Shown piece after piece: positions 1-64,000 of a DNA stretch of 64,000 nucleotides. Source of the stretch: an uncultured Ferrovum sp. (GTDB lineage: Bacteria > Pseudomonadota > Gammaproteobacteria > Burkholderiales > Ferrovaceae); contig CAIVHB010000161.1 in the NCBI GenBank assembly GCA_903905585.1, positions 1 through 64,000 on the forward strand, in the 5' to 3' direction. The stretch's first letter is position 1, and the number at the start of each line of letters is the position of its first letter. The notes under the pieces are model-generated. The model searched no databases. It had not been told where the DNA came from and saw only the letters and a program-made list of their open reading frames with translations. Made by a program: the position numbers and the translations under genes.

Positions 1-486
1 ATAACCGTCATTAAAGACGGCTACCACGGCGATACCAGCCGGATGTTCGAAGTCGGAAACGTTCCCAAGCACATCCAACGGCTCTGTAAGGTCACCTATG
101 AATGTATGTGGCGCGGGATCCGTGCCGTGAAAGCGGGCGCTTATTTGGGTGATATCGGACATGCCATCCAAGTGCACGCGGAGTCCTCAGGCTACTCGGT
201 AGTTCGCGAATTCTGCGGCCATGGCATCGGTACAGTCTTTCATGAAGACCCCCAGGTTTTGCACTACGGTCGCCCGGGCACCGGCATCAAACTTCAGGCA
301 GGAATGATCTTTACCATCGAACCGATGATCAATGCCGGTCAAGCAAAAATTCGCCAACTCGCAGACGGATGGACTATTGTTACTGCTGATCACAGCCCCT
401 CTGCCCAATGGGAACATACTATTCTTGTGACCGAAGACGGTTATGAAGTGCTCACCGTCTCTGACGGCACGCCTGCGCCTGCATGA
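1..486 (+). CDS. map: Type I methionine aminopeptidase, 3' part (5' end outside window)
   Basis: Cytosolic metalloenzyme that removes the initiator methionine from new proteins. The frame is open from base 1, so the N-terminal part lies to the left; 161 residues remain of a family of about 260. The MetAP metal ligands can be seen: Asp in GDTS near the start, His in GHGIG, Glu in TIEPM and Glu in WEHTI. An ATG at 43 is internal (DTSRMF motif) and is not the real start. The next gene, glnD, starts 22 bases beyond the stop. It works in sequence with the deformylase encoded at 3097-3633. Identification is secure; only the truncation is artificial. Confidence 0.97.
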   Translation: MTVIKDGYHGDTSRMFEVGNVPKHIQRLCKVTYECMWRGIRAVKAGAYLGDIGHAIQVHAESSGYSVVREFCGHGIGTVFHEDPQVLHYGRPGTGIKLQAGMIFTIEPMINAGQAKIRQLADGWTIVTADHSPSAQWEHTILVTEDGYEVLTVSDGTPAPA

Positions 487-508
487 CAGGCCTGAGCACA
501 CTGACTCA

Positions 509-3094
509 ATGAAGACGTCAGCACCCCCCCTAGATGAAAAGTTTTTAATTGCTGAATACCGCCAACTTTTAAAAACTAAACGTCTCGCTCTTCACGGGCA
601 ATACCTAAAGCGCCCTAAACCTGAGATGATGTTGCGTGCGCAGACCCGCTTAGTAGACTCAGTACTTTGCAAAATATGGTTAGCACTGAACCCACCCGAA
701 GATGCGGCACTCGCAGCGGTAGGAGGCTATGGTCGAGGAGAGCTTTACCCCTGTTCAGACATTGATGTCTTAATTCTCCTAGCGAAGCATGATGAAGAAG
801 GTCAGGCCTTTGCGGAACGCCTGGTGGGATTGCTGTGGGACATAGGCCTAGAAATTGGCCACAGCGTGCGCACCGTCGATGAGACCCTAGAAGAAGCGGC
901 CAAAGACCTCACCGTACTCACCAACTTATCTGAAGTTCGATCCTTAATAGATCCAAATAAAGAATTTGAGCACATCAAGCTGCGCTTGGTTGAACAGACA
1001 TCACGCAAGGAATTTGTTCTGGGTAAAGTAGAGGAACAAAAACAGCGTTATCTTCGTCATAACGATACTGCCTTTAATCTCGAACCCAATATCAAAGAAA
1101 GTCCCGGCGGTCTGCGCGATCTGCAAACAGTGATATGGCTGGCATGGGGAAAAGGAATCGGAAGCGATTGGGACGCGTTAGTTTCTCACGGAATCATCAG
1201 CAATGAAGAATTGCGCCGCATAAAACGTGATCAACGCGTATTACAAGACTTGCGCATACGCTTGCATCTTTTAGCTGGTCGCCGTGAAGACCGTCTGCTT
1301 TTCGATTATCAACATGAACTCGCCGAACAGTTTGGTTTCAAGGATGAAGGAACGCATCGCGCCAGCGAATTCCTAATGCAACGGTTTTTTAGAACTGCTA
1401 AATCTGTTGAACTGCTGAATACCATTCTCACCAGTCAGGTTCGTAATTGGCAACCTAATCCTATTGACCAAAAGGGCATCAAACTTGATGCGCATTTTGC
1501 CCGCTGGAATCGGCTGCTGGGCAATCTTAAAGAAGACGCTTTTGAGAAAGACCCCTCTCTTATTTTTAAGGCCTTGATTGCTTTTCAGCAGCACCCGGAA
1601 ATAAAGGGGTTTACCCCAACTGCACTAAGAGGTTTGTGGCGTGCCAGAAGATTGATAGATCGCCAGTTCCGGGCCTCCTCAAGCAATCAAGAATTGTTTA
1701 TGCAGATTCTGCGCGAACCACGCCGTGTGACGGATGTCCTGCGCCGCATGAACCGTTATGGGCTACTAGGACGCTACATTCCTGCATTTGGACGCATTGA
1801 AGGCCAGATGCAACATGATTTATTCCACGTTTATACGGTAGACGAGCACATCCTGCGTGTTCTTCGAAATGTGCGACGTTTTGCAGTTGCAGAATTTGAT
1901 CACGAGTTTCCCCTGTGCTCTGAACTCATGCAGGCATTTGATCGTCCTGAGGTCTTGTATCTCGCCGCTCTATTTCATGATATCGCCAAAGGTCGTGGCG
2001 GCGATCACTCCAGTCTAGGCTCCGTCGATGCCCGCAAATTCTGCAAACTACATGGCTTATCAGAAGATGATGTTGGACTGGTGGTATGGCTGGTTGAACA
2101 ACACTTACAAATGTCAGCAACGGCGCAAAAGCAAGACCTCTCTGATCCAGATGTAGTTAAAGCTTTTGCTAAAAAAGCAGGAAATGAACGTTATCTAGTC
2201 GCACTGTATCTTCTCACTGTGGCCGATGTGCGTGGAACCAGTCCTAAGGTATGGAATGCGTGGAAAGGTAAATTACTAGAAGATTTATTCCGCTCCTCGC
2301 GCCGTCAATTACAAGGACGAGCCGGCTCTCTTAGTGAAGTATTAGAATTAAAACGAAAAAAAGCAGCCAAGACTTTAAAGCAGTATGGCCTGGAAGCGGA
2401 CCGTTACGAGGCTTTTTGGAGCCGCCTGGATGATCTCTATTTTCAACGTCATGAAGTACAGGAAATTGCATGGCATACCCGCAGTCTATGTGATCGCCAT
2501 TTAAGCAAAAAACCTATCGTGCGTGCCCGTCTCTCCCCGCTGGGAGAGGGGATACAAGTGCTTATTTATGCCTCTGATGAGATTGCTTTATTTGCAAAAA
2601 TTTGCGGATTTTTTGAGCAGATGTCGTTCTCGATTGAGTTTGCCAAAATCCACACTTCACGAGACGGTTATGCTCTGGATAGTTTTCAAGTAATGCAGCG
2701 AGGGGATTCCAACAGTCATTATCGGGATGTCTTGGCACATATCGAAAAAACGCTCACAAAAGAACTCGCCAGCTCTGATGCGCTGATCAAGCCACGTATA
2801 GGAAGATTATCAAGACATGCTAAGCACTTCCCTATTGCAGCCAGAGCCGGATTAAGCGAGCCAGACAGAACAGGTGTCCGGGTTCTCACTCTGACTGCTA
2901 ACGATCAACCTGGTTTGCTGTATAGGGTTGCAAGAGTGTTACTCAATCACAAAGTAGCCCTGCACGGCGCAAAGATCAGCACCTTAGGTGAGCGCGCCGA
3001 GGATAGCCTGCTGATATCAAGCGGCGATTTAAATTCACCAGAGTCAGAACAAAACCTGAAAGACGAACTGATTAAGGTCTTGTCAGCGGCTTAA
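509..3094 (+). CDS. glnD: Bifunctional uridylyltransferase/uridylyl-removing enzyme GlnD
   Basis: Sensor of nitrogen status: it uridylylates PII proteins when glutamine is low and removes UMP when glutamine is high. Seen in order (861 residues): a nucleotidyltransferase motif GGYGRGELYPCSDID near residues 72-86; the GlnD linker with PNIKESPGGLRDLQT; an HD hydrolase motif (LFHDIAKGRGGDHS) near 489; and two C-terminal ACT domains (about 670-730 and 785-860) for glutamine sensing. An upstream in-frame ATG at 443 would overlap map by 44 bases and add residues unlike the family, so 509 is chosen, although its Shine-Dalgarno is weak. It converges on def with two bases between the stop codons. Confidence 0.97.
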   Translation: MKTSAPPLDEKFLIAEYRQLLKTKRLALHGQYLKRPKPEMMLRAQTRLVDSVLCKIWLALNPPEDAALAAVGGYGRGELYPCSDIDVLILLAKHDEEGQAFAERLVGLLWDIGLEIGHSVRTVDETLEEAAKDLTVLTNLSEVRSLIDPNKEFEHIKLRLVEQTSRKEFVLGKVEEQKQRYLRHNDTAFNLEPNIKESPGGLRDLQTVIWLAWGKGIGSDWDALVSHGIISNEELRRIKRDQRVLQDLRIRLHLLAGRREDRLLFDYQHELAEQFGFKDEGTHRASEFLMQRFFRTAKSVELLNTILTSQVRNWQPNPIDQKGIKLDAHFARWNRLLGNLKEDAFEKDPSLIFKALIAFQQHPEIKGFTPTALRGLWRARRLIDRQFRASSSNQELFMQILREPRRVTDVLRRMNRYGLLGRYIPAFGRIEGQMQHDLFHVYTVDEHILRVLRNVRRFAVAEFDHEFPLCSELMQAFDRPEVLYLAALFHDIAKGRGGDHSSLGSVDARKFCKLHGLSEDDVGLVVWLVEQHLQMSATAQKQDLSDPDVVKAFAKKAGNERYLVALYLLTVADVRGTSPKVWNAWKGKLLEDLFRSSRRQLQGRAGSLSEVLELKRKKAAKTLKQYGLEADRYEAFWSRLDDLYFQRHEVQEIAWHTRSLCDRHLSKKPIVRARLSPLGEGIQVLIYASDEIALFAKICGFFEQMSFSIEFAKIHTSRDGYALDSFQVMQRGDSNSHYRDVLAHIEKTLTKELASSDALIKPRIGRLSRHAKHFPIAARAGLSEPDRTGVRVLTLTANDQPGLLYRVARVLLNHKVALHGAKISTLGERAEDSLLISSGDLNSPESEQNLKDELIKVLSAA

Positions 3095-3096
3095 AA

Positions 3097-3633
3097 TCAA
3101 TCGTCTTCTGATTCATCCCTGTCTGGGAAAAGCACAGAGGTATATCCTAGTGCTCGTAAGTCGGTCATCCGCATGGGATACAAAACACCGATGAGGTGAT
3201 CGCATTCATGTTGCACCACACGCGCATGAAACCCCTGCACAGTGCGATCAATCACTTCACCCTTAGGATCAAAACCAGTGTAGCGAATATGTGAGTAGCG
3301 GGGCACAACCCCACGCAACCCTGGCACCGATAGGCACCCTTCCCAACCTTCCACCATTTCGTCTTCAATTGCAGTGATTTTAGGATTGATCAAAATAGTA
3401 TAGGGCACCTGCTCAGCATCGGGATAACGAGGGTTTTCCTTAACCCCAAATATCACGACTTGAAGACTCATACCAATTTGGGGGGCCGCCAATCCTGCGC
3501 CATTTGCGGCAATCATAGTGTCATGCATATCTTCCAGAAGAACTGCAAGCTCAGGAGTATTGAATTCAATAACAGGAGCTGCCTGCTGGAATAACACGGG
3601 GTGACCCATTCGTAAAATATCTCTCACCGCCAT
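3097..3633 (-). CDS. def: Peptide deformylase
   Basis: Removes the formyl group from the N-terminal methionine of nascent proteins, before methionine aminopeptidase acts. The 178-residue protein has all three family motifs: [10 protein letters not shown] (residues 45-54), EGCLSVPG with the metal-binding Cys100, and QHECDH with ligands His142 and His146 and catalytic Glu143. It is a single gene here, not paired with fmt as in many bacteria. It stands 42 bases after the phosphorylase gene start region in the minus-strand series and could be co-transcribed with it. Confidence 0.97.
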
Positions 3634-3675
3634 CGCGCCTCTCCTTGAATGTTTTTTTCTTACCGTAGATTTAAG

Positions 3676-4431
3676 CTAACTGGGGTAGGCGACCAAACGG
3701 CTGGCACGATGTTCAATAATTCGGCGAACCTTGATCAAGCCTTCATCTAAAATGGCTACTATATCTTCCAACACAATTTGCTGAGCGCTATCTCCTTTCC
3801 CTGCAGCCCAATTAGCCACCACGGCTAACATCGCATAGGGCAGCGATAGCTCGCGAGCTAAAGAGGCTTCTGGCATTCCCGTCATCCCCACCAAGGTACC
3901 CCCATCTCGTTCAATGCGAGCGATCTCTGCGGCGGACTCCAAACGCGGACCATTGGTTGCGGCATACACACCGCCATATTCGACGGATTGCCCTGCTGCT
4001 TGAGTAGCCTGCAAAATAGCTTCACGCACAGCGTTGTCAAATGGCCAAGTGAAATCAATATGCACGACTGGCTGCCCTGCTCCTTCATGGAAAGTATGCT
4101 TACGACCACTGGTGTAATCAATCATTTGATCCGGAACGATCAGCTTACCCGGTCCCGCATTTTCAGAAATCCCTCCAACCGAATTCACTGCAATCACTTC
4201 TTTTACCCCAAGCTCTTTCAGCGCCCACATATTGGCGCGATAGTTAATTTCATGCGGAGCTAAGGTATGGCCATTACCATGCCGCGCCAAAAAGACAATT
4301 TCTACTCCACCCAGATGACCAAAGGTTGCTGGACTTGAAGGTTCACCATAGGGTGTTCGTAATACCTGACGACGGGTAATTTCCAAGTTTTCAAGATTGG
4401 ATAATCCAGACCCACCAATAATGGCTAACAT
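3676..4431 (-). CDS. S-methyl-5'-thioinosine (or thioadenosine) phosphorylase
   Basis: Purine nucleoside phosphorylase of the MtnP/MTIP family, 251 residues. The N-terminal IIGGSGL phosphate-binding motif, the RHG(N/H) motif, NYRAN(M/L)WALK, VNSVGGI, DYTSGR(K/E)HT and GMTGMPEA(S/A)LAREL match, from memory, the Pseudomonas aeruginosa S-methyl-5'-thioinosine phosphorylase more closely than classical MTA phosphorylase. MTIP cleaves methylthioinosine to hypoxanthine and 5-methylthioribose 1-phosphate in polyamine and AHL by-product salvage. The neighbouring phosphoribosyltransferase would take the hypoxanthine. A TGGAG Shine-Dalgarno stands before the ATG. MTIP versus MTAP specificity is inferred from motif resemblance, not proven. 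Confidence 0.88.
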   Translation of the reverse strand: MLAIIGGSGLSNLENLEITRRQVLRTPYGEPSSPATFGHLGGVEIVFLARHGNGHTLAPHEINYRANMWALKELGVKEVIAVNSVGGISENAGPGKLIVPDQMIDYTSGRKHTFHEGAGQPVVHIDFTWPFDNAVREAILQATQAAGQSVEYGGVYAATNGPRLESAAEIARIERDGGTLVGMTGMPEASLARELSLPYAMLAVVANWAAGKGDSAQQIVLEDIVAILDEGLIKVRRIIEHRASRLVAYPS

Positions 4432-4470
4432 ACAAACACTCCAGTAAAGTAATGATCAAAAAATAAGCGA

Positions 4471-5085
4471 TTAAGCATTGAGTGCATCGGGGCTTGGTGC
4501 ATCGGGGCTTGGTGCATCGGGGCTTGGAGCATCGGGGTTCAGCGCATAAATATCAGGCAGATTACGCCATAAGCCATAGGCATCCATGCCGCATCCAAAG
4601 ACATATCGATCAGGAAGGGGAAGACCGATGTAATCACTCTTCATGGGTTTAGGACGCCCATGCTCTTTATCTGTAAGAACGGCGGTGAGCACTTTACTTG
4701 CCCCATCTGCCAACAATACTTCGCGAATCAGTGCCAAAGTTTCCCCTTCGTCCAAAATATCGTCTAGCAATAAGACCACCCGATCTTTTACAGAAGTCTT
4801 AGGTTTAAGCGACCACCGCATCTCCCCACCCCCCGTGGTATCTCCATAGCGAGACGCTTTCAGCACATCAAATTCCAATGGAAATTGAAGCAATGGCAGC
4901 AGATACCCTGTGAATACCACAGCCCCACCCATCACAGACAATACAAGCGGAAAACTGTCTTTAAGGTCGCTGGAAATTTCTAGCGCCAAGCGCTTTACTG
5001 CTGATTGAACTTCATCACTCGTAACAATGCGCTCCGCATGATTAAGGAGTTTTTTTGCAAACACGGCCCGCTCTGGCATGCTCAT
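4471..5085 (-). CDS. hpt: Hypoxanthine-guanine phosphoribosyltransferase with repeated C-terminal tail
   Basis: Converts hypoxanthine or guanine plus PRPP to IMP or GMP. The type I phosphoribosyltransferase PRPP loop VVLLLDDILDEGETL is at about residues 104-118, and SVMGGAVVFTGYLLPLL resembles the hypoxanthine-guanine subfamily of beta- and gammaproteobacteria, which carries out the same role as Hpt. The last 20 or so residues are a low-complexity tail, SPDAP repeated, encoded by four 15-base units, and are not part of the fold. The gene lies three bases from galU and 39 bases before the methylthioinosine phosphorylase, suggesting a purine salvage pair. The exact base preference (hypoxanthine, guanine, xanthine) cannot be read from the sequence. 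Confidence 0.88.
   Translation of the reverse strand: MSMPERAVFAKKLLNHAERIVTSDEVQSAVKRLALEISSDLKDSFPLVLSVMGGAVVFTGYLLPLLQFPLEFDVLKASRYGDTTGGGEMRWSLKPKTSVKDRVVLLLDDILDEGETLALIREVLLADGASKVLTAVLTDKEHGRPKPMKSDYIGLPLPDRYVFGCGMDAYGLWRNLPDIYALNPDAPSPDAPSPDAPSPDALNA
4483..4542 (-). repeat. Four 15-base tandem repeats in the 3' end of hpt
   Basis: Units of 15 bases (plus-strand form TGCATCGGGGCTTGG) begin at 4483, 4498, 4513 and 4528. The first three are identical and the last has diverged. Each unit encodes Ser-Pro-Asp-Ala-Pro/Leu at the C-terminus of the phosphoribosyltransferase. Because 15 is a multiple of three, slippage would change tail length without shifting the frame. Confidence 0.95.
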
Positions 5086-5088
5086 GAT

Positions 5089-5988
5089 TTATGCTCCGTG
5101 CTGCATGAATTGATTCAGGTGTGCTTGGAATTCTGCACCCACTTCAGGATGTTTTACCCCGAGTGCTAGGGTTGCTTTGAGCAAACCAATCTTGCTGCCG
5201 CAGTCATAGCGAATACCCTCGAACTCCCAAGCCAACACCGGCTCTTCCCGCATCATTGCGGCAATACCATCCGTGAGCTGAATCTCGCCCCCTTTGCCTG
5301 GCGCAAGCGCTTCGAGGTGACGAAAGATAGAGGGAGACAAGATATAGCGGCCCACCACGCCTAAATCAGAAGGCGTATCTTCAGGTTTAGGTTTTTCTAC
5401 AATGCCGGTAACCCGATGGGTGCGTGGCCCCATCTCTTCGCTCGCAATCATGCCGTATTGCGAGCTTTGTGATCGAGGTACTTTTTGTACACCGAGGACG
5501 GATGCATAACTGCGTTGATATAGTGCAGCCATTTGACCCAGTACAGGATGCACAGCATCAATCAAGTCATCCGCAAGCAATACTGCAAAAGGCTCTTGTC
5601 CCACCAATTGACGCGCGCACAACACAGCATGCCCCAATCCCAATGCTTCAGCCTGACGGATATACACACAGCTCACATTAGGGGGCAATAAAGATCGCAC
5701 TTGTTGCAGGAGCTCATTCTTGCCACGAGAAGCCAGTTCCGCCTCAAGTTCGTAAGCTTTATCGAAGTGATCTTCAATTGCCCGCTTGCCTCGGCCCGTG
5801 ACAAAAATCAATTCAGTGATTCCTGCTTCAATCGCTTCTTCTACTGCATATTGAATAAGAGGTTTATCCACCACAGGCAGCATTTCTTTAGGACTGGCTT
5901 TGGTAGCAGGCAAGAATCGGGTACCCATACCAGCAACTGGAAAAACAGCTTTTGTGACTTTTACCATCGGATTATTCTTTGTATTCAC
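5089..5988 (-). CDS. galU: UTP-glucose-1-phosphate uridylyltransferase
   Basis: Makes UDP-glucose from UTP and glucose 1-phosphate for exopolysaccharide, LPS core and trehalose pathways. The 299-residue protein carries the nucleotidyltransferase signature [12 protein letters not shown] and the downstream [14 protein letters not shown], followed by the GalU motifs VLLADDLI and VGRYIL. Two starts are possible: GTG at 5988, preceded by AAAGAGAG at good spacing, or ATG at 5967 with a poorer ribosome site; GTG is preferred. It sits between ligA and hpt in the minus-strand series. Confidence 0.96.
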
Positions 5989-6019
5989 TCTACACTCTCT
6001 TTATATTTAAAGATCACAT

Positions 6020-9445
<3,426 letters not shown>

Positions 9446-9449
<4 letters not shown>

Positions 9450-12400
9450 GCGCTCTTACTCTCCTCGCGGGTGCCATCACCCATCATTCGAACTGCTTCT
9501 TCTAGGTCTACCGCTACCATACGCGATACCCCAGATTCTGCCATGGTAATTCCAACCAGATGTTGCGCCATTTCCATCGCAATACGGTTATGCGAAATAA
9601 ACAGGAACTGCGTGGTCTCGGCCATTTTTTTAACAAGGCGGGCATAACGCTCCGTGTTCGCATCATCAAGCGGTGCATCCACCTCGTCTAGTAAACAGAA
9701 AGGGGCAGGATTCAGTTGGAACATTGAGAATACCAGTGCCAAGGCTGATAGTGCTTTTTCGCCACCGGATAGCAAATGAATTGAACTGGTTTTTTTTCCT
9801 GGCGGCTGCGCAATAACCAGGACACCCGCATCAAGAATTTCTTCACCCGTGAGTTCAATACGCGCTTGCCCGCCCCCAAATAAGGTGGGGAATAACTCGC
9901 TAAAGCTGGCGTTGACTCGATCAAATGTATGACGTAACAACTCTCGGGTTTCGCGATCAATTTTACGCATTGCACTCTCAAGTGTTTCCGTTGCTTCTTT
10001 CAAGTCAGCCACTTGCGCATCAAGGAAGGCCTTGCGTTCTTGAGATGTTTCGAGTTCTGCAAGGGCAGCAAGATTAACGGGGCCAAGTGCTGCGATAGAT
10101 TTCTCTAATTGTGCGATTTCTGAAGCCAAGCCAGTAGTTTTACCGCGCAGCTCTAAATTTACTTTGAGCTGAGCTTCATCTGCTTCACGTTCCAGCAGAG
10201 CTTGTGCAGCAGTCTCATAATGAATGCGTGCCTCTTGCTCTTTCAGTCGCAAGTCTTGCATACGATCACGCAGAGGGATCAGCGCTTGTTCTGCAGAGAG
10301 TCTAGCCCGATCGTATTCATTCACGGCAGCAGCATGGGTATCGAAATCTGCGCGTGCTGCCAACAGGGTGGATTCACGTTGTGAACGCAATACCAAGAGA
10401 TCTTGCAACTTTGCCTCGAGTTCTGCTGGGTTGATAGCTTGTATCTCTTGATATAAGGAAAGCTGCTGGGGATCACGCTGTTTTAGGCGCTGCTCGATTT
10501 GATGAAGAGATTGACGAGAGTGACTCAAACGCTCTTGCGCAGTGCGTTCTAAAAACACTGCTTCTTGCTCAGATTTCTCATTTGCTTGAACGGCTAGACG
10601 CACCATCTCAAGTGCTTGGCTTGCCTCTCGCCATGCTGCTTCACGGGCTTGAAGCGCGCGTTGTTGATCACGCATGTGTTGCTCGAGTTGCTGTAATTGT
10701 TCCGTTTGCTCCAAACGACGCTGTTGTTCAGTTTTCTGAGCACTTTCAATTTCTGCTTTGTCACGATCAAGTTCACGTGTGCGCTGATGATAGCGATCAA
10801 CCAGACCATTCAGGCGTGTGCGCTCAACTTCAAACTGGTGCTGTTGATTTCGTATTGCACTCAATGCCACCTGAGATGTTTCAAGTTGAGATCTCAAAGC
10901 ACGTGAGCTTGCTTCTAAATCTGCCAGATACTGGCGACAAGCCTTAGCGGCCGCTTCAAGTGGGCCTCGTCTGATTTCACAATCATCAATTTCACGAGCA
11001 CGCGCGAGCGCACCATGTACCTCAGTGCGTGGAGAAAAGAAACGCAAGAGGGTTGAAGTGAGTGCATGACCTGCTTGAGTAATGATGACCTGACCGGGCG
11101 CTAATTGCGAAACGAAGCCCATCGCAATCTCGAGAGTGGGAGCACAAATTGCGTCACGCATCCAATGATCTAAAACTGCATCAAGTTGAGGGGTGAGCGC
11201 ACGCACTTTTGAGCGTAGCGAAGGGCCAAGGGTAGATGAAGCATTCAGGCTCGGGGAATGACTGAACGCAGACGCCAGCCCACCAGAATAAAAACTTTGC
11301 CCCCCCGCAGCGGGTTCATCACCCCAATTTAGTGCCTGATCTAAGTGAGGAAGTTCTACTGCATTTAAGCGTGCACCCAAGACTGCTTCGATGGCATCTT
11401 CCCAGCCTGCATCTACACTTATACCTTGCCAGAAACGCGGAGCATCAACTAAACCTTGGCGGGACAAGAAGGCTTGTGCATCGCCACGCTGAATCGCGCG
11501 CGCTTGCATCGCTAACAGTGCTTCTAATTCAGCCACACATCGACGTAAGGCGCCTTCGGCTTCGGTAACCTCAGCCCGCGCTGATGCGAGTTGTACCTCT
11601 ATACGATTCAGTGCAGTGCGACGATGATCGAGTTGGCAATCTAAAATATTGCCTTGAATTTCGGTATCTCGAACGAGAACGGTCAACCTGTTTAATTTAC
11701 CAAGATCAGGGGCCTGTAATCCGCCTCTCTCTTGCTCTGCTCTTGTTGCACGTTCTTGCAACTGATGCATCATGCGCTCGCTGTTCCGCAACTCGCTGCG
11801 AGCCACTCCTGCCCCCTGCTCGACACGTGCCAATTCCGCCCGCAGTGCATTCAGCTCAGTTTGAAGATCCTTGTTGCGTCGCTCCGCGGGGGGCAGCGCT
11901 TCTTTATCCATGACCAAGCGTGCACCCACATCTTGTACACGCAAAGTTGCGTCAGCTAGCGCGGTGATCAGAGAACGCTCTCGGTCTTCTTCTTCGCTAA
12001 GGCGCTGTTTATCCTGCTCTAACTCGATTTGCAACTGGTTGCGCTGCGACTCTAGTCGCGCTCTTGTTGAACGCATGTTATCCAAGCGCTGGCGCAATTG
12101 TCCCAGTTCAGCATCCACTTCATAAAGTCGACCTTGATGTTGATTGAGCGCCTCAGAAGACACTTGCTGGGCTTGGCGCGATTGCTCAGTGAAGCGCTCT
12201 GCTTCCCGCAGGCGCGCAGTTTCAGCTTCAATGTCTGTTTGCTTGCGCTCAATCTCTAACTGCGCATTTTGACGAGACGCCTCCGCATCCATCCGCTTCA
12301 CCAACAATTGCATGTCCTGCAGCCAGGAACTGCGCTGACGCAATTCATTAAATTTAGAGGCAACCTCAGCCTGGCTTTGCAGAGTGAAAATGCGGTTTTC

Positions 12401-13012
12401 TAGCTCTTTCTGCACATCCTCGGTCCGAGCGAGATGCTGTCGGCTATCCGCCAACCGTGATTCAGTTTCACGCCTTCTTTCACGGTATTTGGAGATACCC
12501 GCTGCTTCTTCCAGAAAAACACGGATTTCTTCGGGCTTAGACTCGATGATCCGCGAGATCATCCCTTGTTCAACAATCGCATAGGCTCTAGGGCCTAGGC
12601 CAGTCCCCAAAAAAATATCCTGTACATCACGACGACGCACATGAAGATTGTTAATGAAGTATTGGGAATCACCATCGCGAGTAAGCACGCGACGAACCGA
12701 AAGCTCGGCGTATTGGCCCCACTGCCCTGGGGCACGCCCTTCGGCGTTATCAAATAGCAGTTCTACACTGGCGCGACCTTGAGGCTTACGAGTAGTGGTT
12801 CCTCCAAAGATCACGTCCTGCATCGTTTCACCGCGCAAGTGTTTGGCAGAAGACTCACCCAGCACCCAACGGACGGCATCAATCACATTGGATTTACCGC
12901 AACCATTGGGACCTACGACGCCTACCAAACGGCCGGCGACCGGGATCACCGTCGGCTCTGCGAAGGACTTAAAACCAGCAAGTTTGATTGACTTTAGATG
13001 CAATTTGGCCAA
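9446..13012 (-). CDS. smc: Chromosome partition protein SMC
   Basis: Core ATPase of the SMC-ScpA-ScpB condensin that organises the chromosome. The 1188-residue length is typical. Walker A GPNGCGKSN is near residues 33-41. A long coiled coil rich in Glu, Gln and Arg runs from about 165 to 500, a hinge (starting near FWQGISVDAGWEDA, about 520-660) interrupts it, and a second coil follows. The C-terminal head carries the ABC signature LLSGGEKALSALAL near 1080 and Walker B CLLDEVDAPLDD. The partners scpA and scpB are in the same window at 20249-21828. The gene starts 49 bases from the divergent queF. Confidence 0.97.
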
Positions 13013-13061
13013 CGACGACTAGAATAGTGGGATTTTACCCGATTCTAAGGACGCCTTCTCA

Positions 13062-13520
13062 ATGACTACACGTAAAAGCAACGCCGTTAAGGCACAACCC
13101 AGCAAAAAACTAGATACCTTTTCCAGCCCAAGCCCTCAGCGGGATTTTGTGATTCACATGGAAATCCCTGAATTCACTTGCATGTGCCCGCTGACTGGCC
13201 AACCTGATTTTGCCCATTTCACACTGGATTACATTCCCAATAAAAAATGCGTTGAACTCAAGAGTCTAAAGCTCTATATGTGGTCTTATCGCGATGAAGG
13301 TGCTTTTCATGAAGCCGTCACCAATCGCATACTGGATGATCTAATCGCCGCAACCGCACCCCGATATATGCGTTTAACAGCTCGCTGGTATGTGCGTGGT
13401 GGGATTTTCACAAACGTGGTGGTCGATCACCGCGCCAAAGGATGGAAACCAGCCCCTTTGGTAGATCTTCCCTCTTTTAAGGCAGAATCCCCCATTCGAG
13501 ATCAAATTTCATCGCTATGA
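13062..13520 (+). CDS. queF: NADPH-dependent 7-cyano-7-deazaguanine reductase QueF
   Basis: Reduces preQ0 to preQ1 in queuosine biosynthesis. At 152 residues it is the short, unimodular form. The T-fold motif is intact: [13 protein letters not shown] contains the nucleophilic cysteine (Cys42 by family alignment) and Asp49, and [18 protein letters not shown] is the QueF signature with the substrate-binding Glu65. An AAGGA Shine-Dalgarno stands about 10 bases before the ATG. The stop overlaps the dapC start (ATGA). The intergenic 50 bases to smc were examined for a preQ1 riboswitch and none is convincing. Confidence 0.95.
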
Positions 13521-14713
13521 ATCCGCGTCTAGAATTATTGCAGCCCTACCCTTTTGAGCGCCTGCGAGCGCTTCTCAAGGGTTGCCAAGCCCCCTCTGAA
13601 CTTAAAGCCATTCAACTGTCTATTGGGGAACCACGCCATCCATCACCCGGGTTTGTTCGTCAAGCGCTATGCGATAACTTGGATGGTTTATCCAACTATC
13701 CTGCCACTATTGGCCGTGAAGACCTACGACAGACCCTATGCCAATGGCTGGTTTCGCGCTTTCGTTTGACTGCGCTTGATCCCGCAACTCAGGTCATCCC
13801 TACCTTGGGAAGCCGTGAAGCACTATTTTCATTGGCGCAAGCAGTGTTAGACCCCACCGACGAAAATGCTCTAGTCCTGTGCCCCAATCCCTTTTATCAA
13901 ATTTATGAAGGCGCGGCTTTACTAGGTGGTGCCAAACCTTGGTTCATTAACGCCAACCCCGAGCAAGGATATAAACTGCCGTGGAAGTCGGTACCTGACG
14001 AGGTCTGGACGCGCGTTCGTATGGTGTATACCTGCTCACCAGGCAACCCAACCGGCGTAGTGATGACCCTGGACGAATGGCGTTATTTATTTGAACAATC
14101 TGACCGCTATGGATTTGTAATTGCTGCGGATGAATGCTATTGCGAGATTTATAGCGATGCAGCATACCCTCCTCTGGGTGCCCTTGAAGCAGCTCACCAA
14201 TTAGGACGCAGAGACTTCAGTCGCTTAATCGTTTTAGGGAGCTTATCAAAGCGCTCTAACCTCCCAGGATTACGCTCTGGATATGCGGCAGGGGATGCAG
14301 AAATCATGCGCCGCTTTACCTTATACCGCACGTATCACGGCAGTGCCATGAGCCCTTCAGTTCAATTGGCTAGCCTTGCAGCATGGCAAGATGAAATTCA
14401 CGTGATTGATAATCGCCGCCAGTACCGTGAGAAATTCATCACATTTCGCGATATTCTGGCGGATGTTTTGCCGCTTGAGATTCCCCCTGCAGGCTTTTAT
14501 TACTGGGCAAGAACACCTATTGATGATCAAGCGTTTGTGCAGAAACTGTTCTCCGAGCAGCACCTTACGGTGCTACCAGGTAGTCTTCTTGCTCGAGATG
14601 CACATGGCACAAACCCGGGACGCAATCATGTTCGCATCGCGCTTGTTGGTTCATTAGAAGAAACCTGTGAAGCCGCAGAACGCATCAAAACTTGCTTAAT
14701 AAACCTCAGATAA
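13517..14713 (+). CDS. dapC: Succinyldiaminopimelate transaminase DapC
   Basis: Fold-type I PLP aminotransferase (398 residues) that makes N-succinyl-LL-diaminopimelate with glutamate as amino donor. The family hallmarks are seen: [13 protein letters not shown] at the N-terminus, CSPGNPTG, an aspartate in [11 protein letters not shown], and the PLP lysine in [17 protein letters not shown]. It is followed by dapD after 68 bases and shares a strand with dapE, so the assignment to DapC over generic aspartate aminotransferases rests on both sequence and context. It overlaps queF by four bases. Confidence 0.92.
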
Positions 14714-14781
14714 AAAAATGTATTCCATTCACTCGTTAACGCCACTCATTTAAATAGCGCACTCGAAAAGGACCCCAGCAC

Positions 14782-15603
14782 ATGACTAATATTCAAACCA
14801 CCATTGATGAAGCATTTGAACATCGCCAAGACTTTTCACCCTCAAATGCCCCAACGGATTTAGTCAACGCGATCGAAACAGTGATCGCAGGATTAGATAC
14901 AGGCACGTTACGCGTTGCTGAAAAAATCAATGGCGAATGGCATACCCACCAATGGATCAAGAAGGCAGTGCTGCTCTCCTTTCGTCTGCGTGACAACGGT
15001 TTAATGGAAGGTGGCGAGACCCGATATTGGGACAAAGTAGAGAGTAAGTTTGCGCGCTACAGCGATGCAGACTTCAAAGCAGGCGGCTTTCGTGTCGTTC
15101 CTCCCGCCGCAGCGCGTCGCGGTGCCTTTATTGCCCGCAATGCTGTTCTTATGCCCTCTTATGTCAACATTGGGGCCTATGTAGATGAAGGGACCATGGT
15201 CGACACTTGGGCGACGGTGGGTTCCTGCGCGCAGATCGGAAAGAACGTACATTTGTCGGGCGGAGTAGGTATCGGCGGCGTTCTAGAGCCCGTCCAAGCA
15301 AACCCCACCATCATTGAAGACAACTGTTTTATTGGTGCCCGCTCTGAAGTTGTGGAGGGCGTCATCGTTGGAGAAGGTTCAGTCATTTCAATGGGGGTAT
15401 ACATAGGCGTCAGTACCAAGATCTATGACCGCGAAACCGGTACCGTGACCTATGGCCATATACCTCCTGGATCGGTGGTGGTGTCGGGTAACTTACCGGC
15501 AGCTGATGGAAGCCATAGTCTTTACTGCGCCGTCATCGTAAAAAAAGTGGATGCTAAAACCCGCGCCAAAACCAGCATTAATGAGCTATTACGAGGCGAC
15601 TAA
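14782..15603 (+). CDS. dapD: Tetrahydrodipicolinate N-succinyltransferase DapD
   Basis: Transfers succinyl from succinyl-CoA to tetrahydrodipicolinate, committing it to the succinylase lysine/mDAP route. The 273-residue length equals that of the E. coli enzyme. An N-terminal helical domain is followed by a left-handed beta-helix built of hexapeptide repeats (about residues 105-225: [35 protein letters not shown]) and a short C-terminal domain. The gene follows dapC and precedes, across an inserted reverse gene, dapE. Confidence 0.97.
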
Positions 15604-15607
15604 AGTT

Positions 15608-15643
15608 GGCTGGGCTTTCAGCCTATCAAGGCAATCGATAGGC
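15608..15643. terminator. Overlapping inverted repeats between dapD and the quinoprotein gene
   Basis: Two mutually exclusive hairpins can form in the 3' junction of the convergent genes: GGCTG/CAGCC (15608-15612 with 15619-15623) and GCCTATC/GATAGGC (15621-15627 with 15637-15643). Neither is followed by a clear T-run. A role in ending transcripts from both sides is plausible but weakly supported. Confidence 0.35.
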
Positions 15644-17365
15644 CCTGAGCACTGAATGGGTGGGACGATCGTTATAGAAAGGGGCGCCAAATAACTTGGC
15701 ATAAGCCGGATGGCGCCGAACGTCCCAACCCGACACTGCAATAATGAATTGGTGTCCGTCTGCTTCATAGCTCATTACACCGCCGGCATATCCACTTTGC
15801 TGGCTATCCTTCCATAGTTTAAGCCCTGTCCCTGCATTGAAGGCTTGCAAGCTTCCTCGACCATCCGCAACAAACACAAGATCCCCTGATGTAGCCAAGA
15901 TACTTGCCAGCGGGGGTTCAGGAAAATCTACTGTCCATACCTTAGATCCTGTCAGAGGGTCACGGGCATCAAGGTGCCCACGGGCCCGCTCATTCTGAGG
16001 TGGTATAGGCGTAACTTTGCCGCCTAGATAAGCGTGCTGTGCAGAAAAATCAGGGTGAGCAGGATCATCCAATGAAACATCCATACACCATTCCGCAGCA
16101 ACCTTATAAATTAAACCCGTCTTTGGACTATAAGCACCTGGCAGCCCAGGAAAAGCGCCATCCACCAAGGGGCACAATCCTTTTTGTTCACCTGCATTAA
16201 AGTCTTTTCGGTCTTTCAAGGCACCTGTCACCCGATCAATTCCACTTACAAAATTGCTATTTTTACTCGCCTGCCAAACCCGCAATAAACGCAAATCAGA
16301 TCCGTAAACAAAAACATAACCTGTACGATTAGGATGCACGATATAGCGAATACCCTTTCGTTCAATCAGTAATGACTCACTTTGAGCGCTATCGAGTACC
16401 CAATTTTCGTGAGGCAATTCCTGATGCCAAAAACGGATTTCTCCACTCATCGGATCAATGCCTAAAAGCCCACCAGAATAAAGATTATCGCCTGGACGCA
16501 CACCATGCGTTTTGAAACTCGAACCCGCGTTATCAAACAAGGGGTAAGGACTTCCCGTGCCCCAGTATAGGGTTCCGCTTCGCTCGTCATAGGCCCCGGG
16601 CATGGCGGCCGCAACGCCTGAGGCTGTTATTTGCGGAACAGAAGAATTGGGTACGGTCCATGTATCAAGTGCATTCCATCTTGCCTGCGACCCACCAGTT
16701 TTAGGCCCACCCACTAAATCTAAACGCCATACCTCTGCTCCGTTTTTAATGTTTAGCCCCAATAGTTCACCATGTTCGCTATTTGATGGGGTAGTTCCAA
16801 CAATAAGTCGATCCTGCACAATCAACGGCGGCCCATTCAGGCTGCTCTTCCGCGTACCTTTGGGCCAAAGACGAACATCCCACCGAACCCCCCCATTGTT
16901 GAGATTAAAGGCGATGACTCTCCCGCCTGCCCCAGCAAAAAACAGGATGCCCCGATCAATCGCTAATCCACGGCACCCCGAATTGATGAGCGCGCTGGAT
17001 TCGCCCGTCTCAGCGACTTTGGTGTGCCATCTCACTTTTCCAGTCGCCCCATCCAAAACCCAGATTTGATCAGCTTCAGCGCAGTAGGCAAGGAGTCCCC
17101 CAGCCGCAACCGGAAAGCTTGTTAGCGCTTCGGTCACATTCTCTGGTTCATGCAACCAAGCGGTTCGCAAGCGCGAAACGTTGTTTGAATTAATTTCATT
17201 GAGTGCGCTGAAATGCCATCCCGAAAGACCACCGTGAATATTTAACCAATCCTGAGTCCCAGCGAACGAATAAAGGGGGATCCATAGAGCGAGGATTAAA
17301 GCAATCCTTGCGCAACTCATTGACTTTTGCAGCCAATTGCGAAGTGATAGGAAAAAAGAAGTCAT
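15626..17365 (-). CDS. Secreted PQQ-type beta-propeller protein (quinoprotein dehydrogenase-like)
   Basis: Resembles pyrroloquinoline-quinone alcohol dehydrogenases. A signal peptide (CARIALILALWIPLYSFAG) precedes a propeller with recurrent PQQ-repeat motifs of the form D-x-x-T-G-x-x-x-W, such as DGATGKVRW, DPLTGSKVW and NAGTGLKLW. The segment YWGTGSPYP...GDNLYS...PHENWVLDS aligns with the active-site region of methanol/alcohol dehydrogenases (GTGNP and PHDEWD). At those positions the usual Asn is Ser and the usual catalytic Asp is Val, so classical activity is doubtful. No cytochrome c domain (CxxCH) is present. The start is uncertain: TTG 17416, ATG 17365 and ATG 17320 are all possible and none has a good Shine-Dalgarno. 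It is oriented opposite to the dap genes that flank it. Substrate unknown. Confidence 0.75.
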   Translation of the reverse strand: MTSFFLSLRNWLQKSMSCARIALILALWIPLYSFAGTQDWLNIHGGLSGWHFSALNEINSNNVSRLRTAWLHEPENVTEALTSFPVAAGGLLAYCAEADQIWVLDGATGKVRWHTKVAETGESSALINSGCRGLAIDRGILFFAGAGGRVIAFNLNNGGVRWDVRLWPKGTRKSSLNGPPLIVQDRLIVGTTPSNSEHGELLGLNIKNGAEVWRLDLVGGPKTGGSQARWNALDTWTVPNSSVPQITASGVAAAMPGAYDERSGTLYWGTGSPYPLFDNAGSSFKTHGVRPGDNLYSGGLLGIDPMSGEIRFWHQELPHENWVLDSAQSESLLIERKGIRYIVHPNRTGYVFVYGSDLRLLRVWQASKNSNFVSGIDRVTGALKDRKDFNAGEQKGLCPLVDGAFPGLPGAYSPKTGLIYKVAAEWCMDVSLDDPAHPDFSAQHAYLGGKVTPIPPQNERARGHLDARDPLTGSKVWTVDFPEPPLASILATSGDLVFVADGRGSLQAFNAGTGLKLWKDSQQSGYAGGVMSYEADGHQFIIAVSGWDVRRHPAYAKLFGAPFYNDRPTHSVLRAYRLP

Positions 17366-17440
17366 GATAAGCATCAAGTTACAGAGAGAATGCAATAGCA
17401 GCAACCCATGATACAAATGAATCCACTACAATCTTAGGCT

Positions 17441-18613
17441 ATGACTTTCTATCACCCCACCGTTGAGTTCGCGATGGAGTTGCTTCGTCGCCCCTCTGTC
17501 ACCCCTGAAGACTGTGGGTGTCAAGATTTAATTGCCGAGCGTCTTAAGCCACTTGGTTTTATAGCTGAAACTATCGAGGCCGCCGGGGTAAAAAATCTCT
17601 GGCTACGCAGAGGAAACCAAGCCCCTTTGCTCGTCTTTGCTGGTCACACTGATGTTGTTCCAACTGGCCCGGAGTCAGCCTGGCTTAGCCCTCCTTTTGA
17701 GCCCACCATCAAAGATGGCTTGTTATTTGGGCGCGGAAGCGCAGACATGAAGTCTTCCTTGGCTGCTTTTGTAGTGGCAATTGAAGAAACGCTGCATGAA
17801 CAACCTCATTTACCTGGTTCCATTGCTTTGCTTCTGACATCAGACGAAGAAGGACCTGCGCGCGATGGAACTGTTCGCGTGGTTGAGAAATTGCAGGCCC
17901 GCCATGAAACGATGGACTATTGCCTAGTGGGTGAACCCACCTGTGTAAGCCGCTTGGGTGACACGATCAAGAATGGGCGACGCGGCTCTTTAAGCGGAAG
18001 ACTGACGGTGAGGGGCATACAAGGTCACGTAGCGTATCCTCATCTTGCTCGCAACCCCATTCATGACATGGCGCCAGCTTTAACTGAATTGGCCTGTACA
18101 CAGTGGGGTGAAGCAAATCAGGATTTTCCTGCCACCACCTTTCAGGTATCGAATATTCATGGCGGAACTGGGGCAGGAAATGTGATCCCCGGTACGGTAG
18201 AACTACTATTCAATTTTCGTTATTCCACTTCTAGCCCCGCAGAGCAACTGCAAACGCGGGCCACAGAAATTCTAAAGCGCCACGGCCTAGAATTCGATTT
18301 AGATTGGGATCATGGTGCCCAGCCTTTCTTAACAGCACGCGGTGAACTAGTGGATGCCTTGCGAGATAGTATTCGCACTGTTACAGGTTTGAAGGCTGAA
18401 GTTTCAACCACGGGTGGAACCTCCGATGGTCGTTTCATCTCGCGCTGGTGTCGTGAGGTAGTAGAGTTCGGCCCCATCAACGCAAGCATCCATCAAATTA
18501 ATGAACATGTCCGCGTGGAAGACTTAGCACCTCTGACTGAAATTTATGCGGGACTCATAGAGCGATTATTAGGCGAACCCTTCCATGACGAAGGGGAAGA
18601 CAATGAAAAGTGA
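17441..18613 (+). CDS. dapE: Succinyl-diaminopimelate desuccinylase DapE
   Basis: Dinuclear zinc hydrolase that releases succinate to give LL-diaminopimelate, the last succinylase step of the route started by DapD and DapC. The M20 motifs are intact: [11 protein letters not shown] (His69, Asp71), [10 protein letters not shown] (metal-bridging Asp102), TSDEEGPA (catalytic Glu plus ligand Glu) and VGEPT. Length 390 residues. The 3' end overlaps prmB by 11 bases. A TACAAT hexamer lies only eight bases before the ATG; if it is a promoter, the transcript would be nearly leaderless. Confidence 0.97.
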
Positions 18614-19508
18614 AGATCTAATTTGGTCAGAAGCCCTAGATAACCTCAATACGCCTAGAGATTTCATTCGCTTTGGTTCGACTCGATTCATGCGAGCGGG
18701 ATTATTTTTTGGTCACGGTTTTCCCGACGCCTTAAGCGAGTGTCGCTATCTTGTAGCATTTTCATTGCAACTCGCTGTGAACCAAGCTGATCATTGGCTA
18801 GATGCCAAACTCACTAAATTTGAATGTGAACAGGTACTTGACTTACTCAAGCTACGCTGTGAAAGTCGTCAGCCTGCAGCCTACTTAACCGGCGAAGCTT
18901 GGTTAGCAGGATTTCGCTTCCGCGTTGATCCTCGAACCATTGTGCCCCGCTCGTTAATTGGCGAACTACTCGAAGACGAAGCGTTGACCCCATGGATGGA
19001 TATCTCAACAACGCAGCGCATCGCCGACATTTGTACCGGAGGCGCTTCTCTTGCAATCTTGCTCGCTCTTCTCGCACCAGATGCTGAAGTCGATGCCGTA
19101 GATCTTTCCTCAGATGCACTAGAAGTCGCAGAACTGAATGTAGCGGATTACCATATGCAATCTCGGGTGCATTTGTTGCATGGCGACTTAATGAGTCCTT
19201 TAAACGGCAAGTATGATTTAATCGTCTCAAACCCACCGTATGTCGATGCTAAAGCAATGGCTCATCTGCCTGACGAGTATCGCAATGAACCAAGGATGTC
19301 ACTTGAAAGCGGTAAAGATGGTTTAGATCACTCCCGAGCTTTAATTGCTGGCGCAAAAGACCATCTTAATGAAGACGGCATCCTGATGGTAGAAATAGGC
19401 CATCAGCGCGCCCTATTAGAACTTTCCTACCCAGACCTTCCCTTTACTTGGCTCGAGTCGCGGGACGGGGGGACTTATGTTTTTGTCCTCCGCCAGCAGG
19501 ACTTGTAG
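18603..19508 (+). CDS. prmB: 50S ribosomal protein L3 glutamine methyltransferase PrmB
   Basis: SAM-dependent enzyme that methylates a glutamine of ribosomal protein L3. The 301-residue protein has the class I methyltransferase SAM motif ([16 protein letters not shown], about residues 141-156) and the catalytic SNPPYVD motif. The following [18 protein letters not shown] is PrmB-like and distinguishes it from PrmC. ATG at 18603 is preceded by AGGGGA at seven bases and is preferred over an in-frame ATG at 18585. It overlaps dapE by 11 bases and its 3' end overlaps the convergent rluB by 65 bases. Confidence 0.94.
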
Positions 19509-20259
19509 GTTTGATCAGCCCGGCCCACTGCATCACGCGCGTAGTTTCAGTCACATCGAGTTCTATTGTTTGACCGCGTTTTAAGCGGGGAGGCAAAGCA
19601 ATGATCCCAAAGCGAACACGCATTAAACGACTAACAGTAAAGCCCATCGCCTCAAACATCCGTCGTACCTCACGATTACGCCCTTCGCGCAAAATCACCT
19701 CATACCAGTGATTAGCCCCCTCACCCCCGCGATCTTCAATACGTTCAAACCAAGCAGGTCCGTCCTCCAACATAATCTCGCGCGTAGAGGCCACCATCTG
19801 TTCTTCGGTCAACTCACCTAAGACACGCACCGCATACTCGCGCTCCACTTCAAAGCGCGGGTGAGCAATCTGGTTAGCCAGTTCACCGCTGGTGGTAAAA
19901 ACGAGCAAGCCACTGGTATTAAAGTCCAGTCGGCCAATCGCTATCCAACGCTGCCCCCGCAGTCTAGGCAGCTTATGAAACACACTGGGACGTCCTTCTG
20001 GATCATCGCGGCTCACGATTTCACCTTCCGGCTTGTGATACAGCAATACGCGGGGTAGCTTGACCTCTTCAGGGGCTTGCACACGCAAACGCCGATTACC
20101 CGTCTGAATAAGATCGTTCTCCTGCACACGGGTGCCCGGCATAGCCACAATACCATTCACCATCACCGCGCCAGCCTCTACCAAAGCATCCATTTCACGT
20201 CGCGAACCCATACCTGAGTCGGCCATAAATTTCTGCAATCGTATGCCTTCATTCACCAT
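19444..20259 (-). CDS. rluB: 23S rRNA pseudouridine synthase, RluB type
   Basis: RsuA/RluB/E/F family enzyme that isomerises a uridine of 23S rRNA (U2605 in E. coli). An N-terminal S4 RNA-binding domain (about residues 6-65) is followed by the catalytic domain, with the catalytic aspartate in GRLDFNTSGLLVFT and the family motif REGRNREVRRMFEA. The C-terminal tail is basic and ends inside the prmB 3' end on the other strand. ATG 20259, with GAAGAG seven bases upstream, is preferred; ATG 20274 is five codons longer. Both overlap the scpB end, in keeping with the scpA-scpB-rluB order common in Proteobacteria. Confidence 0.93.
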   Translation of the reverse strand: MVNEGIRLQKFMADSGMGSRREMDALVEAGAVMVNGIVAMPGTRVQENDLIQTGNRRLRVQAPEEVKLPRVLLYHKPEGEIVSRDDPEGRPSVFHKLPRLRGQRWIAIGRLDFNTSGLLVFTTSGELANQIAHPRFEVEREYAVRVLGELTEEQMVASTREIMLEDGPAWFERIEDRGGEGANHWYEVILREGRNREVRRMFEAMGFTVSRLMRVRFGIIALPPRLKRGQTIELDVTETTRVMQWAGLIKPTSPAGGGQKHKSPRPATRAK

Positions 20260-20995
20260 ATAGGGACTCTTCATTCATCGTGTTTTCCGATTGATGTGGG
20301 ATAGAGTCGGTCTCTTCAGCTTTTGATGGCTCTGCAACAGATTCTGTTTCTAAGGAGCCTAGAGCGTCTTCTAAAACAGGGAACGATTGAGGATCAGCTT
20401 CGAGATCGGCTAGGGGTGGCAGTTCTTGTAAGGAGCGTAAACCTAAATCATCAAGCATGCGGCGTGTCGTTCCAAATAATTCAGGGCGACCTGGCACTTC
20501 CCGATGGCCAATCACATCAATCCATCCTCTCGCTTCTAATGCACGCAAGATTTGGGTAGAGACAGCCACGCCTCGAATGTCTTCAATATCGCCTCTTGTA
20601 ACAGGCTGACGATAGGCAATGATGGCTAAGGTTTCCATCACTGCGCGCGAATATCTTGGAGGGCGTTCGGGATGCAGTCTGGCAAGCCTGGCTTGAACAT
20701 CAGGGCGTGTTTGAAAGCGCCAACCAGACGCCACCTGTACGAGAATCAAACCACGATCATTCCAAGTCTCGCGCAATTCATCCAGTAAACGTCGCAATAC
20801 CTCTGAGGGTATTTCTTCATCGAAGAGTTTCCGCAACTGACTAGCACCTAATGGCTCTTGTGCAGCAAGCAGAGCCCCCTCAATCAAGCGAAGTGCTTGT
20901 TTGAGATCGATGACTGGGGCTGCGGCATCGCTTGAGGGGATCAACGATTCGGCATGGTCTTGATCTAAAGACAAATCAGTTTCGGTTGTACTCAT
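20249..20995 (-). CDS. scpB: Segregation and condensation protein ScpB
   Basis: Subunit of the SMC-ScpAB condensin; as a dimer of winged-helix domains it binds ScpA. The 248-residue protein has a divergent acidic N-terminus, then the ScpB core (about 28-200) with GWRFQTRPD, YSRAVMETLAIIAYRQPVTRGDIE and the GRPELFGTT motif. The acidic, serine-rich C-terminal tail (about 200-248) is probably disordered. Four-base overlap with scpA (ATGA) implies co-translation. Confidence 0.95.
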   Translation of the reverse strand: MSTTETDLSLDQDHAESLIPSSDAAAPVIDLKQALRLIEGALLAAQEPLGASQLRKLFDEEIPSEVLRRLLDELRETWNDRGLILVQVASGWRFQTRPDVQARLARLHPERPPRYSRAVMETLAIIAYRQPVTRGDIEDIRGVAVSTQILRALEARGWIDVIGHREVPGRPELFGTTRRMLDDLGLRSLQELPPLADLEADPQSFPVLEDALGSLETESVAEPSKAEETDSIPHQSENTMNEESLYGE

Positions 20996-21828
20996 GTTTT
21001 TTCAGCTAAACGAACATAAATGGGTGCGAAGACTTGATCCTGCATGAATTGCACCAACCCTTCTTTCACTAACTCTAAAAGGGCTACGAAATGCACCACA
21101 ACAATAGGCACAGTAGCCGTTTTTTCAAATAATTCTATGAACTCAATAAACTGATGATCCGAGAGTTTTCGCAGAATAATGGTCATGTGCTCGCGTACCG
21201 AAAGCTGCTCACGGGTAATTTGATGATGTCTATTCATGCGCGCACGCGCCAGCACGGCGTACCAAGCATCTCTCAACTCATCAGGATCAACCTCTGGCAG
21301 TCTAGGAGAAAGGTCTTGAATGATCTCAGCCGCTGCAGGTTGAAAATCACGATTTAGACGAGGAATCGTATCCATGGCACGAGCAGCGAGTTTGATTCGC
21401 TCGTATTCCAAAAGGCGCCGCATCAATTCTGCGCGAGGATCTTCACCATCCTCATCCCGCACCGAAGGTGGGCGGGGTAAGAGCATGCGCGCTTTGATTT
21501 CAATCATCACAGCAGCCATCACTAAGTATTCAGCAGCCAACTCCAACCGCACAGTCCGCATTGCCTCCACATAAACCATGTACTGTCGGGTGAGTTCGGC
21601 CATCGGAATATCAAGGATATCCAACGCATTTTTGCGAATCAGGTAAAGCAGTAAATCCAGTGGCCCTTCAAAGCTCTCGAGGAAGATTTCGAGCGCCTCA
21701 GGCGGGATATATAAATCCGTAGGGAGTTCAAGTAAAGGCTGCCCTCGAATCAGCGCCAAGCGAGGCGGTGTGGGATTTTCTAACGGTTCAGACGTCATGG
21801 CGACCTCATTGGTCAGCGCCGCGCTCAC
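20992..21828 (-). CDS. scpA: Segregation and condensation protein ScpA (kleisin)
   Basis: Kleisin that links the SMC heads and recruits ScpB. 278 residues. After a variable leader, the core begins with FEGPLDLLLYLIRKNALDILDIPMAELTRQY, the ScpA hallmark, and includes MAAVMIEIKARMLLP (about residues 104-118); the C-terminal winged helix follows. ATG 21828 overlaps the trpS stop by four bases; an internal ATG at 21798 is possible. The SMC partner is encoded at 9446-13012, unlinked to this operon. Confidence 0.95.
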   Translation of the reverse strand: MSAALTNEVAMTSEPLENPTPPRLALIRGQPLLELPTDLYIPPEALEIFLESFEGPLDLLLYLIRKNALDILDIPMAELTRQYMVYVEAMRTVRLELAAEYLVMAAVMIEIKARMLLPRPPSVRDEDGEDPRAELMRRLLEYERIKLAARAMDTIPRLNRDFQPAAAEIIQDLSPRLPEVDPDELRDAWYAVLARARMNRHHQITREQLSVREHMTIILRKLSDHQFIEFIELFEKTATVPIVVVHFVALLELVKEGLVQFMQDQVFAPIYVRLAEKT

Positions 21829-23027
21829 GAGTAGCTCAAGCCCATAGCATCACGTACATCGCGCATCGTATCTTGCGCCAGTTTTCGGGCACGCTCACAA
21901 CCATCCGCAAGCACATTACGTACTGCTGTCGGATCTTCTTGCAACATCAAAGCCCGTTCCCGAATAGGAGCCAGTTCTTTCAGCATAGCGTCCACCACTG
22001 GTTGTTTACAATCTAAGCAACCAATACCTGCAGTGGTGCATCCCTCACGCACCCAGCGGCGCGTATCGTCATCGCTATAAATCTCATGCATAGACCAAAC
22101 CGGGCAAAGCGCAGGATCACCCGGATCGGTCCGCCTTATTCGCGCAGGATCAGTGGGCATGGTGCGTACTTTACGTGTGATTTGCTCAGGATCTTCGCGC
22201 AAGGAAATAGTATTACCATAGGACTTCGACATTTTCTGACCATCCAAACCTTGAAGGCGTGAGGCCTCAGTAAGTTTGGCATGGGGTTCAACCAAGATCA
22301 TCTTGCCTGATCCTTCCAGATAACCAAATACACGCTCACGATCTGCAACCGTAAGATTTTGGCTATCCGCCAGTAAAGCTCTTGCGGCCTCAAGTGCCTC
22401 TTCATCACCTTGTTCTGTGTAGCGATTACGCAGATCCATATAGAGTTTGGCTTTCTTGTTACCCAAACGTTTGACTGCCATCTGAGCCTTTTCCTCAAAG
22501 CCGGGCTCACGGCCATAAAGATGATTGAAACGTCGCGCAATTTCGCGGGTAATTTCTATGTGAGGTACCTGATCTTCTCCCACAGGTACCAAGTTTGAAC
22601 GGTATATCAAAATATCTGCGGCCTGCAGCAAGGGATAGCCCAAAAAACCGTAAGTCGATAAATCTCGATCTGACAGTTTTTCTTGTTGATCTTTATAGCT
22701 GGGCATTCGCTCTAGCCAGCCTAGCGGAGTCATCATCGAGAGCAAGAGATGTAATTCAGCGTGCTCAGGCACTTTAGACTGAATAAACAGTGTTGCTTGA
22801 TTGGGATCAACACCCACTGCAAGCCAATCAATCACCATGTCCCAAATACTCTGCTCAATCATTTGAGGATCATCGTAGTGTGTGGTGAGCGCATGCCAAT
22901 CAGCAACCATAAATAGGCACTCATGCTCATGCTGCAAATGAATCCAATTCTTAAGCACACCATAATAGTGGCCAAGGTGAAGCGCGCCCGTAGGGCGCAT
23001 GCCGGAAAGAACCCGATCAGGATACAT
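21825..23027 (-). CDS. trpS: Tryptophanyl-tRNA synthetase
   Basis: Class I synthetase that charges tRNA-Trp. The HIGH-type motif is LHLGHY near residue 15 and the KMSKS motif is intact (GQKMSKSYGN). The 400-residue length and the extra C-terminal segment with GCLDCKQPV are typical of the longer betaproteobacterial TrpS. The frame extends upstream to 23078, but ATG 23027 gives the family N-terminus MYPDRVLSGMRPTG and is chosen; the longer start would overlap the M50 gene by 14 bases. It lies in the middle of the rnm-yciO-M50-trpS-scpA-scpB-rluB series. Confidence 0.96.
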   Translation of the reverse strand: MYPDRVLSGMRPTGALHLGHYYGVLKNWIHLQHEHECLFMVADWHALTTHYDDPQMIEQSIWDMVIDWLAVGVDPNQATLFIQSKVPEHAELHLLLSMMTPLGWLERMPSYKDQQEKLSDRDLSTYGFLGYPLLQAADILIYRSNLVPVGEDQVPHIEITREIARRFNHLYGREPGFEEKAQMAVKRLGNKKAKLYMDLRNRYTEQGDEEALEAARALLADSQNLTVADRERVFGYLEGSGKMILVEPHAKLTEASRLQGLDGQKMSKSYGNTISLREDPEQITRKVRTMPTDPARIRRTDPGDPALCPVWSMHEIYSDDDTRRWVREGCTTAGIGCLDCKQPVVDAMLKELAPIRERALMLQEDPTAVRNVLADGCERARKLAQDTMRDVRDAMGLSYS

Positions 23028-23064
23028 AACGAATGACGACTCCAAATTCAATAAAATATTATTG

Positions 23065-23727
23065 TTATAGACCAACAATCAATGCGGCAAGATACAAAGT
23101 AGCGTAAAGCAATGGCCGCATCAAACTCTCTAATAAGTTACCAGAGAGAGCCAGAAGTAAAATAATGATCATGCTATAACGTTCTAAACCCTCTAACTGT
23201 AATGCCCAGCGCACAGGCAAAGTACTCAACAGAATGCGCCCGCCATCCAAAGGTGGGATAGGCAAGAGATTAAATACCATCAAAATGGCATTGATCTGCA
23301 TCCCAGCTTCGGCCATTTGCTCAGCATACAGTGCGACGGGGCCTACTTCAGAGACCGATACCCAACGCAGCAGAATCGCCCATAAGAGCAACATCACAAA
23401 ATTGGAAGCGGGCCCTGCTGCAGCCACCCAAGCCATGCTGCTTCGTTTATTTCTGAGACGACGAACATCAATGGGAACAGGTTTTGCCCAACCAATGAGC
23501 GTTAGGGGTGTATGGGTGATTCGACTGAATACAAACAAAGCAAAAGGCACTGCCAGAGTGCCAATCGGATCCACATGTTTAATAGGGTTAAGGGTAATAC
23601 GCCCCATCATGCGCGCAGTGGGATCCCCCAACATATTGGCCACGTATCCATGCGCAGCCTCATGCAGAGTGATAGCAAAAATCACCGGAATAGCAACCAT
23701 TAAGATATCGATTAAAATTTCAATCAT
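23065..23727 (-). CDS. Site-2 protease family (M50) membrane metalloprotease
   Basis: Polytopic membrane protein of 220 residues with an intramembrane zinc protease signature: HEAAH near residue 22 and the distal aspartate in NLLPIPPLDGGRIL. Five or so hydrophobic segments are visible. There is no PDZ or CBS domain, so this is the minimal form found beside trpS and scpA in many bacteria. Its substrate is unknown; the context with YciO and TrpS does not reveal it. Overlaps yciO by four bases. Confidence 0.9.
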   Translation of the reverse strand: MIEILIDILMVAIPVIFAITLHEAAHGYVANMLGDPTARMMGRITLNPIKHVDPIGTLAVPFALFVFSRITHTPLTLIGWAKPVPIDVRRLRNKRSSMAWVAAAGPASNFVMLLLWAILLRWVSVSEVGPVALYAEQMAEAGMQINAILMVFNLLPIPPLDGGRILLSTLPVRWALQLEGLERYSMIIILLLALSGNLLESLMRPLLYATLYLAALIVGL

Positions 23728-24356
23728 GCTGTCTCAAATCCAAAGCTTTTAATTGCTCCGCGCCCTTCTCTCACCAAGAGAGGCGCGTCGCCAGACAAAT
23801 CAATCACGGTCGTTAATCCAAATCCACACGAGCCAGAATCGATCACCAAATCTACTTTTTTTTCCAGTCTTATTCGAATTTCTTCACCGTCTGACAGGGC
23901 CTGATCCACACCGGGAAGTAATAAACTGGTGCTCACCATAGGTTCACCCAGCTCTTCCAGCAAAGCCAAAGCAACCGCATGATCTGGAACGCGTAAGCCG
24001 ATCGTGGCGCGCTTAGGATGTTGTAATCGCTTAGGGACTTCTTTAGTTGCCGAAAGTAAAAATGTATAGCTTCCTGGAGTATGAGCTTTCAAAGTTCGGT
24101 AAGTTTGATTATCAACCTTTGCATAGCGTGCTATTTCCGCCAAGTCACGACACATCAAAGTCATGTGATGCTGATCGTCTAGCTCACGAATGGTGCGAAT
24201 TCTCCCCACCGCATCTTTGTCATCAAGATGACACCCCAAGGCATAACAGGAGTCCGTCGGGTAAGCGACCACGCCTCCCTGACGTATAATATCGGCCGCT
24301 TGGCGAATCAGTCGTGCCTGGGGGTTGTCGGGATGAATAAAAAAGTATTGAGACAT
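23724..24356 (-). CDS. yciO: YciO-type threonylcarbamoyl-AMP synthase family protein
   Basis: YrdC/Sua5-fold protein of 210 residues. SQYFFIHPDNPQARLI, VVAYPTDSCYALGC and TLMCRDL follow E. coli YciO more closely than TsaC. YrdC-family members bind ATP, bicarbonate and threonine to make threonylcarbamoyl-AMP for the t6A modification of tRNA; YciO itself has only weak or uncertain activity in that step, so its true role is open. It starts one base from the stop of the upstream PHP gene and overlaps the M50 gene downstream. A separate tsaC probably exists elsewhere. Confidence 0.9.
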   Translation of the reverse strand: MSQYFFIHPDNPQARLIRQAADIIRQGGVVAYPTDSCYALGCHLDDKDAVGRIRTIRELDDQHHMTLMCRDLAEIARYAKVDNQTYRTLKAHTPGSYTFLLSATKEVPKRLQHPKRATIGLRVPDHAVALALLEELGEPMVSTSLLLPGVDQALSDGEEIRIRLEKKVDLVIDSGSCGFGLTTVIDLSGDAPLLVREGRGAIKSFGFETA

Positions 24357-25190
24357 TTAGGTCCAGGCTTGCCAAACCGGCTTGCAGATCGATGGAAGCG
24401 CTGCCAAACGACCTGGCAAGGTAAAGCTTTCTCCGGGGCCATGATAATCAGATCCCCTTGATGCCATCAATCCATAATGTTGGGCATAGTCTGCAAAACG
24501 ATGCACTTGTACCTGAGTATGGTTACCGGTAACGACTTCAATCGCCTCACCACCTAAATCCTTAAAGTCAGCCATCAAGGCACGCAAACCGGTTGAACCA
24601 ATTTTGTAGCGCCCAGGATGAGCAAGGACTGCAATTCCCCCTGCTGCACGTATCCAAGAGATGGCCTCACCCAGCTCTGCCCAACGATGCGAGACATAAC
24701 CCGGCTTTCCCTTGACCAAATAGCGCTTAAATACAGCCGAAACATTCCGCGCTTTACCTTGTTCTACTAAAAATCGGGCAAAGTGCGTGCGCCCAACCAT
24801 TTGATCCGAACTTGCAAAAGACATAGCACCTTCAAAGGCACCCGGGATACCGGCTGCGGCAAGGCTATCCCCCATTTTCTGTGCCCTTTGAAGACGCCCG
24901 CCCCTGACTATGTTTAATCCATCAACCAAACGGGGATGCTTGGGATCGATATTGAGTCCAACGATATGCACTGTTAATCGGTCCCAGCTTACTGAAACTT
25001 CTACCCCAGGAATGAGTCGGATACCTTTAGCCTGAGCGGCCGAGTGGGCCTCTTCGAGGCCGGAAACATCATCATGATCAGTCAGCGCCAAAACATCTAC
25101 ACCACCCTTAACTGCCAGCGATACGAGATCTGCAGGGGAAAGAAGACCGTCGGAAACGGTTGAATGACAATGCAAATCGACGTTGCGCAT
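24357..25190 (-). CDS. rnm: PHP-domain 3',5'-nucleoside bisphosphate phosphatase / RNase AM-like
   Basis: Metal-dependent phosphoesterase, 277 residues. The N-terminal PHP motif DLHCHSTVSDG, then LALTDHDDVSG, a GVEVSV segment, LAHPGRY and the terminal SRGSDYHG supply the metal ligands. This is the YciV/Rnm family; E. coli Rnm (RNase AM) trims 5' ends of ribosomal RNAs, and a Chromobacterium member hydrolyses 3',5'-bisphosphonucleotides. It leads the minus-strand run that ends with rluB, so rRNA maturation is a plausible shared theme. The divergent yciB begins 104 bases away. Confidence 0.88.
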   Translation of the reverse strand: MRNVDLHCHSTVSDGLLSPADLVSLAVKGGVDVLALTDHDDVSGLEEAHSAAQAKGIRLIPGVEVSVSWDRLTVHIVGLNIDPKHPRLVDGLNIVRGGRLQRAQKMGDSLAAAGIPGAFEGAMSFASSDQMVGRTHFARFLVEQGKARNVSAVFKRYLVKGKPGYVSHRWAELGEAISWIRAAGGIAVLAHPGRYKIGSTGLRALMADFKDLGGEAIEVVTGNHTQVQVHRFADYAQHYGLMASRGSDYHGPGESFTLPGRLAALPSICKPVWQAWT

Positions 25191-25293
25191 AAAGTTTCTG
25201 CAAGAATGAAAGCTTATTTTACCAGAGCGCTTGCTCTACCACTTGCCACACCGTTGTTGGACAGTGACTGGATTGGTACAGGATAATGATTTG

Positions 25294-25833
25294 ATGACTA
25301 CATTTTTACTTGATTTTCTTCCTTTACTGGCTTTCTACGGAGCTTTTTGGCTTGGCGGAATCTATGTAGCAACCGGGGTAGGCATTCTGGCATCAGCGAT
25401 GTCTATTGCTTGGGCTTTGGGGCGGCGTCATCCCATACGCCCTATGGCTTGGATCAGCTTTGGTCTGATTGTTGTATTCGGGGGAGCCACCCTGATCTTG
25501 CATGATGAAACCTTCATCAAGTGGAAACCCACCGTATTGTATTGGTTGTTTGCGAGCGTGTTATGGATAGGGCCACGACTATTGGGGAAAAACCCAATTG
25601 CCATGCTTTTAGGCAAGGAACTGCACTTAAGTGAAGCAATCTGGACAAAAGTAAATAATAGTTGGGCAGTTTTATTCTCTTTGTTGGGGGTGCTTAATTT
25701 GGTGATTGCTTACAATTTCGACACCACCACCTGGGCAACCTTTAAGGTTTTCGGAACAATGGCTATCATGGTAGTGTTTTTGATCGTGCAAGGAATCTTC
25801 CTCGCTCCGCACATGCAAAACGAGAAGAAATAA
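25294..25833 (+). CDS. yciB: Inner membrane septation protein YciB (IspA/IspZ family)
   Basis: Small polytopic membrane protein (179 residues, about five hydrophobic segments) of the YciB/intracellular septation family. FLPLLAFYGAFW, GKNPIAMLLGKEL and NNSWAVLF are typical. The E. coli homologue affects envelope integrity and interacts with divisome and elongasome proteins; its biochemical role is not settled. ATG 25294, with AGGATAA upstream, is used rather than the earlier ATG 25231, which would add 21 residues unlike the family. bolA follows after five bases. Confidence 0.92.
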   Translation: MTTFLLDFLPLLAFYGAFWLGGIYVATGVGILASAMSIAWALGRRHPIRPMAWISFGLIVVFGGATLILHDETFIKWKPTVLYWLFASVLWIGPRLLGKNPIAMLLGKELHLSEAIWTKVNNSWAVLFSLLGVLNLVIAYNFDTTTWATFKVFGTMAIMVVFLIVQGIFLAPHMQNEKK

Positions 25834-25838
25834 TCCTC

Positions 25839-26150
25839 ATGCACCCAAGCAACCCTACAGCTTCGCAAATCCAAGATACATTGCAGGCGACATTTCAACC
25901 TACCTCACTTTTCGTTCATGACGATAGCGCGAAACACGTTGGTCATGCTGGAGCGAGGGAGGGCGGCGGGCATTATCACATTATCATCGTGTCCTCGATG
26001 TTTGTAGGACAAAATTTAGTGCGCCGGCATCGTCAGATATATACTGCCTTGAAGCCATTAATGGGTAGTGCTATACACGCTTTGGCTATTGAGGCCTTGG
26101 CACCAGGAGAGGCGGCAGAGCAAGCGGTAGTGCCTTCGCCCTCAAATTGA
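25839..26150 (+). CDS. BolA family protein
   Basis: BolA-fold protein of 103 residues. The DDSAKHVGHAGAREGGGHYHIIIVS segment holds the family-conserved histidines and the Gly-rich stretch, and RHRQIYTALKPLM is the second helix. BolA proteins pair with monothiol glutaredoxins in Fe-S trafficking and affect cell shape. It is five bases after yciB and 29 before a periplasmic parvulin gene, the yciB-bolA-ppiC order found in betaproteobacteria. Whether it is a BolA or an IbaG ortholog cannot be fixed here. Confidence 0.92.
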   Translation: MHPSNPTASQIQDTLQATFQPTSLFVHDDSAKHVGHAGAREGGGHYHIIIVSSMFVGQNLVRRHRQIYTALKPLMGSAIHALAIEALAPGEAAEQAVVPSPSN

Positions 26151-26179
26151 GCAGCTAATTCGACACCAAAGGAAAACAA

Positions 26180-27037
26180 ATGAACGCAAAGCAAGCCCTG
26201 GCCTCTTTGGCCTTGATTGGAAGCACTCTCAGCCTGACGCTGATGTTTGCTCAACACACCAATGCCCAAACAGGCGATCCCGCTCCCAGTGCCGCAAGCT
26301 CCGCCGGTGCCAGCCTAGGCAACGATATTACTGTTAATGGACATGTGATATCAGCAGCCTTGATAGATATGATTGCTAAATCACAGGCTGCTGGGGGCAC
26401 ACCTGATACACCCGCCATGCGCAGCGATATCCGCGACCAATTGATCAATTTAACTTTGATCGCGGAAGAAGCTGTGCGTCAAGGTGTGGATAAGCAGCCC
26501 GACGTCGCCATGCAACTAGATGTTCAGCGCCAGCAAATTTTAGTTCGTGCCTTCCAACAGCATTACGCTAAAACCACTCAGGTTGATGATGCTGCACTCC
26601 GGGCAGAATATGAAAAAGTCCGCGGTGAAATGGGTGAGAACGAGTACAAAGCGCAACACGTTCTAGTTAAAACCGAAGAAGAAGCCAAGAAAATCATTGC
26701 CGATCTAAACAAAGGGGGTGACTTGGATAAAATCGCTGCAGCGCAATCCTTAGATACAGGATCAAAAGAGAGTGGCGGTCATCTTGATTGGGCCGTTCCT
26801 CAAGCCTACGTGAAGCCCTTCAGCGAAGCTATGATCGGATTGAAGAAAGGGGAGTTCACCAAGACCCCAGTGCAAACTCAATTTGGTTATCACGTCATTA
26901 AATTAGAAGATTTGCGTGCAGTTAAGGCGCCTAGTTTTGAAGAAGTCAAAGAGAACCTGCGTCAACAGCATGTTCAGCAAGATTTTGGTAACGTAGTCCA
27001 CGCACTGCGTGAAAAGGCCAAAATCACCGGCCTGTAA
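26180..27037 (+). CDS. Periplasmic parvulin-type peptidyl-prolyl isomerase
   Basis: SurA/PpiC-like folding factor, 285 residues. A signal peptide covers about the first 30 residues (hydrophobic core then NAQ). A helical chaperone-like region runs to about 150, followed by a single parvulin domain (EYKAQHVLVKTEEEAKKI to FGYHVIKLED, about 154-250) and a short helix. Only one rotamase domain is present, as in the PrsA/PpiC-like proteins of betaproteobacteria, in contrast to two in SurA. It likely assists outer-membrane or periplasmic protein folding. It ends before a strong terminator. Confidence 0.92.
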   Translation: MNAKQALASLALIGSTLSLTLMFAQHTNAQTGDPAPSAASSAGASLGNDITVNGHVISAALIDMIAKSQAAGGTPDTPAMRSDIRDQLINLTLIAEEAVRQGVDKQPDVAMQLDVQRQQILVRAFQQHYAKTTQVDDAALRAEYEKVRGEMGENEYKAQHVLVKTEEEAKKIIADLNKGGDLDKIAAAQSLDTGSKESGGHLDWAVPQAYVKPFSEAMIGLKKGEFTKTPVQTQFGYHVIKLEDLRAVKAPSFEEVKENLRQQHVQQDFGNVVHALREKAKITGL

Positions 27038-27063
27038 TACCCGCTTGATATTTTAAGCACTTG

Positions 27064-27102
27064 AAAGGCAGCCTTTTAGATAGTTTAAGGGGCTGCCTTT
27101 TT
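27064..27102. terminator. Intrinsic (probably bidirectional) terminator
   Basis: Perfect 10-base stem AAAGGCAGCC (27064-27073) and GGCTGCCTTT (27091-27100), loop of 17 bases, with the T-tract continuing to 27101. It lies between the parvulin gene and the convergent acyltransferase gene. The A-run on the left arm gives a T-run on the opposite strand too, so it can serve both. Confidence 0.9.
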
Positions 27103-27107
27103 GTTGA

Positions 27108-27971
27108 TTAGTAAAAGTAAGGATCAGAGGGTGTGGGGCGCGTTTTAAATCTCTTGTGTCCCCAGAAGTATTGATCAGGGCGAGCTCGCGCCTGGGTCTC
27201 AACAAAAGCGTTCATGCGGCGCACATCCACTTCCAGATCATCAGTGGGGAAACTCTCCCACGCAGGATGAAAGGCAACGGTATAACCTTTTGAACCCGGT
27301 TCCTGCCACATTGTGACGGGAACGACTTTAGCTTTAGTCAGTGAAACCAAACGCGGCAAAGTGGTGACTGTAGCAGCAGGTATATCAAAAAAAGGGACAA
27401 AAATGGAATCTCGATCCCCAAAGTCCATATCTGGCAAAAAGTAGAGTCTTCTTCCTTCTCGAATGGCACGCACCATAGGCCGCAAACCTTCACGGCGATC
27501 CAGCATAATCACATCACCTAAACGATCTCGCGAGTCCTGGATAACCTTATCCAACAAGGGATTTTTATGTGGAGTAAAAAAACCTACACCTTTAAATTCC
27601 ATGCCCATGCGAGCACCACCGATCTCTAGACCCAGTGCATGCATTGCCAAAAAAATTACTGGACCTTCTTTGACTGCCTCGTAATGGTGGATATCCTTTA
27701 GCTGCACTCTTTTTTTAATGACTTCTGCAGGGGCAAACCACACCACTCCCAATTCAAGAAAACTTCTAACCAAGGCACGAAAGTAATCAATTTGAATTTT
27801 CTTTCGTTCAGATGAACTCAGATGAGGAAAACACAAGCGAATATTGGTCTTCGCGGTATGCGCTGAACGGGTGAACATGACAATAGGGCCAACAAGATGT
27901 GCGAGCCCATTGATGACTGTTTGAGGCAAAAAATGAATCAGCCAAAGCAGGCCTATACCCCATCGCATCAT
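27108..27971 (-). CDS. LpxL/HtrB-type lipid A acyltransferase
   Basis: Membrane-anchored lysophospholipid acyltransferase fold, 287 residues. A hydrophobic N-terminal segment is followed by the catalytic His-x4-Glu motif at His111 and Glu116 (AMHALGLEIG) and by LPDMDFGDRDSIFVPFF, the substrate-binding part of the LpxL family. It probably transfers a secondary acyl chain to the Kdo-lipid A precursor, the late stage of the pathway that LpxC starts. Chain and position specificity cannot be told. Its start overlaps the DUF4936 gene by four bases. Confidence 0.88.
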   Translation of the reverse strand: MMRWGIGLLWLIHFLPQTVINGLAHLVGPIVMFTRSAHTAKTNIRLCFPHLSSSERKKIQIDYFRALVRSFLELGVVWFAPAEVIKKRVQLKDIHHYEAVKEGPVIFLAMHALGLEIGGARMGMEFKGVGFFTPHKNPLLDKVIQDSRDRLGDVIMLDRREGLRPMVRAIREGRRLYFLPDMDFGDRDSIFVPFFDIPAATVTTLPRLVSLTKAKVVPVTMWQEPGSKGYTVAFHPAWESFPTDDLEVDVRRMNAFVETQARARPDQYFWGHKRFKTRPTPSDPYFY

Positions 27972-28300
27972 GATTGTTTCAGTTCTATCAATTCAAAGCG
28001 CTCGGTATAACGCTTAGGAAAATGAGAGGGCCAAAAGCGCATGACCAAATCACCAAACACTGCTTCAAATTCAGATGGGCTTAAATTTTTTGATGAGGTC
28101 TGCGCTTGCAATGCATAGTGCTCCATCCAAGTTGGAATATCTTCATCTTCACGTTTTAATAATCGACCTGAAACCCCATTCAAAAAATGGAGTTCATGAA
28201 TCAATTTTCGTGCTGCAGTCTCAATAGCTACCGGGTCGATCAACGAGCGCTCTCTATCAGTGCTATCAACTCGATACCAAATATAAAACTCAGTACTCAT
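27968..28300 (-). CDS. DUF4936 family protein
   Basis: Small uncharacterised protein of 110 residues recognised by its start (TEFYIWYRVD) and end (VMRFWPSHFPKRYTERFEL), typical of the DUF4936 family of betaproteobacteria. No signal peptide, membrane segment or catalytic motif is visible. It overlaps ygfZ (upstream) and the LpxL-like gene (downstream) by four bases each, so the three are almost certainly co-transcribed. Function unknown. Confidence 0.82.
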   Translation of the reverse strand: MSTEFYIWYRVDSTDRERSLIDPVAIETAARKLIHELHFLNGVSGRLLKREDEDIPTWMEHYALQAQTSSKNLSPSEFEAVFGDLVMRFWPSHFPKRYTERFELIELKQS

Positions 28301-29340
28301 CTTACGTTTTCGGAAGGGGTGTTTTCAGAAAGTTTCGGTTTATCGTTGACGGGCAATTTTGCAACCGCAAGCACCCACCCGTGCCCGGGCTGAAGTTCAA
28401 CAGCATGAACAACTTGAGCACTATCTATGCTGTCTTCATCAACTTCGTTAACATGAGATTCAACGGATTCCTGACCACCTAACAACGCAGTATCTTCAAT
28501 ATTAAATTGTAAATTTTGCCCAGGTGCTGGGGTGGCATCACCTTCGTAAGCAAATAAACGCATCCGTCGTTTGACTCTGCCTAAGAAATGAGCACGCGCC
28601 ACAATCTCTTGCCCCGTGTAACACCCCTTTTTGAAACTCACCCCCTGCAATAAATCCAGATTCAGCATTTGCGGAATCCAGGTATCCGTGGTCAGCCCCA
28701 CTACTTCGGGTTCACCTGATCGCACGCAAGAAATCAGCCAAGCTTGAAGGCTTGGAGTGAACTTTAGAGAGAGTTGATCTCTTAAATCTTTTGCGTATGA
28801 AGTTGAACTCATCAGAACCCAACGGCCTTTACTCATGCAAGCAAGAAGGCCATCAACTGAATGTGTTGTTGCTCTGGGTTCTTCAGGAACGTCCCATCCC
28901 GCATCTTGCAGAAAGATGCGCATCGCATCGCCCCACAATGCAGATCGTGCCACCCGGTTTCCAGCGGACTCTAAGATCACCTTGGCGCGCAATTTATACA
29001 TCATCAGACGCTTTAAAGCTGTGGCTTCAAGCTCAGAGGGAAGATCTAAATAAAACTGTCCTTGCCAAAAGCCACACAAAAACAAAAACAAAACTCGGCC
29101 CTTAGGGGTGCAATGCGCCGCAAGAAGACTGTGTCCTTGTTTCACACGGGCCATATCTTGGGTCAATTGCCCTTGCAAAAAGACTTCAGCTTCTTCTCCT
29201 GATGCACAGATCAATCCGCGATCATCAAGGGAGCACCATCCAGAAGGAATGTGGAAATTGGCCAATATGGCATCGTCAAGTTCGGAAAGCCGAAATCGTT
29301 TCTTGTGTTCTGTCAGCACAGTTGAAATAGGTGTAGTCAT
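28297..29340 (-). CDS. ygfZ: Folate-binding protein YgfZ
   Basis: GcvT-like protein that helps Fe-S cluster repair or assembly, including that of the tRNA thiotransferase MiaB. 347 residues. The diagnostic motif KGCYTGQEIVAR with the essential cysteine lies near residue 240. ATG 29340 is preceded by TTAGGATTT at good spacing; the longer ATG at 29364 is not needed. It diverges from the YgfX-like gene with 13 bases between the starts. Confidence 0.94.
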   Translation of the reverse strand: MTTPISTVLTEHKKRFRLSELDDAILANFHIPSGWCSLDDRGLICASGEEAEVFLQGQLTQDMARVKQGHSLLAAHCTPKGRVLFLFLCGFWQGQFYLDLPSELEATALKRLMMYKLRAKVILESAGNRVARSALWGDAMRIFLQDAGWDVPEEPRATTHSVDGLLACMSKGRWVLMSSTSYAKDLRDQLSLKFTPSLQAWLISCVRSGEPEVVGLTTDTWIPQMLNLDLLQGVSFKKGCYTGQEIVARAHFLGRVKRRMRLFAYEGDATPAPGQNLQFNIEDTALLGGQESVESHVNEVDEDSIDSAQVVHAVELQPGHGWVLAVAKLPVNDKPKLSENTPSENVR

Positions 29341-29353
29341 ACTAAATCCTAAC

Positions 29354-29848
29354 ATGCGACTCATTTCAAACCACGATCATTCCCCTAGCCATCGTACTTA
29401 TATAATCCTGAGTGCTCGAGTCAGAAACGGGTTCGCTTCAATGCTCGCCCCTTGTCTGGGTATGGGCGGACTTATTTTAAGCGGGATTCCAATTTGGGGG
29501 CGCATTCTAGCTTGCACAGGCATGATTGCACTACTCAGCCTACAACTCAGAAAACCTGCACAACAAAATATATCTTTTCCTTTAGAAATGAACGATTGCA
29601 ATATGCTTTGCTATCAGAAAAAAGGGCGATCTTATGTGCTTAAGTTACAAAAATGGGGATGGGCCAGTGCTTACGGATTGAGCTTGTCATTTTCAGGCTG
29701 GCCCCACAAAAGGCTATTTTTAGCCTCTGCGCATTATCCACCCGCCTTATTGAGAAACTTAATTCGCCATCGCATTGATGCGCATTCCGCGCAAGAAAAC
29801 CTGAATGAATGCGTGCAAACGCCGGCGAAGCCTCGGCTTTGGCTATAA
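29354..29848 (+). CDS. YgfX-like small membrane protein (hypothetical)
   Basis: 164-residue protein with two adjacent hydrophobic segments (about residues 30-48 and 50-66) and a C-terminal soluble part ending in basic residues. The overall plan, with an N-terminal PSHR segment, two membrane spans, a Trp-rich middle ([18 protein letters not shown]) and [21 protein letters not shown], resembles the YgfX/CptA family, whose E. coli member lies close to ygfZ. The start is unsure: ATG 29354 fits the family plan but has no Shine-Dalgarno, while ATG 29441 is possible. A TATAAT hexamer at 29401 would favour the shorter form. Divergent from ygfZ, 44 bases before purL. Confidence 0.6.
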
Positions 29849-29892
29849 TTCAGTTCTTATCCTGCAAAGCCCTACTTCACTCAAAGCCAATT

Positions 29893-32800
29893 ATGTCCCT
29901 CACGCTTGCTTTATCTGGTCCTCTAGCCCTTTCTCATTTTAGAAAAGAGCGTTTGCAAGAGCATATTTTGAGCACGACTGGAGACAGTCTTGATGTGAAC
30001 GCCCTTTTCCTCCATATCGTAAAACTCAATAAATCCTTGAGTGAAGAACAGATTGAACAGCTATCCAAGCTCTTAGAGTATGGCGACAAAACAAAAGCGA
30101 CTTCTTCACATGATGCATCAGTCATTATCACGCCTCGCTTGGGAACACTTTCACCTTGGTCCACAAAAGCCACTGAAATACTGCGCGGCTGCGGTTTACT
30201 TGAAGTGATGCGCGTTGAGCGCGCAATAGTATTTTCACTCATGAACAAGGAAGGGAAAATACTGGATTTTGATTCATCACGGCCCTACCTCTCCGCGCTA
30301 TTCGATCCCATGACTGAAAGCGTGTTGACCTCTTTGGATGAGGTCGACCGAGTATTCGAAGAATTCTCACCACAGCCATTAGAATATATCGAATTGGGAC
30401 AAGAGCCCCATGCTGCGTTGGTTCGTGCCGATAAAGAACTGGGGCTTGCTCTTGCCAGCGATGAAATTGACTACCTAGTCAATCTATTTGCAGGCTTGGG
30501 CCGTAACCCCACAGATGCAGAATTGCTCATGTTCGCTCAAGCCAATTCAGAACATTGTCGCCATAAAATATTCAATGCAGATTGGAAGATTGATGGTGTA
30601 GAGCAAGCGTATTCGTTATTTGGTATGGTGCGTAAAACGCATCAACACACCCCTCAAGGCACCATCGTTGCCTATGCTGATAATGCCGCGATTATTCAAG
30701 GTGAACCCCTGCAGCGCTTTCATCCGGTTGCAGAAGATCATCGCTATGCTTATCGCCCAGTGTTAGGGCACCTAGTAGCCAAAGTCGAAACACACAATCA
30801 CCCCACTGCGATTGCACCTTACCCAGGCGCAGCGACGGGCTCAGGGGGAGAGATTCGTGATGAAGGCGCTACAGGTCGTGGTGCAAAACCAAAGGCGGGG
30901 TTGGTGGGTTTTTCAGTCTCTAATTTACGCATACCGGGCGCAGAACAAGCATGGGAAGAAGGCTCAGGTGCAAAGCCTTCACGAATTGCCTCTGCCTTAC
31001 ACATTATGTTGGATGGCCCAATAGGTGCCGCAGCCTTCAACAATGAATTTGGGCGGCCCAATTTAGCAGGCTACTTTCGCACTTTTGAGTTAAAAGTGGA
31101 TGGCGAATGGCGGGGCTATCACAAGCCCATCATGTTGGCGGGTGGAATCGGCACGATAGACGATGAGCAATCCTTTAAGTTTGATCTGACCCCGGGCACT
31201 CTGTTTATTCAGTTGGGTGGTGCAGGAATGCGTATCGGCTTAGGCGGAGGCGCTGCCTCATCGATGCAATCGGGCACCAATACCGAAGCGCTCGATTTTG
31301 ACTCGGTGCAAAGAGCCAACCCAGAGATGCAACGCCGTGCGCAAGAAGTGATTGATCGCTGCTGGCAGTTGGGTGCAAAAAACCCTATTCTATCAATTCA
31401 TGATGTAGGCGCAGGCGGCTTATCGAATGCCTTTCCTGAACTTGCACATGGAGGAGGCGTAGGTGCGCATTTTGACCTACGCAAAGTCCCCTCGGAAGAA
31501 CCCGGCATGAGCCCGCGTGAAATCTGGAGTAATGAAGCGCAGGAGCGTTATGTTCTGGCAATTCTCCCTGAACACCTGTCAGAGTTTTCCGAATTATGCA
31601 GACGTGAGCGCTGCCCATTTGCAGTAGTAGGTACCGCAACAGCCGAACCTCAACTCAAAGTGGAAGATCCGCACTTCGGCAACCTTCCTGTTGATATGAG
31701 CCTGGATGCCTTGCTCGGCAAACCTCCCCGCATGTTGCGCGATGTAAAACATGCCCCGCCAACACTCAAGCCACTCGATTTTTCTGGGGTGACCGTGCAT
31801 GACGCGCTGATGCGCGTGTTGCGCTTACCGACAGTGGCTGACAAACGTTTCCTGATTACCATTGGGGATAGAACTGTGGGGGGGTTGTGCGCGCGCGATC
31901 CTCTCGTTGGCCCTTGGCAACTCCCCGTGGCAGATGTAGCGGTAACAGCTGCCGGGTTTCAAGATTTTCATGGCGATGCTTTTGCTATTGGCGAACGTGC
32001 TCCTTTGGCTCTAATCAGCGGCCCTGCATCAGCTCGCATGGCCCTAACAGAATCCATCACCAATCTTTTGGCTGCGGATATCCCTGCATTGGATCGCATC
32101 AAACTCTCAGCAAACTGGATGGCGGCAGCTGGGGCCCCTGGAGAAGACGCTATTCTGTTTGAAACTGTTCGCGCCTTATGCCTTGAATTATGCCCAGCAT
32201 TAAATCTTGCCATTCCAGTTGGTAAAGATTCACTCTCGATGCGGACGCGCTGGGAGGATTCTGAGGGTGAACATCGCGTGACCTCGCCGCTTTCATTGGT
32301 CATCAGCGCCTTTGCTCCGGTATCGGATGTGCGTCACACGCTGACTCCAGAATTAAAAACTTCCGGCGATGCTGAGACTGAGCTTGTGCTCATTGACCTA
32401 TCGGGTGGCCAGCAACGTTTGGGGGGCAGCGCTCTAGCGCAAGTTTATGCTCAGTTAGGAGATACCTCTCCTGACCTAGATTCCCCAGCGCGATTACGCG
32501 CACTGTTTGAAGTGATGCAAACCCTGCGCCACCAAAACAAAATCCTTGCCTGCCATGATCGTTCCGATGGAGGCGTCATCGTCACCGTGCTTGAAATGCT
32601 CTTCGCTTCGCGTGCAGGCTTGACTCTTGATCTAAGCAAGTGCTGTGACGCCTCTTCTACTTTGAGCTATTTGTTCAATGAAGAGCCTGGCATGGTCATT
32701 CAAATTCGCAGCGCAGATCGTGATCAAGTCATTCAGGTGATTGCTGATTCGCAGTCAGGCTTAGAAGTTCAAGTTTTGGGTCAAATCATTTCGCATAAAG

Positions 32801-33813
32801 ATCATTTCACCATTCTTCACAATAAAGATACGCTTCTCGACCAACCTCTCGTTGAATTTGAACAAGCATGGTCAGAAACCAGTTGGCGCATGCAAGCGCT
32901 GCGCGACAACCCGAAGTGCGCAAACGAGGCCTATCAAGCCATCAAAGATCGCCTGGATTCAGGGCTGCATGCTGTGCTGACATTTGATGCACAAGAAGAT
33001 ATTGCCGCTCCCTATATTCATACTGGGGTTCGTCCCCGTATCGCCATACTCCGCGAGCAAGGCGTGAACGGCCAAGTAGAAATGGCTGCAGCCTTCGATC
33101 GAGCAGGCTTTACTGCTATCGACGTGCACATGAGCGACATCTTGTCTGGTCGCCAAAACTTGTCAGACATGGTGGGGCTTGTCGCGTGTGGTGGCTTCTC
33201 TTACGGTGACGTCCTCGGAGCAGGCCAAGGGTGGGCGCGCTCGATTCTTTTCAATACGCGTGCGCGTGATGCGTTTGAAGCCTTCTTCCATCGCCCGGAT
33301 AGCTTTGCACTGGGTGTATGTAATGGCTGCCAAATGATGTCTGGGCTTTCAGAACTTATTCCAGGAGCAACATGGTGGCCCAAGCTTCAACGCAATCGTT
33401 CTGAGCAGTTTGAGGCGCGCTGGGCCATGGTAGAAGTCTTAGCTAGCCCATCTTTGTTCTTGAGTGGCATGGAGGGAAGCCGACTTCCCGTCCCCGTAGC
33501 GCATGGCGAAGGGCGCATGATGTTTAGGTCTGTTGAAGACGCGCATCACGCCTCTCGACTCGGCGCTCTGCGTTACATTGATGGTCATGGGGAACCCGCT
33601 GCCCACTACCCCGCAAACCCCAACGGGACGGAGGGGGGCTTAACAGGGGTGACCACAGAAGATGGTCGCTTCACGATTCTCATGCCGCACCCCGAGCGTG
33701 CGTTCCGCACCGTGCAATATTCGTGGTACCCCAGTGAGTGGAATGTAGGCATAAAAAACAGCGATGGGCCTTGGCTCAGGATGTTCCGTAACGCACGTCG
33801 CTCAGTCGGATAA
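29893..33813 (+). CDS. purL: Phosphoribosylformylglycinamidine synthase (single-chain PurL)
   Basis: Fourth step of purine synthesis: FGAR + glutamine + ATP to FGAM. The 1306-residue single-chain form unites the synthase and glutaminase. [14 protein letters not shown] and [11 protein letters not shown] mark the substrate/ATP sites. The C-terminal class I amidotransferase has its nucleophile in [11 protein letters not shown] (about 1142) and the PHPERAFR His-Glu pair (about 1264). An upstream in-frame ATG at 29809 lies inside the previous gene; ATG 29893 with [13 protein letters not shown] is the family start. Weak Shine-Dalgarno. A TATAAT hexamer at 29843-29848 overlaps the previous stop codon and could be a -10 element. 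Confidence 0.97.
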
Positions 33814-33833
33814 GGTGAGGTGAGGTGAGGTGA
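33814..33833 (+). repeat. GGTGA pentanucleotide repeat acting as a tandem Shine-Dalgarno
   Basis: Four consecutive GGTGA units follow directly after the purL stop and end at the GTG start of the Nudix-ThiE gene. Three overlapping copies of GAGGTGA, each complementary to the anti-Shine-Dalgarno end of 16S rRNA, result. The GTG triplets in the repeat fall in three frames; only GTG 33830 opens the long frame, since the in-frame GTG at 33815 meets TGA at 33821. Confidence 0.85.
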
Positions 33834-34798
33834 ACATAGATCAATCGGCTGGCGATAGCCGACCATTTGTCGAGGTCGTCGCGGGCATTATTTTGATGCC
33901 CGATCAATCTTTTTTGATGGCGAGCCGCCCCCCGGGGAAAGTCTATGCAGGCTATTGGGAATTCCCTGGAGGAAAAGTAGAACCGGGCGAATCGCCTCGA
34001 GCTGCCCTAGATCGCGAGCTACGCGAAGAGCTAGGCATTACTCCAACAAGAGCCGACCCTTGGTTGGTGCGAACCCATAGCTATGCGCACGCCCGCGTTC
34101 GCATCCGTTTTTTCAGAGTCACGCGTTGGGAGGGCACACCTTTGCCTCGTGAAGGCCAAGGACTGTCATGGCACCCTCCAGGCCCTCCTGTATTAGAACC
34201 TATGCTACCCGCGAATGGACCGGTGCTGCGAGCACTCAATTTGCCTGATCGCTACGCCATCACTGGCGCAGACCTTGTAGGTGAACCCCATGCATTGCTG
34301 GGTATTCATCAAGCCTTGCAACAGGGCGTAAAACTATTTCAGGTTCGAGAAAAATCATTCTCCCCTGCCAGGCTAAGGCAGTTCGCGGCACAGGTCATCG
34401 ACCTAGCCCATACCGCAGGTGCCAAGGTACTGATCAATAGCGATCCAGCTACGGCTGAAGCATGCGGCGCAGATGGGGTGCATCTAGACTCAAGGCGTCT
34501 CATGGCCATGACTAAACGACCTGATCTCATGCTATGCGCAGCATCGTGCCATACATCGCAGGAACTAGAACATGCGCAAAAGCTCAATCTGGATTTTGTG
34601 GTCTGGGGCCCCATCAAAGCCACCCTTAGCCATCCTGAACAAGCTGGACGTGGCTGGGAAGCTTTTGCAGAAGCATTGGTCGGCCATGACAACCTTCCCG
34701 TTTATGCCATCGGGGGTCTCACCCCAGCAGATCTTGCTGAAGCCCGAGAATATGGCGCACAAGGCATTGCGGGTATCCGCGGCCTAGCGCTTTCCTAA
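33830..34798 (+). CDS. Nudix hydrolase fused to a ThiE-like domain
   Basis: Two domains. Residues 13-130 are a MutT-like Nudix domain with an intact Nudix box (GGKVEPGESP then RELREELGI, about 48-70). Residues 140-322 are a TIM-barrel of the thiamine-phosphate synthase/TenI family (QVREK, ADGVHLDS, WGPIKATLSHP, AIGGLTP). This fusion is widespread in beta- and gammaproteobacteria near secA and argJ. The N-terminal part probably sanitises 8-oxo-dGTP; the activity of the C-terminal part is uncertain, as fused forms are often not the main thiamine enzyme. Starts at GTG with a repeated Shine-Dalgarno. Its stop overlaps the convergent DUF815 gene by four bases. Confidence 0.92.
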   Translation: MNIDQSAGDSRPFVEVVAGIILMPDQSFLMASRPPGKVYAGYWEFPGGKVEPGESPRAALDRELREELGITPTRADPWLVRTHSYAHARVRIRFFRVTRWEGTPLPREGQGLSWHPPGPPVLEPMLPANGPVLRALNLPDRYAITGADLVGEPHALLGIHQALQQGVKLFQVREKSFSPARLRQFAAQVIDLAHTAGAKVLINSDPATAEACGADGVHLDSRRLMAMTKRPDLMLCAASCHTSQELEHAQKLNLDFVVWGPIKATLSHPEQAGRGWEAFAEALVGHDNLPVYAIGGLTPADLAEAREYGAQGIAGIRGLALS

Positions 34799-35664
34799 TT
34801 TTTTTGCAGTCCTTTGCGGCCAGCCCAGTCACGGGCGAACTGGTTGGCACTACGACCACTGCGAGAGCTGCGCATCAGCGCCCACTGAAGTGCTTCATGC
34901 CGGAAAACATCCTGCTCTTCATGCGCAGGCGCGGCACCTAATTGAGTAGCCCAATGCTCGGCAATTTCTAGGAACACCTTTTGATCCATGGCATAGAAAG
35001 ACAACCAAAGACCAAAGCGATCTGACAGGGAGATTTTTTCTTCGATGGCTTCAGCAGGATGGATCTCATCGCCTTCATGCCGTGTGCCTTCGTTGTCGGC
35101 ATGTAAGTCCGGCATCAGGTGCCGGCGATTACTGGTAGCCACCACCAATACATTGCCAGAAGGTGCCGATAGCGATCCGTCTAATAAAGACTTGAGTGAA
35201 GTCCAAGCAAGATCGGCAGCTTCAAAAGAGAGGTCATCACAGAACAGCACAAAGCGCTCTTCTCTGTCTCGAATCAATGCAAGAATATCAGGGAGTTCTG
35301 ATAAACCAGATTTATCAATTTCGATCACACGCAAGCCTTCAGCCATATACTCCTGCAAAGCAGCCTTCACTAGACTGCTTTTACCGCAGCCCCGCGCGCC
35401 TGAAAGCAATACATGATTAGCCGGAAAACCTTTCAGGAACTGACGAATATTTTGATCGAAGCGCACACGTTGATCTTCAATACCATGCAAATCTTCAAAG
35501 CGTGTCACCACCGAAAAAGGAAGCGGATCTAACCCGCCTTGTTGGCCTCGACGTACCCACCGCCAGGCATAGTACTTATCCCAATCAGGCAATGGCACCG
35601 GTCTCGGTAGCCAAGCAGAAAGTTGGTTAAGTACAATTTCAAACAGTGGCGAACCCTGCCCCAT
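34795..35664 (-). CDS. DUF815-family AAA+ type ATPase
   Basis: P-loop ATPase of 289 residues with Walker A GARGCGKSS (about residue 94), Walker B VLFCDDLSFE and a sensor-like VVATSNRRHLMP. The family (DUF815) is common beside argJ or the Nudix-ThiE gene in betaproteobacteria; its role is unknown. ATG 35664 is used; a TTG at 35679 is also possible and neither has a good Shine-Dalgarno. Same strand as argJ, 84 bases downstream of it. Confidence 0.88.
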   Translation of the reverse strand: MGQGSPLFEIVLNQLSAWLPRPVPLPDWDKYYAWRWVRRGQQGGLDPLPFSVVTRFEDLHGIEDQRVRFDQNIRQFLKGFPANHVLLSGARGCGKSSLVKAALQEYMAEGLRVIEIDKSGLSELPDILALIRDREERFVLFCDDLSFEAADLAWTSLKSLLDGSLSAPSGNVLVVATSNRRHLMPDLHADNEGTRHEGDEIHPAEAIEEKISLSDRFGLWLSFYAMDQKVFLEIAEHWATQLGAAPAHEEQDVFRHEALQWALMRSSRSGRSANQFARDWAGRKGLQKN

Positions 35665-35748
35665 TAAATTTTGGCTCAAAAGAATGCCTGCTTAACTTGA
35701 AGTTGATGACATGTGTGAGCCTGGATCTCAGCCAAGCTATATATTGCT

Positions 35749-36975
35749 TTAGCTTCGGTAGTCTGCATTGATCTTGACGTAGTCGTATGAGAAATCGCAG
35801 GTCCATACACTTGTTGAAGCAGGTCCTCGACCTAATTCTACCTTCACTAAAATTTCTGTCTCTTTCATCACGCGCTGACCCTCTTCCTCTCGGTAACTGG
35901 CAGCACGTCCGCCGTGTTCAGACACCAAAACATCTCCAAGCGATAAGCGCACCTTAGAGACATCAAGATCTGTAATCCCAGCATAACCAATAGCAGCTAA
36001 TATTCGCCCCAGATTGGGGTCGGATGCAAAAAATGCCGTTTTCACCAAAGGAGAGTGAGCAATTGCTTTGCCAACCTTTAAACACTCTTCCATATTTTTT
36101 CCACCCTCAACCTGAACAGTGATGAACTTGGTAGCACCTTCACCATCACGAATAATGGCATGCGCAAGAGGAAGAGCAACTTTAACCAAAGCCGCACGCA
36201 ATTCTGAATAGGCAGGATCACTTTCACTGGTGATAAGTGCATTCCCTGCTTTGCCTGAAGCGATCACGATGAAACTATCATTTGTTGAAGTATCACCATC
36301 GACTGTGACGCGATTGAAGGTGGCATCCGCAACTTCTTTAACTAAAGTTTTGAGGAGTTCGGTCGTAATTGCCGCATCCGTTGCCACATAGCCCAACATG
36401 GTTGCCATGTTAGGGTGAATCATGCCCGCCCCTTTAGCAATTCCTGTCACAGTGATGTTGCAGTGAGCGACAAGAGCATTCACCGAATAGGCTTTAGCCT
36501 GGGTATCCGTCGTCATAATGGCTTCAGCAGCATCCCCCCAAGTTCCATAGGGAAGATTAGCCAAAGCACCAGCCAAACCTGCAAGCAGCCGATCCATTGG
36601 CAAGCGTTCCATGATGACCCCCGTGCTAAAGGGAAGAGTTTGCTGGCTTCGCGTCCCTGTCAATCGGGCCAATTCATCACAAGTCGCGCGGGCATCGGCA
36701 AGCCCCTCTTCACCAGTGCCTGCATTAGCGCAACCAGTATTGACCACCATGTAACGCACATCTGAAAAACTTAAATGCTCACGACAAATGAGCACTGGGG
36801 CCGCACAAAAACGATTGGTCGTAAATACCCCAGCGACGGCTGCGCCACTTTCCACTTCGATCACCAAAATATCCCGCCGACCTGGCTTGCGAATTCCTGC
36901 TCGCGCAGTCCCCAAACGCACGCCAGATATGGGTTTTAGCTGATTATTATCTACTTGGAGAAGGTTGACTGGCAT
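35749..36975 (-). CDS. argJ: Bifunctional glutamate N-acetyltransferase / ornithine acetyltransferase
   Basis: Moves acetyl from N-acetylornithine to glutamate in the cyclic arginine pathway (and may use acetyl-CoA). 408 residues. The Ntn-type self-cleavage site lies in [16 protein letters not shown], with cleavage expected before the threonine that becomes the nucleophile. GDTSTND and DPNLGRI are further family motifs. ATG 36975 is chosen; the frame could be extended to 37011 by 12 residues without family likeness. About 230 bases separate it from the divergent TPR gene. Confidence 0.96.
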
Positions 36976-37205
36976 AGTAAGTGGCTTCTTGAAATGAGTG
37001 ATGGAAGGCAATGAATACGCATTATTTTACGCTAAACGTATCAGCAAAATGAGTGTGAAAAAAAACTCAAAAAAAATGAACACCTAAAGATATTTCGGGT
37101 TCAGCCGTTCATGGGGTGTCCCAAGCGCAACCTCACAAGGAATAGCGCATGGGGATTGTTTGTCTTACGCCTACTAACCTTTATTAGACAGGATAACCCG
37201 GACTC

Positions 37206-39392
37206 ATGGCACCCATCATGTCAGACCGATTAAACCGAAGTGAGTCCTTGAAGGGCCGCAGACAGGAACAAGCCCACCAATTATTTGGCAAGGGGTTGGC
37301 ATTCCATCAGATTGGGCGATTAGAAGAAGCTGCTGCGATGTATGAGAAGGCTTTAAAAGATCACCCTTATCACTATGACGCACTCCACTTGTTAGGCGTG
37401 ACGGCCCTCCAAAATAATCACCCCAAACGCGCGGCCGAGTTGATTGGTAAGGCGATTGAAATTTTCCCTGATAACCCACATTTCCATAGCAATCGCGGAA
37501 GCGCTCTGCATGCCCTGAATGAATTAGATGCAGCGGTTGCCTCGTATGACCGTGCTATTGAAATCACCCCAGACTTTGCAGAGGCCTTATTTAACCAAGG
37601 TCTCGCTCTTGCAGACTTAAATAAATTTGAAGCTTCGATCGCCAGTTATGATCGAGCCATTTCGATTAAACCGGATTATGCTGAAGCGCATTGTAATCGT
37701 GGCAATGCTTTAGTGAGCTTGGGGCAAATCCATGCAGCCCTGGTAAGCTATGACAAGGCCATCAAGATCAATGCAAACTTTGCAGAGGCATTCTGCAATC
37801 GCGGTTTAGCCCTATCCGAGTTAAAACGCTTCGAAGCAGCAGTTGAAAGCTATCGCCAGGCAATCAGACTTCGCCCTGACTATGCTGAAGCGCATTCCAG
37901 TTTAGGAAGCACATTAGCTGACATGGGAGCATTCGAAGAAGCGATCACACACTATGATCAAGCTATTGCAATCGATTCTAATTATGCGGAAGCTTTCTGT
38001 AATAGAGGCATGGCGCTAAACGACTTGAAGCGATTTGATCATGCATTAGCGAACTATGACGAAGCGATCAGAATCGACCCTTGCTACTATCAAGCCTTTA
38101 ATAATCGTGGTTTGGTTTTGGTTCAGATGCGAAAACTGGATTCTGCAATCTTAAGTTATAACCGAGCAATTTCATTAAGACCAAATTATGCAGAAGCTTT
38201 TAGTAATCGCGGACTCGCCCAAGTAGAACTGGGTCAATTTGAGGCTGCCCTAGAAAGTTATGATAGAGCCATTGAGATCCGTTCAGATTTTGCAGAAGCA
38301 CATAACAATCGGGGCAATACGCTTACCTCACTGAAAAACTTAGATGCTGCGATAGTAAGTTTCGATAAAGCGATTCAGATGAAACCTGATCTTGCCGAGT
38401 TCCACTGGAATCGCTCTTTAGCGCTTCTCATCAGTGGTGACTTCGAGCGTGGCTGGGAAGAATATGAGTGGCGCAGACAGGTTCAAGTTTTTGAGCTCGC
38501 CAAGCAACGTTTCAAACAACCCATTTGGTTGGGAGAGACCTCACTACAGGGCAAGACAATCTTACTTCATAGTGAGCAAGGCCTTGGCGACACCATTCAA
38601 TTTGCGCGGTATACCAAACTTATTGCGAAGGCTGGCGCTAAAATCATCTTTGAAACACAGCCTCCATTGATGCGGCTATTAGAGCAACTTGAAGGGGTCA
38701 ACGAACTGATTCCGAGGGGCGCAGTACCTTCTCTGCCATTTGATGTCCATTGCCCTCTGATGAGCCTGCCTTTTGCACATGGAACGGTGATTTCTACCAT
38801 CCCTCGCGACTTGCCTTACTTGAAGGCAGAAAAAGCAAAGAGCCTAGAATGGAAGTCGCGATTAGGTGAACATCATAAACCGCGGATTGGATTGGTATGG
38901 AGCGGAGGGTTCCGACCCGATCAGCCCGAACTTTGGGCAGTGAATTCAAGACGCAATATACCTCTAGAAAAAATTGCTGAACTCAGGCGTATTGATGCAA
39001 ATTTCTATAGTCTGCAGAAAGGCGAACCGGCAGAAGGTGAATTATCTTTGCGTCGACATTCAGTCTGGCCTGAACCTAATTTCTTTGTGTTTAGCGAAGA
39101 TTTAAAGGACTTTTCTGACACGGCTGCTTTGATCGACAATCTTGATCTTGTCATCAGCGTAGACACTTCAACCGCTCACTTAGCTGGAGCGATGGGAAAA
39201 CCTGTTTGGATATTAAATCGCTATGATGGGTGCTGGAGATGGCTACTGGATACGAATGATAGCCCTTGGTATCCAACTGCGAAGCTATATCGTCAGAAAA
39301 AGACAGGCTGCTGGGATGACGTGATGAAACAAGTCCAGCGCGATCTAGCAGAATTCTGCATCAATTATCACATCGCTTCCTTATTGGCTTGA
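37206..39392 (+). CDS. TPR protein with C-terminal glycosyltransferase-9-like domain
   Basis: 728 residues. From about residue 24 to 415 it has roughly 11-12 tandem 34-residue tetratricopeptide repeats with the recurrent pattern AEA(F/H)xNRGxAL...F(E)AA..SYD(R/K)AI.I.PD(Y/F). The C-terminal 300 residues (RGWEEYEWR to LISVDTSTAHLAGAMGKPVWIL) look like the GT-B fold found in heptosyltransferase-like and TPR-fused proteins of Proteobacteria. No signal peptide or membrane segment is seen. A sugar transfer or protein-binding role is plausible but unproven. Start ATG 37206, or ATG 37218. It interrupts the usual secA-argJ neighbourhood and is on the opposite strand to both. Confidence 0.85.
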   Translation: MAPIMSDRLNRSESLKGRRQEQAHQLFGKGLAFHQIGRLEEAAAMYEKALKDHPYHYDALHLLGVTALQNNHPKRAAELIGKAIEIFPDNPHFHSNRGSALHALNELDAAVASYDRAIEITPDFAEALFNQGLALADLNKFEASIASYDRAISIKPDYAEAHCNRGNALVSLGQIHAALVSYDKAIKINANFAEAFCNRGLALSELKRFEAAVESYRQAIRLRPDYAEAHSSLGSTLADMGAFEEAITHYDQAIAIDSNYAEAFCNRGMALNDLKRFDHALANYDEAIRIDPCYYQAFNNRGLVLVQMRKLDSAILSYNRAISLRPNYAEAFSNRGLAQVELGQFEAALESYDRAIEIRSDFAEAHNNRGNTLTSLKNLDAAIVSFDKAIQMKPDLAEFHWNRSLALLISGDFERGWEEYEWRRQVQVFELAKQRFKQPIWLGETSLQGKTILLHSEQGLGDTIQFARYTKLIAKAGAKIIFETQPPLMRLLEQLEGVNELIPRGAVPSLPFDVHCPLMSLPFAHGTVISTIPRDLPYLKAEKAKSLEWKSRLGEHHKPRIGLVWSGGFRPDQPELWAVNSRRNIPLEKIAELRRIDANFYSLQKGEPAEGELSLRRHSVWPEPNFFVFSEDLKDFSDTAALIDNLDLVISVDTSTAHLAGAMGKPVWILNRYDGCWRWLLDTNDSPWYPTAKLYRQKKTGCWDDVMKQVQRDLAEFCINYHIASLLA

Positions 39393-39401
39393 AATACCGT
39401 G

Positions 39402-39430
39402 CTGGGTTGATAAAAAACCAATCAACCCAG
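39402..39430. terminator. Hairpin between the convergent TPR gene and secA
   Basis: A perfect 10-base stem (39402-39411 with 39421-39430, arm CTGGGTTGAT) encloses a 9-base A-rich loop. The right arm contains the secA stop codon. No T-run follows on either strand; the T-run on the secA strand is in the loop. Position between convergent genes suggests a transcript end or 3'-end protector, but it is not a classical intrinsic terminator. Confidence 0.5.
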
Positions 39431-42130
39431 TACTCCGTGACACTGCTTGTATTTCTTACCAGATCCACATGGGCAAGGATCATTTCTGCCTACCTTAGCA
39501 AATTTCTCCTGATCTTCATTCACAGAGGTCGCTAGGGCCTCATCATAATCTGAATGGTGATACTGAACATTTCCCACGGAATCAGCTGCTATTTCTTGCT
39601 CGGTAGCAGCTTCTGCTTCGCTTGCAGTTGAAACCTGCACTTGCATCAAAATGCGAGTGACTTCCTGTTTGATGTGATCAAGCATGCCTCCAAATAGCTC
39701 GAAGGCTTCCCTCTTGTATTCTTGCTTGGGGTTTTTCTGAGCATAGCCACGCAAATGAATACCTTGGCGTAAATGATCTAATGCAGCCAAATGTTCACGC
39801 CAGCGACCATCAATACTATGAAGTGTCACTGCACGCTCATAACCATGCAAGGAAGGGGCATCCACACCAGAAAACTTGGCTTCATAGCTGATTTTGGCAG
39901 CATCGCAAATGCGATGAATCACAGCCTCTTCATCTAATCCTGAGTCTTGACCCAACCATTCTTGAATAGGCAAATTTAAGCCGAGTTCTGCAGAAAGGCT
40001 TTGCTGTAGCCCAGGGATATCCCACATTTCTTCCGCAGCATCTTGCGGAATGGCTGCGCGGAACATATCTTCAATCACATCATCACGAATCCGAATGATC
40101 GTCGCAGAAATATCCTCTGATTCGAGGAGATCATTCCGTTGAGCATAAATGACCTTACGTTGGTCATTTGAAACATCATCATATTCAAGCAGTTGCTTAC
40201 GTATATCGAAGTTTCGGGCTTCAACCTTGCGCTGCGCATTTTCAATAGCTCGCGTCACCCAAGGATGTTCAATGGCCTCGCCTTCAGGCATTTGTAGTCT
40301 ATCCATGATTGCAGCAACACGATCCGATGCAAAAATTTTCAGCAATGGATCTTCTAAGGACAAATAGAAGCGGCTAGAGCCTGGATCCCCTTGACGACCG
40401 GCTCGGCCCCGTAACTGATTGTCGATACGGCGGGATTCATGTCGTTCGGACCCCACAATATGCAATCCACCTTGGGCTACCACCAAGTCATGGCGGGCCT
40501 GCCATTCACTTTTCAACTTTGCAATTTGCTGGTGCTTCGTTTCATCACTCAAAGACGCATCGGTCTCAATCGCTACGATTTCTGATTCCGGGTTACCACC
40601 CAAGACAATATCTGTTCCACGCCCAGCCATATTGGTTGCGATGGTGATCACGCCAGGACGTCCTGCCTGGGCAACGATTTCAGCTTCACGTGCATGTTGC
40701 TTGGCATTTAATACCTGATGAACGAGTTTTTCTTTTTCTAGCATTCCTGATAAGAGTTCGGAACTTTCAATCGATGTCGTGCCTACCAGTACTGGCTGAC
40801 CTCTTTCATGGCAATCTCGGATATCCGCAATAATTGCCCTATGCTTTTCACGAGCAGATCTAAATACTTGATCCATTCGGTCTTTCCGGACCATTGTTCG
40901 ATGAGGAGGAATAATGACCGTTTCTAAGCCATATATCTGATTGAATTCAAAGGCTTCAGTATCTGCAGTACCCGTCATCCCTGAAAGTTTTCCGTACATC
41001 CGGAAGAAGTTTTGAAAGGTAATTGAAGCGAGGGTCTGTGATTCATTCTGAATCTTAACGCCCTCTTTCGCCTCAACAGCCTGATGCAACCCCTCACTCC
41101 AACGCCGACCTTGCATCATGCGTCCTGTGAACTCATCCACGATGACGACTTCACCGTTTTGAATCACATAGTGCTGATCTCTGTGGTACAAGGCATGCGC
41201 GCGCAAGGCTGCATATAAATGATGAATAAGCGAAATATTAGCCGTGTCGTATAGGCTAGAGCCTTCGGTCATGAGACCAAACTCAACCATTAGAGCTTCC
41301 GCTTTTTCATGCCCCTCCTCTGATAACATCACACTGTGTTGTTTCAAATCGACATGATAATCGCCTTGTGATTCTTCACTATCTTGAGGAAGGAGTCTTG
41401 GAATCACCGCATTCATTGCTTGATACAACTGCGTGCTGTCTTCAGCCTGACCAGAAATAATCAGCGGAGTGCGAGCCTCATCAATAAGAATCGAATCCAC
41501 TTCATCCACAATTGCAAAATGAAGACCACGCATCACTCGGTCTTCTGATCTCTGCACCATGTTATCGCGCAGATAATCGAAGCCGAATTCATTGTTGGTT
41601 CCATAGGTGATATCTGACTGAAAAGCTTCAACTTTCTCAGCGCTGGGCATTTGGGACAGGTTTACCCCAACTGTGAGCCCCATGAAACGATGTATACGCC
41701 CCATCCATTCAGCATCGCGCCGTGCCAAATAATCGTTCACAGTGACGATATGTACACTCTTACCCGATAAGGCATTGAGATAAGCAGGCAAAGTTGCCAT
41801 GAGGGTTTTACCTTCTCCTGTCCTCATTTCAGCTATTTTGCCCGCATGTAAAACCATTCCACCGATGAGCTGAACATCGAAGTGACGCATACCGAGCACC
41901 CGACGCCCGGCCTCTCTAACCACCGCAAAGGCTTCAGGTAAAAGTTGGTCTAAGGTTTCGCCACCGGCATAACGCGCTTTGAATTCAGCGGTCTTAGCCT
42001 GCAGCTGGGCATCACTTAACCCCTGTAACCGAGGTTCTAGTGCGTTAATTCGAATTACGTTTTTACGATACTGGCGAAGCAAGCGCTCATTGCGACTGCC
42101 AAAGATCTTTTTAAGAATTTCCGAGAACAT
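39422..42130 (-). CDS. secA: Protein translocase ATPase SecA
   Basis: Motor of Sec-dependent export. 902 residues. Walker [12 protein letters not shown] near 102, DEAD-like [15 protein letters not shown], preprotein-binding region, [14 protein letters not shown] and [12 protein letters not shown] of the second motor domain, and a C-terminal zinc-binding tail [17 protein letters not shown] that binds SecB. Start ATG 42130 (a TTG at 42139 extends the frame by three codons and is not preferred); no good Shine-Dalgarno is seen. The M23 peptidase gene lies 133 bases upstream on the same strand, as in other betaproteobacteria. Confidence 0.97.
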
Positions 42131-42166
42131 GAGAGTCAAGCAAGGCCGAATAGACTGAAGCTCTCC

Positions 42167-42175
42167 ATAATACCA
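42167..42175 (-). promoter_or_regulatory. Possible extended -10 promoter of secA
   Basis: On the minus strand TGGTATTAT forms an extended -10 (TGn plus TATTAT, five of six matches), 36 bases before the secA ATG. No matching -35 hexamer is seen. Placed by motif only. Confidence 0.4.
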
Positions 42176-42263
42176 GAAGGCGGCAAAGACGCTGCAGCTT
42201 GAGCAGAAGCGCGCTTGAGGTTCTATTTACTTCAATTCAGCAACCTCGCTGTTAGGTAGTGAA

Positions 42264-43202
42264 TTAACTATCGAGATTCAGGAACTTCTGTGGGTTAATA
42301 GGATGCCCATTTTCATGAACCTCGAAATGAAGATGGGGTCCAGTAGATCTTCCGGTTGTTCCGACTTGACCTATAGTTTGGCCTTTTAAAACCAACTCGC
42401 CCTGCTGAACCAAGATCCTGGATGCATGCGCATATAAAGAGTGCAAGCCGTTGCCGTGATCAATCTCAATGACGTTTCCAAAATCAGGAAGTTGGCGAGT
42501 ACTCACTACGATTCCAGATGCTGCACTGGCAAATTGAGTACCCGTAGGTGCAACAAAATCGATGCCAGCATGAAAACTAGCTTTACCGTCAAACGGGTCG
42601 ATTCGCGCCCCAAAGTCAGACGAGTGATAGCCTGATGTGATCGGAGGAATAGTAGGAAGGGACTGCTTGGCTGTCCGCACCTCCACTACTGCAGACTCTA
42701 ATCGGTTAATACGGGTGGTCCGATCTTCGATCGCCGCAGCCACCTTGACCAATTGCCCCCGCAGCATTTCAATTGTCGGAGCCGCATTGCTGTGCACATT
42801 GGGCTGCTCAACAGTTCCAGCAGGATTAGCGCTAGGGGGATTGGGAGCAGAGGGTGATACATTGGGCAATACCGAAGGCGATCCCGTCGTCTGCCCAGAT
42901 CGCGGACCAATCAGTTTGGACAAGCGGTCACTGAAGGTATCTAATCGCAGTAACTGGGCTTCCATCTCACCTAATTTAGCTGCCATCATATTCAACGTTG
43001 GCCCCACATCAGTGACATGAGGAACACCACCATTCGCGATTTTCGGATCAGCACCAGAAACGGTCTGTATGATGCCTTGAACAGTCATCACAATCCCAAT
43101 AAGGGCTGAGACCAACACGAATCCTAATCCCACAATATGGGCAGGACCGATAGAAAACGATTTTGGGGCAGAGCCATGATCTGCCACTAATATTATGTGC
43201 AT
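42264..43202 (-). CDS. M23 family (LytM) metallopeptidase
   Basis: Envelope protein of 312 residues: a short cytoplasmic N-terminus, one membrane span (about residues 24-46), a coiled-coil-like and Pro/Ser-rich stalk, and a C-terminal M23 domain. Zinc ligands are visible: His and Asp in FHAGIDF, and the terminal His pair in GPHLHFEVH. It probably cleaves peptidoglycan cross-links or peptides, or regulates such enzymes. The start at ATG 43202 has an ideal GAGGTG Shine-Dalgarno six bases away. It lies upstream of secA, opposite dciA, in the lpxC-secA region, a placement shared with many betaproteobacteria. Confidence 0.92.
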   Translation of the reverse strand: MHIILVADHGSAPKSFSIGPAHIVGLGFVLVSALIGIVMTVQGIIQTVSGADPKIANGGVPHVTDVGPTLNMMAAKLGEMEAQLLRLDTFSDRLSKLIGPRSGQTTGSPSVLPNVSPSAPNPPSANPAGTVEQPNVHSNAAPTIEMLRGQLVKVAAAIEDRTTRINRLESAVVEVRTAKQSLPTIPPITSGYHSSDFGARIDPFDGKASFHAGIDFVAPTGTQFASAASGIVVSTRQLPDFGNVIEIDHGNGLHSLYAHASRILVQQGELVLKGQTIGQVGTTGRSTGPHLHFEVHENGHPINPQKFLNLDS

Positions 43203-43250
43203 GCAACACCTCAAACCTACATTTCGCCCTGCCTAAGGCTGAACTTTACT

Positions 43251-43685
43251 ATGCACCAGCTCAAGACCTTACTCGGACGCATTGCAACTGGAGAAGGCTG
43301 GCAATTAGAAACACGCCAGGCAATTCAAATCCAAACTGCTTTAAAAAAAAGCCTTCCCCTCGAACTCACTCATGCATGTGAGGCTTGGCTAGGTGAAGCT
43401 AAAATATTAATGATTGCGTGCCCTAACGGAATGTATGCTTCCAAATTAAGGCAATTAACTCCTCGAATTCTTCAACAAATCAATCTCGAAGGAGTCGAGG
43501 TTAGATCAATACGGATACAAGTTCAAGCAGGAAGGGTGAATCCTAGCGCTTTCAAAGTAAAACAGGTAATGATCTCCCCACCGGAGCCAATTGTCACGCA
43601 AATCGAACAATTAAGCGCTAAGGTATCTGCAAAGCCCTTAAGTAGAGCACTGAAAAAATTGGTGAATACCTTGCGGCAAAAATAA
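43251..43685 (+). CDS. DciA-like (DUF721) protein
   Basis: 144-residue basic protein. The N-terminal part and the CEAWLGEAKILMIACPNGMYASKLRQLTPRILQQIN segment match the DUF721/DciA fold. DciA loads or activates the replicative helicase DnaB in bacteria without DnaC. In beta- and gammaproteobacteria this gene sits between secA and lpxC on the opposite strand, exactly as here. The C-terminal tail (about 100-144) is low in conservation. ATG 43251 is used; the frame is open upstream to 43197 but that part overlaps the M23 start. Convergent with lpxC, two bases between stops. Confidence 0.82.
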   Translation: MHQLKTLLGRIATGEGWQLETRQAIQIQTALKKSLPLELTHACEAWLGEAKILMIACPNGMYASKLRQLTPRILQQINLEGVEVRSIRIQVQAGRVNPSAFKVKQVMISPPEPIVTQIEQLSAKVSAKPLSRALKKLVNTLRQK

Positions 43686-43687
43686 AG

Positions 43688-44602
43688 TTAGATACCTTGC
43701 AAGCTCTGCTCAAGATAGCCCTTGGGAAGCGCTGAAGCATTTTGAAATGTTACAAACTCCCAAGCATCTTGGTTTTCAAGCAATGCCCTTACTGCCAAGT
43801 TATTCACTGCATGCCCACTTTTATATCCGTAAAAATCACCAATGAGTGGGTGCCCCATTAGATACAAGTCTCCCATCGCATCCAATATCTTGTGCTTCAT
43901 GAACTCATCAACATAACGCAATCCATCGGCATTTAAAACTCTGAACTCATCCAGCACGATGGCATTTTCAAGACTCCCGCCTAAACCTAATCCTTGCGCC
44001 CGCATGGCTTCAACATCTTTTGTGAAACCAAATGTTCGGGCACGGGCAACTTCTTTTATGTAAGAAGTTTGGTCAAAGTCGATGGTCACTGCCCCCCCCC
44101 CATCACTGAAAGCGGGATGGTTGAATTCACCACTAAACGTGACCCGAAATCCTTCATAAGGAGTAAAACGTGCAACTTTATCTCCTTGCTTAACTTCGAT
44201 TGGTTTCAATACACGAACATAGCGTTTAGGAGCGGATTGCTCTGCAATACCAGCAGATTGAATCAAGTAAACAAAAGGACCCGCGCTTCCATCCATAATA
44301 GGCGGCTCAGGCCCTGTAAGGTCAACGTAGGCGTTATCAATGCCGAGGCCTGCGAATGCCGACATCAAATGTTCAATAGTTTGGACTTTCCCGCCATTTG
44401 CCTCGATACAAGTAGACAAGCGAGTATCTGTCACCCCATGTGCAACCGCAGGAATCATCGGGGCACCAGGCAGATCAGTACGAATAAAAACGATACCCGC
44501 ATCCGGATGCGCTGGACGCAAGGTCAGCTCTACCCGTTCACCGGTATGCAATCCGATACCACGGGTTTTGACTAGAGTTTTGAGGGTGCGCTGCTTAATC
44601 AT
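43688..44602 (-). CDS. lpxC: UDP-3-O-acyl-N-acetylglucosamine deacetylase LpxC
   Basis: First committed step of lipid A synthesis, zinc-dependent. 304 residues. [17 protein letters not shown] begins the fold; zinc ligands lie in TIEHLMSA and in [12 protein letters not shown]. The start ATG 44602 (MIKQRTLK) fits all homologues; an earlier ATG at 44665 does not. Uniquely there is no Shine-Dalgarno, and an extended -10 element ends only 10 bases from the ATG. It closes the dcw cluster after ftsZ. Confidence 0.97.
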
Positions 44603-44612
44603 AAGTGGTTCA

Positions 44613-44621
44613 ATTATATCA
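44613..44621 (-). promoter_or_regulatory. Extended -10 promoter element before lpxC
   Basis: On the minus strand TGATATAAT gives TGn plus a perfect TATAAT at 44613-44618. The last base is 10 bases from the lpxC start codon, so a start site about seven bases downstream of the hexamer would leave a leader of only a few bases. No good -35 hexamer is present, in keeping with an extended -10 promoter. Confidence 0.55.
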
Positions 44622-44662
44622 CGAGCCCTGCGCAACACGCTGATGCGGGGCGGCCGCACCAG

Positions 44663-44678
44663 CACTGTTTCAACAGTG
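44663..44678. promoter_or_regulatory. Perfect 16-base palindrome upstream of lpxC
   Basis: CACTGTTTCAACAGTG: two 7-base arms around a TC centre, about 45 to 50 bases upstream of the putative lpxC -10. It is in the 122-base ftsZ-lpxC intergenic region. The shape suits a dimeric DNA-binding protein, but no regulator is known to me for this motif. It could also be a small mRNA hairpin. Confidence 0.5.
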
Positions 44679-44682
44679 ACAT

Positions 44683-44717
44683 TGAGATAAAGGGAGTCTC
44701 ACTATCTCATGTTTTTT
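44683..44717 (+). terminator. Hairpin with T-run between ftsZ and lpxC (plus-strand sense)
   Basis: Stem TGAGATA (44683-44689) / TATCTCA (44703-44709) with a 13-base loop, followed in plus-strand sense by TGTTTTTT to 44717. Both flanking genes are on the minus strand, where no T-run follows, so as a terminator it would only stop antisense transcription. Confidence 0.35.
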
Positions 44718-44724
44718 ATTGTTT

Positions 44725-45882
44725 TCAGTCAGCCTGCTTGCGCAAAAAAGCGGGAATATCAAGATGATCAATCCCCGAAGCTGTCATGGCAGAGACTTGT
44801 CGTTCACGACCACGACGAATGACCGCGGGTAATTCCTCTCCATTGGGCGAAACGTTTTGCATCTCGATATTATCAGTACCCGTTCTCACCACACTGAGTT
44901 GCTTAGGTTGACTGGTTCGCACAATAGGTTGACCTAACCCCGTCGCAACGATTGTGACGCGCAAGGCATCCCCCATCGAATCATCGACTACACTTCCAAA
45001 GATGACCGTTGCATCTGGTGCGGTGAATGCACTGATGGTATTCATGACTTCGTGCACTTCCTTCAATCGCATATCTTTGCTTGCAGTGATATTCACTAGA
45101 ACGCCACGCGCGCCAGTAAGATTAACGTCCTCCAAAAGTGGACTTGCAACGGCTTGTTGAGCTGCAACGTTGGCGCGGTCAATCCCCGAGGCACGCGCTG
45201 AACCCATCATCGCAACACCCATTTCCGACATGACTGTCCGTACATCAGCAAAATCAACATTCACCATTCCAGGACAATTAATCACTTCTGCTATACCTGC
45301 AACAGCCCCGTAAAGCACATCGTTCGCTGCTTTATAGGCGTCTGTATACCCCACATCATCACCTAAAACGGCCATTAATTTATCGTTAGGAATAATGATT
45401 AAGGAATCTACGTTTTGAGAAAGCGCTTCGATGCCAGCCAAAGCTGCGCGCATACGCTTTCCTTCGAAAGCGAATGGTTTCGTCACAACAGCAACTGTCA
45501 ATATGCCTAATTCCCGAGCAACTTCAGCGATGACAGGAGCAGCGCCCGTTCCAGTTCCGCCACCCATACCTGCGGTGAGAAATAGCATATCAGCGCCACT
45601 GATTGCTTCTTTAATTTTCTCGCGATCTTCCAATGCTGCTTGGCGACCAATTTCAGGATTAGCGCCTGCACCCAGGCCCTTGGTAATTGTTCCACCCAGT
45701 TGCATGGCATTACGAGCGCTACTGCGCTTGAGTGCCTGAGCGTCTGTGTTGGCTACAATAAATTCAACACCATCGATTCCGGCTGCAAGCATATGTTCAA
45801 CGGCGTTTCCACCGCATCCGCCTACGCCCATCACCTTAATCACCGCACCACTTACGTTTTCATCTAAAAGTTCAAACATCAT
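44725..45882 (-). CDS. ftsZ: Cell division GTPase FtsZ
   Basis: Tubulin-like protein that forms the Z ring. 385 residues. The GTP-binding signature GGGTGTG is near residue 106. The C-terminal conserved peptide DHLDIPAFLRKQAD, the site for FtsA and ZipA, is intact. A G-rich Shine-Dalgarno (GGGGGGTG) precedes the ATG pair at 45882. A terminator-like hairpin separates it from ftsA, so its level may be set independently of the upstream genes. Confidence 0.98.
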   Translation of the reverse strand: MMFELLDENVSGAVIKVMGVGGCGGNAVEHMLAAGIDGVEFIVANTDAQALKRSSARNAMQLGGTITKGLGAGANPEIGRQAALEDREKIKEAISGADMLFLTAGMGGGTGTGAAPVIAEVARELGILTVAVVTKPFAFEGKRMRAALAGIEALSQNVDSLIIIPNDKLMAVLGDDVGYTDAYKAANDVLYGAVAGIAEVINCPGMVNVDFADVRTVMSEMGVAMMGSARASGIDRANVAAQQAVASPLLEDVNLTGARGVLVNITASKDMRLKEVHEVMNTISAFTAPDATVIFGSVVDDSMGDALRVTIVATGLGQPIVRTSQPKQLSVVRTGTDNIEMQNVSPNGEELPAVIRRGRERQVSAMTASGIDHLDIPAFLRKQAD

Positions 45883-45900
45883 TTCACCCCCCTAGTTAAC

Positions 45901-45921
45901 AAAAAGTGTCGCCGCCGACAC
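45901..45921 (-). terminator. Intrinsic terminator or attenuator between ftsA and ftsZ
   Basis: In the minus-strand transcript GTGTCG-GCGG-CGACAC forms a six-base GC-rich stem with a 4-base loop (45906-45921), followed directly by five T (45901-45905) then GTT. It begins four bases after the ftsA stop codon and ends 19 bases before the ftsZ start. It meets the form of an intrinsic terminator, although the stem is short. Confidence 0.6.
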
Positions 45922-45924
45922 CGC

Positions 45925-47166
45925 TTAAAAATTGCTCTTAAACCATCCTTTCATTCTTTCTAGAACACCTTGGAACGACCCCACCTGCAAACGCGATGTC
46001 TCTGTTCGCTGAAATTGGCTATACCCCTCAACCAGCAAACCCACTCCAGTTGAATAACGCGGATTACGCATGACTTCCGACAAGGCTCCCCGATAAGACG
46101 GGACGCCCAATCGCACTGGCATATGAAAAATTTCTTCGCCTAGCTCCACCATCCCTTGCATAGCACTCGTCCCACCTGTCAGAACTATTCCGGATGACAG
46201 AAGCTCTTCAAATCCACTGCGCCGCAATTCGGCTTGAACCAGGGCGTACAGTTCCTCAACTCTAGGTTCAATGACTTCAGCCAAGGTATGGCGCGAAAGC
46301 TGACGTGCACTTCGATCCCCAACGCCGGGCACATCAATGAACTCATCTGATGCTGCAAGCTGGCGTAGTGCACACCCTTGAGCCACTTTGAGCTCTTCTG
46401 CATCTTTAGTCGGGGTCCGCAACGCCATCGCAATATCATTGGTGATTTGATCTCCCGCGACAGGGATCACTGCGGTGTGCTGAATAGCCCCTCCTACAAA
46501 TACGGCGAGGTCAGTCGTGCCACCGCCTATATCAACCAAGCACACTCCAAGATCTTTTTCATCTTCGGTCAAGACAGCCATCGCAGACGCCAGAGGCTGA
46601 AGCATCAAATCATGAATCTCAAGACCACAACGTCTGACACACTTCATGATGTTTTGCGCAGCAGACACTGCTCCCGTCACAATGTGCACGCGCACTTCTA
46701 GTCGAACGCCACTCATTCCCAATGGGTCTTTGACATCCTCTTGTCCATCAACAATGTACTGCTGAGTGAGAATGTGAAGAATTTGCTGGTCAAGCGGAAT
46801 ATTGACTGCCCGCGCAGTTTCGAGAACGCGATCAATATCAGTCTGCCCAACCTCTTTATCTTTAATCGCTACCATGCCATGGGAATTAAAGCTCTTGATA
46901 TGGCTTCCAGCGATACCTGTAATGACCTGTCGAATTTTGCAGTCCGCCATTAATTCCGCTTCTTCCAGTGCGCGTTGGATAGCTGAAACGGTGGACTCAA
47001 TATTGATCACTACTCCTTTTTTCAAGCCTCTTGATAAATGCTGCCCCATCCCTATTACTTCAAAGCCACCCTCTGCTTTAATCTCTGCAACGATTGCGAT
47101 GATTTTAGATGTGCCAATATCGAGGGCAACGATCAGATTTTTATGATCGCGAGTCTTGGTATTCAT
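45925..47166 (-). CDS. ftsA: Cell division protein FtsA
   Basis: Actin-fold ATPase that binds FtsZ and anchors it to the membrane. 413 residues. VALDIGTSKIIAIVAEI at the N-terminus and DIGGGTTDLAVF are the actin phosphate loops; SGIVLTGGTSAM lies near the adenosine site; and the C-terminal amphipathic helix (VLERMKGWFKSNF) is the membrane tether. Starts four bases inside the ftsQ end (ATGA). Confidence 0.97.
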   Translation of the reverse strand: MNTKTRDHKNLIVALDIGTSKIIAIVAEIKAEGGFEVIGMGQHLSRGLKKGVVINIESTVSAIQRALEEAELMADCKIRQVITGIAGSHIKSFNSHGMVAIKDKEVGQTDIDRVLETARAVNIPLDQQILHILTQQYIVDGQEDVKDPLGMSGVRLEVRVHIVTGAVSAAQNIMKCVRRCGLEIHDLMLQPLASAMAVLTEDEKDLGVCLVDIGGGTTDLAVFVGGAIQHTAVIPVAGDQITNDIAMALRTPTKDAEELKVAQGCALRQLAASDEFIDVPGVGDRSARQLSRHTLAEVIEPRVEELYALVQAELRRSGFEELLSSGIVLTGGTSAMQGMVELGEEIFHMPVRLGVPSYRGALSEVMRNPRYSTGVGLLVEGYSQFQRTETSRLQVGSFQGVLERMKGWFKSNF

Positions 47167-47981
47167 GATTTCAAATCCTTCTTAGCACCGACAGGACGCA
47201 GTGCAAAACCGTGTGAGTAACGTAAATCAGCCACCGCACCCGATAAGGCAGCGTTATGGACAAGCTGAGGGTAAATTTCGATGAAACGCGCCAAGCGTCC
47301 ATGTACATCGTCCTTGCCTAATTCCATTTCCAAACCATTGTCGGCAATCAGGCGCCAAGATCCGCGCTCTGTAAACTCAAGGTCGGTGATCGACAATGCA
47401 ATCTTTTTTAGTTGTGCATGGAATTGCTGAAACTCATCCTGCATCAACGATTCGCTTCCCTTGGGCCCTTCAAAATAAGGCAACACACCCGAATACTCAG
47501 CGGTGAAACGTTCGCCCTTTGTATTGATGAGTTCACTATCCCCCCAACGTCCCAAGGCATGATGTTCCTCCACCCCAACTTCTAATTGATCAGGCCATAT
47601 TCGCCGCAATGTGACACTCCGAACCCATGGAACAGTTCGCAACTCACTACTTGCAACTGAAAGATCAATATTAAAAAAAGAACCTTTCAATGCTAGAAGA
47701 CGTTTGCGGACCAAATCACGATCTACTTGTTCTAGCTCTCCCACTACACGTACCTGATGAATTTCAAACATGGGACGAGATGCAATCCACATACCTGCTT
47801 GACGCATACCCAATGCGCCAATTAGACCAACTAGCAAAAAACCAACCAGAATGAGGTGCTTTCGCTCAATTCTTGGAAAATGAAACAAACCTGACTCAGC
47901 CTGTCGGGGCCCACCCATTGATCGAGCGGCTTTAGAACGGATGCGTATGTCTTGCATGGTTGACGGAGCGGCACGCTTCAT
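47163..47981 (-). CDS. ftsQ: Cell division protein FtsQ
   Basis: Bitopic divisome protein that links early and late division proteins. 272 residues: a basic cytoplasmic tail (about 1-40), one membrane span (about 42-60), a POTRA domain (FEIHQVRVVGELEQVDRDLVR, about 72-140) and the beta domain. Overlaps murB by four bases. In most dcw clusters ddlB separates murB and ftsQ; here it is absent. Confidence 0.93.
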   Translation of the reverse strand: MKRAAPSTMQDIRIRSKAARSMGGPRQAESGLFHFPRIERKHLILVGFLLVGLIGALGMRQAGMWIASRPMFEIHQVRVVGELEQVDRDLVRKRLLALKGSFFNIDLSVASSELRTVPWVRSVTLRRIWPDQLEVGVEEHHALGRWGDSELINTKGERFTAEYSGVLPYFEGPKGSESLMQDEFQQFHAQLKKIALSITDLEFTERGSWRLIADNGLEMELGKDDVHGRLARFIEIYPQLVHNAALSGAVADLRYSHGFALRPVGAKKDLKS

Positions 47982-48979
47982 GCGGACTCCTTCCCAATAA
48001 TTCGAACTTCACGTTGCAAGCTGACACCGGTCTGCTCCAGGACGCGACTCTCAACGATATTCAATAAATTTTCGATATTGCTAGCTGAAGCTTGGCCTAA
48101 ATTCACAATGAAATTGGCATGCCTTGTAGAAACCTGTGCTTGACCGACGTTAAATCCTTTCAGTCCACATGACTCAATAAGACGTGCGGCGAAATCTCCT
48201 TCTGGATTTCTAAACACCGATCCTGCGTTAGGTTGCTGAAGGGGTTGACTCGCGATGCGTCTCTTTAATAATTCTTTGATCTTTTCTGATGACTGTTTTC
48301 CATCGCCTTTTCTAAATTGAAAACGTCCAGACACAAACCACTCATCTAAAGGAAGGAGTTGGGAAATATTAGTTGGAGTGCTTTCGAATGAAGCGCTATG
48401 GGCAACATGCCGATAGGCAATATCAAAATCTTGTGGTTGACGAATATGCAAATTTCCAGAGCGATCCACGGTCGTCACATCAAGAACGTGCGTCCAAGTG
48501 TCCGACCCATAACATCCTGCATTCATGGCAAGCGCACCACCCACGGTACCTGGGATACCCGCTAAAAATTCTGCTCCTTCAAAATCATGACGCGCTGCAA
48601 AACGCGCTAACTTGGGCGCTGCTACCCCTACTTCTACAGAAATTACATCACCATCAAGACTTGATTGAATTTCTATACCTGAAAGAGCACTGTGGGTTAG
48701 AACGACTGTTCCAGAAACCCCTCCGTCTCTTACCAATAAATTACTACCTAGACCAATGATATAAAGTTCTTCTCGTCCATCTTGCTGACGAATAAAATTT
48801 TGAAGGTCAGTAAGGTCGGCGGGAATGTAAAACCGATTGACACTCCCCCCTGCTTTCCAACTGCAGTGTCGCTGCATACTTTCATTAAGCCGCAGTTCGC
48901 CCCTTAACTTTTCTGGAGCGAACAGCGAACCACCTCCGCAGCGGGTATCTTCCATGGCTCTGCAGGCGCTAAGCATCAT
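47978..48979 (-). CDS. murB: UDP-N-acetylenolpyruvoylglucosamine reductase MurB
   Basis: FAD enzyme that reduces the enolpyruvyl group to form UDP-MurNAc. 333 residues. FAD-binding [13 protein letters not shown] and [19 protein letters not shown], and the catalytic serine region NAGSVFRNP, are present; the last residues are typical of the type I enzyme. The start is uncertain among ATG 48979, ATG 48976 and ATG 48955; the first overlaps the murC stop by 11 bases. Confidence 0.95.
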
Positions 48980-50396
48980 GAACCCCAGACTTGTTGGCCA
49001 GTTCGCTGAGTTTTGGTGCGACCTGGGCTACGCTTCCAGCCCCCATGGTGATCACTACATCTCCATCACGTAACCCTGCCAATATTGCTTCGGGAAGTTC
49101 TGACGGATCATTTACAAAGACGGGCTCAACACGCCCCATCAATCGAATGGCCCGAGCTAAAGCGCGACCATCTGCAGCAACAATGGGGGTCTCTCCTGCT
49201 GGATAGACATCAGCCAGGAATAAGGCATCTACACTGGAGAGAATCTTAACGAAATCCTCAAAGAGATCTCTTGTTCTTGTAAAACGATGAGGTTGAAAAG
49301 CCAGTACCAAGCGACGTCCGGGAAATGCACCACGCGCTGCAGATAGTGTCGCAGCCATTTCTACCGGATGGTGACCATAATCATCTACCAGTGTAAATTT
49401 TCCTCCGGAATTCAGCGGTATCTCACCAAAGCGCTGGAAGCGGCGACCCACTCCATGAAACTCTCGAAGTGCTTTTACCATTGCTGGATAAGGCGCACCT
49501 ACCTCAATCGCAACAGTAATTGCAGCCAAAGCATTGAGCACATTGTGAATACCAGGGAGATTAAGTTCAATTTGCAGATGACGCACATCTGGGCGCTGGC
49601 GTGACGGATGAATCTCAACACCAAAATGCATTCGCCCAGCATGCGCTTCAATATTCACTGCTCGCACTTCTGCATCAGGATGTTGCCCGTAAGTCACAAC
49701 GGGCTTGGTAATACGCGGCAGAATAGATTGAATATTGGGATCATCCAGGCACACCACAGCAGTTCCGTAAAACGGGAGGTGTTCGATGAAATCTACAAAA
49801 GCTGATTTTAGTTTTTCAAAATCCTGACCATAGGTTTCCATATGATCAAGATCGATATTCGTCACAACAGCCATGACAGGCTGAAGATAAAGAAAGGAGG
49901 CATCGGATTCATCCGCTTCCGCAACAATGAACTCCCCTTTCCCCAGGGCTGCATGGGTGCCAGCGCTATTTAACCTTCCGCCAATTACATAGGTAGGGTC
50001 CAACCCAGCTTCTGCCAAAATACTAGCCGTCAAACTCGTCGTTGTGGTTTTACCATGTGTACCAGCAACAGCTATACCTTGCTTCAGACGCATTAACTCT
50101 GCCAACATCATTGCTCGAGGAACCACTGGGATACGTAATTCCCGAGCCGCAGTCACTTCCGGATTGTCTTTAGAGACTGCACTTGAAATCACAACTACAT
50201 CAGCCTGACCAATGTGCCCAGCATCATGTCCCTGACGGATAACTGCACCTAAACCTTGAAGGCGCGCAGTTGCTGTATTAACACCTAAGTCTGAACCTGA
50301 TACTTCAAAACCAAGATTAAGCAGCACTTCTGCAATGCCACTCATACCTGAACCGCCTATCCCCACAAAATGAATATGATTGACCTTATGACGCAT
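48969..50396 (-). CDS. murC: UDP-N-acetylmuramate-L-alanine ligase MurC
   Basis: Adds L-alanine to UDP-MurNAc, the first Mur ligase step. 475 residues. [17 protein letters not shown] at the N-terminus, the ATP loop [10 protein letters not shown] (about 112-121) and [19 protein letters not shown] complete the Mur-ligase set. One base overlaps murG's stop. The next ligase, murD, is not in the cluster. Confidence 0.97.
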
Positions 50397-51556
50397 CAGC
50401 TATGCTCTCCCTGTTCTAGGGTAGCCAGTGCACTCTGCTGCTGAATAATGACCATTCTCGCAACATCTTCAGTCGCGTTAATACGACCTAAACCACGCGC
50501 CGCTTCTGCCATCATGAGTAAGCGATTTCGATCTAAGCTTTGAATGATGTCAGCAAGATCTCTCGCATTTAACTGATCTTGAGCGATGAAAAGTCCTGCA
50601 CCTGCTGCGCTCAAAAACTTTGCGTTATGCGTTTGATGATCATCTACTGCGGCAGGAAACGGAACTAATACGCTTCCCACTCCAATTGCTGCCAGCTCCG
50701 CAACCGTTAATGCTCCAGCCCTGCAAATGACCAAATCTGCATCAGACAAGACTTGCGCCATATCATCAATAAAGGGAAGTACAGTGGCATCTACTCCTAG
50801 ATTTTTATATGCCCCCTGCATTTCATCGAGCAATTTTGCCCCGGCTTGATGGGTAATGACAGGACGATTAGAGTTGGCAATCAAGGCAATTGCTTCAGGG
50901 ACAATGGTGTTCAGTGCTCGAGCACCTTGACTACCACCTACCACTAAAACTTTTAACGGGCCTTGGCGATGCGCAAATCTTTGAGCTGGCTCGGGGGAAT
51001 CTATGACTTCTTGACGAACAGGATTTCCAGTCCATGTTGAACATCTAGGAATGGGCAAGATACGCGCGAGAAAATGACTACCACGATTTCTAAATGCATC
51101 CGGAAAACCAGTCAAAACTTCTCTAGCGAAGAGTGAAAGAACTCGGTTAGTGAGCCCAGCGATAGAATTTTGTTCATGAATCACCAGAGGTCGCCCCATC
51201 AGCACCGCAGCAAGCCCCCCCGGAAAGGCAACAAAACCACCAAAACCAACAACCACATCAGGTCGCAGCACCTTTACTACATTGATCGCTTGATAAATTG
51301 CAATGATTAAACGGGGAACACCAAGTGCAACACCTAAAATACCTTTGCCTCGCAAACCTGAAACACTCAGCCATTTAATGGGAATATTGTGCGGCGGAAC
51401 CAGACGACTCTCTAACCCGGCAGTTGTTCCCAACCATGTCACCTCCCAGCCTTTGTTACGGAGTGATCTCGCAACAGCAAGTGCTGGAAATATATGGCCT
51501 CCCGTTCCACCGGCCATAATGAGCGCTCGTGGTGCTGACAGGGTGGGCGATTTCAT
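50396..51556 (-). CDS. murG: Lipid II synthase glycosyltransferase MurG
   Basis: GT-B enzyme that adds GlcNAc to lipid I at the inner face of the membrane. 386 residues, with [14 protein letters not shown] near residue 15, the [12 protein letters not shown] loop, [12 protein letters not shown] and the sugar-nucleotide site [15 protein letters not shown]. Overlaps ftsW by four bases. Confidence 0.97.
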
Positions 51557-52716
51557 CGTTTGCGATTCCCACTGAGTTGGCGTGACTCAAAGTCAATTCG
51601 GGCAACAATCGCAAGTGCCACACAATTAATAAGAATGCCGCTTCCACCATAACTCAACAAAGGCAGTGTGAGGCCTTTGGTGGGCAGCAACCCCATATTC
51701 ACCCCCATATTTACGAAGGATTGCGCTGCAAACCATACGCCGATACCTTGAGCAGTGAGTGCTGCAAAATAGCGCTCTGTTGCTGCAGCACGTTGTCCAA
51801 TTTGAAAGACTCTCCATACAATGTAGGCAAATAAGGCGATGGTGATACATACCCCAACCAGACCCAATTCCTCAGCGATCACTGCAAGCAGGAAGTCTGT
51901 ATGCGCCTCAGGCAAATAAAGTTGTTTTTCAACACTGGCACCAAGACCAACCCCCACCCACTGCCCGCGACCAAATGCGATCAACGCATGGGTGAGTTGA
52001 TACCCTTTACCGAATGGGTCTTTCCATGGATCCAGAAACCAAATCACGCGCTGCATTCGGTATGGAGATAAAACGACCAACAAAGCAAAACCAATAACTA
52101 AAACCACAATCAATGCAGCGAATAATCTCCAGTTCAATCCACCCAGAAATAGAATCGCCATTGTGATCACGGTAATCACTGCAAACGCCCCAAAGTCAGG
52201 CTCCCTAAGTAACATTGCCCCCACAAAGAACATGGCGATTGCCATGGGCATGAACCCACGTTTTAAACTGTGCATGTGCGCAGCTTTACGCACGGTGTAA
52301 TCCGCCGCATATAAAGTAGCTGCAAGCTTCATAAACTCAGAGGGCTGGAAAGAAAATCCCATGAGTGATATCCAGCGGCGACTGCCGTTTACATCACGAC
52401 CCAGACCAGGAATAAGAACAACAATTAAACAAGCAAGACAGACAAGGAATAAAGGTAGAGCTAAGCGCTGCCATATATGCTCAGGAATTCTGAATGCCAT
52501 GTAGGCTGCCGATACGGACACCACCATGTAAATAGCTTGATGTTGGAAATAATAGTAACCGCGGTAACCAGTGTGTTTATCCGCCTCGGCAGCCACAATA
52601 GAAGCCGAATAAACCATGACCAAACCCAATGCCAATAGCGAAAAGATGGCCCACAAAAGACCACTGTCTATGGGTTCATGCTGGTCGCGCCAGCTGCGGG
52701 CCAAAAGCAAGCTCAT
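51553..52716 (-). CDS. ftsW: Septal peptidoglycan polymerase FtsW
   Basis: SEDS-family glycosyltransferase that polymerises lipid II with FtsI at the septum. 387 residues and about ten membrane spans. Typical motifs: GLVMVYSAS in the first span, GINGSRRW-like [21 protein letters not shown], and the C-terminal [14 protein letters not shown]. Its start overlaps the mraY stop by four bases, leaving no room for murD, which normally sits between mraY and ftsW. Confidence 0.96.
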
Positions 52717-53798
52717 CTGAGTTTCAAAGTAGATAGCCCAAGAAGAATGAGCATCATGGTAATAATCCAGAAGCGCACAACAACTTGCGTTTCCTTCCAG
52801 CCTTTCAGTTCAAAGTGATGGTGCAGGGGGGCCATTCTGAATACGCGTCGCCCTGTTAGCTTGAATGAAGCGACCTGAACAATGACAGAGAGCGTTTCAA
52901 CTACAAACACGCCACCCATAATGAAAAGCACTATTTCTTGGCGAACAATCACAGCCACCATGCCTAGTGCAGCACCTAACGCCAGTGCGCCTACGTCACC
53001 CATAAACACTTCAGCTGGGTACGCATTAAACCAAAGGAAACCCAGCCCTGCACCAGACATTGCTGAACAAAAGATTACAAGCTCACCTGCACCGGGGATA
53101 TAAGGCACCCCAAGATACCCAGAAAAAACACGGTTGCCAGCCACATAAGCGAATACAGATAATGCTGCAGAAATCAATACGGTTGGCAGGATGGCGAGTC
53201 CATCTAAACCATCTGTGAGATTGACAGCATTACTTGATCCCACCAAAACGAAGTAGGTCAAAATCACAAAACCAAGAGCACCAAGCGGAATGGCTACAGT
53301 TTTAAAAAACGGAACAATCAGGTCTGTTTGCTCAGGCTGAACTGCGGTGAGGACTAAATACAATGCAAACCCTAATGCCAATATCGACTGACTTAAGTAC
53401 TTAGAACGCGCGGATAAGCCCTTAGGGTTGCGATGAACCACTTTGCGATAGTCATCAATCCAACCGATCACGCCAAACCCTAGGGTAGTCAACATCACCG
53501 ACCAAATGTAGCTGCTTGTTAGATCACCCCATAACAAGGTGGTCAAAACAATTGAAACCAAAATTAAAGCTCCCCCCATCGTGGGCGTTCCGGCTTTGAC
53601 CAAATGCGTTTGAGGTCCATCATTTCGAACAGACTGCCCAATCTTATAAGCAGTCAGCTTACGAATCATGGCAGGCCCAACCAAAAATGAAATCAACAAT
53701 GCTGTCAGCGTAGCCAGCATTGCGCGTAGCGTGATGTATTCAAATACATGAAACGTTCGAACACTTGAAGCGAGATAGTGAGTGAATAAAAGCAGCAT
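52713..53798 (-). CDS. mraY: Phospho-N-acetylmuramoyl-pentapeptide transferase MraY
   Basis: Integral membrane enzyme that transfers the UDP-MurNAc-pentapeptide to undecaprenyl phosphate to give lipid I. 361 residues, ten or so membrane spans, with KAGTPTMGG, the catalytic Asp pair in [20 protein letters not shown], and the C-terminal [13 protein letters not shown]. Confidence 0.97.
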
Positions 53799-53826
53799 TT
53801 CTAATCTCCTTCAAACCATTGATGGC

Positions 53827-55257
53827 TCATGCCGCTAAGCCCTCGACAATTCTTTCCATATGCATAAAACGCGAACCTTTTACCAAGACAGTGACATCAC
53901 TTGATAAAAGCGGGGAAATCCACCCACACAATTCTTGAGGGTCATCCGTTGCGCGTGCTTTTGATCCAAACTCTCTTGTCGCCTCGAGGACTGCACTTCC
54001 TAATCCAAATAAATATTCAATACCTGCTGAGCGGCACGCTCTGCCTAATTCAGCATGGAGCACAGGAGACTGGTCACCTAATTCACCGAGATCTCCCAGC
54101 ACAAAAATACGAAGACCAGATTGTGAAGACAACACTGAAATCGCAGCTAAAACAGAATCTGGATTGGCGTTGTAAGTATCATCAATGAGACGAGACCCCT
54201 TTTGACCAGACACCATCTTTAAGCGACCCTTCACGCCAGCAAATCCCTCTAATGCCTTACAAGCAAGCCTTGGATCTATGCCTATGGCCATCGTTGTTGC
54301 GATAGCTGCCAATGCATTACTGGCGCTATGTTTTCCCGGCAACGGCAAATGGCAAGCAATAGTGTCTTTACCCACTTTAATGACAAGTTGCTGAGCAGGT
54401 TTTTGAATATTGTTTACCGGTACATTTGCCTGGATGGGCCCTACATCTGCTTCCTGATCACAGGCGAATGTGATCACGCGATGTTTCACTACGAATTTCT
54501 TACATATTGCTGCACTAGGATCATCGGCGTTAATCACGGCAACGCCATCTGAAGATAAACCGCTAAATATTTCCGCTTTTGCATGCGCCACATCAGCCAA
54601 CGTACCTAAAAAACCAACATGAGCGCGTTGCACGTTGTTCACCACAGCAGCATTGGGTTTAGCAATTGCAGAAAGAACTTTAAGTTCACCGGCGTGATTC
54701 ATTCCCATCTCAACTACTGCATAGCGATGCCCTGCTCTTAGGCGAAGCAGCGTAAGAGGCAAGCCAAGATGGTTATTAAAATTGCCACGCGTGGCGAGAA
54801 CTGTCTGAGCTGGATTTAGGCCTTCATCTTGAGCTTGGGCAAGCAAGATAGTGGCAATCATTTCTTTAACGGTAGTCTTGCCGTTACTGCCTGTCACACC
54901 CATCACAACAGTAGAAAGCTGAGATCGCCACCACCGGGCAATGGCACCCAACGCTTCTACGCAGGAGGTCACCTGAAGAATGTGTCCTTCTACATTAGAA
55001 ACTTTTCGTTCTACTAATGCTGCCAATGCTCCAGCTTGCAAAACCTGAGCTAAAAAATCATGCCCATCTGCCCGTTCGCCTTTCAATGCCACAAATAAAT
55101 CACCGGGACGTATATCTCTCGAGTCTGTACTCACTCTTGAAAACACGATGCCATCAGCGTTAGCACAAGGTGCTGGCATGTTCAACGCAATACACAATTG
55201 CGCCAAGCTTACATTCCATGGCTGATCATTATTAAGCAATAGAGAGGCATCCATCAT
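53827..55257 (-). CDS. murF: UDP-MurNAc-tripeptide D-alanyl-D-alanine ligase MurF
   Basis: Adds D-Ala-D-Ala to the tripeptide, finishing the pentapeptide. 476 residues. The ATP loop is GVTGSNGKTTVKEM and the central domain holds VVEMGMNHAGEL; RLIDDTYNANPDSV is the MurF signature. It needs D-Ala-D-Ala from Ddl, whose gene is missing from this cluster. Overlaps murE by four bases. Confidence 0.97.
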   Translation of the reverse strand: MMDASLLLNNDQPWNVSLAQLCIALNMPAPCANADGIVFSRVSTDSRDIRPGDLFVALKGERADGHDFLAQVLQAGALAALVERKVSNVEGHILQVTSCVEALGAIARWWRSQLSTVVMGVTGSNGKTTVKEMIATILLAQAQDEGLNPAQTVLATRGNFNNHLGLPLTLLRLRAGHRYAVVEMGMNHAGELKVLSAIAKPNAAVVNNVQRAHVGFLGTLADVAHAKAEIFSGLSSDGVAVINADDPSAAICKKFVVKHRVITFACDQEADVGPIQANVPVNNIQKPAQQLVIKVGKDTIACHLPLPGKHSASNALAAIATTMAIGIDPRLACKALEGFAGVKGRLKMVSGQKGSRLIDDTYNANPDSVLAAISVLSSQSGLRIFVLGDLGELGDQSPVLHAELGRACRSAGIEYLFGLGSAVLEATREFGSKARATDDPQELCGWISPLLSSDVTVLVKGSRFMHMERIVEGLAA

Positions 55258-56774
55258 TCAGCCCCTCCTTCTTCAGCATCATCAGAGCTTGTATGGATCA
55301 GATTCCGTACAACCTCTTCATCGGAGAAAGGAATCTTCGACCCATTTATTTCTTGGAATTGCTCGTGCCCTTTTCCTGCAACCAGAACTACATCTCCCGG
55401 TTGCGCCAAAAGTATTGCTTGAGTGATAGCCAGTTTTCGATCCAGCATTTCGCCATAGGGGTTAAATAACATCCCCTGCGAAATATCTCGTAAAATTTGA
55501 ATGGGATCCTCACTACGAGGATTGTCACTCGTTAAAATGACAACATCTGCCTTTTCCTCTGCAATCGCCCCCATCTTGGCTCGCTTGGATGGATCACGAT
55601 CTCCACCACATCCGAACACACAGAACACACGCTTATCTTTTGGTAGACCTATTCGTAGCGTATCCAAGACTCGACCTAGTGCATCAGGTGTGTGCGCAAA
55701 GTCAATCACCACTTTGACTCCGTTAGAAGCCTCAAAAGCTTGCATCCGTCCGGGCGGAGCTTCTAGCTGAGAGAGTAATTGCGGTAGCCGATTGCTCGCG
55801 ATCCCCATCTCCAATAATACTGCCGCCACTCCGATGAGATTAGAGACATTAAAGAGCCCTAATAGCTTAGTCTTTACGCCAATCACATCACCATTAGGAA
55901 GACGAAGATCAAACTCACTCCCTGATTGGTTTACTTTTAGATACGAACAATATATTTCCTGACCACCGGTGATTGCTTTTTGTTGTGTGGAAAAAGCGAT
56001 GGTGGGTACGCCCTCTATCGTTAATTTTTGATACAGGGACAAACCAAATTCATCATCTATATTGATGATGGCTTTACGTAATTCTGCTGAATGAAAAAGT
56101 AGTGATTTCGCCTCACCGTAGGCTTCAATGGTGCCGTGATAATCCAAATGGTCATGGCTCAGATTGGTGAATACTGCAATATCAAAATGCACACCATCTA
56201 CTCGCCCCTGAGCTAGACCATGCGAAGAAACTTCAAGGGCCACTGCTGCTGCACCCTTTTTTTTCAAACTCATTAATCCAGCTTGCAATTCGATTGGGGT
56301 AGGCGTTGTAAATCCTGTTTGCTCAAGCGCACCCATCAAGCCTGCCCCAAGGGTTCCCACTAAACCACATGGAATATTGCTCGCTGTTAAGGCTTGAGCA
56401 ATCCAATGTGTACTTGAAGTTTTACCATTGGTGCCTGTTACACCTATGGTCTTCATTTCCCAACTCGGATCACCATAAAAAAAGGATGCAATTCGACTTA
56501 TTTCCCAACGAAGACCTGGAACGGCAAGATGAGGCACAGTCCACTCAGGATCATCGTGATAATCCTCTGGGTCCCAAATGAGTCCAGATGCACCGCGTGA
56601 AAGTGCATCACCAATCCAATCCCTACCGTCCCCATCCTCTCCAGGATAGGCCGCAAAAATGACCCCAGGCTTTGCTAGTCGACTATCTGAAGTGAGGGTA
56701 TGCGCTATCTCTATTAAAGGCAGCAACTCTTCAAAAGGAAACTCTGGACCTGTTAAGGGGGGACGCATAGCCAT
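55254..56774 (-). CDS. murE: UDP-MurNAc-L-Ala-D-Glu meso-diaminopimelate ligase MurE
   Basis: Adds the third residue of the stem peptide. 506 residues. GVTGTNGKTSSTHW is the ATP loop, LEVSSHGL follows, and DNPRSEDP (near residue 416) is the motif that selects meso-diaminopimelate over lysine, matching the dap genes in the same window. One base overlaps the ftsI end. Confidence 0.97.
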   Translation of the reverse strand: MAMRPPLTGPEFPFEELLPLIEIAHTLTSDSRLAKPGVIFAAYPGEDGDGRDWIGDALSRGASGLIWDPEDYHDDPEWTVPHLAVPGLRWEISRIASFFYGDPSWEMKTIGVTGTNGKTSSTHWIAQALTASNIPCGLVGTLGAGLMGALEQTGFTTPTPIELQAGLMSLKKKGAAAVALEVSSHGLAQGRVDGVHFDIAVFTNLSHDHLDYHGTIEAYGEAKSLLFHSAELRKAIINIDDEFGLSLYQKLTIEGVPTIAFSTQQKAITGGQEIYCSYLKVNQSGSEFDLRLPNGDVIGVKTKLLGLFNVSNLIGVAAVLLEMGIASNRLPQLLSQLEAPPGRMQAFEASNGVKVVIDFAHTPDALGRVLDTLRIGLPKDKRVFCVFGCGGDRDPSKRAKMGAIAEEKADVVILTSDNPRSEDPIQILRDISQGMLFNPYGEMLDRKLAITQAILLAQPGDVVLVAGKGHEQFQEINGSKIPFSDEEVVRNLIHTSSDDAEEGGAE

Positions 56775-58504
56775 TAGGTTTCCTCCGCTGCAGAGTTACC
56801 AGAAGGGGGAGATGCATAATTTTCGCTGGCCGGATCATCCGGTTGAATACCCAGTATCTGCAGGGCCCCCGCCATAAGACCACTAAAAACAGGTGCTGCC
56901 ACTAAGCCACCGTAATAGTCTCCGGTACTTGGCTCATCAATCATCACGGCTATCAGTAATCGTGGATTACTTGCAGGAGCAAATCCAACGAACGAGGCGA
57001 CATAACGATTGGAATAGTGTCCATGATCCAGTTTATGAGCCGTACCCGTTTTACCTGCAACGCGGAACCCACGCACTTGGGCAAGTGGGGCTGTTCCCTC
57101 TGGTTTTACAACCAGTTCAAGCATATCCTTCACTGCTGCTGCCGTTTGTGGAGAAATTACCCGACGCCCTGATACCGGCCCATCTTGCTTCAGCAATGTA
57201 AGCGGCATCACATTGCCTTCGTTTGCAAAAATCGTATAGGAGCGCGCTAATTGCGCAAGACTCACCGAGATGCCATGCCCATAAGACATGGTTGCCTGCT
57301 CAATAGGACGCCAACTGCGATAAGGCCTAACACGCCCTCCAGCCTCACCTGGCATACCCATCTTTGGCGTTTGTCCAAAACCCACATCAGTAAAAAGATT
57401 CCACATTGCCTCGGGCGGAAGGCTCAGTGCAATCCGAGCGGCCCCGACGTTACTTGAGCGTTGAATGACTTGAGAAACTGTTAGCGCTCCGCCAGGATGC
57501 GTATCATGAACTACGGCTGGACCTATGTTCATTGTCCCGTTACCGGTTTGAATAATTGTTGCTGGTGTGACTTTATGCGCCTCAAGCGCTGCCGCAATAG
57601 TAAATGGCTTGAGGGTTGAGCCTGGCTCATAGGTGTCCGCTACGGCACGATTACGCAGCTGCGTGAGCGTCACATGCTCTCGCGCATTCGGGTTGTAATC
57701 AGGATAATTAGCCAGTGCTAGCACCTCCCCTGTTCGAGGATCCAGCACCATCACAGCTCCTGCTTTGGCCTTATTACGTGTAATCGCGGCATGTAATTCA
57801 CGCCATGCTAAATACTGAACACGGCTATCTACAGAAAGCACTACATCATGCCCAGGCCGTGGCTCCCGGATATTTTCAACATCTTCTATGACTGATCCTG
57901 GGCGATCTTTGATCACACGTCTTGCGCCATTTAACCCAGCTAACACTGACTGGAACGTAACTTCTACCCCCTCCTGCCCGCGGTCTTCCACATCAGTAAA
58001 ACCCAAAAGATGAGCCATCATTTCGCCCTTTGGATAGGAGCGACGAAATCCTTTTTGCTCAAAGAGCCCAGGAATATGAATATCGCTCACTTTCTGAGCA
58101 ACTTCTTGAGAAAGTTGGCGCTTTAAATAGACAAAATTTCCACGCCCTTCATTAATTCGGCGATTAATATCTTCTTTAGGCATTTCCAGCAAAGTAGATA
58201 ACTGCTGAAGCTGCACCGGATTCATCTCTGCATCTTCTCGACTTGCCCATACTGATACAGCAGGCAAACTAATCGCCAAGGGATCTTTGTTTCTATCAAG
58301 AACTTCACCTCGGTAAGCCCTCTCCTCAATGACCCTGGAGTAACGCTCATCACCTTTGTGTTGCAAGAAATCAGCATGAAGACCTTGAAGAAATACAGCC
58401 CGAATGACTAAAACCATAAATGCTAAAAGCAACAACACCAAAACTAAGCTAGCTCGCCAGCCTTCAAGGCGAAGATGGAGGGCTGTATTGCCTTTATAGT
58501 TCAT
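56774..58504 (-). CDS. ftsI: Septal peptidoglycan transpeptidase FtsI (PBP3)
   Basis: Class B penicillin-binding protein that cross-links septal wall with FtsW. 576 residues. An N-terminal membrane span (about 17-37) and a pedestal domain are followed by the transpeptidase with the active-site serine in STLK (about 295), SSN, and KTGT (about 485). Tail is Pro/Ser-rich. One base overlaps ftsL's stop. Confidence 0.97.
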   Translation of the reverse strand: MNYKGNTALHLRLEGWRASLVLVLLLLAFMVLVIRAVFLQGLHADFLQHKGDERYSRVIEERAYRGEVLDRNKDPLAISLPAVSVWASREDAEMNPVQLQQLSTLLEMPKEDINRRINEGRGNFVYLKRQLSQEVAQKVSDIHIPGLFEQKGFRRSYPKGEMMAHLLGFTDVEDRGQEGVEVTFQSVLAGLNGARRVIKDRPGSVIEDVENIREPRPGHDVVLSVDSRVQYLAWRELHAAITRNKAKAGAVMVLDPRTGEVLALANYPDYNPNAREHVTLTQLRNRAVADTYEPGSTLKPFTIAAALEAHKVTPATIIQTGNGTMNIGPAVVHDTHPGGALTVSQVIQRSSNVGAARIALSLPPEAMWNLFTDVGFGQTPKMGMPGEAGGRVRPYRSWRPIEQATMSYGHGISVSLAQLARSYTIFANEGNVMPLTLLKQDGPVSGRRVISPQTAAAVKDMLELVVKPEGTAPLAQVRGFRVAGKTGTAHKLDHGHYSNRYVASFVGFAPASNPRLLIAVMIDEPSTGDYYGGLVAAPVFSGLMAGALQILGIQPDDPASENYASPPSGNSAAEET

Positions 58505-58926
58505 TACCTAGCACCCTTTGCCAGATGAGTAGGCTGCTTAGTTTTGGGATCCTTTTCTGCTGACATCAAAGATTGGGGCTTTGCAAGACTTTCTATTGGC
58601 CTGACCGGAACTGCTTCAGCAAACGCCAAGGATTGAGCGGCGCTAGATAAATCAGCTAAATCCTGACGCTGATTTCCCATCACAATGACGGCATGCGTAT
58701 CAGGCAAATGCATTTTCATCTCAGAAGCCACATGCTCAACACGATTCGATGCCACAAGCGTTGCGCGCTGAGCCTGAAGTCGACGAAGATCTGCAGCCAA
58801 CTCATCACCTCTAGTTTTTTCTCGCTCTAAATCAACAAAAACTCTTATCGATCTATGCTGAGTGTGAACCACTGCAATAGCACAAATAATCAGACACACA
58901 AATAACGCAAAGTCAGAACGCCTCAT
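58504..58926 (-). CDS. ftsL: Cell division protein FtsL
   Basis: Small bitopic divisome protein that forms a complex with FtsB and FtsQ. 140 residues: a single membrane span near the N-terminus (about residues 6-22), then a coiled-coil region (about 32-70). The variable C-terminal 50 residues are longer than in many homologues. Identification depends on its place between rsmH and ftsI and on topology. Overlaps rsmH by four bases. Confidence 0.9.
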   Translation of the reverse strand: MRRSDFALFVCLIICAIAVVHTQHRSIRVFVDLEREKTRGDELAADLRRLQAQRATLVASNRVEHVASEMKMHLPDTHAVIVMGNQRQDLADLSSAAQSLAFAEAVPVRPIESLAKPQSLMSAEKDPKTKQPTHLAKGAR

Positions 58927-59876
58927 GAAGCCACCCCCCCCGTTCGCTCTGCTACACGTAAGACGGCACTGCGTGAACGTGGGTTGCGCGCAACCTCCTC
59001 ATCACTTGCAAAGATCGCTTTACCAATAGCCTTAAGACATGGCTTAGGGCGATCAGCCTCTCTAACCGCCAACCCTGCAGGAATAGCCGGAGGCTTTGAA
59101 TGACCCGCAATAAACTGTTTTACAATTCGATCTTCAAGAGAATGAAAACTGATGACCGCAAGACGCCCACCTTGCTTTAAGGCTGCCAAGGCTTGAGGAA
59201 GAACAGATGCAACCTCTGTTAGCTCAGCATTAACTTGAATACGTAGTGCCTGAAAAGTACGAGTTGCAGGATCTATTCCAGGCTCTCGCTTGGGAACTGC
59301 GCTCGCTACAATGAGTGCGAGCTGGCGTGTAGAGATGATGGCCTGTTGAGCTCTCGCCATCACAATCGCCCGTGCGATACGTTTAGCGAAACGCTCTTCG
59401 CCAAAAGCTTTAAGGACTTGAGCGATTTCTCTTTCGTCTGCATGCGCAATAAATGCTGCTGCACTGACTCCACTCGTCGGATCCATGCGCATATCAAGAG
59501 GGCCATCATTACGAAAACTAAACCCGCGCTCAGCATGATCTAGCTGAGGAGACGACACTCCCAAATCGAGTAACACACCCTCTACCCCATCTGGTGCATT
59601 CTCTTTAAGCACAGAAGATAGTTGAGAAAAACGCGCATGACTGACCGAAAAACGCGTATCAATGGCCATCGATTGAGCTGCCATCACCGCCTCCGGATCT
59701 CTATCAAAGGCAAACAATCGCCCCTTAGGACCCAGCCTTTCGAGAATGGCACGACTATGCCCGCCTCGCCCGAAAGTTCCATCGACATAGAGACCACAGG
59801 GCATAACGCGAAGCGCATCAAGGGCTTCATCGAGGAGGACGGGATGATGTTCCACATCTTTTCGCTCTCCCGTCAT
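58923..59876 (-). CDS. rsmH: 16S rRNA (cytosine-1402-N4)-methyltransferase RsmH
   Basis: SAM-dependent enzyme that methylates C1402 of 16S rRNA. 317 residues. HHPVLLDEALDAL at the N-terminus, the SAM site DGTFGRGGHSRAIL, LLDLGVSSPQLD and VISFHSLEDRIVKQF are the family motifs. Four bases separate it from mraZ. Confidence 0.97.
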   Translation of the reverse strand: MTGERKDVEHHPVLLDEALDALRVMPCGLYVDGTFGRGGHSRAILERLGPKGRLFAFDRDPEAVMAAQSMAIDTRFSVSHARFSQLSSVLKENAPDGVEGVLLDLGVSSPQLDHAERGFSFRNDGPLDMRMDPTSGVSAAAFIAHADEREIAQVLKAFGEERFAKRIARAIVMARAQQAIISTRQLALIVASAVPKREPGIDPATRTFQALRIQVNAELTEVASVLPQALAALKQGGRLAVISFHSLEDRIVKQFIAGHSKPPAIPAGLAVREADRPKPCLKAIGKAIFASDEEVARNPRSRSAVLRVAERTGGVAS

Positions 59877-59879
59877 CCG

Positions 59880-60335
59880 CTACAGCGTCAAAGACTCCAT
59901 GCCGGCAGGCATGGAGTGCGCACTGGTTTCTACAAACTGATCGAACTGCTTCTCCCAAGCCTCACGATTCCATAGCTTGAAATGACTTCCCTGACCAAAC
60001 ATCATTAAATCGCGATCAATCCCCGACAAAGCTCGCAGCTCAGGGGAGATGAGAATGCGCCCCGCCGAATCCATTTCCATTTCATCAGCATGACCAACCA
60101 GCAACATCTGCATCGCAGTGACTTTAGGATCAAAACCCGGAACAGCCATGACCGCCTCGGCGATGGGTTCCCATGCGGGCTGGGGATAGAGCAACAAGCA
60201 TCGATGCGGGTGCGCCGTGACAACAACTCGTCCGCCACCCAGCGCCAGGAACTTGTCCCGATAGCGCGTGGGTACAGCTAGACGCCCTTTGGCGTCCAAA
60301 CTGATCGCTGATGCACCCTGAAAATGTTGCGTCAC
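59880..60335 (-). CDS. mraZ: Transcriptional regulator MraZ
   Basis: AbrB-like DNA-binding protein that represses the dcw operon. 151 residues with two MraZ domains (SLDAKGRLAVPTRYRD and, in the second copy, EMDSAGRILISPELR). Start GTG 60335 is preceded by GAGGTAA with five bases between, and gives the normal family length; the longer ATG frame at 60398 runs through the putative promoter and is rejected. It is the first gene of the dcw cluster. Confidence 0.93.
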   Translation of the reverse strand: MTQHFQGASAISLDAKGRLAVPTRYRDKFLALGGGRVVVTAHPHRCLLLYPQPAWEPIAEAVMAVPGFDPKVTAMQMLLVGHADEMEMDSAGRILISPELRALSGIDRDLMMFGQGSHFKLWNREAWEKQFDQFVETSAHSMPAGMESLTL

Positions 60336-60383
60336 ATTGTTTACCTCAAGACCCAAAGCCACTTGACTTTGCGATCTATAATT

Positions 60384-60407
60384 CCCATTAATTACCACTC
60401 TTTACCA
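60384..60407 (-). promoter_or_regulatory. Three MraZ-type boxes
   Basis: On the minus strand TGGT, TGGT and TGGG recur at an exact 10-base period (plus-strand positions 60404-60407, 60394-60397, 60384-60387). MraZ of E. coli binds direct TGGG-type repeats at that spacing near its own promoter, so these are likely autoregulatory sites. The first box touches the putative -10 and the others lie just downstream of it. Confidence 0.7.
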
Positions 60408-60435
60408 CTTTACGACACCAACCCCTCTCGGTCAA
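60407..60435 (-). promoter_or_regulatory. Candidate promoter of the dcw cluster (mraZ promoter)
   Basis: On the minus strand -35 TTGACC (60430-60435, five of six matches) and -10 TAAAGT (60407-60412, four of six) are 17 bases apart. The leader to the mraZ GTG would be about 65 bases. The overlap with the MraZ boxes makes the site credible. Confidence 0.6.
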
Positions 60436-60716
60436 GTGAAATATTGGGTACTTTTCCTTATTCAACAAATGCTTGCGTGATTTTTACACCCCCCTTTCTA
60501 GGGGCACATAAAGAACGTAATAAAGCATTTAAATCAGTTTATTAAGCGAAATACATAAAGCGATTTAGATTATTTGGGCGACAAAATTCGTGCTGTGAAT
60601 GGGCAGCATTGAATATCAATCCAAAGAGAAAACGCTGGAGGCAGGGGGCATCAAGGTGAATACCTTGAAAACACGACCAATGAGAGGTGAAACGTATTAA
60701 AAAAACGTTAACTGAA
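60436..60716. other. Intergenic region between the mraZ promoter and rnpB
   Basis: About 280 bases with no convincing gene. A seven-A run at 60699-60705 gives a T-run 12 to 18 bases beyond the rnpB 3' end on the minus strand, which may mark its terminator, though no strong hairpin precedes it. A perfect small inverted repeat CAAGGT/ACCTTG is at 60652-60667. The rest shows nothing recognisable. Confidence 0.5.
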
Positions 60717-61078
60717 GGTGGTGAAGCCAGCCTGTAAGCCGGGTTCTGTCGAGGACAGTCATTCCTCTAGGCGACCAGTTACCTGGCCACTCAAGCAACC
60801 TACCCGGGAACAGCGCGAGCCACGCCATCGTTCCCCTATTTGGTCTTGCTCCGGATGGGGTTTAACTTGCCGCTTCCGTTACCGGTTGCGCGGTGCGCTC
60901 TTACCGCACCTTTTCACCCTTGCCGTCGAATCCTAAGATTCGCTTAGGCGGTTTAAGTCTCTGTATCACTTTCCATGGCCTCGCGACCTCCGGCCGTTAG
61001 CCGGCATCCCGCTCTATGGAGCCCGGACTTTCCTCCCCGATGACAAGCATCGCGGCGACTGTCCAGCCGACTTCACCG
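60717..61078 (-). ncRNA. rnpB: RNase P RNA component, bacterial type A
   Basis: Catalytic RNA that matures tRNA 5' ends. About 362 bases. The 5' end pairs with the 3' end to form P1 (GGTGAAGTCGGCT with GGCTGGCTTCACC). Conserved elements are seen on the minus strand: GGACAGTCGCCGC at the 5' side, GAGGAAAGTCCGGGCTCC (CR-I), CAGGGTGCC-type P-stem region, GGTAAACCCC-like GTTAAACCCC, and ACAGAACCCGGCTTACAG near the 3' end. Ends are estimated from P1 to within a few bases. Its 5' end abuts the pyrC stop codon, so its promoter must lie inside the end of pyrC or read through from it. Confidence 0.93.
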
Positions 61079-61081
61079 CGA

Positions 61082-62125
61082 TCAGTCTAACAGAGACCAG
61101 GCCAAGCGCTCGCCTGCACAAAGGGGAACCAGCTCAATGCCACCCCGTATTAAATGCTCAGGCACCACTGTTGGAACGCGCTGTAATTTAACGAAACCTT
61201 CGTTGACCGGCAACCCATAAAAGGCAGGTCCGTGAAGACTAGAAAACCCCTCCAGCCTAGATAAATACCCATAAGCATCAAATGCTTCCGCATAGAGCTC
61301 CAGCGCTGAATAGGCTGTGTAACACCCAGCACAACCACACGCATTTTCTTTTGTTTCACGAGCATGCGGCGCACTGTCTGTACCCAAAAAGTATCGAGAA
61401 CTCCCTGAAGTAGCTGCCTGCAAAAGCGACAACCTATGTTCTTCGCGTTTAAGAACAGGAAGGCAATACATATGCGGACGTACCCCTCCCTGAAAAATAG
61501 CATTTCGATTAAACAGAAGATGATGCGCAGTCAAGGTCGCAGCAAGCCTATCTTCTCCTTGCGCAACAAATTCAGCAGCTTGTCGCGTGGTAATGTGCTC
61601 TACCACCACCTTCAATTTTGGATGTCTGTCCAGCGCTGGTCGCAATATTTCTTCTAAAAAGACAGCTTCACGGTCAAAAATATCCACGCTAGGATCGGTT
61701 ACTTCAGCATGCACCAGTAGAGGAATACCCGTTTCCTCAAGCGCTTTCAATGCATTTTGACATCGTAAAAGATCCCGAACCCCCGCATCCGAATGCGTGG
61801 TGGCCCCTGCCGGATAAAGTTTAACCCCATGAATAAAACCAGCTTCCTTTGCGCTCAGAATTTCATTCGGAGGCGTAGCTTCAGTCAAATAAAGCGTCAT
61901 GAGTGGCTGAAACTTCGAGCCCACGGGCAATGACTTTAGAATTCGATCGCGGTAGGCGCCAGCTTGGGACACCGAAGTAATGGGCGGCTTCAAATTTGGC
62001 ATAATGATCGCGCGAGCAAACTGCTTTGCCGTATCTGCTAACACACCAGTCATTAAATCACCGTCACGAAGGTGAAGATGCCAATCGTCAGGGCGCTTAA
62101 TTGCAATAATAGTTTCAGTATTCAT
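61082..62125 (-). CDS. pyrC: Dihydroorotase, PyrC class II
   Basis: Zinc enzyme that closes carbamoyl-aspartate to dihydroorotate in pyrimidine synthesis. 347 residues, the usual length. DDWHLHLRDG gives two zinc-binding histidines, VKLYPAGATTHSDAGV contains the carbamylated lysine, and LGTDSAPHA holds the catalytic aspartate. ATG 62125 (MNTETIIAIKRP) is preferred to the earlier ATG 62152. The gene ends four bases before rnpB on the same strand; upstream is the divergent feoA. Confidence 0.96.
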   Translation of the reverse strand: MNTETIIAIKRPDDWHLHLRDGDLMTGVLADTAKQFARAIIMPNLKPPITSVSQAGAYRDRILKSLPVGSKFQPLMTLYLTEATPPNEILSAKEAGFIHGVKLYPAGATTHSDAGVRDLLRCQNALKALEETGIPLLVHAEVTDPSVDIFDREAVFLEEILRPALDRHPKLKVVVEHITTRQAAEFVAQGEDRLAATLTAHHLLFNRNAIFQGGVRPHMYCLPVLKREEHRLSLLQAATSGSSRYFLGTDSAPHARETKENACGCAGCYTAYSALELYAEAFDAYGYLSRLEGFSSLHGPAFYGLPVNEGFVKLQRVPTVVPEHLIRGGIELVPLCAGERLAWSLLD

Positions 62126-62161
62126 GGTTGAAATCTTAGCATGAGGCGCCATATAGTATGT

Positions 62162-62180
62162 GGTAATGCGAACGATTCTT
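62162..62180. promoter_or_regulatory. Candidate Fur box before feoA
   Basis: The 19 bases GGTAATGCGAACGATTCTT agree with the E. coli Fur consensus (GATAATGATAATCATTATC) at 12 positions by my count. It lies 18 to 36 bases upstream of the feoA start and next to a TATAAT hexamer at 62184-62189. Iron-dependent repression by Fur is expected for feoAB. Confidence 0.55.
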
Positions 62181-62197
62181 ATTTATAATAGGAAGGT

Positions 62198-62470
62198 ATG
62201 ACTTTACTCACCCCCTCGCTCATCAGTATTAATCAGCTCAACCTTGGAGAGTCAGCGGTCATTCAAACCGTTGGTTTAGGCCCAGAGACAGATAAGCGTA
62301 TTCAAGCAGCGGGGATTCGCCGTTTAGAGGAACTTGGATTCGTACCTGGTGAACGCTTGACACTCATGCGAAGAGGCTTAGGAGGTGATCCTTTGGCTAT
62401 ACGCATCGGAACATCACTCTTCGCGCTGCGAAAAGTTGAGGCATCAGCCATTCGTGTTCAACGCGATTAA
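62198..62470 (+). CDS. feoA: Ferrous iron transport protein FeoA
   Basis: SH3-like accessory protein of the FeoB ferrous-iron transporter. 90 residues. The fold is recognised from QTVGLGPETDKRIQ, RLEELGFVPGERLTL and the terminal LRKVEASAIRV. GGAAGG lies directly upstream of the ATG at very short spacing. Starts the feo operon; feoB follows after three bases. Confidence 0.92.
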   Translation: MTLLTPSLISINQLNLGESAVIQTVGLGPETDKRIQAAGIRRLEELGFVPGERLTLMRRGLGGDPLAIRIGTSLFALRKVEASAIRVQRD

Positions 62471-62473
62471 ATA

Positions 62474-64000
62474 ATGTCATCCCTCACTCCTTTTAAAGTT
62501 GCCCTTGTTGGCGCCCCCAATTGCGGGAAGACCGCTCTGTTTAACCTCCTCACAGGTAGCCGTCAAAAAGTAGCAAACTACGCTGGTGTCACGGTTGAAC
62601 GCAAGGAAGGCAGATTTAGTCTCGGTAACGGCACCGTTATCAGCATTTTGGATCTCCCGGGTGCGTATAGTCTCAATGCCACATCACCTGATGAAGAAGT
62701 CACTCGCAACGTGATTTTAGGTCAGCAGAATGATGAAAATCGTCCAGATTTACTGATCTGCGTAGTAGATGCAACCAATTTAAGATTACATCTTCGCATG
62801 GTGCTTGAACTCAAAGAGCTTCAAGTCCCGATGGTATTAGCACTCAATATGATGGATGCAGCGCAGATCAAAGGCCTGAGAATTCAATCTAAAAAGCTCG
62901 AAGAAATGCTGGGTATCGCTGTTTTGGAATGTATTTCTATTCAACGGGGCGGCGCTGACGCATTGCTCCATAAACTTGAAGAAATTTCTTCAGACCTCAG
63001 ACTTGATGCGCAACACGCCACCCCCGCAAATCTAGATATATGGCTGCACCCTGATGGGGCAAGCATTCGTCAGCGGATTGCAGAAGTTCAAAACATGGTT
63101 GCATCCATATGCGATGAAAGCAGCATCTCAGAGGGCTGGGGAGATCGCATTGATCGTGTTGTGATGCACCCCGTATTTGGGATAGCAATCCTTGCATCAA
63201 TTTTATTCTTCATGTTTCAAGCAGTGTTCACCTGGGCACAAGTCCCGATGGACTTCATCAAAAACATGATGGGCTTATTGGCAGAACTCACTCGCTCTTC
63301 CCTTCCTGAAGGCCCATTGAGCAGCTTAATTGCAGACGGTGTGATCTCTGGAGCGGGGAATGTATTGGTATTCCTACCGCAAATTTTAATTTTGTTTTTC
63401 TTCATACTGATTCTGGAAGACTCTGGTTATTTACCCAGAGCTGCCTTCCTGCTGGATAGATTGATGGGCATTGCGGGTCTTTCTGGACGCGCTTTCATTC
63501 CGCTGCTATCGAGCTTTGCCTGCGCCATTCCAGGCATCATGGCCACACGCACAATCCCCAATCCGCGTGACCGCCTCATTACCATCATGATTGCTCCGCT
63601 CATGACCTGCTCTGCAAGGATTCCCGTATATACCTTACTGATTGCAGCGTTTATTCCTCCAAAGCATATTGGATGGGGTATTCAACTTCAAGGCTTGGTT
63701 CTTTTTGCCCTTTATATGGCAGGGATTATGGCTGGATTATTCGTTGCACTGGTTCTCCGTTACTTCGGTTCGGCGGCAGGAAACTACCAGCCTCTCCTCC
63801 TTGAACTGCCCTCTTATCGCTTTCCTGCCTGGCGTAATGTGTTCTTGGGACTATGGGAACGCACGCAAATTTTTGTTACCCGCGTTGGTACGATTATTTT
63901 GGCCTTGATGGTGTTACTCTGGTTTCTCAGCAGCTACCCCTCCCCACCCAAAGGATTAGCAGGCCCTGCCATTCAATATAGCTTTGCTGGCATCATAGGA
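62474..64000 (+). CDS. feoB: Ferrous iron transporter FeoB, 5' part (3' end outside window)
   Basis: Inner-membrane GTP-regulated Fe(II) transporter. The frame runs to the right edge with 509 residues read. The N-terminal G domain has G1 GAPNCGKTALF (about residues 13-23), G2 around YAGVTVE, G3 DLPG and G4 NMMD (a variant of NKxD). A helical linker precedes the membrane part, which begins near residue 238 and holds the two conserved Gate-type motifs (about 300-390). Start ATG 62474 is three bases after the feoA stop, without a good Shine-Dalgarno, so translation is probably coupled. Confidence 0.95.
   Translation, partial: MSSLTPFKVALVGAPNCGKTALFNLLTGSRQKVANYAGVTVERKEGRFSLGNGTVISILDLPGAYSLNATSPDEEVTRNVILGQQNDENRPDLLICVVDATNLRLHLRMVLELKELQVPMVLALNMMDAAQIKGLRIQSKKLEEMLGIAVLECISIQRGGADALLHKLEEISSDLRLDAQHATPANLDIWLHPDGASIRQRIAEVQNMVASICDESSISEGWGDRIDRVVMHPVFGIAILASILFFMFQAVFTWAQVPMDFIKNMMGLLAELTRSSLPEGPLSSLIADGVISGAGNVLVFLPQILILFFFILILEDSGYLPRAAFLLDRLMGIAGLSGRAFIPLLSSFACAIPGIMATRTIPNPRDRLITIMIAPLMTCSARIPVYTLLIAAFIPPKHIGWGIQLQGLVLFALYMAGIMAGLFVALVLRYFGSAAGNYQPLLLELPSYRFPAWRNVFLGLWERTQIFVTRVGTIILALMVLLWFLSSYPSPPKGLAGPAIQYSFAGIIG

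Follow-up and report, generated by a model that had tools for sequence, protein, structure and literature searches.

The quinoprotein-like gene located between dapD and dapE in the window (the whole 64,000-nucleotide stretch of an uncultured Ferrovum sp. contig analysed here) probably encodes an exported pseudoenzyme: a quinoprotein propeller that has been reused, most likely for binding a protein or a small ligand in the periplasm, and not for alcohol oxidation. Judged from its sequence, it would qualify as a pseudoenzyme in the sense that the catalytic residues are lost and the gene is retained under selection. The gene, P0001, and its immediate neighbours are the following:

14782..15603, (+) strand, dapD, convergent neighbour (TIGR00965, 472 bits; cut-off 375.4)
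15626..17365, (-) strand, quinoprotein-like gene P0001, stop codon included
17261..17365, (-) strand, putative signal-peptide N-terminus of P0001, residues 1-35
17441..18613, (+) strand, dapE, divergent neighbour (TIGR01246, 514.3 bits; cut-off 361.8)

Gene structure and family

P0001 is intact, runs antiparallel to both neighbours, starts with an ATG 75 bases from the dapE start and encodes 579 amino acids. The likeness to PQQ alcohol dehydrogenases that had originally been predicted extends over the full length of the protein. A PQQ propeller domain was recognised by Pfam (E 5e-33), and the NCBIfam model TIGR03075 matched with an E value of 6.5e-82 and 275.8 bits, which is under its 480-bit cut-off and does not qualify P0001 as a member; the intact relatives L013, L014 and L015 (426.8, 446.2 and 432.5 bits) also miss this cut-off. 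The best solved relatives were the quinoprotein ethanol dehydrogenases 6zcv (E 1.8e-45), which we take to be PedH, 1flg (E 1.2e-37), presumably ExaA, and 6zcw, and next came chains of quinohemoproteins and of XoxF-type or methanol dehydrogenases, among them 4mae (E 3.7e-29).

The N-terminus, read by eye, contains a hydrophobic stretch ending in SFA that resembles a signal peptide, in agreement with the original prediction; Met16 is an alternative start, and the N-termini of the four orthologues described below look similar in their sequences. No cytochrome domain had been foreseen either, and in fact no CxxCH motif exists in the whole protein, whose only cysteines are at positions 18, 95, 131, 398 and 427. 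The GC3 of P0001 (0.434) falls within the range of eight other genes of the window (0.413-0.509), and its composition is native. The closest named match came from a contig of an uncultured Ferrovum sp. carrying the orthologue L007, with 76% identity. Elsewhere in the window, positions 37206-39392 encode a protein of 728 residues, largely TPR repeats, whose C-terminal part weakly matches glycosyltransferase family 9.

The dap neighbourhood and distribution of the gene

The genes queF, dapC and dapD on one side of P0001 and dapE and prmB on the other all scored above their NCBIfam cut-offs, and these equivalog calls establish the reversed position of P0001 between dapD and dapE. Among the 61 genomes searched, orthologues were found in four other members of the Ferrovum-like genus (76, 53, 52 and 49% identity). 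The quinoprotein gene adjoins dapE in all five genomes of the genus that were covered and lies between dapD and dapE in four of them. In G003 one extra gene, TANGO2, is placed on the dapD side of the quinoprotein gene; in G002 the orthologue (L009) adjoins dapE and has a TonB-dependent receptor gene on its other side (L040, 10943-12928), dapD being on another contig.

That dapD and dapE are usually adjacent holds within the family: around dapE in 25 loci from other genera, dapD was beside it in 24, in eight of them directly and in the other 16 separated by about 800 bases, and was not seen in the 25th. None of the 24 loci with a readable dapD has a quinoprotein gene between the two. Two further genomes of the family stand outside this count, as G017 gave no locus and G006 no dapE match. 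A gene for a TANGO2 protein occurs between dapD and dapE in two relatives (L041, 7171-8010; L045, 4335-5255) and is missing from that place in the window. Promoter and terminator scans of positions 15500-17700 gave about as many matches as shuffled sequences, and no shared regulation with the dap genes was found in them. The link with the dap genes is positional only and, as G002 illustrates, incomplete even within the genus.

A genome of another family, G047, carries an intact group B quinoprotein gene followed by a cytochrome c gene, also reversed between dapD and dapE (L045, 7241-9130). This gene was considered as an intact positional orthologue of P0001 and rejected, because the tree nests it in group B and the AU test rejects its sistership with the five (log-likelihood 57 lower, p 2.5e-110). 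In genomes sampled from the class (369) and the phylum (398), nothing like P0001 appeared outside its own genome at E 1e-100 when up to three candidates per genome were scored; three extra matches from the phylum sample were intact relatives without the C95 and C131 cysteines. A scan of viral_contigs with alignment A2 returned 10 pattern matches and no relative of P0001.

Active-site residues

The residues of the active site were compared in a 78-row alignment, the five Ferrovum-like rows (P0001, L007, L009, L010 and L011) being set against 73 others. Columns are numbered after SolV XoxF, in which the accessible part of a review gives Glu172, Asn256, Asp299 and Asp301 as the metal ligands (PMC11845868). 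L006, L050_17884 and L058 were left out before the first alignment, and L096, L016, L053 and L105, all under 400 aa, before the tree and the 78-row table; the rows cover part of the matching genes from the 36 genomes with a match. For PQQ contacts beyond the metal ligands, such as the stacking Trp243, Thr153 and Arg331, we use the column names that we take to apply. The columns of interest in P0001, with the residues of the 39 relatives placed in groups A and B, are:

16781..16783, (-) strand, Asn195 at the Glu172 metal-ligand column; Glu in 39/39 of groups A and B; N, S, N, R, Q in the five, in a gappy part of the alignment
16604..16606, (-) strand, Ala254 at the column of the PQQ-stacking Trp (Trp243); Trp in 39/39 of groups A and B; A, A, W, G, G in the five, in a gappy part of the alignment
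16550..16552, (-) strand, Ser272 at the Asn256 metal-ligand column (GTGSP); Asn in 39/39 of groups A and B; Ser in 5/5
16397..16399, (-) strand, Val323 at the catalytic Asp299 column (PHENWVLD); Asp in 38/39 of groups A and B (one Asn); Val in 5/5
16391..16393, (-) strand, Asp325 at the lanthanide Asp301 column, ancestral and retained; Asp in 39/39 of groups A and B and in 5/5 here

The replacement of the Asn of GTGNP by Ser and of the catalytic Asp by Val, with an Asp two residues later, had been read correctly from P0001, and all five orthologues share these three residues. As the Ser and the Val are identical in the five, they are not chance substitutions. As far as the sequence tells, they are not typical of a known active subfamily either, given that none of the 73 other rows has Ser at the Asn256 column or Val at the Asp299 column, and no other residue appears to fill the part of the catalytic Asp. 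The losses go beyond those noticed at first: Glu172 is gone from all five, and the stacking Trp from four, being still present in L009 (G002). At the Thr153 column, Thr occurs in 39/39 of groups A and B versus N, N, S, Q, Q in the five. The Arg331 column has Lys in 39/39 of groups A and B and Arg in all five. This Arg (5/5), the Asn387 column (4/5), Asp301 and His319 are retained, so some ligand could still occupy the funnel. An AlphaFold prediction based on two sequences, P0001 and its orthologue L007, gave a mean pLDDT of 38.4, and the loss of the pocket is thus read from the alignment.

Measured against the PQQ dehydrogenases of TIGR03075, P0001 lacks the catalytic Asp, the ligands Glu172 and Asn256, and the vicinal Cys-Cys. 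The latter is missing from groups A, B and C as well and present in 23 of the 26 remaining rows, and its absence from P0001 is therefore inherited. Since intact relatives also miss both the Cys-Cys and the TIGR03075 cut-off, neither feature separates P0001 from its parent clade.

The Asp had been pointed out as lying at the lanthanide-binding position of XoxF-type enzymes, a hint that turned out to be misleading. With Asp in all 39 members of groups A and B, the residue kept in the five is ancestral and by itself no sign of lanthanide use. Of the four ligands listed for XoxF in the accessible part of PMC11845868 it is the one that is left, its partners Glu172, Asn256 and Asp299 having been lost.

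Gained and ancestral cysteines

Four cysteines of P0001 form two sets of different origin:

17081..17083, (-) strand, Cys95 codon, gained in the clade; 5/5 Ferrovum-like rows, 0/73 others
16973..16975, (-) strand, Cys131 codon, gained in the clade, next to the Arg of the ancestral NRG motif; 5/5, 0/73 others
16172..16174, (-) strand, Cys398, member of the ancestral cysteine pair; 5/5 and 56/73 others
16085..16087, (-) strand, Cys427, member of the ancestral cysteine pair; 5/5 and 56/73 others

According to the register of the propeller W-motifs, assigned by eye, C131 would be placed where neighbouring blades hold PQQ contacts and C95 at a strand end on the same (top) face. C95 and C131 probably form a disulfide near the old pocket.

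The cytochrome partner

Just downstream of 36 of the 39 group A and B genes, on the same strand, there is a gene for a small cytochrome c, located by a CxxCH scan within 900 bases; the same 36 were recovered by similarity to two Pfam-recognised cytochromes, all of them downstream. By the same two approaches, none was found in the stretches around the five Ferrovum-like genes. Within groups A and B, no cytochrome follows L060, L062 or L081; in the case of L081 the contig ends about 300 bases away. In a clade of 45 rows that includes the five, the cytochrome accompanies 36 of the 38 genes with an intact catalytic Asp and none of the seven with a changed one (Fisher p 8e-7, with rows that are related to each other). 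These seven represent three branches, the five, L024 and L060, all without the cytochrome, and the branches are the fairer count. Because L062 and L081 have an intact Asp and yet no cytochrome, the lack of this neighbour does not prove that a gene product is inactive.

Downstream of each of five further intact relatives, from Rhodococcus, Skermanella and three genomes of the phylum sample, lies a gene with CxxCH. This gene is annotated as cytochrome c in both plasmids concerned, those of Rhodococcus qingshengii (L136) and Skermanella mucosa (L137).

The two other changed branches deserve a description of their own. L024 (L048, 7325-9121; G047:C9) is a group A quinoprotein with a separate loss, in which Asp is replaced by Gly and both Asn and Glu by Ala, and it has no cytochrome neighbour. 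In the group B quinoprotein L060 (L098; G070:C1), Asn takes the place of the catalytic Asp; its gene has no cytochrome neighbour, and a gene for a phage-tail protein is found about 3.6 kb away.

Phylogeny, rate and selection

A quick-search maximum-likelihood tree of the 78 rows groups the five together (SH-aLRT 100) within the 45-row clade (SH-aLRT 99), and the stem leading to them measures 1.22 changes per column. Among the other 40 rows of the latter, 38 retain Glu, Asn and the catalytic Asp, the exceptions being L024, with all three lost, and L060, with Asp changed to Asn. An AU test on a 43-row subset did not separate placements of the five with group A, with group B or outside both. The tree program flagged an unusual letter make-up in L009, L010, L011 and L024, and some caution is due with these rows. 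In the same tree, no more than a few hundredths of a change per column separate the XoxF proteins of three members of the genus (G000, G001 and G004), so that the quinoprotein gene has evolved far faster.

P0001 is under purifying selection, with a dN/dS of about 0.08. The reading frame is open in all five genomes, with no stop codons in the orthologues. Between P0001 and L007 (76% identity), dN was 0.161 and dS 1.81 (NG86), giving a dN/dS of 0.089, or 0.070 by YN00, for one species pair whose dS is near saturation, which makes the ratio a rough one. Substitutions between the two numbered 94, 79 and 302 at the three codon positions, a clear third-position bias. Nine neighbouring genes gave dN/dS values of about 0.02-0.10 (one without an NG86 and one without a YN00 value), those of prmB, zipA and ligA being similar to that of P0001. 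The five share 180 invariant positions out of 579, and in a comparison with 38 group A and B rows (L092 and L024 left out, against the 39 used for the cytochrome scan) the residues E320, R347, R362, H538 and D548 were newly invariant.

PQQ and other quinoproteins in the cell

We looked for pqqB and pqqE in the genome of P0001 and found both above their cut-offs. The genome also encodes XoxF and a second canonical dehydrogenase (770 bits, TIGR03075). PQQ should thus be available in the cell, and given pqqB, pqqE and a nearly unchanged XoxF, the losses in the active site are not for want of cofactor. A separate BamB (L006) scored above the TIGR03300 cut-off.

A further quinoprotein, which keeps the Asn and the Cys-Cys and has Gly in place of the catalytic Asp (WGYD / WGMD), was found in the same genome (L056, 6993-8870, contig C59) and in L051 (1-1995). 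In the same family, the 99%-complete genome G008 has four quinoprotein matches (L046, L059) and neither pqqB nor pqqE above cut-off; this organism may import PQQ.

Origin and probable role of the protein

These observations suggest the following course. A PQQ alcohol dehydrogenase of the cytochrome-c-partnered clade would have come to sit beside dapE in an ancestor of the Ferrovum-like genus. There the catalytic Asp, the Asn and Glu that bind the metal, the majority of the PQQ contacts and the cytochrome partner would have disappeared. Retained under selection, the propeller may then have gained its two cysteines, probably as a disulfide beside the old pocket that would stiffen the pocket face. 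At present it would be an exported propeller without PQQ or metal, kept for binding in the periplasm. The original prediction had left two outcomes side by side, an inactive propeller reused for binding and an enzyme with altered chemistry. The missing PQQ and metal contacts, the absence of the cytochrome typical of the parent clade and the purifying selection argue for the former, and the latter is disfavoured as far as PQQ chemistry is concerned, chemistry of some other kind being conceivable.

A PQQ enzyme with altered chemistry would need a new base, for which Glu320 or Asp325 could be proposed if PQQ were still bound. In its favour, none of the five differs at these two residues or at Arg347, the protein retains the Cys398/Cys427 pair along with much of the pattern of the propeller, and the cell makes PQQ. 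Against it, three metal side-chain ligands out of four have been lost, as have the Thr contact and, in four of the five, the stacking Trp; the replacements vary between species at three of the five lost columns, and no cytochrome acceptor is nearby, all of which makes such an enzyme improbable. We give the same low standing to an enzyme or redox protein of another type, in which a C95/C131 disulfide would be redox-active or the funnel would bind and convert a different cofactor or small molecule. This idea draws on the two cysteines, invariant in the five and absent from the 73 other rows, and on the newly invariant E320, R347, R362, H538 and D548, but no catalytic motif was recognised, the cysteines would be accounted for just as well by a structural disulfide, and no partner gene was seen beside P0001.

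A protein that binds or senses lanthanides or other metals through the kept Asp is very unlikely: Asp325 is present in all five and the genome has XoxF, whereas the Asp is ancestral and the Glu, Asn and other Asp of the site, following the ligand set in the accessible part of PMC11845868, have been lost. Hardly credible is a decaying pseudogene. It would agree with the long stem, the fast evolution and the lack of a partner gene, yet the frame is open in the five genomes, dN/dS was 0.07-0.09 in the one pair compared, and the 180 invariant positions of 579 go together with specific gains shared by the five. We therefore favour an exported, non-catalytic propeller. A bolder form of it, which we regard as unlikely, would be a new class of periplasmic protein in which a disulfide-locked (or redox-active) C95/C131 site replaces the cofactor pocket, combined with a new, conserved ligand site at E320, D325 and R347, and which would serve as a sensor or a chaperone-like binder.

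Similarity alone easily leads to quinoprotein-like genes being named PQQ dehydrogenases, and the extra Asp has been described as a signature that helps to identify rare-earth-dependent proteins (PMC11845868, accessible part). P0001 is a counter-example by sequence: it has the Asp and remains under selection, but neither the other residues of the site nor the electron acceptor are left. Being a defined clade that has intact relatives, the five genes also allow a test of how a quinoprotein turns into a non-enzyme.

Comparison with known systems

The nearest proteins by sequence, with up to 41% identity, are PQQ alcohol dehydrogenase-like proteins that lack the vicinal Cys-Cys and are encoded in a cassette with cytochrome c, for example L136 and L137. 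They share with P0001 the propeller family, the Cys398/Cys427 pair, the Asp at the Asp301 column and the absence of the vicinal disulfide. In contrast to P0001, they keep the catalytic Asp, the Asn, the Glu (Asp in L137) and the Trp together with a downstream cytochrome c, and are presumably active enzymes. PedH, ExaA and XoxF belong to the same family by sequence, but P0001 has neither their catalytic Asp, Asn and Glu nor their vicinal disulfide and is under the TIGR03075 cut-off. PedH and XoxF have Asp at the lanthanide column, as P0001 does (PMC11845868, accessible part). The same review, in the part accessible, mentions archaeal quinoproteins without the Cys-Cys whose function is unknown.

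Searches of a library of open-access papers found nothing on empty or pseudo-quinoproteins, TIGR04528 or quinoprotein pseudoenzymes, the one match being on pseudokinases, and only a bioleaching review for Ferrovum together with PQQ. BamB is a PQQ-like propeller that serves as a periplasmic scaffold. P0001 is not itself a BamB, as it scored 65 bits against a TIGR03300 cut-off of 285.2 and the genome has its own. A parallel in concept is TIGR04528 (acido-empty-quinoprotein group A; model name acido_non_PQQ), a methanol-dehydrogenase-like protein judged not to use PQQ. Membership of P0001 in that group was rejected, its 199.7 bits being far from the cut-off of 650 and below the score of the XoxF of the same genome (309.1). 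A further difference is that the host of P0001 makes PQQ. Quinoprotein-like proteins thought not to use PQQ have already been named in NCBIfam; the clade of P0001 does not come near the TIGR04528 cut-off and occurs in cells that have PQQ genes.
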